A stretch of 47,792 nucleotides of DNA, from the NCBI GenBank assembly GCA_947177485.1, contig CAMWUR010000010.1, positions 1 to 47,792 of the forward strand, written 5' to 3'. Of the stretch, positions 1-47,792 are shown one piece after another. The stretch's first letter is position 1. Every line of letters starts with the position of its first letter. This DNA is from an uncultured Helicobacter sp. GTDB lineage: Bacteria > Campylobacterota > Campylobacteria > Campylobacterales > Helicobacteraceae. Made by a program: the position numbers and the translations under genes. Below the pieces are notes generated by a model. The model was not told the DNA's origin and did not search any database. It saw only the letters and a list, made by a program, of their open reading frames with translations.

Positions 1-95
<95 letters not shown>

Positions 96-98
96 TGA

Positions 99-224
99 AG
101 TGAAAAAGTCATTCGCGCCACTTCTATGCCCGGATTCAGCCCTCCATACTGCGTCATCAACGGACGCAAAGTCTATTTCGTCCGCGAAGACATGCTGCCA
201 AATAACGGACGTAACCTTTGGTAA
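99..224 (+). CDS. C-terminal fragment of an upstream gene, possibly a sugar formyltransferase
   Basis: Only the last 41 or so codons are present, in a different frame from the long frame-1 ORF that begins at 100. The peptide has a natural look (Pro/Gly-rich start, then INGRKVYFVRE, ending PNNGRNLW and TAA at 222-224), and its stop lies just before the ribosome site of the next gene. The pattern RA-x-P-x-x-PPY followed by a short NG-R/K-hydrophobic strand recalls the C-terminal domain of methionyl-tRNA formyltransferase-like sugar N-formyltransferases, but this is a weak resemblance over few residues. A TGA at 96-98 in this frame lies at the edge of the artefactual poly-C and may not be real. 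ATG 126 is the first start codon inside the fragment. Confidence 0.4.
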   Translation, partial: SEKVIRATSMPGFSPPYCVINGRKVYFVREDMLPNNGRNLW

Positions 225-234
225 GGACGTTGTC

Positions 235-624
235 GTGATAGAACCGAGCAGTCTTATTGCATGCACACTTGCCGATGGTGTTTTTGTGGGTCCGTTTGTC
301 GCGATTGCGCATGGCGTCTGTGTGGGCGCACACACGCGGATTCAGTCGCATAGCCTCATTCGTGAATATGTCGAGATTGGCAGCAATTGCTTCATCGGGC
401 ATGGTGTCGTGTTTGTGGGCAATGGCTTTGCTAGCGGTGAGTTGAGCCAAAAACGGCATGCTGTGGTTGGCAACAATGTGAGCATTGGCAGCAACGCAAC
501 GATTCTGCCTGTGCGAATCTGCGATGGCTGTGTGATTGGCGCGGGTGCTGTGCTGACAAAAGACGCGCTCACACGTGGAATCTATGCGGGCAACCCCGCG
601 CGATTGTTGCGCTCGCTTGGCTGA
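235..624 (+). CDS. left-handed beta-helix acyltransferase (WbpD-like sugar N-acetyltransferase)
   Basis: A 129-residue hexapeptide-repeat protein. Repeats such as VGPFVAIAHGV, VGAHTRIQS, IGSNCFIGHGV and VGNNVSIGSNATI form the coils, and the tail (GAGAVLTKD, YAGNPARLL) is the usual acyl-CoA-binding end of this fold. Enzymes of this type acetylate an amino-sugar nucleotide for surface polysaccharide or flagellin glycans. I start at GTG 235, not at GTG 100, because TAAGGA at 222-227 is a good ribosome site, residues upstream of 235 show no hexapeptide pattern, and another frame looks coding there. The stop overlaps the next start as TGATG. Donor and acceptor cannot be read from sequence. Confidence 0.8.
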   Translation: MIEPSSLIACTLADGVFVGPFVAIAHGVCVGAHTRIQSHSLIREYVEIGSNCFIGHGVVFVGNGFASGELSQKRHAVVGNNVSIGSNATILPVRICDGCVIGAGAVLTKDALTRGIYAGNPARLLRSLG

Positions 625-2333
625 TGTGTAGTATTTGTGGCGGGCATTACCCGCGCGCTGTTGTCGAATCTGCTAGCGCGGCAATGGCGCACAGAGGTCC
701 TGATAATCGCGGCATTTTTGTGCATGACAATTGCGTTTTAGCGCACAATCGCTTGCGCATTATCGACCTAAGCGATGACGCAAACCAGCCCTTTAGCTCG
801 CCGTTCGCGCCTCATCTTGTGCTTGTCTATAATGGCGAGATTTTCAATTATCGCGAACTTCGCGCCGAGCTTGTGCGCGAGGACGTGCCTTTGAGTACAA
901 CAAGCGACACAGAGGTGCTGTTTTGCGCATTTGCGCATTGGGGCGAGCGCTGTTTGCAGCGCCTCAATGGCGATTTTGCGTTTGCGGTTTTCGACACCAA
1001 AAGCGGTGAGCTCTTTCTCGCGCGCGATAGATTGGGTAACAAACCTTTGTATTACACTCTCGAGCAGGGGCGCTTATTTTTTGCAAGTGAAATCAAAGCC
1101 TTTTTTGCGTTGCGTTCGTGGCGTTTTGATTTGTTGCAAGTCGCCTCGTGGCTTGCATTTGGTGGCGGCGATTGCGACAAGACCATCTATGAGGGAATCA
1201 TGCCCTTTCCGCCCGCGTCTTTTGCACGTTTTGCGCCGGGCGATGACGCGCTGCACCCCGTGCGCTATTGGGATTTTGCGCCCCAAAGCCCAACGATAAC
1301 GCGCCTTGATTCCGCGCTTGATGAGTTGCAAGAATTATTGCTCGATTCCGTGCGCTTGCGCATGCTTTCTGATGTGCCTGTGGCGCTTAGTGTTTCTGGC
1401 GGAATCGACAGCTCGCTTATTGCGCATTGCGTGCGGATTTTGGACGCGCCTTGCAAGCTGTTTGGTGTGAGCTTTGTGGGCTTTGTTGGCAGCGATGAGA
1501 GTGCGCATATCGCCGAGCTTGCGCGCGATATTGACCGCCCCATCACACAGATTACGCCGAATCTCGAGCATTTCGCGCAAGATTTTCCGCGCCTTGTCCA
1601 TGCGCAAGATGAGATTTTTCGCAGTTTTTCTATCTATGCGCAATTTTTATTATTCGAGGCGCTCTCGCATCATTGTGTCGTTGCGCTCGGTGGGCAGGGG
1701 GCTGATGAGCTCTTTGGAGGTTACTATCACCACATCGCGCGCTTTGTGTTTGCGCACAAACAGGCGCTCCATGACCGCGTGTTGCTCTATGGCAAAACCG
1801 CGCTCGATGAATTGCGCTTTGGTGCGCAATGTGCGCTCTCTCGTCAAGCAAAAACGCGGCTTTTTGCCGATGATAATGCGTATGCGTTCTCGCGCCTAGA
1901 ATCACTCGGGCTGCCGCGCCCACCGCTTGATTATCTCTTGGAACGTTTTATCCCTGATTTTGAACAATCGCTTTGGAATGATGTTTGCATATTCAGTTTG
2001 CCCCATTTGTTGCGCTATGAAGACCGCAATGCGATGTGGTTTGGAGTCGAAAATCGCTGCCCATTTACTGACTATCGTCTTGTTGAGTTTGCTTTCAAAC
2101 TCGATTCAAATCTCAAATGCGCCGAAGGGTTTAGTAAATATCTTTTGCGCAAACTTCTTGAACGGCTTGGCAGCCCCAATCTCGCGTGGCGCACAGACAA
2201 AATCGGCTTTGGCGCGCCAGAATCTGCATTGCTGCAAATTTTAGGTTATAATTACAATACAATTTTTGATGTACGGCTCTGCATTTTTGACGCCTTGCAG
2301 AAGCGAAACGAGGAAACCCATGCTATGGATTGA
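624..2333 (+). CDS. asnB: asparagine synthase-type glutamine amidotransferase
   Basis: A 569-residue class II amidotransferase. After the initiator Met, Cys2 (MCSICGG) is the N-terminal nucleophile that releases ammonia from glutamine. AHRGPDNRG and YNGEIFNYRELR complete the glutaminase domain (about residues 1-190). The second half is the ATP-pyrophosphatase synthetase domain with the PP-loop SVSGGIDSS and ALGGQGADELFGGY. The product could be asparagine. However, the gene is overlapped upstream by an acyltransferase (TGATG) and downstream by a DUF354 protein and a glycosyltransferase, so transfer of nitrogen to a sugar (WbpS-like, for an amide or amidino group on a surface glycan) is at least as likely. 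The C-terminal 14 bases overlap the next gene. Confidence 0.87.
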   Translation: MCSICGGHYPRAVVESASAAMAHRGPDNRGIFVHDNCVLAHNRLRIIDLSDDANQPFSSPFAPHLVLVYNGEIFNYRELRAELVREDVPLSTTSDTEVLFCAFAHWGERCLQRLNGDFAFAVFDTKSGELFLARDRLGNKPLYYTLEQGRLFFASEIKAFFALRSWRFDLLQVASWLAFGGGDCDKTIYEGIMPFPPASFARFAPGDDALHPVRYWDFAPQSPTITRLDSALDELQELLLDSVRLRMLSDVPVALSVSGGIDSSLIAHCVRILDAPCKLFGVSFVGFVGSDESAHIAELARDIDRPITQITPNLEHFAQDFPRLVHAQDEIFRSFSIYAQFLLFEALSHHCVVALGGQGADELFGGYYHHIARFVFAHKQALHDRVLLYGKTALDELRFGAQCALSRQAKTRLFADDNAYAFSRLESLGLPRPPLDYLLERFIPDFEQSLWNDVCIFSLPHLLRYEDRNAMWFGVENRCPFTDYRLVEFAFKLDSNLKCAEGFSKYLLRKLLERLGSPNLAWRTDKIGFGAPESALLQILGYNYNTIFDVRLCIFDALQKRNEETHAMD

Positions 2334-3402
2334 TGTGGCAACGCCTAAATATGCTCTCTTTTTTGCCTATATGATTCCCGAGCTGCAAAAACGTGGGCAT
2401 AGAGTGCTCGTTACCACGCGCTATGCTCCGCATTACACCGAAGCAAAGCAGATTTTAGACATTCATGGAATCGAACACATCGTGCTTGGCGAGTATGGTG
2501 GTGCGACTTTGCTTGAGAAGTTTGAGGCACGCATTTTTCGCCAAAAAGAAATTCTCGATTTGTTCCGCGCCAAAGGCACACCAAAAATGCTCATCAGCGG
2601 CGCTGTGGTCGATAGCGTGCATGTCGCGTATGGAATCGGGATTCCTGTTGTGAATATCTACGACACGCCCGCAGTTACCACGCCAGGCGATAGTAGCTGT
2701 CCACATGAGCTCACGGCTGTTTCGCGCCTCACGTTGCCGTTTTCACGGCTTTTTTTCTATCCATTCATCTTGCCGCGTGAGCTTATCTTGCGCTTTGCGC
2801 TTGATGAAAGCCAGGCAATCGCCTATCCGTTCATCGATGTCGCGCTGTGGATAAGGCAAATTCGCAAGGATTCGCGCAATGATTTTCGCGTACGTTACGG
2901 GCTCGATTTGAGCAAGCCAACCATTCTCGTGCGCGAGGAAGAATACAAGGCGCATTATGTCAAGGAGAAGATTCCGACAATCTATGAGGTGATTCCGCTG
3001 CTGCGCCAAAACCTCAATGCCAATGTCGTCATCATGCCGCGCTATGAAAAAGAACGGCTCAAGAAAGACTTCGGTTCGGTGGCTGTTGTGCTCGAAGAAA
3101 AGCTGCGCCCCGAGGAGTTTTATCCATTTATCGATATTTTCATCGGCGGCGGCGGAACGATGAACCTTGAGGCTGTGTGCTATGGAATCCCGACCATCAG
3201 CACGCGGAGTATCTGGCTTGTTCATGACCAATATCTGATTGAAAATCATTTGATGTTTTGGAGTCAAGATAGCGCCGAAATTGTCGAGATTGCCAAACGC
3301 ATGCTTGGCAAGCGTATTGATAGCTTGAGCTATTTTGTCCGCGGTGAATGCAATTTTAATATGATTATCGACCACATCGAATCGCAAATCTTGAATTGCT
3401 AG
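2320..3402 (+). CDS. DUF354 family protein, glycosyltransferase/epimerase-like fold
   Basis: A 360-residue protein beginning MLWIDVATPKYALFFAYM, followed by ELQKRGHRVLVTTR. This is the typical opening of the DUF354 (COG1817) family, which resembles UDP-GlcNAc 2-epimerases and GT-B glycosyltransferases: two Rossmann halves, the second here with IFIGGGGTMNLEAVCYGIPTIS, a nucleotide-sugar-site-like Gly-rich stretch. The reaction is not established for the family. I chose ATG 2320, which follows GAGGAAA at about 2310-2316. The longer ORF from 2266 lies inside the end of the amidotransferase gene. Its place between an AsnB-type protein and a GT4 enzyme suggests a role in building a modified surface sugar. 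Confidence 0.75.
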   Translation: MLWIDVATPKYALFFAYMIPELQKRGHRVLVTTRYAPHYTEAKQILDIHGIEHIVLGEYGGATLLEKFEARIFRQKEILDLFRAKGTPKMLISGAVVDSVHVAYGIGIPVVNIYDTPAVTTPGDSSCPHELTAVSRLTLPFSRLFFYPFILPRELILRFALDESQAIAYPFIDVALWIRQIRKDSRNDFRVRYGLDLSKPTILVREEEYKAHYVKEKIPTIYEVIPLLRQNLNANVVIMPRYEKERLKKDFGSVAVVLEEKLRPEEFYPFIDIFIGGGGTMNLEAVCYGIPTISTRSIWLVHDQYLIENHLMFWSQDSAEIVEIAKRMLGKRIDSLSYFVRGECNFNMIIDHIESQILNC

Positions 3403-3410
3403 AGGGTATT

Positions 3411-4535
3411 GTGGAAACTAAAATCTCTGTTTTGCACACTGAATGGAGCAATGGCTGGGGCGGGCAGGAGATTCGCATCATCAACGAAATGCTCAAAATG
3501 CGCGAGCTTGGTTGTGAATGTGCGCTTGCATGTCGCAAAGAATCGCAGATTCTTGACAAGGCACAACACCATGGATTTGAAACATTCACCCTGCCTTTTC
3601 GAGGGCAACGAGACATTGAGACGATTCTTGCATTGCGCAAGATTTTGCGTGGACGTTTTGACATCATCAATACACATAGTGGAATCGACACATGGTGCGG
3701 TGGACTCTCGAGCCTCTTTTTGCCTGTCAAATTTATCCGTACGCGCCATTTGAGCAATAAAATTAACACCTCGCGATTGAATTTCATCAATGAGCTTGCC
3801 GATTATATCTTCACCACAGGCATGAATGTCATGGAGATGATGATTACTGAAAATCGCATTAAACGTGAGAGAATCCAAAGCATTCCGACAGGGATTGACA
3901 CAAGCCTTTTTGACCCGCAACTCTACGACAAAATAGAATGTCGCAGGCAGCTTGGGCTGCCCGAAAATGCGCTTCTGATTGGCAACCTCGGCGTTTTGCG
4001 CCGATTCAAACGTCAAGATGTGTTCATCTCGCTTGCAAGCATGGTGAGCGAGGATTGTTTTTTTGTGATTGCAGGCGCGCAAACGAGCGAAATGCGCGCG
4101 TTTCTTGATTCTGTTGCGCGCGAATATGACGTTGAAAAGCGCATTCTATTTCTTGGGCATGTTGAGAATCCCGCCGTGTTTTTGAAGGCGATTGATATTT
4201 TTGTGATGACAAGTGATTGCAATGAAGGTGTGCCTCAAAGCCTCATGCAGGCGCTTGCAATGGAGCTGCCATGCATTGCAAGCGATATTGGAAGCATCAA
4301 GGATTTGCACACAGGCGACAATCGCGGCGAGAATTTTTTGCTGTTGCATGCAAAGCCTGATAGAGGCGAATATGCGCTTGCACTCAATCGGTTGATCCAT
4401 GACCTCAAAAACGAGCCACAAAGCTTGTGTTTGCCCAATCGCGCCTTTATTGTGCGCAATTTTTCGCTTGACATCATGGGGCGCAAGATTCTTGATGTCT
4501 ATTCAAAATTGCTAGGCGTTCAAGAAGGCGCATAG
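3411..4535 (+). CDS. GT4 family glycosyltransferase
   Basis: A 374-residue GT-B fold glycosyltransferase. The N-terminal half opens with HTEWSNGWGGQEIRI, the acceptor-side Gly-rich loop. The C-terminal half holds the donor site: IPTGIDTSLFDP, GNLGVLRRFKRQDVFI and the EX7E-type segment starting EGVPQSLMQALAMELPCIASD. Such enzymes transfer a sugar from a nucleotide donor to a lipid-linked or LPS acceptor at the inner face of the cytoplasmic membrane. The start is taken as GTG 3411 behind the AGAGGG site. TTG 3396 is also in frame but overlaps the preceding gene and has no visible ribosome site. It is the last gene of the glycan set; hypB starts a few bases on and may be co-transcribed. Confidence 0.85.
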   Translation: METKISVLHTEWSNGWGGQEIRIINEMLKMRELGCECALACRKESQILDKAQHHGFETFTLPFRGQRDIETILALRKILRGRFDIINTHSGIDTWCGGLSSLFLPVKFIRTRHLSNKINTSRLNFINELADYIFTTGMNVMEMMITENRIKRERIQSIPTGIDTSLFDPQLYDKIECRRQLGLPENALLIGNLGVLRRFKRQDVFISLASMVSEDCFFVIAGAQTSEMRAFLDSVAREYDVEKRILFLGHVENPAVFLKAIDIFVMTSDCNEGVPQSLMQALAMELPCIASDIGSIKDLHTGDNRGENFLLLHAKPDRGEYALALNRLIHDLKNEPQSLCLPNRAFIVRNFSLDIMGRKILDVYSKLLGVQEGA

Positions 4536-4541
4536 GAGAAA

Positions 4542-5198
4542 ATGATGCAAGAAGTGATTGTCAATGAAAGCATTTTGAGCAAGAACGACCGACATGCAAA
4601 GACGTTGCGCGCTATTTTTGCGCAACATCGTCTGTTTGTTTGCAATCTGATGAGTTCTCCCGGAAGTGGCAAAACAAGCCTGCTTGAATCGTTTGCACGT
4701 TTGAGTACGTCGTTTGCCGTGATTGAAGGAGACTTGCAAACCAATCGCGACACAGAGCGTCTGCAACAATGCGGCATTCTGTCGCAACAGATTAGCACGG
4801 GCGATTTGTGTCATCTCGATGCGCAAATGGTTGCGGGCTGTTTTGAAACCCTAAGCCCAAAGCTTGCAGGGCAGGAGATTCTGTTTATCGAAAATGTCGG
4901 GAATCTCGTTTGCCCCGCGAGCTATGATGTGGGCGCGCATATCAATGTTGTGCTGTTGTCTGTGAGCGAGGGCGATGACAAGGTGCTCAAATACCCAACC
5001 ATGTTCTTGCGCGCCGATTGCGTGATGGTTTCTAAGGTTGATTTGCTGCCGCATTTTGCGTTTGAGATGGACAGAATCCGCGATGATTTGGCACAGCTTG
5101 GCAAGCAGATTCCGATTTTGCCCATCAGCACCAAAGACGACATATCGATTCGCAATGCTTGGGATTATCTCTTACAAAGGAGGGCACAATGTGTCTAG
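4542..5198 (+). CDS. hypB: hydrogenase nickel incorporation GTPase HypB
   Basis: A 218-residue SIMIBI-class GTPase that delivers nickel to [NiFe]-hydrogenase precursors, and with HypA also to urease in gastric helicobacters. The P-loop SSPGSGKTS lies at residues 38-46, EGDLQT at 62-67, the metal-site segment GDLCHLDA around Cys90-His91, IENVGNLVCP with Cys124, and the guanine-specificity variant SKVD near 164. The N-terminal His-rich nickel-storage stretch of some HypB proteins is absent. Two tandem ATGs follow AGGAGAA at 4534-4540; the second (4545) has the better spacing. The stop overlaps the start of hypC by 10 bases, giving a translationally coupled hypBC pair. Confidence 0.96.
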   Translation: MMQEVIVNESILSKNDRHAKTLRAIFAQHRLFVCNLMSSPGSGKTSLLESFARLSTSFAVIEGDLQTNRDTERLQQCGILSQQISTGDLCHLDAQMVAGCFETLSPKLAGQEILFIENVGNLVCPASYDVGAHINVVLLSVSEGDDKVLKYPTMFLRADCVMVSKVDLLPHFAFEMDRIRDDLAQLGKQIPILPISTKDDISIRNAWDYLLQRRAQCV

Positions 5199-5449
5199 CC
5201 ATTCCGTCTAAAGTTGTCGCGATTGATAAAGAAACCAACACAGCAACGCTCGAAACGCTTGGCGTTACGCGCGTTGCGAGCTTGGATTTAATGCAAGAGC
5301 CTGTTTCTGTCGGCGAGTTTGTGTTGTTGCATGTGGGCTTTGTGATGAGCAAAATCGATACAGAGAGTGCCGAACTCTCGCTTGCTGCGTATCAAGAAAT
5401 GATTGCCGCAATGGAGCTCGAGGAGAGAGAATCGCGTGGAATGGATTGA
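5189..5449 (+). CDS. hypC: hydrogenase maturation chaperone HypC
   Basis: An 86-residue HypC/HupF protein beginning MCLAIPSKVV. Cys2, exposed after Met removal, is the ligand that carries the Fe(CN)2CO unit with HypD before handing it to the hydrogenase large subunit. The small OB-type fold is followed by a helical tail (SAELSLAAYQEMIAAME). ATG 5189 is preceded by AAAGGAGGG and overlaps the end of hypB. The final bases overlap hypD, whose GTG is at 5436. Length and sequence are normal for the family. Confidence 0.96.
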   Translation: MCLAIPSKVVAIDKETNTATLETLGVTRVASLDLMQEPVSVGEFVLLHVGFVMSKIDTESAELSLAAYQEMIAAMELEERESRGMD

Positions 5450-6542
5450 CAAATATCGCGACAAATCCCGTCTTGTTACCCTTCTTGAGGCGATTACTGC
5501 CGCTGCGAAAAAATTGCGCACCCCGTTTCATATCATGGAAGTTTGCGGCGGGCACACGCACACGATTATGCGCAACGGCTTTGCGCAGATTCTGCCCAAA
5601 GAAATCGTGCTCGTACACGGACCGGGCTGCCCCGTGTGTATCATGCCACGTGCGCGCATTGACCACGCGAGCCTGCTCGCGCAGCAAGATGATGTGATTT
5701 TGCTCACACTTGGCGATATGATTCGCGTTCCGGGTTCGTTTGGAACGCTCGGCGATGCGCGTGCACGTGGCGCAGATGTACGTTTTGTGTATTCACCGCT
5801 TGAATGTTTGCGCATTGCCAAAGAAAATCCTCATAAAACCATCATTTTTTTTGCGATTGGATTCGAGACAACAACACCCATGACAGCAGCGCTACTTGCG
5901 CAGATTCAAGCACAACAGCTGCACAATGTATTGCTGCATATCAACCATGTCAGCGTTCCCGAGCCGCTTTTTGCGCTACTGCAATCCCCACAAAGCCGCA
6001 TAGACGCGCTGCTTGCGCCTTCGCATGTCAGTGTGATTATGGGCTCAAAACTCTATGAGCCGCTGTGCGAAAGATTCCAAATCCCCATTGTCGTGGCAGG
6101 TTTTGAGCCTGTCGATATTCTCGAATCGATTCTGCTTTTGCTTGTCCAAAAGCTCGAAAATGTCGCACGTGTCGATAATCAATACGCACGTTGCGTGAGC
6201 GCAAGCGGCAATCTCAAGGCACAAGCGATGATTCAAGGCGCGTTTCAAAAGCGCGACTTTGAATGGCGCGGGCTTGGAATTATTCCGCTTTCAGCTTATG
6301 CCTTGCGCGAAGAATACCACGCATTTGACGCTGAGGCGCGGTTTGCCGACATCTTGTCGCAAAGTGTCGCAAAAGACCACAAAGCATGCCTATGCGGAGA
6401 GATTTTGCGTGGGGCAAAAAAGCCCACCGATTGCACGCTTTTTGGCAAACATTGCGTTCCGTCCAATCCCATTGGAAGCTGCATGGTGAGCGATGAAGGC
6501 GCATGTGCTGCATATTACAAATATGGCTTTGTGGAGATGTAA
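5436..6542 (+). CDS. hypD: hydrogenase maturation protein HypD
   Basis: A 368-residue iron-sulphur scaffold protein on which the Fe(CN)2CO cofactor is assembled with HypC and HypE. Visible family signatures are MEVCGGHTH (Cys37), HGPGCPVC (Cys65, Cys68), GFETTTP and the C-terminal Cys cluster for the [4Fe-4S] centre (CLCGEILRG, DCTLFGKHCVP, GACAAYYKYG). I start at GTG 5436, 8 bases after AGGAGAGA at 5421-5428. The TTG at 5403 lies in hypC with no site of its own. The stop overlaps the helicase start as TAATG, an arrangement that puts an unrelated gene into the maturation operon. Confidence 0.96.
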   Translation: MEWIDKYRDKSRLVTLLEAITAAAKKLRTPFHIMEVCGGHTHTIMRNGFAQILPKEIVLVHGPGCPVCIMPRARIDHASLLAQQDDVILLTLGDMIRVPGSFGTLGDARARGADVRFVYSPLECLRIAKENPHKTIIFFAIGFETTTPMTAALLAQIQAQQLHNVLLHINHVSVPEPLFALLQSPQSRIDALLAPSHVSVIMGSKLYEPLCERFQIPIVVAGFEPVDILESILLLLVQKLENVARVDNQYARCVSASGNLKAQAMIQGAFQKRDFEWRGLGIIPLSAYALREEYHAFDAEARFADILSQSVAKDHKACLCGEILRGAKKPTDCTLFGKHCVPSNPIGSCMVSDEGACAAYYKYGFVEM

Positions 6543-8215
6543 TGCAGTTTTTGGGAGTTGCGGCGCGCATGTATTATGACTTTCTCGAACAGACAGGGCG
6601 CAGCCTCGAATCCATTCCTATCTCGCAAAAAGAAACGCGAAAAACAAGTATTCGCTTGCAAGTGCCACGTACAATCTTTACAGAATCTTTGCTTTTGCAA
6701 GTGGGTCAGGACTTCTATGCGCTCGATTCAGACGACTTTGCTGTGCAATATGATGATAAAAATGGTGTGCTCACTATCGAGACGAATGTAGAGCTTGTGA
6801 AGCGCGCGCAAAAAGAAAAAATTGAACTCTTTTCTGACCTCAAATTCCTTGTGCAAGCCGTGGTTCGATTTTATGCGAGCAACCGAGTGCAGCCGCTGTT
6901 TCATCACAAACGTTTGCAACAAATTGCGGCGATGTTGCCGCGCGCGATTCCGTATGCGCAACATTTGGATAGCCACCAAAATAACGCATTGCAATTGCTG
7001 TTTGCAAACCCCATTTCCTATATTTGGGGTCCACCTGGGAGCGGAAAGACGAAAGGTGTTTTGCTCGAATCGCTGCTATTTTTGCTTGCACAAAAGCAGC
7101 GGATTTTGCTGCTTGCGCCCACGAACAATGCGCTTGAGCAGATTCTGAATGGAATCTTGCCCCAAATGCAGTTGCGGCAATATCCGCTTGAATGCGTCTT
7201 TCGGCTTGGGATTGCGAGCAGCGATTTTTTAGCGCGCTATCCGCAATGCTGTGATTACCATGCGCAAAAAGAGCAGCCCAATTTGTTTGCCAACAAAAAA
7301 AGCAGCAAGCAACGCATGAGCGAGGCGAGTATTCTCGCGATGACTCTCGATGGATTTATCAAACGTTACGAGACAATCGAAAACATCGCACATATTTTTC
7401 TTGACGAAGCGCCCTATACACCGTTGATTAAAGCTTTGACATTGAGTTATTTCACCGCGCCGCTCACGATGTTAGGCGACCACAAACAATTAGGACCTGT
7501 TTGCGAAGCGAGTGAACGTGAGTTTGTAGGCGATGGAGCGATGATGCGTGTGTGGGCGATTTCGTCCATCTATGCCGAAGAGTTCGAGGAGGATTCGCGC
7601 ACACTTCTTGCAAAAGCAGCGAATAGCGAGCCACCAAAGCTGCAAAAAACAGCGTGTGCACAGCTTTTGCAAAACTATCGCTATGGACAGAATCTGACCG
7701 ATTTGCTCGATTCATGTGTGTATCATATTGGTTTGCGCGGGCAAGAAGCACCCACAGAAATTTTCTATATCGACAGCGGCAAGGCTGCACCGATTGTGAG
7801 CAAGCAATATCAAAGTATGAGCGAAGCAATGGCAATTGCGCGGCTTGCGCCACATTTGCTACAACAAGAGGCGCGGCTTTTGCGCAAGGATTGTTTCGCG
7901 ATTCTCACGCCCTTTCGGTTGCAGCGCAAGGCGATTTTGCAAGCCTGCCCACAGCTGCGCAATAAAGATAAAGTTTTTACGATTCATCGTTCGCAAGGAT
8001 TAGAATTTGATACTATCATTTTTTCTCCTGTGCTGTTGCATTATTATCTCACCGATTCGCGCTGCATGAGCGCGTTGCAAGCGCTGAATGTCGCTGTGAG
8101 CAGGGCGCGCAAACAAATTATCCTTGTGTGTGATGTCGCGATGTGGCGCACGAACAAGGGGCAATTTTTGGAACGTTTGCTGCAAAACGCAAAACCGCTG
8201 AAGGAGGCATCATGA
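6542..8215 (+). CDS. superfamily 1 DNA/RNA helicase (Dna2/IGHMBP2-like)
   Basis: A 557-residue SF1B-type helicase. Walker A is WGPPGSGKT, motif II is FLDEAP, motif III is LGDHKQLGPV, motif IV/V lie around LLQNYRYGQNLTDLL, VFTIHRSQGLEFDTII is motif V and LNVAVSRARKQI is motif VI. About 160 residues precede the ATPase core and could be a nucleic-acid-binding domain. No nuclease motif is seen. The start is ATG 6542, overlapping the hypD stop (TAATG). The end overlaps hypE, which has its own AAGGAGG site inside this gene. Position between hypD and hypE implies co-expression with hydrogenase maturation, but I see no mechanistic link. It may be a housekeeping repair or RNA helicase caught in the operon. 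Confidence 0.85.
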   Translation: MQFLGVAARMYYDFLEQTGRSLESIPISQKETRKTSIRLQVPRTIFTESLLLQVGQDFYALDSDDFAVQYDDKNGVLTIETNVELVKRAQKEKIELFSDLKFLVQAVVRFYASNRVQPLFHHKRLQQIAAMLPRAIPYAQHLDSHQNNALQLLFANPISYIWGPPGSGKTKGVLLESLLFLLAQKQRILLLAPTNNALEQILNGILPQMQLRQYPLECVFRLGIASSDFLARYPQCCDYHAQKEQPNLFANKKSSKQRMSEASILAMTLDGFIKRYETIENIAHIFLDEAPYTPLIKALTLSYFTAPLTMLGDHKQLGPVCEASEREFVGDGAMMRVWAISSIYAEEFEEDSRTLLAKAANSEPPKLQKTACAQLLQNYRYGQNLTDLLDSCVYHIGLRGQEAPTEIFYIDSGKAAPIVSKQYQSMSEAMAIARLAPHLLQQEARLLRKDCFAILTPFRLQRKAILQACPQLRNKDKVFTIHRSQGLEFDTIIFSPVLLHYYLTDSRCMSALQALNVAVSRARKQIILVCDVAMWRTNKGQFLERLLQNAKPLKEAS

Positions 8216-9210
8216 ACAAATGGATTACGCTCGCTGAAGGCGGCGGCGGGCAGGAGAGCGCACGGCTTGTTGCTGCATTTGGCGAGATTTTGGGATTGCA
8301 AAATGCGCATGAGGACGCCGGCGTTTTTTCGCTCCCAAGCCCGCTAGCGATGAGTACCGATTCGTTTACGATTTTGCCTCTGTTTTTTTCCGGTGGCGAT
8401 ATTGGCAAATTGAGCGTGTGCGGCAGTCTCAATGATGTTGCAATGATGGGCGCAAAGCCCACATATCTCACATGCGGTTTGGTGATTGAAGAGGGCTTTT
8501 CGCGCAAGGATTTGTATACAATTCTGCAATCCATGGCGCATGAGGTGCAAAAGGCGGACGTGCAGATTGTGTGCGGCGATACAAAGGTGGTTGAACGAGG
8601 CGGTGTGAAGGGCTTACTCATCAATACGACAGCAGTTGGCGCTGTGCGTTGTCCCGCGCTTTCTTCGCGCAATCTGTGTGCGGGCGATGCCGTGATTCTA
8701 AGCGGTGCTGCTGGAACACATGGCGCGCTTATTTTTGCATTGCGCGAAGAAATCAGTCTGCAAAGTGCATTAGAAAGCGATTGCACACAACTCTATCCGA
8801 TTGTCGCGCCACTCTTTGACGCAGATTTGTCATTGCATGCATTGCGCGATGCCACGCGCGGCGGTGTGGCAGCGGTGCTCAATGAGTGGGCGCTGGCTTC
8901 TAATGTTGGGATTGTGATTGAGCGCGAAAAGATTGTGCTGCTTCCTGAAGTACGCGGAATCTGTGAGCTTCTGGGACTCGATGCGCTGAATTTAGCATGC
9001 GAGGGCGCGGCAATCATTGCGTTGCCCAAAGAGAATGCGCAGCGAGCGCTTGAGATTCTGCACCAAAACGGCGCAATCAATGCACGAATCATCGGCGAGG
9101 TTGTGTGCGAACATCGCGGGCACGTTGTGTGCGAACAACGGCTTGGCAGCTTTGTTGCCCGACAATATCTCGAATATCCAAGTGGCGAGTTTTTGCCACG
9201 AATCTGCTAG
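8212..9210 (+). CDS. hypE: hydrogenase maturation protein HypE
   Basis: A 332-residue PurM/AIR-synthase-fold enzyme that dehydrates a carbamoyl group on its C-terminal cysteine to give the cyanide ligand of [NiFe]-hydrogenase. It shows the Gly-rich start EGGGGQES, the ATP-site segment MSTDSFTILPLFFSGGDIGKL, CGDTKVVERG, DATRGGVAAVLNEWA and the invariant C-terminus PRIC with the thiocarboxamide Cys332. ATG 8212 follows AAGGAGG at 8201-8207. The carbamoyl donor protein HypF, needed for function, is not in this window. hypA follows after 7 bases. Confidence 0.96.
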   Translation: MNKWITLAEGGGGQESARLVAAFGEILGLQNAHEDAGVFSLPSPLAMSTDSFTILPLFFSGGDIGKLSVCGSLNDVAMMGAKPTYLTCGLVIEEGFSRKDLYTILQSMAHEVQKADVQIVCGDTKVVERGGVKGLLINTTAVGAVRCPALSSRNLCAGDAVILSGAAGTHGALIFALREEISLQSALESDCTQLYPIVAPLFDADLSLHALRDATRGGVAAVLNEWALASNVGIVIEREKIVLLPEVRGICELLGLDALNLACEGAAIIALPKENAQRALEILHQNGAINARIIGEVVCEHRGHVVCEQRLGSFVARQYLEYPSGEFLPRIC

Positions 9211-9217
9211 GTGTGCT

Positions 9218-9565
9218 ATGCATGAATATTCGATTGTGGCAGATTTGGTTGAGAAATGTGAGGGCTATGCGCACACGCATTGTGCAAAAATTGTTACAAT
9301 TTTTGTTGGGCTTGGCGAACGCTCGGGTGTGAATGCCGAGTTGCTCGCTCGAGCGTTTGAAAATTATACCGAAGGAAGCAGCTTGGAATGTGCAAGGCTC
9401 AAGATTGTGCCCATTCCTATTACGATTGCTTGCGCGCAGTGTGGCGCAAACCATATAATCGAGAATCTGGAATATGGCACATGTCCAAGCTGCAAGGGCT
9501 CGAATGTGCGCATTATTGAAGGAGAAGAAATGCTGTTGTTGCGCCTCGAGATGGACAAGGACTAA
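9218..9565 (+). CDS. hypA: nickel metallochaperone HypA
   Basis: A 115-residue HypA. The N-terminal MHE motif (His2) binds nickel and the zinc site is formed by Cys72-x2-Cys75 and Cys89-x2-Cys92. HypA works with HypB to insert nickel into hydrogenase. In urease-positive helicobacters it also supports urease, but no urease genes are present here to say whether that applies. The start ATG 9218 has only a weak AGGTG site, so translation may depend on coupling to hypE, 7 bases upstream. Confidence 0.96.
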   Translation: MHEYSIVADLVEKCEGYAHTHCAKIVTIFVGLGERSGVNAELLARAFENYTEGSSLECARLKIVPIPITIACAQCGANHIIENLEYGTCPSCKGSNVRIIEGEEMLLLRLEMDKD

Positions 9566-9574
9566 GGAGGGAGA

Positions 9575-10639
9575 ATGGAGAATCGGGACAAGGAACGATT
9601 GCTGGAGTTTATCAAACAAGAATCGCAAATCAAAGAACGTTGGCAGGTTGTTGAATGGTTTGAACAAGAGAAAAAGCGCTTTGAAGACGAGAAGCAGAAT
9701 CTGCTCGAAAAATGCGAAAAACTCGAGAGGGAGTATAGCGAAAAAAGTCAACTGCTCGAAGAGATGCGCGAACAACTTGGAACACTCGAACAAAGCTTTC
9801 GCGAGATGGAACGTAAAGAGATTGAGAGCAAGGAGCGCTATAAGGAACGGGAGACCCAAAGTCATCAGCTTTTGAGCCAGAATATGGAGCTCACCAATCA
9901 AGTGAGTGTGCTACAAAAAGAACAAAAAGATCTCAAACTTGCTGTGCAGTCGCTCAAGGCAGAATATATCGTACGACAGAATGCACTCAAAGACATCAAA
10001 GATAGGCGCGATTTGTTGCTTGAAAGCACAGCACGTTCGAGTGTCCAAGAAGCAATACCTGTACATCGTGTTGAAGTCATGGGCAAAGGCGGTGAGGTGA
10101 AGAGGGCGATTCCTGCTAAAAACTATTATGAAGAAATCATCGTGAAATTTCAGAGCGGTGAGAGCCGAAGCGAGCGCGAGCTACATGAAGAGCTCGAACG
10201 ACTTCAGGCGCGCGTGATTGACTTGGAGCTTGAGAATGCAAATTTGAGCATTGAAAATCGCGAATTGCGCGGCGAGATGACGCGCGCAAATGGGGGCGCA
10301 ACAACAAGTGTCATTATGCGTCGTGAAAAAGACGAACAGGCAAACAAAGACGAACCAAGCGATGAAGCGCCCAAAAAACAAAAGAAAAAAGAAAAAATGG
10401 CAGCGAGTAAAACACGAGAGACATCTCTAGCAAGGGCGATTCCAGAGCCCGAGATTGAGGATAAAATCGCTCATTTGGGGCAGGTTGTGGAATCGAGCAA
10501 TTTTAAAGAAGGTGCGGATAATGAATTGTCTGAAGCACTCGAACTCGAATCGTTTAGCAGCGATTCGCCCAAAAAGACATTGCTCGAGGATATGCGTATC
10601 ATCGTTCCAACTTTTGCTAATACAAAGAATATGCAATGA
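9575..10639 (+). CDS. coiled-coil protein of unknown function
   Basis: A 354-residue, highly charged protein. Residues of about 1-150 are Glu/Lys/Gln-rich with heptad-like Leu spacing. A less helical centre (VHRVEVMGKGGEVKRAIPAKNYYEEIIVKF) is followed by a second helix (LHEELERLQARVIDLELENANLSIENREL), a Lys-rich stretch (KKQKKKEKMA) and an acidic tail. No signal peptide or membrane segment is seen. From memory, H. pylori also has an uncharacterised gene between hypA and lpxB, so it belongs to the conserved backbone. ATG 9575 follows AAGGAGGGAG, and the stop overlaps the lpxB start (ATGA). A structural or scaffolding role is possible but not shown. Confidence 0.75.
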   Translation: MENRDKERLLEFIKQESQIKERWQVVEWFEQEKKRFEDEKQNLLEKCEKLEREYSEKSQLLEEMREQLGTLEQSFREMERKEIESKERYKERETQSHQLLSQNMELTNQVSVLQKEQKDLKLAVQSLKAEYIVRQNALKDIKDRRDLLLESTARSSVQEAIPVHRVEVMGKGGEVKRAIPAKNYYEEIIVKFQSGESRSERELHEELERLQARVIDLELENANLSIENRELRGEMTRANGGATTSVIMRREKDEQANKDEPSDEAPKKQKKKEKMAASKTRETSLARAIPEPEIEDKIAHLGQVVESSNFKEGADNELSEALELESFSSDSPKKTLLEDMRIIVPTFANTKNMQ

Positions 10640-11691
10640 AAATTGTCGTGAGCGCGCTTGAACCCAGCGCAAATGTGCATTTGAATGTGCTGCTTTCACA
10701 TCTGCAACACCACGATATTGAGCTATGCGGCGTGTTCGATAGCAATCTCGTGCAAGGTTTCCAATCTCTACATTCCCTCGCCGAGTTTGCCGTCATGGGT
10801 TTTTTGGGCGTGATTGGCAAGATTCCCTTTTTGCGCCATGTACAACGTGAGATTGTGAATCTTGCCAAAGATGCTGATAAGGTTTTGCTTATGGATTCAA
10901 GCTCATTCAATCTCCCGATTGCCAAAGCCATTAAACAGCATGGTTATACAGCTGAAGTGATTTATTATATTTTACCGCAAGTATGGATTTGGAAGCCATG
11001 GCGTGCCAAAACTCTCGAGCGCTATTGCGACAGGCTTGCTGCCATTTTTCCATTTGAGACTGCATGCTATCAGAGCAAGGTCGAATTTGTAGGGAATCCA
11101 TTGCTTGATACTCTTCCCCCTGCGCGCGTGAGCCCAACAAACTCACGTGAAATCGCTTTTTTGCCGGGTAGTAGGCGCGCCGAGATTGCCTATCTATTTC
11201 CCATTTTTGCCGAAGTGGCACAGATTCTGCGCACACAGGGCTACACAACAACCTTGATTGTCCCTGCTGTGTTTCAAAAAACCGACTTGCACACACTCTA
11301 TGGCGATGTGAGCGGATTCCAAATTGCGTATGATACGCCTGCAACATTGCAACGTTGCGATTTTGCCTTTGTTTGTAGCGGCACGGCAACCTTACAAGCT
11401 GCGCTGATGGGCATTCCTTTTGTGCTCGCCTACAAGGCGCGCGCACTCGATTATGCGCTGGCGTCTCTTGTTGTCAATCCGCGCTATATCGGGCTTGCAA
11501 ACATCATGTTTGACAAAATGGGCAAAGCGCCACTGCATGTCGAGCTGCGGCAAAATGATGTGAATCGCGACAATCTTCTTGCCGCATTTGCGCATGCCGA
11601 TTCGAACGTATACATCACAGCAGCGCGTGAACTGCGCGATTATCTGCAATCGGGCAGCTCGCAAAAGGTTGCACAATGGCTCATTGGCTAA
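10636..11691 (+). CDS. lpxB: lipid-A-disaccharide synthase LpxB
   Basis: A 351-residue GT19 enzyme that joins UDP-2,3-diacylglucosamine to lipid X at the inner membrane, forming the lipid A disaccharide. Signatures include VSALEPSANVHLN at the N-terminus (the family's SGExSGD-type loop, here modified to SALEPSAN), MGFLGVIGKIPFL, DSSSFNLPIAKAIK, YYILPQVWIWKPWR, FVGNPLLD and FLPGSRRAEI, then CSGTATLQAALMGIPFVLAYK in the donor domain. The start ATG 10636 overlaps the preceding stop. Length is a little below the usual 370-390 residues but typical of this lineage. Confidence 0.95.
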   Translation: MKIVVSALEPSANVHLNVLLSHLQHHDIELCGVFDSNLVQGFQSLHSLAEFAVMGFLGVIGKIPFLRHVQREIVNLAKDADKVLLMDSSSFNLPIAKAIKQHGYTAEVIYYILPQVWIWKPWRAKTLERYCDRLAAIFPFETACYQSKVEFVGNPLLDTLPPARVSPTNSREIAFLPGSRRAEIAYLFPIFAEVAQILRTQGYTTTLIVPAVFQKTDLHTLYGDVSGFQIAYDTPATLQRCDFAFVCSGTATLQAALMGIPFVLAYKARALDYALASLVVNPRYIGLANIMFDKMGKAPLHVELRQNDVNRDNLLAAFAHADSNVYITAARELRDYLQSGSSQKVAQWLIG

Positions 11692-11717
11692 GTACTTTTT
11701 AAAAGGCACTACGTTAC

Positions 11718-11723
11718 TATAAA
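11718..11723 (+). promoter_or_regulatory. probable -10 box of greA promoter
   Basis: TATAAA within TTACTATAAAG lies 20 bases before ATG 11743, in the 51-base gap after lpxB. It is a near-consensus -10. The gap and the strong GGAGG site suggest greA-dut start a new transcript, though read-through from lpxB is also possible. Confidence 0.4.
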
Positions 11724-11742
11724 GTCTTTATTCGGAGGCAGC

Positions 11743-12252
11743 ATGCAACAACAAAACGAACCTATGACGCATTATGGCTATGATTTGGTTGTGGCGGAGC
11801 TCAAGAATCTCAAAGAAGTTGAGCGTCCCAATATTGTCAAAGAAATCAGCGTTGCACGTGAACATGGCGACCTCAAAGAAAATGCTGAATACCATGCGGC
11901 AAAAGAGAAGCAACAATTCATCGAGGCGCGGATTAATGAGCTGGGCGATTTACTCTCGCGCATACGTGTGCTCGACCCATCGACACTCAAGCATGATAAA
12001 ATTGGCTTTGGCAGCACGTTTGAGATTCTTGATTTGGATACAGACAAAAAAACATGCTATACGATTGTTGGTAGTGTCGAGAGCGACCCAAAACGTGGGC
12101 TCATTTCGTTCCATTCGCCGCTTGCTAAAGCCTTTATTGGCAAAGAAGAAGGCGATGAGGTGAGCGTCAAGCTACCGAGCGGCGAAGTCGATTACGAGGT
12201 TGTACGTGTGTTTTTTCGAGAGATTGCGTTTGGGGAAAACGATGCGCATTAA
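11743..12252 (+). CDS. greA: transcription elongation factor GreA
   Basis: A 169-residue GreA/GreB protein. The N-terminal antiparallel coiled coil (residues to about 80) contains GDLKENAEYHAAKEKQ, whose acidic tip residues reach into the RNA polymerase secondary channel and stimulate cleavage of backtracked RNA. The C-terminal FKBP-like domain includes IVGSVESDPKRGLISFHSPLAKAFIGK and EVDYEVVRV. GGAGGC at 11734-11739 precedes ATG 11743. The stop overlaps dut, whose ATG is at 12242. Length is slightly above the usual 157-165 residues. Confidence 0.96.
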   Translation: MQQQNEPMTHYGYDLVVAELKNLKEVERPNIVKEISVAREHGDLKENAEYHAAKEKQQFIEARINELGDLLSRIRVLDPSTLKHDKIGFGSTFEILDLDTDKKTCYTIVGSVESDPKRGLISFHSPLAKAFIGKEEGDEVSVKLPSGEVDYEVVRVFFREIAFGENDAH

Positions 12253-12667
12253 TGTCAAGAAGATTCACAAAAATGCACAGATTCCGTGCTATCAAAGTGC
12301 AGGTGCTGCGGGATTTGATTTGCATGCATGTGAATCTGTGCGCATCGAGCCCGGTTCTGTGGGCGTTGTGCCGATTGGAATCGCGATTGAGATTGAGAGT
12401 GGCTTTGAGGTGCAGGTACGTTCAAGAAGCGGGCTTGCTTTGCAGGGAATTAGCGTGCTGAATAGCCCTGGGACGATTGATAGCGATTATCGTGGTGAAT
12501 TGCAAGTGATTTTGATGAATCATTCTGACTCGCCCTTTGTCGTGCAAATTGGCGATAGAATCGCACAGGGTGTGCTTGCACGCGTATTTTCTGCCGAGTT
12601 TGCAGAAGTGCAGATTCTCAACCCGAGTGTTCGTGACACAAAGGGCTTTGGCAGCACAGGAATATAG
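12242..12667 (+). CDS. dut: deoxyuridine 5'-triphosphate nucleotidohydrolase (dUTPase)
   Basis: A 141-residue trimeric dUTPase that hydrolyses dUTP to dUMP, keeping uracil out of DNA and feeding thymidylate synthesis. All five motifs are visible: AGFDLHA (1), RSRSGLALQG (2), NSPGTIDSDYRGEL (3), GDRIAQGVL (4) and the mobile C-terminal arm DTKGFGSTGI (5). The start ATG 12242 overlaps the greA stop by 11 bases; it has only a weak GGGG site, consistent with coupled translation. Confidence 0.97.
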   Translation: MRINVKKIHKNAQIPCYQSAGAAGFDLHACESVRIEPGSVGVVPIGIAIEIESGFEVQVRSRSGLALQGISVLNSPGTIDSDYRGELQVILMNHSDSPFVVQIGDRIAQGVLARVFSAEFAEVQILNPSVRDTKGFGSTGI

Positions 12668-12675
12668 GAGAAACG

Positions 12676-13410
12676 ATGAGCCTAGAACAAAATATCCAGA
12701 AACTCAAAGATGAAGCGGTTGCCGAAGAGAAGTTTTTGGAAAGCTTTTTGCGAGTCGAAAAATTTTGGAAAAACTTCAAAACACCCATTATCATTGCGCT
12801 TGTTGTGTTTGTCTTTGGCAGTGCGGGCTATTTTGCGAGCCAATGGTTTGTGGAAATGCAAAAAAAGGAGCATTTCGCACTCTATGAATCGCTTCTTGCC
12901 GAGCCCGAGAATGAGCAAAAGCTCCTTGCGCTCAAACAGAGTGGCTCACCACTCTATGAGCTCTTTTTGCTCAAGCGCGCGTCTATGGCAAATGATGTGG
13001 CTGCTCTCGAGCAGCTTTCAGGTGGACAAGAAAGCTTTCTTGCAATGCTTGCGCGCTATCAGGCTGCTTCGCTTAAGGGCGATTTGCAAGCGCTTGATTC
13101 TTTACATGATGTCGATGTGATGCTCGCCGAGATGACGCTTTTGCAGCGCGCCTATCTGTTGTTGAAAACTGATGCAATTGCAGAGGCGCATAGCTTGCTT
13201 GGTAAGATTCCGCTTGATTCGCCTTTGCATGGAATCGCACAATTTTTCGTGCACTATGGAATCACCAAAACCACACAAGCAGCCGCCACACAGGACGCAA
13301 ACAACCCCCCAGAGGGAATCGAAATTTTTGACGCAAACGAATCGCAAAATAGCGGAGCGATTGAAGGAATCGAGCTCTTTAATGGTGCGAAATCGCAACC
13401 AAAGGAATAG
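12676..13410 (+). CDS. single-pass membrane protein, YfgM-like
   Basis: A 244-residue protein with a charged cytoplasmic N-terminus of about 35 residues, one membrane segment (TPIIIALVVFVFGSAGYFASQW, about 37-58) and a helical, TPR-like periplasmic region. This matches YfgM-type proteins, which contact the Sec translocon and periplasmic chaperones. The next gene encodes a lipoprotein with a beta-propeller-like repeat, the same order as yfgM-bamB in enterobacteria, which strengthens the call. The last 45 residues are low complexity (NNPPEGIEIFDANESQ then GAIEGIELFNGAKSQ, a near repeat of PEGIEIFDA/IEGIELFNG). ATG 12676 follows TAGGAGAAACG. Confidence 0.6.
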   Translation: MSLEQNIQKLKDEAVAEEKFLESFLRVEKFWKNFKTPIIIALVVFVFGSAGYFASQWFVEMQKKEHFALYESLLAEPENEQKLLALKQSGSPLYELFLLKRASMANDVAALEQLSGGQESFLAMLARYQAASLKGDLQALDSLHDVDVMLAEMTLLQRAYLLLKTDAIAEAHSLLGKIPLDSPLHGIAQFFVHYGITKTTQAAATQDANNPPEGIEIFDANESQNSGAIEGIELFNGAKSQPKE

Positions 13411-13411
13411 C

Positions 13412-14392
13412 ATGCGAATCTTGCTTTTTCTTTATGCCGCATTTTGTCTCACTGCTTGCAGCACCAAGCAATACTATACGCCAAGCAATATCGAAGCAGA
13501 AGTGCAGCCGCTCGCGCTCACATCGCCTCTTGCGATTGAGAAAAGTGGCGGTATCACGCTCGAAAATGGTGCTGTGCTCACACGTGCTGGAATCTCGAGC
13601 TACAAACTCGAGCGCGGCTGTGTATTTTTGAACGAAAACGAGGAACACACGCTCGCGCTGTGCGATGAGACATTGCAAATTCTTGACAAACAAGGCGGCA
13701 CAAAACGCAACTTGAGCTATCCACACAAACCGCTTGCTGCCTCGATGAATGGCGAGATTCTTGCGCTTGTGCTTGCTGACAATACGCTTTTATTGCAAAA
13801 TGCACACACAGAACAGATTTTGTTTAGCCAAAAGCAGCCGAGCGTGAGTGCGATTAGCGACATCAATGCGAATCCCTATTTCTTGCGCGATTTGGTGATT
13901 TTCCCCACTCTCGATGGTGCGCTTGTGATTGTCGATTATAATCGTTTGCAGATTGTGCGCAATATTGTTGTGGGCAACGCATCGCAGTTTAATAATGTCA
14001 GCTTTCTTGATGTGTTCAATAATCGATTGTTTGCTGCAACCAAATTTCGGCTGATTGCCGTGAGCCCAGAATATATCAGCACGCAAGATGTCAATGTGCG
14101 CGAGGTGCTCGTGTTGCGTGATAGAGTCTATATCTTCACCACCGATGGCGAGGTTTTGCTTTGCGATATGAATCTCAATATCCAAAAACGTATCAAATTT
14201 TCTTTTGCGCATTTCCTTGCTGTGGCAGTAGGGCAAGAGCTTGCAATCCTTGAAAAACGTGGTTATATCATCGCGCTTGAGCCAGACTTTGAATCCTTTC
14301 GCGTCTATCAAATCACTAGAGACATTCAAATGCCTACTTTTGGTGATACAAAAGCCTTATATTTTGGCGAATATTATATCAAGATTCCATAG
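13412..14392 (+). CDS. outer-membrane lipoprotein with beta-propeller-like repeats, BamB-like
   Basis: A 326-residue protein. Its signal peptide (MRILLFLYAAFCLTAC) ends in the lipobox LTAC, so Cys16 would be lipidated. The mature part has repeated hydrophobic beta-strand blocks (EHTLALCDETLQIL, GEILALVLADNTLLL, FPTLDGALVIVDYN, NNRLFAATKFRLIAV, RVYIFTTDGEVLLCD, ELAILEKRGYIIALE) spaced like PQQ/WD-type propeller blades. By analogy with yfgM-bamB it could be the BamB subunit of the beta-barrel assembly machine. Sequence similarity to BamB is not evident by eye, so the call rests on architecture and position. The longer ORF starting at 13172 lies mostly inside the preceding gene. Confidence 0.6.
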   Translation: MRILLFLYAAFCLTACSTKQYYTPSNIEAEVQPLALTSPLAIEKSGGITLENGAVLTRAGISSYKLERGCVFLNENEEHTLALCDETLQILDKQGGTKRNLSYPHKPLAASMNGEILALVLADNTLLLQNAHTEQILFSQKQPSVSAISDINANPYFLRDLVIFPTLDGALVIVDYNRLQIVRNIVVGNASQFNNVSFLDVFNNRLFAATKFRLIAVSPEYISTQDVNVREVLVLRDRVYIFTTDGEVLLCDMNLNIQKRIKFSFAHFLAVAVGQELAILEKRGYIIALEPDFESFRVYQITRDIQMPTFGDTKALYFGEYYIKIP

Positions 14393-14401
14393 GGGCTAGG
14401 C

Positions 14402-15034
14402 ATGGTTTTGTGCGACATTGGCAATAGCTATCTGCATTTCTATTACAACGGGCGTGTGTGGAAAGTGCAGGCGGAGCGACTAGAGCGCGATGAGGCGCTG
14501 CTGCCAATGTATTATGTCAGCGTGAGCCAGAAAAAGACGAAATATCTCCTCGAGATATTTCCCGAGGCGATTAATCTCACACCTTATATGCTACTCGATA
14601 CAGCGTATATTGGGCTTGGCGCTGATAGGATTGCGGCATGCAAAGGCGTGAGCGATGGCGTGATTGTCGATGCGGGCAGCGCGATTACAATTGATGTGAT
14701 GCAAGACAATATGCATCTAGGTGGCTGCATTCTGCCCGGTCTTGTGATGTATGGCAAAATGTATCGTGCCATTTCATCTGTGCTTGGCGGCGAGTTGAAC
14801 CTTGCCATTGAGTTCAACGCATTTCCACAAAACACGCGTGACGCATTAAGCTATGGTGCGCTCAAAAGCATTGTGCTGACGATTGAATCGATTGCAAAAA
14901 ATAAAAAACTCTATTTCACAGGTGGCGATGGCAAATTTTTAGCACGATTTTTTGCTGGTGCGATTCAAGACGATTCGCTCGTATTCAAAGGCATGTTACG
15001 CACTATTGCGGAGCAAAAAGGGGGAGGCAGATGA
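14402..15034 (+). CDS. coaX: type III pantothenate kinase CoaX
   Basis: A 210-residue acetate/sugar kinase-fold enzyme catalysing the first step of CoA synthesis. The phosphate-1 motif is CDIGNS (residues 4-9), GLGADRIAACKG is the pantothenate/dimer region, VDAGSAITIDVM is phosphate-2, LGGCILPGL follows and FTGGDGKFLARFF is the adenosine region. It is shorter than most CoaX (about 255), as usual in Helicobacter. The stop overlaps hisG as ATGA. Confidence 0.93.
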   Translation: MVLCDIGNSYLHFYYNGRVWKVQAERLERDEALLPMYYVSVSQKKTKYLLEIFPEAINLTPYMLLDTAYIGLGADRIAACKGVSDGVIVDAGSAITIDVMQDNMHLGGCILPGLVMYGKMYRAISSVLGGELNLAIEFNAFPQNTRDALSYGALKSIVLTIESIAKNKKLYFTGGDGKFLARFFAGAIQDDSLVFKGMLRTIAEQKGGGR

Positions 15035-15654
15035 AACTACGTATTGCATTGCCCAAAGGGCGAATCGCCGAACGGGCACTCACCATATTTGAACAAATCT
15101 GTGGTACACATATCGCCTTTAGTGGGCGCAAACTTTTGTGCGATGTGGGCGATTGGCAGTTCTTGCTTGTGCGCAATCAAGATATTCCTGCGTATGTGCA
15201 ACATCAAGCAGCTGATGTCGGGATTGTTGGGCTCGATGTGCTCGAAGAGCAAAGTAGCCAACTTGTGCGGCTTTTGGATTTGGGCTTTGGGCATTGTCGC
15301 GTGGTTGTGGCTTCGCCTATGGGGAGTGAGATTGATAACACCAAGCCCGCATTACGAATCGCAACAAAAATGGTCAATCTTGCAAAAAGTTATTTTGCTT
15401 CGCAAGCTATTGCGGTTGAAATCATCAAACTCTATGGTTCGATTGAGCTCGCACCGAGTGTGGGACTTTGCGATGCGATTGTGGATATTGTCGAGACAGG
15501 CAACACGCTCAAAGAGAATGCGCTCAAAATTGATGCCGTGATTCTGCAATCGAGCGCCTATTTGGTTGCAAATCCCAATAGCTTCTATGCTAAACGTAAG
15601 GCGATTTTGAGTCTGCGCGCCCAACTCCAAAATGTGATTGAGACGGCGCGATGA
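15031..15654 (+). CDS. hisG: ATP phosphoribosyltransferase, short form (HisG-S)
   Basis: A 207-residue enzyme for the first step of histidine synthesis (ATP + PRPP). Signatures are LRIALPKGRIAERAL, ADVGIVGLDVLEE, RIATKMVNLAKSYF, KLYGSIELAPSVGLCDAIVDIVETGNTLKENAL (PRPP loop). The regulatory C-terminal domain of long-form HisG is missing, so a HisZ partner elsewhere in the genome would be expected for activity. H. pylori lacks histidine biosynthesis, so this gene argues for a different Helicobacter. It overlaps coaX upstream and the next ORF downstream (ATGA). Confidence 0.95.
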   Translation: MKLRIALPKGRIAERALTIFEQICGTHIAFSGRKLLCDVGDWQFLLVRNQDIPAYVQHQAADVGIVGLDVLEEQSSQLVRLLDLGFGHCRVVVASPMGSEIDNTKPALRIATKMVNLAKSYFASQAIAVEIIKLYGSIELAPSVGLCDAIVDIVETGNTLKENALKIDAVILQSSAYLVANPNSFYAKRKAILSLRAQLQNVIETAR

Positions 15655-15977
15655 GGTGGTGTTATTTTTGCCTTTGCTTGGGCACGCTTTGGGCAGAATG
15701 GGTGATGTTTAGTGATAGTGCTGATACCTATCTCTATAACAACCAAACAGGAGAGGTGTATATCCGCTATAAACAAGGTGGGTTGAACTACAAAGACTTT
15801 TTTGTACGTATGCCAAACGGCGTGATTCCAGAAAACATTCAAGCACCAAGTTTGCCACAAAGTTCGATAAAGCCACTCTCGGGGACAACAAACAACGATA
15901 AGGATTTGAATGCAGCGAAGAGAATGGTTGAAGAGGCGACAAAGCAAATGGGGAATATGCTGTATCAGGGGCAGTAG
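15651..15977 (+). CDS. small exported protein of unknown function
   Basis: A 108-residue protein with a short hydrophobic N-terminus (MRWCYFCLCLGTLWA) ending in an A-x-A-like site (LWAEW), so probably secreted to the periplasm. The mature part begins with a beta-rich block (DTYLYNNQTGEVYIRY) and ends in a helix (NAAKRMVEEATKQMGNML). I do not recognise the family. The start overlaps the hisG stop and the next ATG follows directly after its stop, so it is translated within the coaX-hisG-EAL run. Residues YLYNNQTGEVY suggest recognition of a repeated surface or binding of a small ligand, but nothing firmer can be said. Confidence 0.65.
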   Translation: MRWCYFCLCLGTLWAEWVMFSDSADTYLYNNQTGEVYIRYKQGGLNYKDFFVRMPNGVIPENIQAPSLPQSSIKPLSGTTNNDKDLNAAKRMVEEATKQMGNMLYQGQ

Positions 15978-17486
15978 ATGAAAAAAATACAGATTCTCAA
16001 TGTTTCAGATAAAGCAGATTTGCCACGATTTGAGGAATTTTTTACGTTTTGTATCACGCACCAAGTGAGCAATCTCAAGGAGATGATGGAATATTATGAG
16101 AATCATACGAGCGATGTCGTGTTGTTTTGGAATCTGCCCATTGATGATGATTTGCTCGATTGCATGACGCTTATTGCGAGTTTACGTCCCGATACTTATT
16201 TCTTGCTTATTGCTGCAAATAAGCCAACTCTTGCACCAAGTGCGCGCATGATTTGTTGTAATAACCATGCACCAACAATTCTCACACATTTGTGCCGCAT
16301 TGCATTCGATGGGCAAAAGGGCGAGCTCGCGCTCAATGAGTTTTTGCATCATGATGAGATTGTCCTCGCACTCGTGCATGTCCCAACCATTGCGCGCACG
16401 CGGCTCATCTCAACGCTCGATTCTGTCCAATTTTTGTTGCGCCAAATCAATGATTTTTTTGAGAGCTATTGCCCACGTGCAACGCGTATTTTTCAGACAG
16501 ATTCGGATTGTTTTGCGATAGTGTTTCTTGAAAACGAGCTCGAAGCGGCAAAAGATTTTGTCGCTGCACTCGATATGTTGCGTCTTGAACATGGATTCGA
16601 GATTGATGAACGCGAGATTGATGTTGAGTTTGTTACAGGAATCGTGCAGGGCAAGGGCGAGATTCTCGCACCAAAGGCATATAGCGCACTCGCGCTCGCC
16701 ACGCACAATAATGCAAAATTCTACACTCTCGAGCAGAGTGATGAGGAATTTGCCCAGCAGCAGCACAATAAGATTTATTGGATGAGAGAAGTCCATGCCG
16801 CGCTCAAAAGCGGACGCGTTGTGCCCTATTATCAGCCGATTCTCAACAACGAGAGCGGTGCGATTGAGAAATATGAAACGCTCGTGCGGCTTGTTGACAA
16901 TCAGGGCAATGTCATCTTGCCCGGGATATTCCTCGATGCGGCGCGCGAATCGGGGCTTATGAATAATGTAACAATGGCTGTGATTAACAAGAGTTTTGCT
17001 GATTTTCGTGATTGCGATTTTGAATTTTCTATCAACATTTCCGAAGAATGCCTGCAAGACCGCCGCATTATCAACTATCTTTTGAATCGTTGTGAACGTT
17101 ATGAGATTCCGATGAATCGTGTACTACTTGAGGTTTTGGAGGGAATCAATACTTCTCAAGGCAAAGTGTTGGAGCACATCAGGGAGCTACACAGCAAGGG
17201 TTTCAAGATTGCGATTGATGATTTTGGCGCGGCAAACTCCAATTTTGGACGTTTGATTGACCTCAAGGCAGAGTATATCAAAATTGATGGCAATTTTGTG
17301 CGCAATATCGACACAGACGAGCGGAGCTATAAAATCGTGGATTCGATTGCAAAGTTTGCAAAGAGTATCGGCGCAAAGAGTATTGCCGAGTTTGTGCATT
17401 CCGAAAAAGTCTATCGTATTGTCTGTGAATTGGGCGTAGATTATTCGCAAGGCTTTTTATTTGGAGAGCCTACTTCAGAGCTTTGA
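15978..17486 (+). CDS. EAL-domain cyclic-di-GMP phosphodiesterase
   Basis: A 502-residue cytoplasmic protein. The C-terminal 240 residues are an EAL domain with the catalytic set apparently intact: E300 in YETLVRL, NISEECL, E in LLEVLEG, D414-D415 in IDDFGAANSNF, K in YIKIDG, E in IAEFVHSEK and YSQGFLFG. It should linearise c-di-GMP to pGpG. The N-terminal part (1-270) has no GGDEF active-site motif. It includes a receiver-like stretch (VVLFWNLPIDDDLLDCMTLI) and a degenerate cyclase-like fold (RIFQTDSDCFAIVFL, LAPKAYSALALA). No membrane segment is seen. It follows the 108-residue exported protein with no gap. Confidence 0.88.
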   Translation: MKKIQILNVSDKADLPRFEEFFTFCITHQVSNLKEMMEYYENHTSDVVLFWNLPIDDDLLDCMTLIASLRPDTYFLLIAANKPTLAPSARMICCNNHAPTILTHLCRIAFDGQKGELALNEFLHHDEIVLALVHVPTIARTRLISTLDSVQFLLRQINDFFESYCPRATRIFQTDSDCFAIVFLENELEAAKDFVAALDMLRLEHGFEIDEREIDVEFVTGIVQGKGEILAPKAYSALALATHNNAKFYTLEQSDEEFAQQQHNKIYWMREVHAALKSGRVVPYYQPILNNESGAIEKYETLVRLVDNQGNVILPGIFLDAARESGLMNNVTMAVINKSFADFRDCDFEFSINISEECLQDRRIINYLLNRCERYEIPMNRVLLEVLEGINTSQGKVLEHIRELHSKGFKIAIDDFGAANSNFGRLIDLKAEYIKIDGNFVRNIDTDERSYKIVDSIAKFAKSIGAKSIAEFVHSEKVYRIVCELGVDYSQGFLFGEPTSEL

Positions 17487-17522
17487 TTTTTTCTAAATAT
17501 TTTATCATGTTGAACATTTTGC

Positions 17523-17682
17523 CATGTTGAGCGGAGCGAAATATCTCGTCATTATGATTCTAGCTTTCCTTGCGTCCTAATGGACGCTCGCAATGACATC
17601 CAATTGTCATTCTGAACGCGAAGCGTGAAGAATCTTAAAATGTAAATATCATGAGATATTTCGCTAGCGCTCAACATGACAA
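17523..17682. repeat. dispersed palindromic repeat cluster (GTCATTCTGA family)
   Basis: This lies in the 337-base gap between the EAL and chemoreceptor genes. A 25-base arm at 17523-17547 (CATGTTGAGCGGAGCGAAAT plus ATCTC) recurs inverted at 17653-17678. Inside, 17604-17682 is a complete repeat unit running from TTGTCATTCTGAAC to CAACATGACAA, the same edges as the in-gene copies at 35348 and 36755. Between them CGTCC-TAAT-GGACG (about 17573-17586) is a small hairpin followed by CTCGCAATGACA. The block looks like one repeat element inserted beside or into another. Confidence 0.8.
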
Positions 17683-17712
17683 TCGGAGGCTGGATTCAGT
17701 CGCACACAAAAT

Positions 17713-17730
17713 GTGCGGTTAAAACCGCAC
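17713..17730. terminator. small GC hairpin in the EAL-chemoreceptor gap
   Basis: GTGCGGTT and AACCGCAC are perfect inverted arms around AA, so a 6-8 bp stem. It is followed by CCCCC, not by a T run, so factor-independent termination is uncertain. The rest of this gap to 17823 shows an AT-rich stretch (TGATAACATCAT near 17789) that may be the chemoreceptor promoter, and the GGGGAGG ribosome site. Confidence 0.35.
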
Positions 17731-17823
17731 CCCCAACAGCCTTTATTTGCTATTGCTCTAGGTATATTTGGTGCTTTAAGCCGAAAAATGATAACATCAT
17801 CTTAGTTTAGTGGGGAGGTTAGC

Positions 17824-19824
17824 ATGCATTTGCTCGGAAAAATAACACTCAAACTAAAAATCATGTTTTTGGTGCTCATGCCAAGTGTTGTGTTACTCTA
17901 TTTCATGACCGCCGAATCGGTTGGCGCATTTGTGGCATGGAGCAACACGGGCGAGCTGCACAGGGAACTTGCGGTATCGAGCCAAGTTTCGCGGCTTGTG
18001 CATGAACTGCAAAAAGAGCGCGGTATGACCGCAGGCTATCTCGCGAGTCGTGGCAAGAAATTTGCAAACGATTTGCCCAATCAACGCAAGAATACAGACG
18101 AACAGATTGAGGCGCTCAAAGCCGTGCTCGCCAAGATAGAGATTGCCCCCGAGTATCGCAAGCTTGTTGATTCTGGGTTTGAGGCTGTGCAAAAAATCAC
18201 AACAATCCGCAACAACGCAGACGCCTCGCTCAAAAGCGGCGAGAATCTGACCGCCGTTACCACGGGCTATTTCACCAAAACCATCGCGGGGCTTCTTGGC
18301 AATGTCCTAAGCTCGATTGAGCTCATTCATGACGCCGAGTTAAGCCGGGAAACATTGGGCTATGTCAATTTTCTCTATGCGAAAGAAAGTGCGGGACAGG
18401 AGAGGGCGATGGGGAACACGATGATTTCAGCAAACACGCCTGCTGTGATTACTGTCTATAACCGCTTCATTGAGCTCATCGCCGAGCAACGCGTTTATTC
18501 TTTCCTATTTGAATCCTTTAGCCCCGCTGCAATGGTGCAAAATTATCAGCAAGTTGCCAAGCACGCTAGCTTTGAGAAGGTGTTGCAGATTCGCAAGGCT
18601 GTGATTGCGCGGCACGCGCTGGGTGATTATGGCGTTGCTGCTGAAAGCTGGTGGGACGCGATTACGACAAAGATTGATTTGCTCAAAGATGTCGAAGATA
18701 CGATTGCAGCACATCTCAACACAAGTGTTGAGGACGAGATTAGCTCGCAATATTCGTATTTTCTGATACTCATCGTCATTGAAACATGCTTGCTCGCCCT
18801 CACGTTTGTGCTTGCCTTTTCTGTGATTTATAGCATTGTTTCGCGTGTGCAAGAGGTCAATAGAACACTTGGATATATTATGAGCGAAAAAAGCCTCAAC
18901 ACTAAGCTCCAAATCAAAGGTAGCGATGAATTTAGCAACATGGCGCATTCGATTGATACGTTCATTCAGTATATCCGCGACACATTCGTGGTTGTGTTTA
19001 GCCAAAACGGGCAGACATTGCAAGTCTCTGAATCTCTTGCTGCTGTTTCGACACAGCTGGATTCTATCAGTGCCGAGATTGAGAACGTGAGCAGTAATAA
19101 CACAGGGCTTGGGACAGAGAGTCGTGCGATTATTGACAAGAATATCGTGATGTCGCAGGCGACTAATGCAGAGCTTGAGATTGTCTTGCAGAATGTGCAG
19201 CATACGAGGGAGATTATCAACGAAATCAACGAGCAGGTGCAGAAGAATGGTAAGCAAGAAGAGGAGAACGCAAACAAAGTCGCTTCGCTTTCACAAGAAG
19301 CGCAGGATATCCAGAATGTCCTCACTGTGATTACCGACATCGCCGACCAGACGAACCTGCTTGCGCTCAATGCCGCGATTGAAGCCGCGCGCGCGGGCGA
19401 GCATGGGCGCGGATTTGCCGTTGTGGCAGACGAGGTGCGCAATCTCGCCGAGCGTACGCAACAATCGGTTACACAGACCACAGCAATTATCAAAAATGTC
19501 TTACAAACCATTGCTGCTATTAGCGCAAGTATGAAGCAGAGTTTGGATTCCACACATTCTTTGATTGAGCGTTCGAACTATATGGAAGAAGATATCGATA
19601 AACTTGTTGCAGCGATTCATGTTGCGGCACAAAAATCTCTTGAAACGCTCGAGGGTGCTCAATTGGTTGATGATAAGACATCGGGAATCTTGGAAAATGG
19701 CACAAAAATCGCCGAATGTGTTGCCGAGCTCATCAGCACAAATGACAAGATGAAGCAGACATCATCGTTACTCAACCACCAAGCGAATGAATTGCATCAA
19801 CTTCTTTCGGCGTTTAAGATGTAG
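17824..19824 (+). CDS. methyl-accepting chemotaxis protein with NIT-like sensor domain
   Basis: A 666-residue transmembrane chemoreceptor. TM1 is at about 12-30. A mostly helical periplasmic domain follows with the motif [21 protein letters not shown], typical of the NIT (nitrate/nitrite-sensing) helical-bundle family. TM2 is at about 313-339 and then a HAMP-like linker. The signalling hairpin tip [44 protein letters not shown] is canonical. No C-terminal NWETF methyltransferase-docking pentapeptide is present. In H. pylori tlpC sits beside rpsI-rplM. Here the position matches but the sensor looks different, so I give no symbol. Ligand unknown. Start ATG 17824 follows GGGGAGG. Confidence 0.9.
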
Positions 19825-20014
19825 GGGGCATTCTTGATTTGTACGTGGTGCAGAAGCTAGAATCATTGTGGACACTCGCATTGGATTCTAAACAATACCT
19901 CTCGCCACCCGTGTAGAGTAGCGACTAAAGACTGCGGAGCAAAGCGAAGCAAACGTGCTCGCTACTTCCCCACACGATTGCAAAAGCCAAAGGCTTTTGC
20001 AATTCCCATAATAA
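19825..20014. other. convergent intergenic region with inverted repeats
   Basis: No gene is seen between the chemoreceptor and rpsI stops, which face each other. It contains AGTAGCGA at 19917-19924 and its inverse TCGCTACT at 19959-19966, enclosing 34 bases with GCGGAGCAAAGCGAAGC. The C/G-rich style resembles the dispersed repeats elsewhere in the window. The strong hairpin at 19977-20003 is listed separately. Confidence 0.6.
19977..20003. terminator. perfect 12-bp hairpin between convergent genes
   Basis: ATTGCAAAAGCC, loop AAA, GGCTTTTGCAAT is a perfect 12-bp stem placed 12 bases past the rpsI stop and about 150 bases past the chemoreceptor stop. It would serve as a bidirectional transcript end or RNA-stabilising structure. 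Neither side shows a long U tract, so classical intrinsic termination is not certain. Confidence 0.5.
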
Positions 20015-20407
20015 TTAACGTTTGGAGAATTGTGGGCTTCGACGTGCTTTTTTCTTGCCGTATTTTTTGCGCTCAACTGTGCGTGAATCGCGTGTGAGTA
20101 AGCCTTCAGGTTTCAGGATTGCACGGAAAGCAAGGTCGTAGGCAGAGAGGGCTTTTGAGATTCCATGCCGCAAAGCCTCTGCTTGTGCAGAGTAACCACC
20201 TCCGAGTGTGTGCGCGATAATATCGACACTTTTTTCTTGTTTGGTTAGCAAGAGAGGTTGCATGACTTTCATCTTGATTGCCTCATGTCCTCCAAGCCAA
20301 TCGTTGAGGTTGGTTTCATTAATCGAAAGCTTGCCACTGCCGGGCGTGAGCCAAACTTTTGCGATAGCTGTTTTGCGTTTGCCTGTTGCATAGATTTTTT
20401 TCATCAT
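20015..20407 (-). CDS. rpsI: 30S ribosomal protein S9
   Basis: A 129-130-residue S9: it begins [18 protein letters not shown], has [21 protein letters not shown] in the middle and ends with the basic tail that reaches the P-site tRNA ([17 protein letters not shown]). Two tandem ATGs (20407, 20404) follow AAGGA; the second has the better spacing and matches the usual [11 protein letters not shown] start. It follows rplM by 9 bases or less, the near-universal L13-S9 operon. Confidence 0.98.
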
Positions 20408-20413
20408 GTGTCC

Positions 20414-20833
20414 TTATTTTTGCACTTGTGCTGTGTGGGGGTGGGATTGCCCGGGATAGACTTTGAGCTTCTTAATCATTGCGCGTCCGAGCTTTGTTTT
20501 CGGTAGCATTCCACGCACGCTCAAGCGATAGAGCTTTTCGGGCGAATTGTTGAGCATTTCATGCAATGTTTTTTGTTTGGTGCTGCCAAAATAGCCTGAA
20601 TGGGTAAAATAGAGCTTATCTTCGCATTTGTTACCACTAAACTTGACATCTTTGGCATTAATCACAACCACAAAATCGCCACAATCGGTGTGGGGTGTGT
20701 AGCATGGCTTGTGTTTGCCGCGCAACAAAGTCGCAATCTGGGCAACAAGACGTCCAAAGATTTGGTCTTTAGCATCGAGCACAATCCATTCACGTTTGAC
20801 TTCATTTGCATTTGTCATTTTGGTGAGGTTCAT
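20414..20833 (-). CDS. rplM: 50S ribosomal protein L13
   Basis: A 139-residue L13: REWIVLDAKDQIFGRLVAQIATLLRGKHKP, DCGDFVVVINAKDVKFSGNK, SVRGMLPKTKLGRAMIKKLKVYPGQSHPH. I start at ATG 20833, which follows AAAAGGAGTTCT. The ORF extends 26 codons further upstream, but that part is AT-rich leader containing the promoter. It is first gene of the rplM-rpsI transcript. Confidence 0.97.
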   Translation of the reverse strand: MNLTKMTNANEVKREWIVLDAKDQIFGRLVAQIATLLRGKHKPCYTPHTDCGDFVVVINAKDVKFSGNKCEDKLYFTHSGYFGSTKQKTLHEMLNNSPEKLYRLSVRGMLPKTKLGRAMIKKLKVYPGQSHPHTAQVQK

Positions 20834-20864
20834 AGAACTCCTTTTGGAACAGAATCGAATGTTT

Positions 20865-20870
20865 ATTATA
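20865..20870 (-). promoter_or_regulatory. -10 box of the rplM-rpsI promoter
   Basis: On the minus strand GCGCTATAATAAAC contains a perfect TATAAT, about 32 bases upstream of the rplM ATG at 20833. No clear -35 is seen, as usual for the Helicobacter housekeeping sigma factor. Confidence 0.65.
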
Positions 20871-20907
20871 GCGCATAAGATATTAAAAAATGCTGAAATT
20901 AAGCGTT

Positions 20908-22299
20908 TCAATAGGTCAGAAAAATATAGAGCGGTTTGCCATTGAGCAAGAAATCAACCTGCACTCCCATTTTGCCAACAATCAGGGAATAGAGTTCTTT
21001 AAAATTCACATAGGGTTTAGGCAGTGAGATGTTGATGCTAATATTGCGTTCTGAAAGAAGCGCTTTGCTGCGCCCTGCGATGATGTTGGTGAATTCAGAG
21101 ACGACGTCAACCAAGTCGCTATCACTCTCGATCTCTTCGCCAAGCATCATCATCGCTGCCTCTTTGACGATGTCTTTGTTGAATATCAACACCAAGCCAC
21201 CAGAAATATCGCCATCGAAGGTAATCATCGCGCCCATAAGGTTGTCATGCGAGGGAATGTTGCACTCCATGACACGATGCGAGGTTTTCTCGACATTTCC
21301 GCCCGTGAGCGATTTGAGCGTTTCGAGTGAAGCATTGACAAAGTGCAAGAGATTTGCCACGAGCTTTTTGGAAAGCTTTTGGGGCTTTTGGCTATTGACA
21401 GCATGTGCCAAGGCAGCAATTTTTTCGTTTTTGAGCGCGCTTGCATGGTCGTTGTAGATGTAGATTCCTGCGCGGCGAATCTTCTCATCATTTGCCGAAT
21501 CGATGAGATTAGGGCGCATACCCAGAAAGACAAACACAGCACCATACGAAACGGCATTGCGCGTAAGCGAGATGAAAAAATCAATCGCTTTTGATTCGAG
21601 AATTTCGGTGTCTTTGAGATTAAACATAAAGACCTTGAAACCTTCAGCAAGCCGCAATGCATGCGTTTGTAGGCTAAAAAACCGCGCAATCTTGCCATCG
21701 ACTTCTTTGTAGAAATGGTAAATCACCGTGCCTTGCGTAACCTGCACAGGAATATGGTTTGCTGTGATGTCAAACTGCATGTCGAACACATACAGCGCGT
21801 CATTGCCGTATTCTTGCTGCTTTTGCTTGAAGTCTTTCACGTTCTGAACAGCTTGAATGTCAAGTCCCTTTGCTTCGAGACTTTGAACGATGAGTGTTTG
21901 GGTGATGCTGTCTTTTTCAAAAACGATAATTGGTGTGCCAGCCGGAGGCATTTTGATTTGCAAAAATAGCATCGCTTGGCTAATCGTCTTGAACAGTGGC
22001 AGAGATTTATTGGCAAAAATCTCTTTGAGCCGCTTGAATTGAGTGGCATTGTATTCACAGATGGCAACCACAATATCGAGTTGTTTTTGCAGCTTGAGCA
22101 AGATATGCGCAATAGCAATGATGGTTGAATCTTGAAAGTCATCATTGGCGCGCATAGAGAAGAACAAGGCTTGTAGCTGTAAGCTGCGAATACTCGAAGC
22201 ACTGCCCTGTATCACGCGACAAATCTGCTCTTCTTCGGCACTGCCTAGCTGGCTATCTGCATAATAAATAACAACATTTTGTGAAATAATTGGCTTCAT
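20908..22299 (-). CDS. chemotaxis protein with receiver-like, STAS-like and CheX domains
   Basis: A 463-residue cytoplasmic protein. The N-terminal two-thirds holds receiver-like alpha/beta stretches (IIVFEKDSITQTLIVQSLEAKGLDIQAV, about 125-180) without a clear phospho-acceptor aspartate set, then a STAS-like block (GFKVFMFNLKDTEILESKAIDFF, about 220-290). Residues of about 330-463 are CheX-like with the phosphatase signature E402-x-x-N405 in VSEFTNIIAGRSKALL. CheX proteins dephosphorylate CheY-P. Because a CheZ is also encoded in this window (29775-30467), the organism would have two kinds of CheY-P phosphatase. Domain borders are estimates. The stop codon lies in the rplM leader. ATG 22299 faces away from no obvious promoter. 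Confidence 0.7.
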   Translation of the reverse strand: MKPIISQNVVIYYADSQLGSAEEEQICRVIQGSASSIRSLQLQALFFSMRANDDFQDSTIIAIAHILLKLQKQLDIVVAICEYNATQFKRLKEIFANKSLPLFKTISQAMLFLQIKMPPAGTPIIVFEKDSITQTLIVQSLEAKGLDIQAVQNVKDFKQKQQEYGNDALYVFDMQFDITANHIPVQVTQGTVIYHFYKEVDGKIARFFSLQTHALRLAEGFKVFMFNLKDTEILESKAIDFFISLTRNAVSYGAVFVFLGMRPNLIDSANDEKIRRAGIYIYNDHASALKNEKIAALAHAVNSQKPQKLSKKLVANLLHFVNASLETLKSLTGGNVEKTSHRVMECNIPSHDNLMGAMITFDGDISGGLVLIFNKDIVKEAAMMMLGEEIESDSDLVDVVSEFTNIIAGRSKALLSERNISINISLPKPYVNFKELYSLIVGKMGVQVDFLLNGKPLYIFLTY

Positions 22300-22320
22300 C
22301 TGTGTGTTTCTCTTTTATTT

Positions 22321-23499
22321 TTATTGTGTAACGGGTTCGATGAAAATCAGTTCAACGCGGCGATTCTGCGCACGTCCCGCGGCTGTGTTGTTGTCGGCAA
22401 TCGGACGAGTCTCGCCATAAGCACGAATACCAATTCGATTCTCTTCAACACCAAATTCCATCATCTTGCTTTTCACAGATTCTGCGCGCTTGCGTGAAAG
22501 TGTGAGGTTGTAGGCTTCGGGTCCAACCCAGTCTGTGTGCCCTTCGAGGAGCGCACGTGAAGCGGGCACACTCAAGAGATGTTCAGAAAACTCTCGAATT
22601 TGCGATTCGAAGACAGTCGCAATGTCATAACTATCGAATGCGAATCGCACTTCAGGTTGGTTGAGTGTAACGACTCGCGTTACCTGATGTTGCCCATCTT
22701 CAGTGTCGATAATCTCACCGATTCGCGGGTGTTGCTCGCCCGCATAGCCTTCCATGAAGCCTTCGCCTTGGTGTTTTTGCCCAACAACACCTCCAGCTTG
22801 TGGTGTTGAGAGTCGCATTGATTCTGCACCAGCAGCAGCCCCTCCGCGCGATGGCACGGGTTGTGGTGCGAGTGGGCTTGTTGCTGCATTGTTTTGTGTA
22901 AGTGCTGCTTCTTTTGCTGCTTGCTCTTGTTTTATTCGTTCCTCTTGCTCTTGTCGTGCGCGCCCTTGTGGTGTCGAGCCAAGCGGAATCGTGAGCCCAA
23001 CAGAGGCAACAAGGTCGTTACGCCCATCGAAAATGATAGCATCGCGCACTTCGGCTTTGAGATGAAGCCATTTGGTTGCGATGAATCGAGCACCCACACC
23101 AACTTGCACAAAAGCATCATGGTTCATGCCGTTTGTCTCGATACCAAGCCGCTCATAGCCCAAACCACCGAGTGCATAGGGAGCAAACCATGATGTCTGC
23201 ATGAGCTCATGCACATAGTTTGCAAAATAACGGTTGTTGTTGCGTTTGATATTGCGCTCATGCGGCTCGAAATGCGCCGAGAACATGTGCTCCCAACCAA
23301 ACTCAATGAGACTCTGTTGCGTTGCACGTACACCAAGTCGCAAACCAGCTGCGACTTCTTCATCGCCAGCATAGCCACTCTGATTGATGTGAAAATTACC
23401 ACCAATTGTAGGCGTAACCTCAATCAAATGGTCGATAGCGCCCCAAGCAATGGAACCGCAAACCATGAATGTGGATAAAAACATCGAACATTTTTGCAT
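22321..23499 (-). CDS. OmpA-family outer-membrane protein
   Basis: A 392-residue protein. A signal peptide (to about residue 20, AWGA) is followed by an eight-stranded beta-barrel-like domain (to about 185; alternating strands such as FVQVGVGARFIATKWLHLKAEVRD and VASVGLTIPLG), a Gln/Glu/Ala-rich linker (about 185-265) and a C-terminal OmpA/MotB peptidoglycan-binding domain with LLEGHTDWVGPEAYNLTLSRKRAESV and AYGETRPIADN..GRAQNRRVE. It should tether the outer membrane to the cell wall. The linker is long and low complexity. AGGAGTT precedes ATG 23499. It lies 21 bases upstream of the CheX-domain gene on the same strand. Confidence 0.9.
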   Translation of the reverse strand: MQKCSMFLSTFMVCGSIAWGAIDHLIEVTPTIGGNFHINQSGYAGDEEVAAGLRLGVRATQQSLIEFGWEHMFSAHFEPHERNIKRNNNRYFANYVHELMQTSWFAPYALGGLGYERLGIETNGMNHDAFVQVGVGARFIATKWLHLKAEVRDAIIFDGRNDLVASVGLTIPLGSTPQGRARQEQEERIKQEQAAKEAALTQNNAATSPLAPQPVPSRGGAAAGAESMRLSTPQAGGVVGQKHQGEGFMEGYAGEQHPRIGEIIDTEDGQHQVTRVVTLNQPEVRFAFDSYDIATVFESQIREFSEHLLSVPASRALLEGHTDWVGPEAYNLTLSRKRAESVKSKMMEFGVEENRIGIRAYGETRPIADNNTAAGRAQNRRVELIFIEPVTQ

Positions 23500-23572
23500 A
23501 CCGAACTCCTTTATTGGTTGATGTGGATTGCGAAATAAAACAACTTTCAGCGAATTTCACTGCACAAAAGGC

Positions 23573-23578
23573 TATAAT
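23573..23578 (+). promoter_or_regulatory. -10 box of the nadE promoter
   Basis: AAAAGGCTATAATTCC has a perfect TATAAT, 78 bases before the nadE ATG, in the 157-base divergent gap with the OmpA-family gene. No -35 is obvious. The opposite-strand promoter for the OmpA-like gene could not be placed with confidence. Confidence 0.6.
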
Positions 23579-23656
23579 TCCAAAATTTTATGAATCATAC
23601 TCAAATTTCTTTGAGTCGAAGCTAAAACGTTCATCACACGTTTAAAGGAGAGCGTC

Positions 23657-24478
23657 ATGGAGGCGAAGAATCCCGCTATTGTTTGCAATGCGCTTGTCTC
23701 GTTTCTGTGTGCAGAAATGGCGGCACGTGGCTTTGAACGTTGTGTATTGGGTCTTAGTGGAGGAATCGATTCAGCTGTTGTGGCACGTATTGCACAGCTC
23801 GCGCTTTGCCACGAATCGCATGCATATTGCGAGATTGCCCTAAACGAGATTACCTCTGTGGAGAATCAACCGATTCTGTGCGTTTTTATGCCCTCAACCC
23901 ATTCCTCACCCCAAAGCCTCGAAGATGCCCGAGAATGTGCGCGTGCGTTTGGCTTGCCACTTGTCGTTGCGCCATTATGGAGCTTTGAAACAGTGCTTGC
24001 TGCGCTCTATGCGGGCTGTGAACCCACAGGTTTACGGCTGGGTAATGCATGTGCGCGATTCCGCATGACATTGCTTTTTGATATTGCCTTTGCACAGAAT
24101 CGAATCGTGCTCGGAACAAGCAACAAAAGCGAACGCATGCTCGGCTATGGTACGATTTTTGGTGATTTGGCAGCGGGATTAAATCCGCTTGGTAACCTCT
24201 ATAAAACCGATGTTTTCGCGCTCGCAAAATATTTACAGATTCCACAAAGCATTCAGCAAAAACCACCGAGCGCTGATTTGTTTGCTGGGCAAAGCGATGA
24301 AGCAGACTTGGGGTATAGTTATGCGCTGCTTGATTCGATTCTGTTTGATTTTCTTGAGCGCGGTAGCAGTCGTGAACAATTGCTACAAAACTATGATTTG
24401 CGCGCTGTTGATGATGTGTTGCGCATGTATGAAAAAAGTCGATTCAAGCGCGAACCTATCCCGCTTGCTGTTGTGTAG
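23657..24478 (+). CDS. nadE: NAD+ synthetase, ammonia-dependent type
   Basis: A 273-residue ATP-pyrophosphatase that converts deamido-NAD to NAD. The PP-loop is LGLSGGIDSAV (about 32-42). GTSNKSERMLGYGTIFGDLAAGLNPLGNLYKTDVFALAKYL and KPPSADLFAGQSDEADLG are the family's NAD-adenylate and dimer segments. There is no glutaminase domain, so ammonia is the expected nitrogen source. An extra stretch around 55-75 (CEIALNEITSVENQPILC) is longer than in compact NadE. AAAGGAGAGCG precedes ATG 23657. It is followed after 7 bases by the DegT-fold gene. In related genomes nadE and lpxK are near neighbours. Confidence 0.95.
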   Translation: MEAKNPAIVCNALVSFLCAEMAARGFERCVLGLSGGIDSAVVARIAQLALCHESHAYCEIALNEITSVENQPILCVFMPSTHSSPQSLEDARECARAFGLPLVVAPLWSFETVLAALYAGCEPTGLRLGNACARFRMTLLFDIAFAQNRIVLGTSNKSERMLGYGTIFGDLAAGLNPLGNLYKTDVFALAKYLQIPQSIQQKPPSADLFAGQSDEADLGYSYALLDSILFDFLERGSSREQLLQNYDLRAVDDVLRMYEKSRFKREPIPLAVV

Positions 24479-24485
24479 GGTGGCA

Positions 24486-25631
24486 ATGAAAAAGCGGCAG
24501 ATTCCCTTTTGTGTGCTCAATATCAGCGATGACGAAATGCAAGCTGTGCTTGAGGCGCTCAAAAGGGGCGAAGAGGTGTGTCGCTATGTCGAACGACTCG
24601 AAGATGCGTTTGCCGAGTTTATCGACACGTCATACTCGATTGCAACAGCAGATGGCACATCGGCACTCCATCTCGCACTTGCTGCACTTGGTGTGCGGCG
24701 CGGCGATAGAGTGATTTGCTCTGTCAATTGCCACCCGTTTGTGCCTGAAGTCATTCGACATTTCGATTCGATTCCTCTGCTTGTTGATATTCATCCTGAT
24801 GATTATAATCTACAAAGCACGCATTGTGAGGAGCTTTTGCGCGAACAAGGAGCGCGCAAAATCAAGGCGATTATCGTTTCGCATATCGCAGGCAATGCGG
24901 CGGATTTGGAAGCATTCTATGATTTGAAATATCGCTATGGAGTTCCGATTATCGATGATGCAACAATGGCGCTTGGGTTGCATTATCACGGGCGCAGAAT
25001 CGGTTCACTTGAATCCGATGCGACCATCTTTAGCTTTGCATTTGAGCGTCCCGGTGCACTCGCAAATGGCGGCATGATTGTAACAAAAAACCAAAGTTTT
25101 GCACACAAAATGCGCCTTTTGCGTCACCACGCAATCACGCGCGAAGAATATGTGAAGAATCGCCCGTCCTATATGTACGACATCATCGACAGGGGCTATC
25201 GCTATGACACGACACAGCTCAATGCGGCATTTTGTCTTGCGCAATTGCGCAAAATCGATTCGATGACGCGTAGGCGACAAGAGATTGCTGCACTCTACAC
25301 AAAACAACTTGAGGGCATTGCACACATCACAACACCAAGCAATCCGCAGAGTATCTATTCGGCATACATCGTACGTGTTGCCAAAAATCGCGACAATATG
25401 GCGCGCGAACTAAGCGCTGCTGGAATCGCAACCGATTTGCATTTTGTCCCCATTCATCTCTTGAGCTATTACAAAAACAAATACAGCTTCAAGGTGAGTC
25501 AATTTTCCAATGCACTCAACAACTACCAGCGGATTCTTTCCTTGCCTATCTATTCGTGCCTTCGTGATGATGAGGTGCTCTATGTCTGTGAACAGATTCG
25601 CAAAATCAACCAAAAATGGACGGAACGATGA
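24486..25631 (+). CDS. DegT/DnrJ/EryC1/StrS-fold protein lacking the PLP lysine
   Basis: A 381-residue fold-type I PLP-family protein of the sugar aminotransferase group. GTSALHLALAALGVRRGDRVI and PIIDDATMALGLHYHGRRIGSLESDATIFSF are clear, including the Asp that contacts the pyridine nitrogen. The Schiff-base lysine, normally in SFHPxKxxTTGEGG, aligns with Arg188 (codon CGT at 25047-25049) in SFAFERPGALANGG. The TTGE phosphate-binding run is also altered. It is therefore unlikely to be a normal aminotransferase; it could use a different chemistry, bind PLP or a sugar without catalysis, or serve as a structural or regulatory protein. The gene is otherwise intact, sits between nadE and lpxK and overlaps lpxK (ATGA). 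ATG 24486 is chosen; the track extends far back through nadE. Confidence 0.8.
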   Translation: MKKRQIPFCVLNISDDEMQAVLEALKRGEEVCRYVERLEDAFAEFIDTSYSIATADGTSALHLALAALGVRRGDRVICSVNCHPFVPEVIRHFDSIPLLVDIHPDDYNLQSTHCEELLREQGARKIKAIIVSHIAGNAADLEAFYDLKYRYGVPIIDDATMALGLHYHGRRIGSLESDATIFSFAFERPGALANGGMIVTKNQSFAHKMRLLRHHAITREEYVKNRPSYMYDIIDRGYRYDTTQLNAAFCLAQLRKIDSMTRRRQEIAALYTKQLEGIAHITTPSNPQSIYSAYIVRVAKNRDNMARELSAAGIATDLHFVPIHLLSYYKNKYSFKVSQFSNALNNYQRILSLPIYSCLRDDEVLYVCEQIRKINQKWTER

Positions 25632-26551
25632 AATTTTTAGAACGTTACTTTTTCAATCCCACTTTAGGGCAGAAGCTCATGGCTTTCGCACTCTTGCCTG
25701 TCTCGATTTGTGTCTTTGTCGGTGCGACATTGCGCCGCGCTTTTTCGCCCACAAAGCAATACAAAGCCGCGATTGTGAGCGTGGGGAATCTCGTTGTGGG
25801 TGGCAGCGGCAAAACACCGCTTGTGATTGCGCTTGCTAAAGACTATGAGCCCAATTGCGCGATTGTATTGCGTGGCTATAAGCGCAAAAGCAAGGGACTT
25901 ATTGTGGTTTCTCATAATGGTCGCATTGTGGTTGACGTGAACAAAAGCGGCGATGAGGCACAGCTGCTCTCGCAACGTCTGCCTTTTGCAACAGTCATTG
26001 TGAGTGAGGATAGGCACAAGGGAATCGAAAAGGCGATGAAGCTTGGCAGGCGCATTATCTTTCTTGATGATGGATTTCGATTCAAATGCAACAAGCTCAA
26101 TATTTTGCTACGTTCGCAATTGCAGCCCTATTATTCTTTTTGCATTCCTAGCGGTGCTTATCGTGAATCTCCTTCTGCTTACAAAACTGCCGATATAGTT
26201 CTTAACGAAGGGAAAGAATATAGCCGCGAAGTTGTTGTGAAGAATCCAACTGAACGCATGCTGCTTGTTACGGCGATTGCGAATCCTTCGAGATTGGAAC
26301 AATTTTTGCCAGCAATTGTAGGACGGCTAAGTTATGGCGACCACAGCTTCTTTAGCAAAGAACGGATTGCGCTCGAAATGGAAAAAAGCGGCGCAACATC
26401 AGTTCTTGTTACCGAAAAAGATGAAGTCAAAATGAAGGATTTTGGCTTTCCGCTCTCTGTGCTCAAGCTCGAAATGGTCGTGGACCCAGCAGTCTATAGT
26501 GCTGTACGTGATTATATTGGCAGATACCAGCAATATTTGCCGCAAAGCTAA
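25628..26551 (+). CDS. lpxK: tetraacyldisaccharide 4'-kinase LpxK
   Basis: A 307-residue inner-membrane enzyme that phosphorylates the lipid A disaccharide at the 4' position. An N-terminal hydrophobic helix (LMAFALLPVSICVFVGATLRR, about 18-38) anchors it. The Walker A is VVGGSGKTP, and AIVLRGYKRKSKG, DEAQLLSQRLPFATVIVSEDR and IIFLDDGF are the lipid and Mg-ATP site segments. GDHSFF and VTEKDEVKM end the catalytic domain. Start ATG 25628 overlaps the preceding stop. With lpxB at 10.6 kb it is the second lipid A gene in the window. Confidence 0.95.
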   Translation: MKFLERYFFNPTLGQKLMAFALLPVSICVFVGATLRRAFSPTKQYKAAIVSVGNLVVGGSGKTPLVIALAKDYEPNCAIVLRGYKRKSKGLIVVSHNGRIVVDVNKSGDEAQLLSQRLPFATVIVSEDRHKGIEKAMKLGRRIIFLDDGFRFKCNKLNILLRSQLQPYYSFCIPSGAYRESPSAYKTADIVLNEGKEYSREVVVKNPTERMLLVTAIANPSRLEQFLPAIVGRLSYGDHSFFSKERIALEMEKSGATSVLVTEKDEVKMKDFGFPLSVLKLEMVVDPAVYSAVRDYIGRYQQYLPQS

Positions 26552-26556
26552 GGAGA

Positions 26557-27435
26557 ATGGAACAAATGGGCTATCCAAGCATATCAATCATTATCCCAAC
26601 CTATAATCGTTGCCACTTTTTACGCAACGCTTTGCAGAGTGTGATAGAACAAGATTATCCAAATCTACATGTGTTTGTTGTCGATGGCGGTTCGACTGAC
26701 GACACGAGCACAATGGTGAAAGCATTTGCTATGCAGTATCCGTTTGTGCATTTATTACAAAATGCCTACAAATCGGGCGCATCGGGCGCAAAAAATACGG
26801 CGATTGCCGTGCTTTGTAGCGAACTTTTTGCTGTGCTTGATGATGATGATATTTTGTTACATGGCGCTCTCAAAAGGCTTGCTGAAACGTATATGCAATA
26901 TGACAGACAATATGGAATCATTTTGGGCAATCGCTTGCGCAGCGATACGAAAGAATATACGGGGCGCGGGATTGACAAAAGCCGTGAGGTGGCAGCGGAG
27001 GAGTTTTGGTTTGGTTCCTTAAGCGGAAAGTTTTTTGGAATCTTCCAAACACAACTCATTGGCGAGGATAGATTTGATGAAGAGCTCAAAGGAGGAGACA
27101 GACTCTTTTGGAATAAAATCTATGCTAAATCAAAGATTTATTACCTCCATCAGCCCATGCGAATCTATTCGATTCATTCCGATAGTCTCACACAAGCACT
27201 CAATACGCAACCGCTTATCGAGGCACGCAATTATGAAAAAGAGATTGCATTTCTCAAAGAGTTGCATGACCACCATGAAAAGGTGAATTATCTCGCGACT
27301 TTGCACAATAAGCTTGCGCGGCTGTATCTTGCGGGGAATGAAAAATTCAAAGCCCGTGAGCATCTCAAAAAGAGTCTCTCCTGTAAACTCGGGTTTGAGG
27401 CATTTGGTATGTGGTTACGTTCGTATGTCTATTGA
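26557..27435 (+). CDS. GT2 family glycosyltransferase
   Basis: A 292-residue GT-A fold enzyme. SISIIIPTYNRCHFLRNALQSVIEQDYPN opens the nucleotide-binding domain, VVDGGSTDDT follows and VLDDDD is the DXD-type metal site (near residue 95). GGDRLFWNKIY is the acceptor-side region. Without a membrane segment it is a soluble or peripherally bound sugar transferase, probably for LPS or another surface glycan, in keeping with lpxK just upstream. AAGGAGA precedes ATG 26557; ATG 26566 is also possible. The 3' end overlaps the convergent gene by a few bases. Confidence 0.88.
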   Translation: MEQMGYPSISIIIPTYNRCHFLRNALQSVIEQDYPNLHVFVVDGGSTDDTSTMVKAFAMQYPFVHLLQNAYKSGASGAKNTAIAVLCSELFAVLDDDDILLHGALKRLAETYMQYDRQYGIILGNRLRSDTKEYTGRGIDKSREVAAEEFWFGSLSGKFFGIFQTQLIGEDRFDEELKGGDRLFWNKIYAKSKIYYLHQPMRIYSIHSDSLTQALNTQPLIEARNYEKEIAFLKELHDHHEKVNYLATLHNKLARLYLAGNEKFKAREHLKKSLSCKLGFEAFGMWLRSYVY

Positions 27436-27950
27436 TTCTTTTTTGAGTCTTGCTCTGGATTCTCGCCGTTTTTCACAAGCGGTGAGAGGTCGACTTTTCC
27501 AACGGATTTGCCCCACATGAGCTTATATTTGCGCTTCATCGATTCGAGTTCTTCTTGCGTACGTTGCAGCTGTTCGCGCAGAAATTGTGCGCTTTTTTGG
27601 TCATCGTCATAGATGTCTTGCATTGAAAATAGCGCGTCTTTGAGGAATTTATTCTCGCTTTTGAGTGTGCTAATCGATTCGTCTTTTGCTTCAAGCACTT
27701 TTTCATGGAGATTCAAAATTGTACCAATCGTTTTTTCGGCAAACGCAATCGGTGCATTGCCGTTTTGTGCGCTTAACGCATTCTCACCGGTATGGACAAG
27801 GCTATGATTTGTGGGCTCGGTTTGGATTAGAACCTGTTCCCCTTCGGTTTTGTGCGTCAATTTGTTGTCTTGAATCAGCTTTTCGACAAGCTCACGTTTG
27901 AGGTGCGTTGAGGTACAAAACTCATCGATTGTCAGCCATATAGCAGCCAT
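27429..27950 (-). CDS. DUF3972-like coiled-coil protein
   Basis: A 173-residue protein. Its N-terminus (WLTIDEFCTSTHLKRELVEKLIQDNKLTHKTEG) resembles a MerR-type helix-turn-helix, followed by a polar linker and a long coiled coil (about 70-150: LHEKVLEAKDESISTLKSENKFLKDAL...EELESMKRKYKLMWGKSV). This order fits the DUF3972 family found in Campylobacterota, which I name from memory of the pattern. Function unknown. It is last in the purE-containing minus-strand run and overlaps the end of the convergent glycosyltransferase gene. Confidence 0.6.
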   Translation of the reverse strand: MAAIWLTIDEFCTSTHLKRELVEKLIQDNKLTHKTEGEQVLIQTEPTNHSLVHTGENALSAQNGNAPIAFAEKTIGTILNLHEKVLEAKDESISTLKSENKFLKDALFSMQDIYDDDQKSAQFLREQLQRTQEELESMKRKYKLMWGKSVGKVDLSPLVKNGENPEQDSKKNQ

Positions 27951-27959
27951 TGTGTCTCC

Positions 27960-28457
27960 TTATGGTAATCGTTTCTCGATTTCTTGCGAATCGAGCTCAA
28001 CATTTTTTGCCTTCATGATTCGATCTTCGCGCAATTTTTCGGCAAGCTCGCTATCGCGCAGGGCGAGAATCTGCATGGCAAGATATGCGCTATTCACAGC
28101 ACCGCTTTTGCCAAGCGCCACTGTGGCAACGGGCATGCCCGAAGGCATTTGCACAGTCGAGAGCAACGCGTCTAGCCCATCGAGCGCGCCTCCACTCATC
28201 GGCACACCGATGACAGGCTTTGTCGTCATTGCACAAATCGTGCCTGCAAGGTGTGCTGCCATACCCGCAGCAGCGATGAAAAGCTGTGCACCTCGTTTTT
28301 CGGCGTCCAAGACATATTTTTGCGTACGTTCCGGGCTTCGGTGTGCCGAACTAATGATGATTTCATAAGGCAAATCAAACTTTTCGAGCACATTCAGACA
28401 TTCTTGCATTGTCGCATAATCACTCTTGCTTCCTAGAATAATCGCAATAAATTCCAT
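27960..28457 (-). CDS. purE: N5-carboxyaminoimidazole ribonucleotide mutase PurE
   Basis: A 165-residue class I PurE. LGSKSDYATM at the N-terminus, the catalytic SSAHRSPERT and AAAGMAAHLAGTICAMTTKPVIGVPM are all intact, as are PSGMPVATVALGKSGAVNSAYLAMQIL. It moves the carboxylate from N5-CAIR to C4 in purine synthesis. The ATG (28457) overlaps the upstream U32 gene stop as TAATG, so the two are co-translated. Confidence 0.96.
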   Translation of the reverse strand: MEFIAIILGSKSDYATMQECLNVLEKFDLPYEIIISSAHRSPERTQKYVLDAEKRGAQLFIAAAGMAAHLAGTICAMTTKPVIGVPMSGGALDGLDALLSTVQMPSGMPVATVALGKSGAVNSAYLAMQILALRDSELAEKLREDRIMKAKNVELDSQEIEKRLP

Positions 28458-29773
28458 TATGTTTCCTTTGTTTGTGTTCGCAAAAAGCTAAAAGCCGCAA
28501 GCTGTGCTGGTAGCATAAAGGCATTGGTATTGCCGCTATGAATACTCTCTAGCTCCTCACCGCTTTGTGTGCAGACTTTGTGCAGCCGCACATAGAATCT
28601 CCCTTCAAATGGATAGATTGTACCAAGCTCATTGCTCACAATCTGTGGCGCGATTCCTTGCGGAGAGATGATTTCGTAGCTTTCGTTGGCGCGCACAGTG
28701 CCGCGCGCAAAGGCGGCGCCATTTTCAGAGATTTGTGCGACAACAGCGAAGCTGCCATCGCTTAGCGCCGTTTGGTGATTCTGTGTGTCGAGCCGCACAA
28801 AAGGGCGGTGGATGATGTATCCATCGGTGAATCCACGATTTTTGAGCGTGGCAAGCTCGTCTGCATAGCGCTTGGGTGTGAAGTCATGACGCATTGTGTC
28901 GTTGATTGCTGTGCGGTAAGTTTTGGTTGTGATTGCGACATAGTAATTGGATTTGGTGCGCCCCTCAATCTTGAATGCATCGATAGCGCCGCTTTTTACA
29001 AGCTCTTCGATGTGCGCGGCGAGATTCAAGTCTTTGGCGTTGAAGATGTGCGTCCCAACGCCTTCTTCTTCGACAAGCTGCATCACAACGCCCGTGTCGG
29101 GCTCGCGCACGAAATGCGCGCAATCTTTTGCGTCAAACATTGTCGAGGAATTTGGCGGTTGAATCAGATAGGTATAGTCGAAGCGACAATCATTGGCGCA
29201 GCTGCCGCGATTGGGCACGCGCCCGTGTTGCAAGGCGCTAATGAGACAGCGCCCAGAAAAGGCGAAACACATGCTGCCATGCACGAAAATCTCAATCTCG
29301 AGCTGTGGCAATGCGCTTTTGACCTCGCACAAATCGTTCAGGCTCATTTCGCGCGCAGCGATAATACGTTTCACACCCATTTCATAATAGCATTGCGCGT
29401 CAAGCACATTCAGCACATTCGCTTGAGTCGAGAGATGAATCGGAATCTGTGGGGCGATTTGTTGTGCGAGGCGCAGCACACCGGGCGTGGCGACAATCAA
29501 TGCGTCCACGCCGATGCTAGCAAGCCGCGAGAGATGTTTCTTGAGCGCATCAATTTGGCTATTGAATGGGAAACCATTGACAGTGGCATAGAATTTCTTA
29601 CCCATTGCGTGGGTGTAGTCGACTGCCTCGGCGAAGCTTTCATAAGTGAATTGTTTTGCGGCTCTGCCGCGCAACGAAAAATGGCTCACGTTGCCATAAC
29701 ACGCATCAGCACCATACGCAAGGGCGATTTTGAGTTTTTCGAGATTGCCAGCGGGGGAGAGGAGCTCGACCAA
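28457..29773 (-). CDS. peptidase U32 family protein, TrhP/YegQ-like
   Basis: About 438 residues. ELLSPAGNLEKLKIALAYGADACYGN is the family opening, and the Cys-rich core FVHGSMCFAFSGRCLISAL..RGSCANDCRF is the iron-sulphur ligand signature of U32 proteins, followed by FKIEGRTKSNYYVA. Members related to TrhP make 5-hydroxyuridine in tRNA, while older names call them collagenases (prtC in H. pylori). I favour RNA modification. The start is uncertain: TTG 29773 begins VELLSPAGN and has GGAGG 11 bases upstream, while the ORF runs back to 29827 inside cheZ. The neighbour order U32-cheZ is as in H. pylori. Confidence 0.85.
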   Translation of the reverse strand: MVELLSPAGNLEKLKIALAYGADACYGNVSHFSLRGRAAKQFTYESFAEAVDYTHAMGKKFYATVNGFPFNSQIDALKKHLSRLASIGVDALIVATPGVLRLAQQIAPQIPIHLSTQANVLNVLDAQCYYEMGVKRIIAAREMSLNDLCEVKSALPQLEIEIFVHGSMCFAFSGRCLISALQHGRVPNRGSCANDCRFDYTYLIQPPNSSTMFDAKDCAHFVREPDTGVVMQLVEEEGVGTHIFNAKDLNLAAHIEELVKSGAIDAFKIEGRTKSNYYVAITTKTYRTAINDTMRHDFTPKRYADELATLKNRGFTDGYIIHRPFVRLDTQNHQTALSDGSFAVVAQISENGAAFARGTVRANESYEIISPQGIAPQIVSNELGTIYPFEGRFYVRLHKVCTQSGEELESIHSGNTNAFMLPAQLAAFSFLRTQTKET

Positions 29774-29774
29774 A

Positions 29775-30467
29775 TTAGTGATGTCCTCCACCCAATGTTG
29801 CGATGAGAGATTCGATGTCATCATCACTCACGACATCAGCTGTGCTCGTATCGCCGACAATATGTACAGCAGAGGCAACGCGCTTGCTGTCGTCAATCTT
29901 GCCTTCAAACAAGGAATTCATATATTTTGCAAGTGCGCGCATGACATTGATAACGCGCTCGATTTTTTGGCGGTGAATGTCTTGGTATTGCATTGTGTCC
30001 ATAATGCTCATAATGCTATCGCCTGTGTCGAGGCTCGCGGTGATAATCGAATCAATCTTTTTTTGCGTGCTGTCAATCTCTGTGAGCGCTTTTGAAAAGG
30101 TAACAATTTGCGGAAAGGCTTCGTGGAGCTTCTCAAAGAGGGCTTTTTGATTCTTGATGAATTGCTGCAAATCGCGCCCATTGCCCTCAATGTCCATCAT
30201 TTTATTGCTCATATCCTCGAGATAATCAAAGACTTGGTTGGCCTTGGATTCGATTCCTTTGGTGACGTCATCAAGCTGGCTCACGACTTTGTGGTCTTCG
30301 ATAGGCGGTGGCGGAGGCCATGGATGCTCTGCTGTAACGCGATAGTTCTCCCCTTCATCATCATTCGCTGCTGTTGTGCCCTCTGGTTCTGCCGATTCTT
30401 CCTCTGCGACAACATTGTCCATATCGACATCGCTATTCATTAGCGAATCTAGCTCTTCTTGTGTCAT
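29775..30467 (-). CDS. cheZ: chemotaxis phosphatase CheZ (Helicobacter type)
   Basis: A 230-residue remote CheZ homologue. The phosphatase signature QYQDIHRQKIERVI carries D163 and Q167, with the same spacing as the catalytic Asp/Gln of E. coli CheZ. The first 20 residues (TQEELDSLM) resemble a CheY-like/FliM-type docking peptide. A Pro-rich, acidic stretch with PPPPP (51-55) separates it from a long helix hairpin, the four-helix bundle of CheZ. It removes phosphate from CheY-P. The gene lies upstream of, and its stop one base from the chosen start of, the U32 gene. Confidence 0.85.
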   Translation of the reverse strand: MTQEELDSLMNSDVDMDNVVAEEESAEPEGTTAANDDEGENYRVTAEHPWPPPPPIEDHKVVSQLDDVTKGIESKANQVFDYLEDMSNKMMDIEGNGRDLQQFIKNQKALFEKLHEAFPQIVTFSKALTEIDSTQKKIDSIITASLDTGDSIMSIMDTMQYQDIHRQKIERVINVMRALAKYMNSLFEGKIDDSKRVASAVHIVGDTSTADVVSDDDIESLIATLGGGHH

Positions 30468-30571
30468 AGCAGTCCAAACTCCATCTCAAGATAATGCACT
30501 CATTATACATTGTCTTTGTTGTGATTCGGATTAATGCGGCACCAAAAACCAAAAAATTAACGAGATAAGGC

Positions 30572-30577
30572 TATAAT
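30572..30577 (+). promoter_or_regulatory. -10 box in a palindrome, promoter of the polyamine dehydrogenase gene
   Basis: TATAAT lies inside the perfect palindromic frame AGGCT-ATAATA-AGCCT (30568-30583), 40 bases before ATG 30617. The opposite strand reads TATTAT, a 5/6 match, so the same site might also fire towards cheZ. Otherwise the 149-base divergent gap shows only AT-rich DNA and the AAAGGAG ribosome site. Confidence 0.5.
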
Positions 30578-30616
30578 AAGCCTCACAAATTGCAGAGGCA
30601 GACAAAGGAGCGCATA

Positions 30617-32428
30617 ATGGCTGTTGTTTTACAAATCGGAGCGGGTGGCGTTGGGGGCGTTGTTGCGCACAAAATGGCGATGAATCGCGAGGTGTTTTCA
30701 CGCATTGTGCTTGCTTCGCGCACGCTTAGTAAATGCAGGGCAATCGCGGATTCGATTCGCGCCAAAGGCTTGGGCGAGATTGAGATTGATGCAGTAGATG
30801 CCGACAATGTGGAATCTCTTGTGGCTTTGATTGAGAAATATCGCCCAAAGCTCGTGGTGAATGTCGCACTTCCTTATCAAGATTTAAGCATTATGGAGGC
30901 GTGTTTGCGCACGCGCACGCATTACCTCGACACTGCGAACTACGAGCACCCCGATTCCGCGCATTTTGAATACAAAGAGCAATGGGCGCTGGACGCGCGC
31001 TACAAAGAGGCGGGAATCTTCGCTCTGCTTGGCAGCGGCTTTGACCCGGGCGTTACAAATGTGTTTTGTGCGTATGCGCAGAAGCATTATTTTGATGAGA
31101 TTCATTCTATCGACATCTTGGATTGCAACGCGGGCGACCACGGATACGCGTTTGCGACAAACTTCAATCCCGAGATTAATCTGCGCGAGGTGAGCAGCAA
31201 GGCGCGATATTGGGTGGCGCGCAACGCGTCCCATGCGAATGGGAGCGATTCCACGAATCCCCCCTCCCATACGCATCGAGGGGGACACGATTCCATAAGT
31301 TCCCCCTCCCTTGCAGAGGGGGCTAGGGGGTGGGTGTCGCCTTTTGATTCTAAAAAAGCGCTCGCTGATTCCAAATCATCATCTTTTGATTCCAAAGGAG
31401 CACCTTCCTCTTGTTGTCATTCTGAGCGAAGCGAAGAATCCCTTATCTCCCAAACCGATTTGAATCTCAACCCCGATTTGCAACAAGACACGATTTATCG
31501 CAAGTTTGAGCGCAATGAAAAGCATTTTGCGCTCGAATCCAACACGCAGGATTTGCAGGTGGTGGATTATGCAGGGGGGCAGTGGCGCGACATCGCACCG
31601 CTTGCGTTGATGAAAGAATGGGACTATCCCGAAGTGGGCGTGAAAAACTCGTATCTTTTGTATCATGAGGAGTTGGAATCTTTGGTGCGCAATGTGCGGG
31701 GGCTCAAGAGAATCCGCTTTTTTATGACCTTTGGCGAGAGCTACCTCACGCACATGAAATGCCTCGAGAATGTCGGGCTTTTGCGCGTGGATTCTGTGCC
31801 GCACAAGGGCGGGTTTATCGTGCCTATCGAGGTGCTCAAGACCCTGCTGCCCGACCCCGCGAGCCTCGCGCCCCGCACAAAAGGCAAGACGAACATCGGC
31901 TGCTATATGCGCGGAGTGAAGGACGGCAAGGAACGCACGATTTATATTTATAATGTTTGCGAGCATGAGAAATGCTATGAGGAAGTCAATGCGCAAGGCG
32001 TGAGCTACACCACGGGCGTGCCCGCGATGATTGGCGCGAAGCTGATTTGCGAGGGTAAGTGGGGCGTTGGCGCAAAAAAGAATGTGGCTTGCACGCAATC
32101 TTCGCAGGAGCTTGAAAAATCCTCACTCGATAGACCCCAAGTCTTATCTCAATCGGATTTTTCGGCGCAACCTGCAAATCTTACGCACAATCCGCATTCT
32201 TTGGAATCTTATAATGCCGAGCGTTTGGAGGCAAACAAGGATATGCCAAAGGGTGGCGAGGCGCAAGGTGTGGATTCTGCGCAAGGTGCGGGCGTGTGGA
32301 ATATGGAACAAAACGACCCCGACTTTTTCATGCAGGAACTCAACAGGCAGGGGCTGCCGTATGTGGTGTTGGAGGTGGAGAATGATGGGGAAGTTAGGGT
32401 GGTTGAAGATGGAAGGAAGCCCATTTAA
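30617..32428 (+). CDS. carboxynorspermidine/carboxyspermidine dehydrogenase, enlarged
   Basis: A 603-residue saccharopine-dehydrogenase-like enzyme that reductively condenses a diamine with aspartate semialdehyde in spermidine synthesis. Family blocks are clear: VLQIGAGGVGGVVAHKMAMN (NAD(P)-binding), YLDTANYE, GFDPGVTNVFCAYA, DCNAGDHGYAFATNFNPEINLREVSS, YHEELESLVRN, MTFGESYLTH, IYIYNVCEHEKCYEE, SYTTGVPAMIGAKL. The usual length is about 400. Two low-complexity insertions make up the difference: about residues 207-318 (contains SPSLAEGARGW and CHSERSEES repeat peptides) and about 484-556 before AGVWNMEQNDPDFFMQEL. Both leave the frame open. ATG 30617 follows AAAGGAG. The first insertion falls near the substrate domain and should form a surface loop. 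Confidence 0.88.
   Translation: MAVVLQIGAGGVGGVVAHKMAMNREVFSRIVLASRTLSKCRAIADSIRAKGLGEIEIDAVDADNVESLVALIEKYRPKLVVNVALPYQDLSIMEACLRTRTHYLDTANYEHPDSAHFEYKEQWALDARYKEAGIFALLGSGFDPGVTNVFCAYAQKHYFDEIHSIDILDCNAGDHGYAFATNFNPEINLREVSSKARYWVARNASHANGSDSTNPPSHTHRGGHDSISSPSLAEGARGWVSPFDSKKALADSKSSSFDSKGAPSSCCHSERSEESLISQTDLNLNPDLQQDTIYRKFERNEKHFALESNTQDLQVVDYAGGQWRDIAPLALMKEWDYPEVGVKNSYLLYHEELESLVRNVRGLKRIRFFMTFGESYLTHMKCLENVGLLRVDSVPHKGGFIVPIEVLKTLLPDPASLAPRTKGKTNIGCYMRGVKDGKERTIYIYNVCEHEKCYEEVNAQGVSYTTGVPAMIGAKLICEGKWGVGAKKNVACTQSSQELEKSSLDRPQVLSQSDFSAQPANLTHNPHSLESYNAERLEANKDMPKGGEAQGVDSAQGAGVWNMEQNDPDFFMQELNRQGLPYVVLEVENDGEVRVVEDGRKPI
31258..31335. repeat. C/G-rich dispersed repeat inside the dehydrogenase gene
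   Basis: CCCCCCTCCC...CGAGGGGGAC and CCCCCTCCCTTGCAGAGGGGG CTAGGGGG form two overlapping hairpin-like units. Read in frame it gives PPSHTHRGGH...SSPSLAEGARGW. Peptides of this style recur in bacterial genomes carrying protein-coding palindromic repeats. Not present in ordinary members of the enzyme family. Confidence 0.6.
31414..31440. repeat. partial GTCATTCTGA repeat inside the dehydrogenase gene
   Basis: TTGTCATTCTGAGCGAAGCG followed by AAGAATC is the left half of the dispersed repeat seen at 17604 and 35348, read in frame as CHSERSEES. The right half (ATTTCGCT...ATGACAA) is missing. Confidence 0.7.
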
Positions 32429-32440
32429 GAATAGGCAAGT

Positions 32441-32446
32441 TATAAT
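32441..32446 (+). promoter_or_regulatory. -10 box at the start of the AT-rich island
   Basis: AAGTTATAATGCTTAG contains TATAAT, 26 bases before ATG 32472, just after the dehydrogenase stop. This gives the island genes their own promoter. Confidence 0.6.
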
Positions 32447-32471
32447 GCTTAGATAATTAAAGGAGAAATGT

Positions 32472-33494
32472 ATGATAAAAGATTTTGAGATTGAAAATTT
32501 TCGAGGGATACGATCATTAAAGCTCGAAGGATTTTCAAATGTGAATATTTTTGTAGGCAAGCCAAATACGGGAAAAACCTCGATTTTGGAGGCTTTGTAT
32601 TTGTATTTATCGAAACACCCAGATGCAATAACCAATATCTTAGAATTTAGAAAAACTGTGGTTGATAAGGATTGCTTTCAGGGTTTTTTTTATGATTATG
32701 ATTTAAACAATCAGATTATATTAACAAATGACGATGAAGAGTTAAAAATACATTGTCGCAATAATCACTATACAAATATTATGATTGATGGCTCACAGCA
32801 AAAAGATAAAGGGGTTAATGAAATGAGTCTTGAATACCATAAGTCCAAAAGCAAGAGAACAATGAGAATCTCAAAGACATTTCCAAATCCATTTCAAATA
32901 CATTTTCAAGCTAATTTAACCTCTTTTGAAAGCAATCAAATTAATTCAGAAAAAGCTGATTTTGTTAATGAAAGCAATTCTTATGAAAATATTCTAAAAA
33001 GGAACTTGGAGACAATTTTATCAAACAAAATAAACAAAGAAGTATTAAATAAATGCCTTAAAAAGTTTTCTAGCAATATTCAAGAAATTAGTTTTTTGGA
33101 TAGCAGAGTTGTGATACAAAAGGAAAATTTAAATAATGTAATTAGCCTTAAATTAATGGGAGCAGGATTTCAAAAATATGTTGCAATTATATTATCGATT
33201 TTACAAAATAAGAAATATATATTTATTGATGAAATAGAAAATGGATTACATTTTGAGAGTATTGATTTGTTATTGGAAGCTATCTTAGAAGCCTCCAATA
33301 ATGTTCAGTTTTTTATTACAACACACAATGAGGAACTTTTGAAACATTTAAGTGTCTTGCTTGAAAATGGAGATAAAGAAAGTGTTGCTGTTTTTAATGT
33401 ATATATAGATAAAGATTCTAATATACAGGCGGGTCGATATTCGCAGAAAAGCTTTGTTTTTAATACAGAACATAACAATGAAATGAGGGATTAA
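32472..33494 (+). CDS. AAA/ABC-type ATPase of OLD/AAA15 family, defence-linked
   Basis: A 340-residue RecF/SMC-like ATPase. IKDFEIENFRGIRSLKLEGF is the usual opening of the family. Walker A is GKPNTGKTS (29-37), the signature-like loop is LMGAGFQKYVA, Walker B is FIDEIENGLH (D253, E254) and the H-loop is ITTHNEE (H285). The central part is Asn/Lys-rich and shorter than a coiled coil. No TOPRIM is fused; the next gene, 4 bases on, supplies one. The pair recalls split OLD nucleases, Gabija GajA and the PARIS AriA/AriB pair. Codons are AT-rich unlike the genes before 32.43 kb, so transfer is likely. AAAGGAGAA precedes ATG 32472. Confidence 0.82.
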   Translation: MIKDFEIENFRGIRSLKLEGFSNVNIFVGKPNTGKTSILEALYLYLSKHPDAITNILEFRKTVVDKDCFQGFFYDYDLNNQIILTNDDEELKIHCRNNHYTNIMIDGSQQKDKGVNEMSLEYHKSKSKRTMRISKTFPNPFQIHFQANLTSFESNQINSEKADFVNESNSYENILKRNLETILSNKINKEVLNKCLKKFSSNIQEISFLDSRVVIQKENLNNVISLKLMGAGFQKYVAIILSILQNKKYIFIDEIENGLHFESIDLLLEAILEASNNVQFFITTHNEELLKHLSVLLENGDKESVAVFNVYIDKDSNIQAGRYSQKSFVFNTEHNNEMRD

Positions 33495-33498
33495 AGAC

Positions 33499-34107
33499 AT
33501 GCTTATTATAGTAGAAGGAAAATATGATGTTGGCTTTTTAGATATTTATTTGCAATATTTGGGAGTAGGAGTAAAAGATTATAAGTTTCATGAAGTTGGA
33601 GGAAATAAGAACTTAGAAAATCAACTCAATAAAGAAGTAGAAACAGATGAAGATAAAAAAGAAAATTTACGTGAAAAAATTAATAAGGCACTAAAAGAAG
33701 GTAAAAAAATTAAGATTATTTTTGATAGAGATGATAATTATGAAAGTTCGCTACAAAATATTAAAAAACAATTAGACAATGACCTATTACCAAAGTGTGA
33801 GATTTTTCTGATTCCTAATAATCAAGATGAGGGTAATTTGGAGGATTTGTTTTTTAGAATAGTAAAGGAAAAGGATATTTTAAAATGTCTTAGAAGAAGT
33901 CGTGAATGTATTGAAAAAATTGACAGTGAAATTCCAAATTTTGAACCACCAGATAAAAAAGCTGTAGTTTACGCTTATGCTCACATGTTCGGGGGTGCAA
34001 TTAAAGATGGAAGAATTAAGCTAAAAGGCAATATTTTAGACATACTAGACTTAAATAATGAATATCTACAACCACTCAAAAACTTTTTATTAGACATAAA
34101 AGATTGA
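33499..34107 (+). CDS. TOPRIM-like DUF3226-type protein
   Basis: A 202-residue protein. IIVEGKYDVGFLD (E6) and IIFDRDDN (D76, D78) match the Glu and DxD motifs of a TOPRIM catalytic core; PNNQDEGNLEDLF further on fits the DUF3226 pattern. A metal-dependent nuclease is the simplest inference. It follows the ATPase after 4 bases and probably acts with it: ATPase senses or is triggered, TOPRIM partner cuts DNA or RNA. PARIS AriB is a DUF4435 TOPRIM protein, so this is related in layout but not the same family as far as I can see. The stop overlaps the region just before mod. Confidence 0.72.
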   Translation: MLIIVEGKYDVGFLDIYLQYLGVGVKDYKFHEVGGNKNLENQLNKEVETDEDKKENLREKINKALKEGKKIKIIFDRDDNYESSLQNIKKQLDNDLLPKCEIFLIPNNQDEGNLEDLFFRIVKEKDILKCLRRSRECIEKIDSEIPNFEPPDKKAVVYAYAHMFGGAIKDGRIKLKGNILDILDLNNEYLQPLKNFLLDIKD

Positions 34108-34118
34108 GGACAAGTAGA

Positions 34119-37100
34119 ATGATAGATTACAAAAAAGCATTTTACAGCAAACTAGAAGACTGCTACTTAGGCGTGAAAATCAAAGTTTTTCACAAAAGCA
34201 ACACTGCCAAAAGTGGCTTTAGCAATCTGCTTAAAATCAAAGAGCAATATTTTGCCCATATCAAAACTTATTTAGAATCACAGATTGAAAGTGAGCCACT
34301 CTCGCACGATATTTACAACAAACTTTTCACTTTCTTTGATAGCTATTTGAATGAGAGCGGCACACCCTTTTTCAACGATACGCCCATCTATAAAAACATC
34401 TATGCCAAAGTGTATAGCAACTCCAAAGACACAAGCCTATTCTACAAAACACAGAATCTCTACTATGTCAAATCCGATATTCTCTACCAAAGCCTCACTC
34501 TAAGCGATGAGCAAGAAAGCTACGAAGTCGTTTTTGATGCAAGCGATTATAAACAAAATGCAGATAATGCTAAAAATAAAGTGCTATTCAAACTAGATTC
34601 CATATCTTGTAATGAGCCTGTAAATACAGACGAAGAACCTCATAATCAAATCCTCATCAAAGTTATCAACCAAAAGGATTTATTCCCAGAGCTCAATAAT
34701 GTATTCAAGCAAAATTCAAATGAATTTAGCGAGGATTTTCTTAAAAGCTTGAAGCAAAAGAAACTAAAATTTAACGAAGAAAGCCTCAAAAAAATCTTTA
34801 GAAGCTACAAAAAACAAAGTGAAATAGACTTTTTTATCCACAAAAACGCCAAAGCCTTCTTGCAAGAACAATTTGATTTATGGATGTTTTACTATCTCTA
34901 TCAAGAAAGCGGGATTCAAGAATGGAATCCCAACATCATAGCACATTTGCAAAAAATTAAAAATATCGCCCATGAAATCATTAAACTCATTGGTGATTTT
35001 GAAAATGAATTAAAAAACATTTGGCTAAAGCCCAAATTTGCTAAAAAAGTGGAATATGTTTTTAGCGTGGATACAATACTTCAGCATATAAATAATGCAA
35101 CTACACTTTTAGAATCGATTGCAAATGACAAAGGTTTTGAAGTCCAAATCAAAGAATGGCAAGAATTAAATTTAATTGATGAAACTTTTGATAGAGAGGA
35201 TTTTATTGTGTCATTGCGAGGCAAAGCCGAAGCAATCTACAATCATGCAAAAAATAGAGATTCTATTGTGGAGACTCAAATTGTCGATTGCCACGAGGCA
35301 GAGCCTCTCGCAATCACAGATTCTATCAGCACAGAATCTAGCAATCTTTGTCATTCTGAACCTGCTTTGGCAGGTGAAGAATCTCAAAATATAAAATCTC
35401 AAGAGATATTTCGCTTCACTCAATATGACAAAGAAGCAAATTGTCATTCTGAAGTCTTGCGTAGCAAGGCTAAAGAATCTAAAAATAACAAATACCGCTA
35501 TCTCCCCATAGATACAAAGCACTTCACCAAAGAAACAAAATATCAGATTCTAAGTAGTTTTGAAGATTTAGAATCCCTGCTCAATGGCGAACTCATCAAG
35601 TCGGATAATTTCCAAGCCCTCAATACCCTAATGCCCAAATATCAAGGCAAGGTAGATTTGATTTATATCGACCCGCCTTATAATGCCCCTGCAAGTGAAA
35701 TTATCTATAAAAATAATTTTAAAGATTCTACATGGCTTTCTATGATGGAAAATCGTTTAAGAATGGGGAAGGAGTTTTTAAGCAAGAGAGGGATTCTAGC
35801 TTGTGCGATTGATGAAAATGAGCAGGAAAATTTGGGGTTACTTTTAAGTGATATTTTTTATGAATATGAAAAAACTTGCGTGAGTGTTGAACATAATCCA
35901 AAGGGAATACAAGGAGATAATTTTTCATATAGTAATGAATTTGCTTATTTTTTGATTCCACAAAATACTGAAATACAAAACGAATTTGTGGAAATGCAAT
36001 ATAAAGAACTAATGAAAACGGGGAAAGAATCAGAAAGGCATACTGCAAAAAATTGTTTTTACCCCATTTATATAAAGAATTCTCAAATTATTGGTTTTGG
36101 AGAGGTATGTAAAGATGATTTTCACCCAAAACAGAAGATTATTGACAATGGAGATTTTTTAGAAATTTATCCTATTGATTCTAATGGAAATGAAAGAAAA
36201 TGGCGTTATGCAAGGGAAAGTATCGAAAAAGTAAGAGATAATTTAAAAGCGTTTATGACAAAGAACTCAATAACTATAAAATTAGGTAAAACAGAGAAAT
36301 CTTTCAAGACGATGTGGTATGGCGCTAAATATAGCGCAACGGAATATGGGAGCAAGATTCTAAAAGATATTATTCCGTATAATGAATTTGACTATCCTAA
36401 ATCTATTCACACAGTAAAAGATTCTATTTATTTGGCAAGCAGGGAAGATTCTATCATTTTGGATTTTTTTGGTGGGAGTGGCACAACAGCCCACGCAGTG
36501 TTGGAACTCAATAGAGAGGGTTCAAATCGAAAATTTGTGCTAGTAGAGCAAGGGGAACATTTTTATAATGTGATGATTCCACGTATTAAAAAAGTCGCCT
36601 TTAGTAGTGAATGGAAAGATGGAAAGCTAAAAGGCAATAAACAAATAAAGCCTTTGAGTATCGCTTTTCGCTACTATGAATTAGAATCTTACGAAGAGGT
36701 TTTGAGCCATTGTGAATATGTGCTAAAAGATTCTTGTCATTATGAATCCTCCCCTTGTCATTCTGAACCTGCTTTAGCAGGTGAAGAATCTCAAAATATA
36801 AAATCTCAAGAGATGTTTCGCTTCGCTCAACATGACAATGAAATCTACAAGGGCAAAGACTATGCTAAGGCTAAGGCGATACTAGACTACCGCAAATCCC
36901 GCAAGCTCATTGATAGGTTGCATAAAGGCGAGATTGTATGCCTAGATATGCGCACAGAGTATAGAGAGGAGTTTGATATTTTTCACACTATGGCAAATTT
37001 AATGGGCTGGAAAATCAAGCGATTGTTTTTGGATTCCAAAGGCATAGAATCTTGTGAGTTTGATAATGGCGAGATTATCTCTTTAGATTCGCTAGACTTA

Positions 37101-37142
37101 GCCAAATACCCAAAACTTAGAAATCTAATATGGTGGGAGTAG
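34119..37142 (+). CDS. mod: type III DNA methyltransferase Mod (N6-adenine, beta class)
   Basis: A 1007-residue site-specific DNA methyltransferase. DPPY at about 518-521 (IYIDPPYNAP) precedes FxGxG at about 784-788 (LDFFGGSGTTAHAVL), the beta-class order of type III Mod. The segment between, about 570-760, is the target-recognition region and gives the specificity. The N-terminal 500 residues are extra relative to compact Mod proteins and of unknown role. Two 28-residue copies of a dispersed repeat peptide (CHSEPALAGEESQNIKSQE) sit at about 410-437 and 879-906, in frame. ATG 34119 follows GAGGA. With res at 39497 it should form a restriction-modification system, though three other genes separate them. 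Confidence 0.9.
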   Translation: MIDYKKAFYSKLEDCYLGVKIKVFHKSNTAKSGFSNLLKIKEQYFAHIKTYLESQIESEPLSHDIYNKLFTFFDSYLNESGTPFFNDTPIYKNIYAKVYSNSKDTSLFYKTQNLYYVKSDILYQSLTLSDEQESYEVVFDASDYKQNADNAKNKVLFKLDSISCNEPVNTDEEPHNQILIKVINQKDLFPELNNVFKQNSNEFSEDFLKSLKQKKLKFNEESLKKIFRSYKKQSEIDFFIHKNAKAFLQEQFDLWMFYYLYQESGIQEWNPNIIAHLQKIKNIAHEIIKLIGDFENELKNIWLKPKFAKKVEYVFSVDTILQHINNATTLLESIANDKGFEVQIKEWQELNLIDETFDREDFIVSLRGKAEAIYNHAKNRDSIVETQIVDCHEAEPLAITDSISTESSNLCHSEPALAGEESQNIKSQEIFRFTQYDKEANCHSEVLRSKAKESKNNKYRYLPIDTKHFTKETKYQILSSFEDLESLLNGELIKSDNFQALNTLMPKYQGKVDLIYIDPPYNAPASEIIYKNNFKDSTWLSMMENRLRMGKEFLSKRGILACAIDENEQENLGLLLSDIFYEYEKTCVSVEHNPKGIQGDNFSYSNEFAYFLIPQNTEIQNEFVEMQYKELMKTGKESERHTAKNCFYPIYIKNSQIIGFGEVCKDDFHPKQKIIDNGDFLEIYPIDSNGNERKWRYARESIEKVRDNLKAFMTKNSITIKLGKTEKSFKTMWYGAKYSATEYGSKILKDIIPYNEFDYPKSIHTVKDSIYLASREDSIILDFFGGSGTTAHAVLELNREGSNRKFVLVEQGEHFYNVMIPRIKKVAFSSEWKDGKLKGNKQIKPLSIAFRYYELESYEEVLSHCEYVLKDSCHYESSPCHSEPALAGEESQNIKSQEMFRFAQHDNEIYKGKDYAKAKAILDYRKSRKLIDRLHKGEIVCLDMRTEYREEFDIFHTMANLMGWKIKRLFLDSKGIESCEFDNGEIISLDSLDLAKYPKLRNLIWWE
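35348..35431. repeat. 84-nt in-frame repeat, copy 1, in mod
   Basis: Starts TTGTCATTCTGAACCTGCTT and ends ATGACAA, with near-palindromic edges TTGTCAT/ATGACAA. It is exactly 28 codons and differs from copy 2 at 4 of 84 bases (A/G or C/T changes). It translates to CHSEPALAGEESQNIKSQEI..FRFTQYD, rich in polar residues. It lies between the N-terminal region and the catalytic core. Confidence 0.85.
35440..35480. repeat. partial repeat directly after copy 1 in mod
   Basis: ATTGTCATTCTGAAGTCTTG CGTAGCAAGGCTAAAGAATC begins like a new unit (TTGTCATTCTGAA) with a small internal hairpin (CTTGCGTAGCAAG) and ends at AAAGAATC; the right half is missing. Read in frame as CHSEVLRSKAKES. Confidence 0.7.
36755..36838. 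repeat. 84-nt in-frame repeat, copy 2, in mod
   Basis: Same edges, same length and same frame as copy 1, with 80 of 84 bases identical. Preceded by a short TTGTCATTATGAATCC remnant at about 36734-36749. Translates to CHSEPALAGEESQNIKSQEM..FRFAQHD, near the C-terminus of Mod, after the FGGSGTT motif. Confidence 0.85.
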
Positions 37143-37145
37143 GGA

Positions 37146-37658
37146 ATGAGCGAAGATGAAACTTTAGAAAATATCAAAAAAGAAATTAAAAGAATTATGG
37201 AAGATACCGAATATTCATATAAGGGGCATTTGGAGAGTGCAACGTATTGGCGATATGGAAATTATGTGCTGATGATAATATCTTTTGTTATTACATGTAT
37301 ATCTTTAAGTATCACATACGGTGATATAGGCAAGTTATCTAGTATTTGTATCTCTGCTCTATCAGGATTTTTTATGATGTTACTCATTTTTTTAAATACT
37401 CAAGAGAAATATATCTCACACTATAAAAGTGGAAATAAATATCTTAAACTTAGAAATAAGGCAAGAATATTTTTAGAAGTAGAATCTAGAAATATGAGCT
37501 TAGAACAACAAATGGAATCTTTGAAAAAGCTAAATTCTAAAAGAAATAAAATAAATAAGCACTCTTTGCCTATTGCCTCAATGGGATATAAGGGTGGAAA
37601 AAAGCAGATTGAAATAGATAAAAATACGCAATACCAAGTGGATAAGGAGCAAGAATGA
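37146..37658 (+). CDS. SLATT-domain two-pass membrane protein (CBASS-type effector)
   Basis: A 170-residue protein: a charged helical start with SATYWRY, two adjacent hydrophobic segments (about 39-57 and 65-84) joined by a short loop, then a cytoplasmic helical tail (HYKSGNKYLKLRNKARIFLEVESRN) ending in polar, Lys-rich sequence. This is the layout of SLATT proteins, proposed to form membrane pores on nucleotide second-messenger binding. It overlaps the nucleotidyltransferase start by 4 bases (ATGA), which fits a dedicated effector-synthase pair. It starts 3 bases after mod with its own weak site. Codon use is AT-rich. Confidence 0.78.
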   Translation: MSEDETLENIKKEIKRIMEDTEYSYKGHLESATYWRYGNYVLMIISFVITCISLSITYGDIGKLSSICISALSGFFMMLLIFLNTQEKYISHYKSGNKYLKLRNKARIFLEVESRNMSLEQQMESLKKLNSKRNKINKHSLPIASMGYKGGKKQIEIDKNTQYQVDKEQE

Positions 37659-38494
37659 GCGTGAATAGCTATTTGAATGATTTGGCAGAAAGAGCAATTG
37701 TTAGGGATAATGAGAAGAATAAAATTCAAACTTCTATTAAATCTATTCTTCAAAGATTGCAACGATTTGATGAAAGTAATGGGTTTTCCCTTGCCTCAAA
37801 AAATCAAATCCACAAATACTGTATCTTTGGTTCTTATAAAAGAAAGACAATTATATCAAGGCAATTTGATGAAAATTCTGATGTTGATATAATGGTTGTT
37901 TTTGGAAAGAAATTTGACGGATTTTATCATTATGAAGTTAGAAACAATTACCCCAAAAAACCACAAATATATTTAAATTACCTTAAAGAATTTGCAGAAT
38001 TAAGCTATTCCCGCTCTGAAATTTATCAAAGCTTTCCGTCTGTAGTTTTGGAGCTCAATCATATAAAGTTTGATTTAGTTCCTGCTATTATTGATGATTG
38101 GAATAATTACAGAATACCAAATAAACAAAATTGGTATCAAACGCAAGTTTTGGATTGGATTACAACTAATCCAAATGATTTAGATGGTGCATTAGCAGGT
38201 AATCAACCCTTAAGGCGATTGGTAAGGGTAGCCAAAATATGGAACGCAAAGCAAGGACGCATTTATGAATCCTATGGGCTAGAAAAATGGATAACACAGC
38301 AATGCGATTTATCTAAGCGCCCCTTTTTGAGAGGAGATTATAGTCTATCCGAGTATTTTTACAGATTTTGTGAATTATTGTCTTGTTGGGGTTTGCCTGA
38401 ATATAAACAAAAGAAAATTGAAAGATTGCAAGAAGCTGCAAAGGAAGCTGAATGTTTTAATAATGAAAATTGTATTAAAGATTTATTTGAGTGA
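37655..38494 (+). CDS. CD-NTase-like nucleotidyltransferase (SMODS type)
   Basis: A 279-residue DNA polymerase beta-like nucleotidyltransferase. IFGSYKRKT at 58-65 supplies the GS motif, SDVDIMVVF at 75-83 the two metal aspartates D76 and D78, and KFDLVPAI the third acid D140. A helical C-terminal domain (LRRLVRVAKIWNAKQ onward) follows. This is the arrangement of cyclic-oligonucleotide synthases of CBASS. With the SLATT gene overlapping upstream it would form a minimal (type I) CBASS: phage signal, cyclic nucleotide made here, membrane effector opened. No Cap2/Cap3-type ancillary genes are present. The product nucleotide cannot be read from sequence. Confidence 0.78.
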   Translation: MSVNSYLNDLAERAIVRDNEKNKIQTSIKSILQRLQRFDESNGFSLASKNQIHKYCIFGSYKRKTIISRQFDENSDVDIMVVFGKKFDGFYHYEVRNNYPKKPQIYLNYLKEFAELSYSRSEIYQSFPSVVLELNHIKFDLVPAIIDDWNNYRIPNKQNWYQTQVLDWITTNPNDLDGALAGNQPLRRLVRVAKIWNAKQGRIYESYGLEKWITQQCDLSKRPFLRGDYSLSEYFYRFCELLSCWGLPEYKQKKIERLQEAAKEAECFNNENCIKDLFE

Positions 38495-38505
38495 GGTTAA
38501 AATCT

Positions 38506-39504
38506 ATGCCCAATCTCCTCCTCTACACCACACAAGATAAAAAAATCAAGGTTGAGCTTTATGAACTTGGCGAGAGTGTGTATCTCAATCAAGATTCTAT
38601 CGCCAAGCTTTTTGACACCTCGAAATCTAGCATCAGCGAGCATATCACAAATATCCTCAAAGAGGGGGAATTGCAAGCAGATTCAGTTATTCGGGAAATC
38701 CGAACAACTGCTACCGATGGTAAACAATACAGGGTGAAATTTTATTCTCTCGAGATGATTTTAGCTATTGGCTTTCGTGTGCGAAGCAAACGAGGAGTGC
38801 AGTTTAGAATCTGGGCAAATGAGCATTTGGCTAGCTACCTGCAAAAAGGTTTTGTGATTGATAGTGAGCGATTAAAAAATCCAAATGGCAGGACGGATTA
38901 TTTTGATGAACTCTTAGAACAGATTCGTGATATAAGGGCAAGTGAGAAAAGGTTTTATCAAAAAGTGCGAGAGCTTTTTGCTTTGAGTGCAGATTATGAT
39001 CCAAGCGACAAAGCAACACAGATGTTTTTTGCGCAAACACAAAACAAACTTTTGTATGCAACTACACATAAAACCGCAGCAGAGTTGATTTGCGAACGAG
39101 CTAATGCGAATGAACCAAATATGGGGCTAACAAGCTGGAAAGGCAATGTTGTGCGTAAAGGCGATGTGATTATTGCCAAAAATTATTTGAGTAAAGAGGA
39201 GCTAGATATTCTCAATCGTTTAGTCAATGTATTTTTAGAATCCGCAGAACTTAGAGTGAAGGACAAACAAACTTTGACAATGGAGTTTTGGAGGCAAAAT
39301 GTAGATTCTTTGCTCACCTTTCAGGGCAAAGAAATCTTAAAAGACAATGGAAGTATTTCTAATGCGCAAATGGAGCAAATCGCCTATGAGCAATATCAAC
39401 TTTTTGAGGAGCAACGCAAAAAGGAGGAATTGCTGAAGGCACAAAAAGAAGATGAAGAAATTTTGGAATCCACCTATAAAGCACTGAAAGGCAAAAATGG
39501 CTAA
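38506..39504 (+). CDS. RhuM-family protein
   Basis: A 332-residue protein. NLLLYTTQDKKIKVELYELGESVYLNQDSIAKLFDTSKSSISEHI is the RhuM opening, with a helix-turn-helix-like segment (LNQDSIAKLFDTSKSSISEHI), then FYSLEMILAIGFRVRSKRGVQFRIWA. It continues as alpha-helical sequence with a C-terminal region (LSKEELDILNRLVNVFLESAELR). The family is known from genomic and restriction loci and is thought to act on DNA or as a regulator or toxin-like module; its function is not settled. It starts at ATG 38506 behind GAGG and overlaps res by 8 bases, so it is translated with res. Confidence 0.78.
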   Translation: MPNLLLYTTQDKKIKVELYELGESVYLNQDSIAKLFDTSKSSISEHITNILKEGELQADSVIREIRTTATDGKQYRVKFYSLEMILAIGFRVRSKRGVQFRIWANEHLASYLQKGFVIDSERLKNPNGRTDYFDELLEQIRDIRASEKRFYQKVRELFALSADYDPSDKATQMFFAQTQNKLLYATTHKTAAELICERANANEPNMGLTSWKGNVVRKGDVIIAKNYLSKEELDILNRLVNVFLESAELRVKDKQTLTMEFWRQNVDSLLTFQGKEILKDNGSISNAQMEQIAYEQYQLFEEQRKKEELLKAQKEDEEILESTYKALKGKNG

Positions 39505-42352
39505 AGTAAAATCCACAGCACAATTAGCACAAAAAGAATTGATTCTAAAAGAAATCATTGCTCCAAAGATTCAAGATAGCGAATCTTTGCTAAATAGCTT
39601 TGATTTGCAGAGTTTTTCGCATACTATTTCTTTGCAAGATTATCAAATTGCTGCGCTTAAGAGCGCCATAACTGCCCTAAATTTTTACGCACAAAATGCT
39701 GATGAATTATATCAACGCTATTGTGATTATGGAGTAGGGGATATTGCACAAGAGCAAATCAATACCGCAAGCTTTTGGATGGCAACAGGGAGCGGAAAGA
39801 GTATTGTAATGATAAAGCTGATTGCGCTTTTGCATAGCCTAATGACAAATGGTGTATTTCCCAAAAAGCCAATCATGCTCCTTGTGCCAAATGATAAGAT
39901 TTTGGAACAATTTAAGGATCATATTGCAGAATATAACACTTACCAAAGCAAGGCTATCAGCATTAAAGATTTAAAGGATTATGAAAATGTGGCGGCTTAT
40001 GCTTCACTCTTTGATGAGAATGTCGTCTTTATTGGACGCAGTGATTTGCTTGATATTGACGAAAATGTCGGCAAGGATTCCAAAGCAAAACGGCTGAATT
40101 ATAAAAACTTCCTCAACAAAGAAGGCTGGATTGTCCTGCTTGATGAGGCACATAAGGGCGATAGCAAAGATTCTGTACGGAAAAACTACATCAGGGAACT
40201 TGCAAAAGGCTTAGATTCTAAAGAATCTAACAATTTCAAAGGCTTTATCTTTAATTTCTCCGCAACCTTTAGTGATAGTTTTGATTTGCAAACTTGTGCG
40301 TTTAATTATAATTTAGAAAAGTTTAATCTTGAGGGCTATGGCAAAAATATTGCGGTGTTAGATTCTGATTTGAAAGCCTTTAGGAATAAAGAAAAAAATG
40401 AGGAGCAAATCGTAAAAATCTTAGAGAGTTTTATACTCTTTTGCGCGATGAAAAAGCATAGAGAAAACATAATGCAAGAATTTAGCAAGAGTTTAAAACT
40501 TGCCTATCATCAACCGCTGATTATTGCTGTTGCAGATAAAGTCAATACACAAGATGCTGGGATAAAGCTTTACTTTGAAGCGATTTTACAGATTTTAAAA
40601 GAGGATAGAGACATTACGTCTTTAGCGCAAAATCTCTATGAGAATCTTTCACAAAATCAAAACTTGTATTTTGATAAGAATATGTGCTTAGATGAGGAAT
40701 TTTTAGGGCTTATTCAGACAATGGATTCTAAGACTTTAAGAAAAGAAATTTTTTATGCCAAAGAAGCGTCTATGATTGAGGCGTGTAAGATAAAGGGTAA
40801 CACCAAAGAGATTGTCTTTAAGTCTAAAAATGCCAAAGAGCCCTTTTTGCTTTTAAATATTGGGAGCATTCGAGAGTGGGAGAGGCAATATTTACAACAT
40901 CTCGGCGTTGAGAGTGGCGAGGACATCACAGGCGGATATTTTCAAAGCATCAATGAACAATATTCACCGATACAAATTATGATGGGAAGCAAAGTCTTTA
41001 GCGAGGGTTGGGATAGCAACCGCGTGAATATGATTAGCTTTATTAACATAGGCAGTAAAAATGCAAAAAAATATGTTTTGCAAACCATTGGACGAGGTGT
41101 GAGAATAGAACCTTTTAAGGGAGTGAGAAAAAGGCTTGGACAATGTGAGGGGCTTGATTTTAATCTGCGGGAGAGATTTCGCAATAAAGCTTTAGGCATT
41201 GAGATGCTTTTTATAATGGCAACTCAAACAGAGGCGATAAAGGGGATTTTGGAGGGATTAGAGGAATTTATCCAAAGCTACCCCTTAAGTGGCTTTAGAA
41301 AAGGCAAAACATTTAAGCCCTTGCTTGTGCCAAAATATAAAGATTCTACTGCTTTGCAAAATAAGCCTTATATTCTCTCACGATGTGATTTTGAGGAGCT
41401 TAAAAGTTATATAGAATCCTTTGATGAAGATGTGCTGCTTTTGAGCGAGAACATAAGAGCGAAAGATTTAGGTTATAAAACATTATGTAAAATTAAAGAA
41501 AAAATGACAAATGATGGTGAGACACAAGCAATTGAAATTAGCGGAGATATACCAACGCTTAAAGCAGAGAATACTTTGAGAGTTTTAGAGAGTTTCTTTC
41601 ATGCTAAGAGCAAAGAATTTGAAAGGTTTGCAGAAATTGACAATGAAATTTGCCATTATGAGAAGTTTAGCTCCACGCTTGATTCTATTATTGTAGAAGA
41701 AATGAATAAAAAGATTAGAGAGCTTGTATCGGCAAAAGACACAGAAACAAGAGAGGATTTAGAATCTAAAGGAGTGCCAAAAGAGTATGTAGACACGATT
41801 CTACAATCACAATACAACAAGAGGAATGCTGAAGTCTATGGATATATTTTAGATTCTAGTTTGCAAGAGCATTATTATAATCCCTTAGTGATTGATAAGA
41901 AAAATGATAGCAGAATTATTTATGCGATTAGAGAAGCAAGTGAAATAGAATTTTTACAAGATTTGCAACAATATTTGCAAGACAACAATAACGTTTTAAA
42001 GCAATACGATTGGTGTTTCAGTCGGATTGTTGAAAATGTGGATTCGATTTATATCCCTTATTTTGATGAGGAGAAACAAGAGTTTAGAAAATTCTATCCT
42101 GATTTCATCTTTTGGCTTAAGGCTAAGCAAGGCAATAAATATAAAATCTTTTTTATTGACCCAAAAGGCTTAAGACTGGAGGCGAATGCTCGTTGTAAGC
42201 TTCAAGGTTTTAAAAATATTTTTGAGAAAAATTCAGTTAATTTTGATAATTTTCATATTGAAATATTTTTATTTTATTACAATAAACAAAATTATCAAAT
42301 TCCTATTATCCAAGACCATATTAAATCGACTATTGCAGAATTGTTTGTATAA
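39497..42352 (+). CDS. res: type III restriction enzyme Res subunit
   Basis: A 951-residue ATP-dependent endonuclease. Helicase motifs: ATGSGKS (about 95-101), LLDEAHKG (about 214-221), FNFSATFSD, and QTIGRGVRIEP (about 527-537). The C-terminal nuclease shows FYPDFIFWL (PD at about 867-868) and FFIDPKGLRL (DPK at about 888-890), a PD-(D/E)xK site. It partners Mod to cut unmodified DNA after ATP-driven communication between sites. All motifs look intact. ATG 39497 lies in the end of the RhuM gene, which has AAAGGCAAAA as a weak site. Confidence 0.9.
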   Translation: MAKVKSTAQLAQKELILKEIIAPKIQDSESLLNSFDLQSFSHTISLQDYQIAALKSAITALNFYAQNADELYQRYCDYGVGDIAQEQINTASFWMATGSGKSIVMIKLIALLHSLMTNGVFPKKPIMLLVPNDKILEQFKDHIAEYNTYQSKAISIKDLKDYENVAAYASLFDENVVFIGRSDLLDIDENVGKDSKAKRLNYKNFLNKEGWIVLLDEAHKGDSKDSVRKNYIRELAKGLDSKESNNFKGFIFNFSATFSDSFDLQTCAFNYNLEKFNLEGYGKNIAVLDSDLKAFRNKEKNEEQIVKILESFILFCAMKKHRENIMQEFSKSLKLAYHQPLIIAVADKVNTQDAGIKLYFEAILQILKEDRDITSLAQNLYENLSQNQNLYFDKNMCLDEEFLGLIQTMDSKTLRKEIFYAKEASMIEACKIKGNTKEIVFKSKNAKEPFLLLNIGSIREWERQYLQHLGVESGEDITGGYFQSINEQYSPIQIMMGSKVFSEGWDSNRVNMISFINIGSKNAKKYVLQTIGRGVRIEPFKGVRKRLGQCEGLDFNLRERFRNKALGIEMLFIMATQTEAIKGILEGLEEFIQSYPLSGFRKGKTFKPLLVPKYKDSTALQNKPYILSRCDFEELKSYIESFDEDVLLLSENIRAKDLGYKTLCKIKEKMTNDGETQAIEISGDIPTLKAENTLRVLESFFHAKSKEFERFAEIDNEICHYEKFSSTLDSIIVEEMNKKIRELVSAKDTETREDLESKGVPKEYVDTILQSQYNKRNAEVYGYILDSSLQEHYYNPLVIDKKNDSRIIYAIREASEIEFLQDLQQYLQDNNNVLKQYDWCFSRIVENVDSIYIPYFDEEKQEFRKFYPDFIFWLKAKQGNKYKIFFIDPKGLRLEANARCKLQGFKNIFEKNSVNFDNFHIEIFLFYYNKQNYQIPIIQDHIKSTIAELFV

Positions 42353-42369
42353 CGTCGGGACATAGCAAA

Positions 42370-42975
42370 ATGCTTTTCCACCCTTTCGAGCCTAGCAGTA
42401 TCGATAAAGATTCCCAAATCCTCATTCTTGGCTCTTTTCCCTCTGTTGCTTCGCGGGAAATGGGATTTTATTATGCGCACCTACAGAATCGCTTTTGGAA
42501 GGTGTTGGGGGCATTGTTTGGCGATGAATCGATATATGCAAAATTCACGAAACTCAACAAAGAGGAGCGGCGGCAACATATTAAAATGCAAAAAGCATTT
42601 TTGCAATCCCACTCTATCGTTCTTTGGGACATCGTGTATTCATGTGAAATTACAGGCTCGAGTGATAGCAGTCTTAAAAATATCGCATTCAACGATATTT
42701 TTGCCTTGCTACATTCAAGCAAGATTCGAGCCATTTTTCTCAATGGCACAAAAGCAACAATGCTGTTTCAGCAATATTGCAAGAAACTAGGCCTTCCAAC
42801 AACGATTCAGGCTTACCCGCGTTATAAAATCCTTGCCCCCACAGAATCTCTAGCGCTCAAATTTGGACGCAAGATTCATATCTTTTCTTTGCCCTCAACG
42901 AGTCCCGCAAATGCAAAATATAGCCTCGATTCCTTAATCGATTCGTGGCGCATTCTTTTAGATTTTTACGGGTAA
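42370..42975 (+). CDS. hypoxanthine-DNA glycosylase, Mug/UDG-like
   Basis: A 201-residue uracil-DNA-glycosylase-fold protein. LILGSFPSVASREMGFYYAHLQNRFWKVLG is the active-site region of the HhH-lacking Mug-type deoxyinosine glycosylases. FLNGTKATMLF and SLPSTSPANA complete the fold. It removes hypoxanthine (deaminated adenine) from DNA. It lies 17 bases after res but has higher GC content than the island, so it may belong to the chromosome backbone or mark the island's inner edge. Confidence 0.82.
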   Translation: MLFHPFEPSSIDKDSQILILGSFPSVASREMGFYYAHLQNRFWKVLGALFGDESIYAKFTKLNKEERRQHIKMQKAFLQSHSIVLWDIVYSCEITGSSDSSLKNIAFNDIFALLHSSKIRAIFLNGTKATMLFQQYCKKLGLPTTIQAYPRYKILAPTESLALKFGRKIHIFSLPSTSPANAKYSLDSLIDSWRILLDFYG

Positions 42976-42980
42976 TTTTA

Positions 42981-43244
42981 TTATTCATCTTTACTTCGCT
43001 GCCCTAGTTTGCGAAAGTAGTTTTTCAATGTCTTTTTGAGCGCTTCTTCGTTTGGCATGCCGTCTGAAAAGGTGAAGCCATAACGTTTTTTGGGCGGCAA
43101 CGCCTCGCCCGACATCATCTCGCCGCATTTGGGGCAGGTGCATGCGTATTGCGCGTGCAATGGGTTGAGCGCATCGCTTTGTGGTTGGTAGATTCTGCTA
43201 AAGCCGCACTTGCATGTATATTTCACCGCTGCTGGTTGTATCAT
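42981..43244 (-). CDS. small Cys-rich protein, zinc-ribbon-like
   Basis: An 87-residue protein with CKCG near residue 11-14 and CTCPKCG near 35-41, enough Cys for one zinc-ribbon knuckle pair, followed by a charged helix (EEALKKTLKNYFRKLGQRSKDE). No function is recognised. GC-rich like the backbone. It converges on the glycosylase gene with a 5-base gap. Confidence 0.6.
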   Translation of the reverse strand: MIQPAAVKYTCKCGFSRIYQPQSDALNPLHAQYACTCPKCGEMMSGEALPPKKRYGFTFSDGMPNEEALKKTLKNYFRKLGQRSKDE

Positions 43245-43362
43245 GTGTTTCCTTTCTATGTTGCAATGACATCATCATAACAAAAATGAACTTAGAATCT
43301 CCTATGCCAAAATAGGCACATTTAAAGCCGCAAAAGACAACAATTAGAATTACAATTTGCTT
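43245..43362. other. gap between the small Cys-rich gene and the dynamin operon end
   Basis: Reading the minus strand, GTTATGATGATG (TATGAT at 43274-43279) could be a -10 for the 87-residue gene. A short hairpin TGCC-AAAATA-GGCA (about 43301-43314) might end the upstream operon. Nothing else is seen. Confidence 0.35.
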
Positions 43363-43731
43363 CTATGATTTAGTCAGCTTCACATGTGTGTCGGAGATTT
43401 TTTCCATATCATAATCCCTCAAGCGGTTCAAAACGCCAACACCTCCTGCTGCTACTGCAATGCTGATTGCTGTGGCTGTTGTGGCAGCACCAAGAATGCC
43501 CACAGCTCCCGCAGCGGATGCGGCAGCAAATCCTGCACTAACTCCAGCTGTTGCGGGCGAAACCATGAGGGAAGCCACCGCGACTCCAATCGCACCAATG
43601 GCAACGAGCCATGCCACTTGCCCTGTTGCCTTAATGCCAATAGTATGCCTTGCTAAGTCGCCATGTATTTCGATACTATTCATGCCACCTTCAATTGCCT
43701 TTGCCAATTCTTGTTCCGTGCGTACTACCAT
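43363..43731 (-). CDS. small Gly/Ala-rich membrane protein, dynamin-operon partner
   Basis: A 122-residue protein in three parts: a soluble start (RTEQELAKAIEGGMNSIEIHGDLAR, about 5-28) with beta-alpha character, a hydrophobic middle (about 36-101) that is two or three Gly/Ala-rich membrane helices, and a charged end (DYDMEKISDTHVKLTKS). No signal peptide. It begins 16 bases after the dynamin gene, behind AAAAGGAGA, so it is surely in the same operon. I do not recognise a named family. Its composition resembles small pore- or oligomer-forming membrane proteins, so it could be an effector, a regulator or a membrane receptor for the dynamin pair. Confidence 0.7.
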   Translation of the reverse strand: MVVRTEQELAKAIEGGMNSIEIHGDLARHTIGIKATGQVAWLVAIGAIGVAVASLMVSPATAGVSAGFAAASAAGAVGILGAATTATAISIAVAAGGVGVLNRLRDYDMEKISDTHVKLTKS

Positions 43732-43747
43732 TTTGTCTCCTTTTATT

Positions 43748-45463
43748 TTATGAATTTTGCCCTATAAGCAGATACTTAGATTGCGTTTCAATATTTTTAG
43801 CCTCATTTGTCCATTGTTCAAATGCTTGTTGTTTGGATTCGATAGTCTCCATTTCATTGTTTATTCCTATATATTTATCCTTTAACTGCATATAGTTTTT
43901 AAAAAATATTTCTATAAAACTTTCACTATTAACAAGTTCTAAGATTTCTTTTCTTTGTCCCTCAAGATTTTCTTTAATGCCGTCTTTTACTTTTTGAAAT
44001 TCCTGCTCTTTCTCGTATTGTTTGTAGCTATCCCATAGCTCAAACGCTATACCTGCTATGGCAACGGCAACATTTGCTCCTTTTGCAAGTTTGACAGCAC
44101 CCCAAGGTTGAAATTTTAGGGCTTGCGTCAAATCTACACTCACTATTTTTCCAAAATTTACCATGCCATCTCGTATTATTTTTACATTGTTAGCATTAAT
44201 GATTCCAGACTTTTGAATATAGCCTAACCCCTCTTTCCCAGCAGTATTTATAAGCTTAGAAAAGGTGTCGATTTCTGCTTCAAAATGCGTAGCAATTTTT
44301 TGAAGCTCAAGATGTACATATTCGACTTGCTTGTCAAATTCATTTTGGATTCTTGTATTTAGAATAATGCCCTCACTTCCTATCTCGCGTTCAAAAAAAT
44401 CTCCAAAAGTTTCTAGGCTTGTGCCTTGTAGTTGTAGAATCAGGTCTGTAAAATAATTTGTCATAAAATTGCGCAAATTTATTCTTGATTCTGAAATATT
44501 TTCTTCTAGTCTTTTCATGTCTGACTGCAAGTGCTTTGTGCCTTCAATAAATTTTATTTTAGCTTGACTTATATTCTCATTTTCATCTGTAATTAGTGGT
44601 AGTTGTTTGTATATCACATCTGCAATTATGCTTTTTGTGCTTTCAAGCATAATAAGTTCAAAACCGCCATTAGTTGTGATTTTTTCTTGTGTGGCGTTTT
44701 GGAGGCTTTCTATGTGTGATAGTGCCTTAAATTCTTGCATGTTTTGTTGCCAATGCTCAAAGCCCATATCAAAAGGATTTGCCGCAACGGCTACAATTGA
44801 AAGTGTTTCGCTTTCTTTCTTAGATAGCCCAATCAAGTCGCCCAATCTTTTGAGAATATTTTCTCTTTTAATTTTTAAGGCTTCCTGGTAAGAATCTTGT
44901 TCTTCAATGTCGACGACTTCATCGAATTTACTTAAAACAAAAATGGTTCTTGACAATAGATTTAACGTCCTAAATAACCAATTTAAATCATCTTTGTGGC
45001 TTTCTTTAATGGGATTTGCCGCATTCATGACATATAAAAGTAGATGTGCTTCACTGATATACTTACGTGTGATGTCTTTGTATTTTTCAACACTCGCCGT
45101 CTCACTATGTTTTTCTTTAAATCCGAATAGTCCCGGCGTATCGATAAGCTCAATATCGTCTCCTAGTTCATATATTGCTAGCATGTCTGATGATTCTTCA
45201 TGGCTAATTTTCATGCTTGATTTATCAAGTCTTTCAAGCCATGCTGCCGCAATAGACGTTTTACCTTCTGAAAATCCACCAATGAGAGCCACTTTGAGCT
45301 TTTTGGAATCTATCTCACTTATTGCCCTTAAGAGCTTATTAATGAGATTTTCATCAATAGATACCCCTAGCGTTTTGCCTTTTTCTAAGAAATCCAAAAG
45401 ATTTCTGCAGGCTTCCAAAGCTTTGTTTTGCTGTTCTTTGAATTTCTGAATGGTGTTTGTCAT
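43748..45463 (-). CDS. LeoA-type dynamin-like GTPase
   Basis: A 571-residue GTPase of the LeoA/HP0731 style. G1 is GGFSEGKTS (62-70), G3 is DTPG (108-111) and G4 is SKFD (178-181). The rest is helical, as in the dynamin stalk, with a hydrophobic patch (GANVAVAIAGIAFELW, about residues 460-480) near the C-terminus that could insert into membrane. The ATG overlaps the stop of the larger GTPase (ATGA), so the two should be made in fixed ratio and act as a hetero-oligomer. Tandem dynamin pairs of this kind form the Eleos antiphage system and are also linked to outer-membrane vesicle release. Confidence 0.8.
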   Translation of the reverse strand: MTNTIQKFKEQQNKALEACRNLLDFLEKGKTLGVSIDENLINKLLRAISEIDSKKLKVALIGGFSEGKTSIAAAWLERLDKSSMKISHEESSDMLAIYELGDDIELIDTPGLFGFKEKHSETASVEKYKDITRKYISEAHLLLYVMNAANPIKESHKDDLNWLFRTLNLLSRTIFVLSKFDEVVDIEEQDSYQEALKIKRENILKRLGDLIGLSKKESETLSIVAVAANPFDMGFEHWQQNMQEFKALSHIESLQNATQEKITTNGGFELIMLESTKSIIADVIYKQLPLITDENENISQAKIKFIEGTKHLQSDMKRLEENISESRINLRNFMTNYFTDLILQLQGTSLETFGDFFEREIGSEGIILNTRIQNEFDKQVEYVHLELQKIATHFEAEIDTFSKLINTAGKEGLGYIQKSGIINANNVKIIRDGMVNFGKIVSVDLTQALKFQPWGAVKLAKGANVAVAIAGIAFELWDSYKQYEKEQEFQKVKDGIKENLEGQRKEILELVNSESFIEIFFKNYMQLKDKYIGINNEMETIESKQQAFEQWTNEAKNIETQSKYLLIGQNS

Positions 45464-47522
45464 GGAAGTTCTCCTTCGTGTTGAATTTGGTATGTGAGTT
45501 GCCTGATTTCTTTTTGTGTTTGACAGATAAAAATATACGGTTCTCGCATGTGTTCAGTTACCGTTTCGCATTCTCGTTGGATATTTTGTATATATTCATT
45601 TATATTTCTGCGAAGCTTTTCTAGCTCTACTTCGATATTTTCTTTGATATTTTCCGATATTCTCTTGAGGTTTTCATTTGCTGCTCTTTTTTGCTCTGAT
45701 TTTTTATAATCGGAGCTGAAAAATTTATATATAGACTTACCAAAACCTATTAACGTTGCTATCCCAGTTAATGCAGCGGCAGTCCAGCCTACGGGATTCC
45801 AAAAGTTTGCCAGGGTAAAATAAATTCCCACAACACCAAGTAGCGAAGCAAAGATTCCCACAGTGTCGATGCCACTTTTCATATCCATAGATATATTATG
45901 TTCAAAGTCTATTTTGAGATTGTGATTAAAATCTTGAATCGCATACGAAATGCGCCTCTTAAGATTTTCTAGTTCCTCTTTTATGTCTTCTTGGAGTTTT
46001 TTAAATTCATCATCAAGAATCAAATTATTTTCAAGGATTTTTTGTTCTTGTCGAATAATGATTTTGAATGTTTCCTCAAACTCTTTATCGCTCACATCTG
46101 AATCGATAAAATCATAAGTATCTATTCTTACATTTATTTTAAATTTTTCGATATATTTATCAATCTTATTTGAAATTATTTTTAGATTTTGAATCTTAAT
46201 GCGCTCCAGATTGTTTTTTGTATTATCCACTTCATTTTGAGCATCACTTAAAAGATCCTGAAACTTTCGAGAAACTTCTGTAAGTAATGTTTGGAACTCA
46301 CAAAGTATCTCGCTAGCTTTTTTGTAATGGGATTTCTTGATTTTAGCCTGCGTATTTTTAATTAAACTCCTTGCAATAAAGTCTGCAAAGTCGCTAAAGC
46401 CACTTTTTTGAAGTAAGGTTTCTGAATCATACTTACTTAAAAATTTTTCCCTCTCTTGTTTAGTTTTTTCATCAAACAAACATTCAGCAAGAGCCAAAAA
46501 GGCTACCTTTGCGCAAAGGTTTTTTCTGCCAATATAATGTTCGCCCAAAGCTTCGCACATTTTTTCATCAAGCACCTGTAAGCTTTGCCTTTCACCTTCG
46601 TTAATTAGTGCTTGTTCCAATTGTCGTGGGTTGGTAATGGACTTGTTAAAGATAGCATACACCTCGCTTTGTGCTCCTAAGTGCTTTTTGATTTTTTCTA
46701 GTGTGCCTTCTTTGCCATCATCGCCTTTTTGTGGAGGAGTGGGAGAGCGCGTAATGTAAAACACGCAATGCGCCTTTTTGGTTGCAGAATCTATGCTATC
46801 TATCACTTGCGATTCATCGCCTTCGATACCCGCAACATCGAGGATTTGGAAGTTTTGGTTGTTGATATTAAAAGCATAGGAAGTCGTTTTACGCGTGAAG
46901 TCTGAACGTCCATCGCCAATGATTACACCATCGCTTAGATTAAGCAATCTATCATTATCTTGATTGTTTAATAGTGCCTCAAAGTTTTTTTGTGTTTTGA
47001 CATAGAGTGATTTTTTATCATCAAGTTCTTTTTCAAACTTTTTGATTTGTATTGCTGGTGTTCTTGATTTAAAGAATGAGATAAGACGATACCAAAATGA
47101 TTTTCTGTTTTGAACTTCTTGTTCTATTTGTTCTGCAATATGCCTTGATAATCTCTCTATGTCCTCCTCTTGTTCAAGCATGCTTTGTTTTAGGTTTTCT
47201 TTTTCTTTTAAGAATATTTCATGGATATTCTTAAATTCATTCCAAGAATCCATTTTGGTTTTTTCTTTAAAATAAATCCGCAAAGCTTCGATAAGGGTAG
47301 ATTTTCCCGCATTCGTTTCGCCATAAAATGCAATGGTAAAAGTGTCCCACTCGGCATTTTGATTGAATGAATCCAATTTAGAATCAATTTCTTTTTGAAT
47401 GCTGTTTAGAAACTGAATTTGTGCTACTAAATGCTCCTTTTCCTGCTTGGCAAGGCGCGTATGGATTTCATTCAGCTTTATTTTGATTTTTTGGTAGATT
47501 TCGTTGGGAAGTGTTGGGCTCA

Positions 47523-47523
<1 letters not shown>
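45460..47523 (-). CDS. LeoBC-type dynamin-like GTPase with coiled-coil insert
   Basis: A 687-residue GTPase. G1 is GETNAGKST (68-76), the switch I Thr lies in RKTTSY (211-216), G3 is DVAG (229-232) and G4 is NKS (293-295). Between G1 and switch I there is an unusual stretch of about 120 residues (about 85-205), partly coiled coil with a hydrophobic patch (FWYRLISFF). A long helical stalk follows and two membrane segments at about 553-601 (VGIFASLLGVVGIYFTL and GWTAAALTGIATLIGFG). ATG 47523 is chosen because AAGGGGAGG precedes it and it overlaps the upstream stop (TGATG). The ORF from 47580 lies in the upstream gene. AT-rich. Confidence 0.8.

Positions 47524-47792
<269 letters not shown>

Follow-up and report, generated by a model that had tools for sequence, protein, structure and literature searches.

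In-frame palindromic doublets in a type III methyltransferase gene of a Helicobacter sp. and GIY-YIG nuclease genes bracketed by REP hairpins

Introduction

The gene for the type III DNA methyltransferase Mod of an uncultured Helicobacter sp. contains a palindromic sequence of 84 nt twice, and on both occasions the reading frame passes through it. This raises the question of what these units are, and how they could spread into a gene without closing it. The gene lies in the window analysed here, by which we mean the complete stretch of 47,792 nt (contig CAMWUR010000010.1); the relevant features are listed in Table 1. Short palindromes with a CGTC tag form a superfamily of REPs that apparently has no dedicated transposase and whose spread was left open (Di Nocera et al. 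2013, PMC3733652). This superfamily includes dRS3 of Neisseria as well as RPE-4 and RPE-6 of Rickettsia, and some of its copies are located inside genes (PMC3733652).

Table 1. Repeat features and their host gene in the 47,792-nt window
Feature	Position	Strand	Basis
Lone half-unit, non-coding	17519..17547	-	
Non-coding doublet, 79 nt (not divisible by three)	17604..17682	+	
Single unit in frame (CHSERSEES) in carboxynorspermidine synthase-like ORF	31414..31440	+	
Type III Mod, 1012 aa, host of the inserts	34104..37142	+	PF01555 (N6_N4_Mtase) E 6e-23; PADLOC MTase_III E 6e-138
Site-1 insert, 273 nt (91 codons), repeat units and short joins	35208..35480	+	Missing in homologues; boundaries are repeat ends
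Second-family doublet (TGTCATTGCGAGG...GCAATC ... inverted partner TCGCAATCACA)	35208..35319	+	Sequence
Copy 1, TGTC-tagged hairpin doublet, 84 nt	35348..35431	+	
Single hairpin unit of the same family as copy 1, after copy 1	35441..35480	+	
Repeat-unit fragment preceding copy 2	36734..36754	+	
Copy 2, TGTC-tagged hairpin doublet, 84 nt	36755..36838	+	

Results

As an earlier sequence-only reading of this DNA had noted, the two 84-nt units are identical at 80 of 84 positions, comprise 28 codons each and are read in one frame of the Mod ORF, their common-frame translation being CHSEPALAGEESQNIKSQE. What had been described as a partial third unit after copy 1 proved to be a single repeat unit, and a repeat fragment accounts for the supposed remnant that precedes copy 2. 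Among the 65 full doublets of the genome, copy 2 is the nearest relative of copy 1 and vice versa (0.95), while the next best values are 0.87–0.88. Since the two copies are mutually nearest, one of them probably derives from the other through gene conversion or local copying. It is also possible that recombination between them deletes 1407 nt of mod, in frame.

By 4 nt, mod overlaps a DUF3226 gene with a match to AbiLii, which together with an AAA ATPase gene matching AbiLi occupies positions 32472–34107 directly 5′ of it. A ResIII-family gene is located downstream at 39497–42352, and the interval between Mod and Res (37146–39504) encodes a 2TM effector-like protein, a SMODS oligonucleotide cyclase and a RhuM-family protein. 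These genes include a CBASS-like pair within the type III restriction operon.

The insertion sites in Mod were delimited by alignment with homologues from 121 family genomes. At site 1, homologue matches end at residue 368 and restart at residue 460, and in three genomes (G068, G065 and G119) the equivalents of these two residues are directly adjacent in the DNA. At site 2, matches end at residue 876 and restart at 912–925, and both parts are adjacent in G102. Mod homologues in other genera thus lack both inserts, and the boundaries at site 1 coincide exactly with repeat ends. The site-1 insert is larger than the sequence-only reading had it, as it consists of a second-family doublet, copy 1 and the single unit; the stretch begins on a TGTCATTGCGA unit and finishes on AGAATCT. 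The repeat of this second-family doublet belongs to the family that brackets a GIY-YIG nuclease gene in a congener (G001).

Both sites also carry other inserts in other genomes. The flanks of site 2, EYVL and NEIYKGKDYAK, are conserved and the content between them varies by genome: CHSEPALAGEES... in the window, CHTEALAEVSQQ... in G040, SLRGSKADEAI...SRND in G119 and RHCEQSEAI...SRNDK in G001. At site 1, the Mod frame of G001 continues through an insert of ~300 residues that comprises a DUF559 nuclease domain (E 1e-33) and GC-rich repeats (PTPPARGG, LTPSAKGGG). Both Mod sites are permissive linkers used by several repeat families in different genera, and the presence of different families at the same two sites implies that inserts stack on older ones or replace them.

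A search of the whole genome (G000; 2.04 Mb in 97 contigs) with copy 2 returned 44 DNA matches. The pattern TGTCATTCTGA-N40-70-TCANNATGACA identified 65 full doublets, and half-units numbered 285; the reversed-pattern control gave 0 in both cases, so that the copies are not due to chance. The non-coding copy at 17604–17682, pointed out before on account of its shared edges, is real. Each 84-nt element consists of two inverted hairpin units with TGTC near each outer end. The five-base outer stem is closed in 122 of 130 units, with ATTCT/AGAAT in left units and ATGTT/AACAT or ATATT/AATAT in right units. Of the 130 units, 116 have a GA/GA internal loop, and within these we counted 47 different inner hairpins, mostly self-complementary. 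The hairpin is therefore kept by covariation, the sequence changing and the pairing staying. Furthermore, the single strand of copy 2 folds better than its shuffles (z −2.69).

Full copies located deep inside long ORFs numbered 10, in 7 genes. All ten have a length divisible by three and share one strand and one phase, compared with 22 of 55 doublets divisible by three elsewhere in the genome, a contrast that is partly survivorship because an open ORF was required. The CHSE frame, as read from the sequence, is one of few that are open across the doublet, and its peptide is hydrophilic. At least 8 genes carry in-frame copies among the stretches that were read, a tabulation from searches and reading that may be incomplete, and 5 of these 8 are restriction-modification genes: the Mod described here, a second Mod, an Eco57I/MmeI-type methylase and two HsdS genes. 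The remaining three are a nucleotidyltransferase–GIY-YIG fusion, one unassigned ORF and, in the window, the carboxynorspermidine synthase-like ORF. Empty sites, dispersed copies and these frame counts together bear out the proposal that dispersed palindromes are tolerated as in-frame insertions, as in Rickettsia, and we regard the in-frame insertion of dispersed doublets into genes as virtually certain. That the inserts are inverted doublets of a REP family, that several families share a site and that nuclease genes are bracketed by such repeats had not been part of the sequence-only reading.

Some observations on individual copies are added here. The carboxynorspermidine synthase-like ORF (30590–32428) has an NCBIfam match below the cut-off and contains, near its CHSERSEES unit, a SPSLAEGARGWVSP stretch that resembles the DUF559-linked repeats described below. 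One HsdS gene (L073; contig C6, 24096–24591) shows a 306-nt tandem duplication with two doublets per copy. Exact matches to a 27-nt unit, TGTCATTCTGAGCGAAGCGAAGAATCT, were present in Acidobacteria, Chloroflexi, Bacillota, Nitrospirae, Planctomycetes, Bacteroidota and others, among the matches listed (L093–L172). At 120 loci from different phyla that carry the 27-nt core unit, no Pfam family was enriched in flanking ORFs of 90–450 aa, a size range that misses short ORFs. By direct tblastn, small GIY-YIG matches were detected at 6 of these loci, though some lay away from the unit.

The nucleotidyltransferase–GIY-YIG fusion was the lead to an association between the repeats and a nuclease. At C13:24548–24949 the genome has a stop-free element of 402 nt with TTGTCAT/ATGACAA ends, in which a GIY-YIG gene lies between two REPs and the CHSE frame is open throughout (CHSDLECNEREESQ...GIY-YIG...RDTSALLQYD). 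This element carries the only such GIY-YIG gene of the genome. The corresponding gene of G001 encodes 95 aa with its own start and stop, has an HsdM-like and an HsdS-like gene as neighbours, and is bracketed by TGTCATTGCGA units, resulting in an element of 386 nt. In yet another genome (L195) the REP–GIY-YIG–REP element measures 384 nt. A GIY-YIG homologue was found in 37 of 397 genomes of the phylum. The catalytic residues Y15, G17, R25, H29 and E62 are invariant in 38 sequences, and the match to PF01541 reached E 8e-17 in L230.

Bracketing was scored with a generic hairpin form, (C/T)GTC-ATNNN...N'N'N'AT, within 250 nt of the GIY-YIG gene. At the 24 closest loci, hairpins were present on both sides in 10 cases versus 0.8% of control positions, and on at least one side in 16 cases versus 12.7% of control positions in the same loci; relatedness is uncorrected in both comparisons. 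Six more distant GIY-YIG genes had no bracketing hairpins of the generic form. A strict test was applied to annotated records from Planktothrix, Rhizobium, Shinella, Neorhizobium, Sinorhizobium, Neisseria, Azospirillum, Sphingobium, Photobacterium, Aeromonas, Spirosoma and Novosphingobium, and it detected hairpins on both sides at 7 of 14 loci versus 3.4% of control positions (relatedness again uncorrected). Reading of the flanks added bracketing on both sides for Sinorhizobium (CCTCATCCCTGTGCTCGTCACAGGGATCC), both Sphingobium loci (CGTCACCCCGGGCTTGACCCGGGGTCCC) and Novosphingobium (CGTCGCCCCGTGCTTGACACGGGGC). The hairpins that bracket the Neisseria gene have the dRS3 form, and the Azospirillum gene sits between sufB and sufC. 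We are confident that this GIY-YIG clade is truly bracketed by REPs in several phyla.

In other genomes, the nuclease and CHSE-type repeats were likewise encountered in frame within host proteins, namely in an Eco57I-type methylase (G043) and in HsdS (G044). In RNase R of G064 (L306), a very large in-frame CHSERSEES-type stretch with GIY-YIG is located between the first and second OB domains. A Hint splicing domain was not found in the fused proteins, only the host and nuclease families, which means that by sequence neither the GIY-YIG nor the DUF559 fusions are inteins. The GIY-YIG protein is identical over 95 of 95 residues in G001 and G042 (L288, L289), two genera, and the bracketing repeats are near-identical, which suggests that this element was recently transferred. 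In G086 (L352, L355–L360), several GIY-YIG copies are interrupted by stop codons and are apparently decayed nuclease elements.

DUF559 nucleases have repeats of their own. At eight loci read by eye and without control (Azospirillum, Deinococcus, Sphingomonas, E. coli, Neisseria, Synechocystis, L192 and Mod of G001), GC-rich palindromes of the CCTCACCC/CCCCTCCCC type accompany the DUF559 gene, mostly on both sides. In L192 (3341–5038, minus strand), the frame of a valyl-tRNA synthetase includes DUF559, which separates the catalytic domain from the anticodon-binding domain. The Sphingomonas DUF559 gene lies between sufB and sufC, the position of the GIY-YIG gene in Azospirillum. The DUF559 cases in Mod, in valyl-tRNA synthetase and in Sphingomonas were noted at L245 (residues 344–448), L192, L339 and L341. 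As the enzyme of the TGTCAT repeats, DUF559 was rejected, being absent from the Helicobacter genome and accompanied by different, GC-rich palindromes.

The association was also assessed at the level of whole genomes, by counting YGTCATTNYGA in the 121 family genomes and seeking an intact GIY-YIG gene by profile. Each of the 10 genomes in which the gene is intact reached 42 hits or more (median 70), whereas the median of the other 111 is 10, with 20 of them reaching at least 40. The gene and the REP count were associated (Mann–Whitney p 4e-5, Fisher p 2e-7), relatedness inflating both values. The 20 REP-rich genomes without a detectable intact gene include G002, which has 28 doublets and is 61% complete. 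Such genomes fit gene loss or movement in trans, and they also fit independence of the REPs from the nuclease. On Sphingobium plasmids, a site between fnrL and a response-regulator gene holds REP–GIY-YIG–REP in some strains, the bare palindrome CGTCACCCCGGGTCAAGCCCGGGGTGACG in TomTYG64, an imperfect palindrome in TomTYG74 and neither of these in TomTYG72 and TomTYG65. This site shows gain or loss of the REP–GIY-YIG–REP element.

Discussion

Together these findings favour the view, which we hold to be rather likely, that the inserts in Mod are doublets with outward TGTC tags of a dispersed repeat related to the CGTC-tagged REPs, and that a GIY-YIG nuclease mobilises them. Most likely, the 84-nt doublet represents a REP–GIY-YIG–REP element in its non-autonomous form, which lacks the nuclease. 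The coding form of such an element, a GIY-YIG nuclease gene between two REPs, measures about 385–400 nt. Its nuclease would cut at or near REP hairpins, repair would copy element DNA into the resulting break, and the new copies would land beside older copies or replace them. Inside genes, the survivors would be the copies that are in the open, hydrophilic CHSE frame and have a length divisible by three. Dispersed copies, hairpins, clean empty sites, several families at the same sites, bracketing in several phyla and in-frame coding elements in other genes were observed; from these we infer, with somewhat more belief than doubt, an active nuclease that recognises the REPs and is responsible for moving the doublets. 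The REP-rich genomes without a detectable intact gene speak against this view, and so does the mutual likeness of copies 1 and 2, as local conversion alone explains it.

The main rival is that the GIY-YIG protein is a homing endonuclease that parasitises REPs as landing sites, while the REPs themselves spread otherwise, by gene conversion, template switching or an unidentified transposase. In its favour, a bare palindrome is present at the Sphingobium site that holds REP–GIY-YIG–REP in other strains, REP-rich genomes without the gene are common, and the same Mod sites were occupied by successive families. Nevertheless, we consider this explanation unlikely, though worth serious attention, since the gene is enclosed by two complete inverted units whose tags point outward, arranged like the gene-free doublets and open in the same frame. 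This arrangement and frame are expected if the doublet and the gene-bearing element are two forms of one thing.

Mobilisation by the nuclease was further weighed against the idea that the repeats are inert relics, neutral and subject to local recombination only, and that their link to the nuclease is a by-product of flexible, horizontally acquired regions. Copies in the same gene are indeed mutually nearest, and the in-frame copies are mostly in restriction-modification genes. However, bracketing exceeded that of control positions in the same loci many-fold and extended to housekeeping contexts (sufB/sufC) and several phyla, and near-identical non-coding copies are dispersed in the genome, some of them at contig ends and maybe parts of longer repeats. 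Inert relics are therefore improbable. Still more improbable is that the doublets are REPINs moved by the RAYT (REP-associated tyrosine transposase) of the genome. A single Y1_Tnp-family gene does exist (L275; C13:29031–29312), but it is bracketed by a different palindrome, GTGCGACTAAAGTCGCAC, and its 3.3-kb locus contains no TGTCAT unit, so that RAYT was rejected as the mobiliser. In line with this, no RAYT flanked by CGTC REPs had been found previously (PMC3733652). The GTGCGACTAAAGTCGCAC palindromes of the RAYT-like gene are a separate REP family; a similar palindrome occurs near the non-coding doublet of the window, at about 17700–17735. Finally, although one protein holds two near-identical in-frame copies, the thought that Mod has in these 28 residues a conserved functional domain, universal among homologues and without other copies, can be set aside almost entirely, because the residues are missing, with clean boundaries, from homologues in other genera and the genome holds hundreds of further copies, mostly non-coding.

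CGTC-tagged REPs, their intragenic copies, the missing dedicated transposase and RAYT-linked REPINs were already published (PMC3733652, PMC3116915). New here is a small GIY-YIG nuclease bracketed by REP hairpins in several phyla. GIY-YIG is not mentioned in the survey of CGTC-tagged REPs (PMC3733652), and in the open-access literature searched we found no link of GIY-YIG to REP, CGTC or dRS3. The literal repeat motif was not found in open-access literature either, and DUF559 combined with palindromes returned unrelated matches only.

The bracketing suggests what spreads the repeats, sometimes in frame in working genes. On a wider scale, the chances seem to us evenly balanced that REP–GIY-YIG–REP nuclease elements of ~0.4 kb form a widespread class, of which the CGTC/TGTC REPs, among them dRS3 of Neisseria, would be non-autonomous parts, with a parallel DUF559 class that has GC-rich CCTCACCC...GGGAGAGGG palindromes, and that some of these elements are translation-transparent, open from end to end in one frame, and can live, like their gene-free copies, inside genes, even the essential valS. 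If the GIY-YIG nuclease is the missing enzyme, the spread of CGTC-type REPs becomes directly testable in bacteria, and some of the commonest short bacterial repeats, as well as many repeat-encoded peptides in predicted proteins, would be explained. It would also represent a mobile element adapted to translation inside host proteins, recurring at the same restriction-modification linkers, whose insertion could affect the evolution of defence proteins.

Among known systems, the CGTC-tagged REPs are defined by a CGTC, TGTC or CCTC tag, a stem of 8–9 bp starting with AT, a loop of 4–5 nt and a tail that is mostly CCA, and they occur mainly as inverted dimers (PMC3733652). The units described here share the tag, with TGTC at their outer end, the AT at the start of the stem (the outer stem of AT plus three bases being closed in 122 of 130 units) and the inverted dimers, 65 as full doublets; moreover, a RAYT is not adjacent and some copies lie within genes. 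They differ in having a 5-bp outer stem, a GA/GA internal loop, a variable inner hairpin and a tail that is mostly CTC, not CCA. Since tag, AT start and dimers match and stem and tail do not, we place the units beside, not inside, the four described families.

RAYT-linked REPINs, the REPIN-RAYT systems or REPtrons (Bertels and Rainey 2011, PMC3116915), resemble the present system in that non-autonomous inverted doublets occur together with the gene of an enzyme that cuts DNA, and that copies of the same REP bracket this gene. The enzyme here, however, is GIY-YIG and not an HUH tyrosine transposase, and the RAYT of this genome has other repeats (GTGCGACTAAAGTCGCAC). MITEs are likewise short gene-free copies that share inverted ends with a larger coding element, but the parent proposed here carries a nuclease and not a known transposase; no target-site duplication was established, as the empty sites compared were too diverged or already REP-bearing. 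The enzyme itself is a member of the GIY-YIG nuclease family, with the domain and the conserved catalytic Tyr, Arg and Glu. A small nuclease in frame within a host protein is also typical of inteins and free-standing homing endonucleases (GIY-YIG; DUF559/Vsr-like), from which the elements described here differ in three ways: a splicing domain was not found, the gene is bracketed by REPs, and many REP copies exist without the gene. A parallel to the inserts in Mod is offered by the palindromic elements of Rickettsia (RPE), which are found in genes of many kinds whose products are expected to work. As with RPE, a palindrome was inserted in frame in an intact gene and is absent from homologues; unlike RPE, host group and sequence are different, several families reuse the same linkers, and nuclease-coding elements are also carried in frame.
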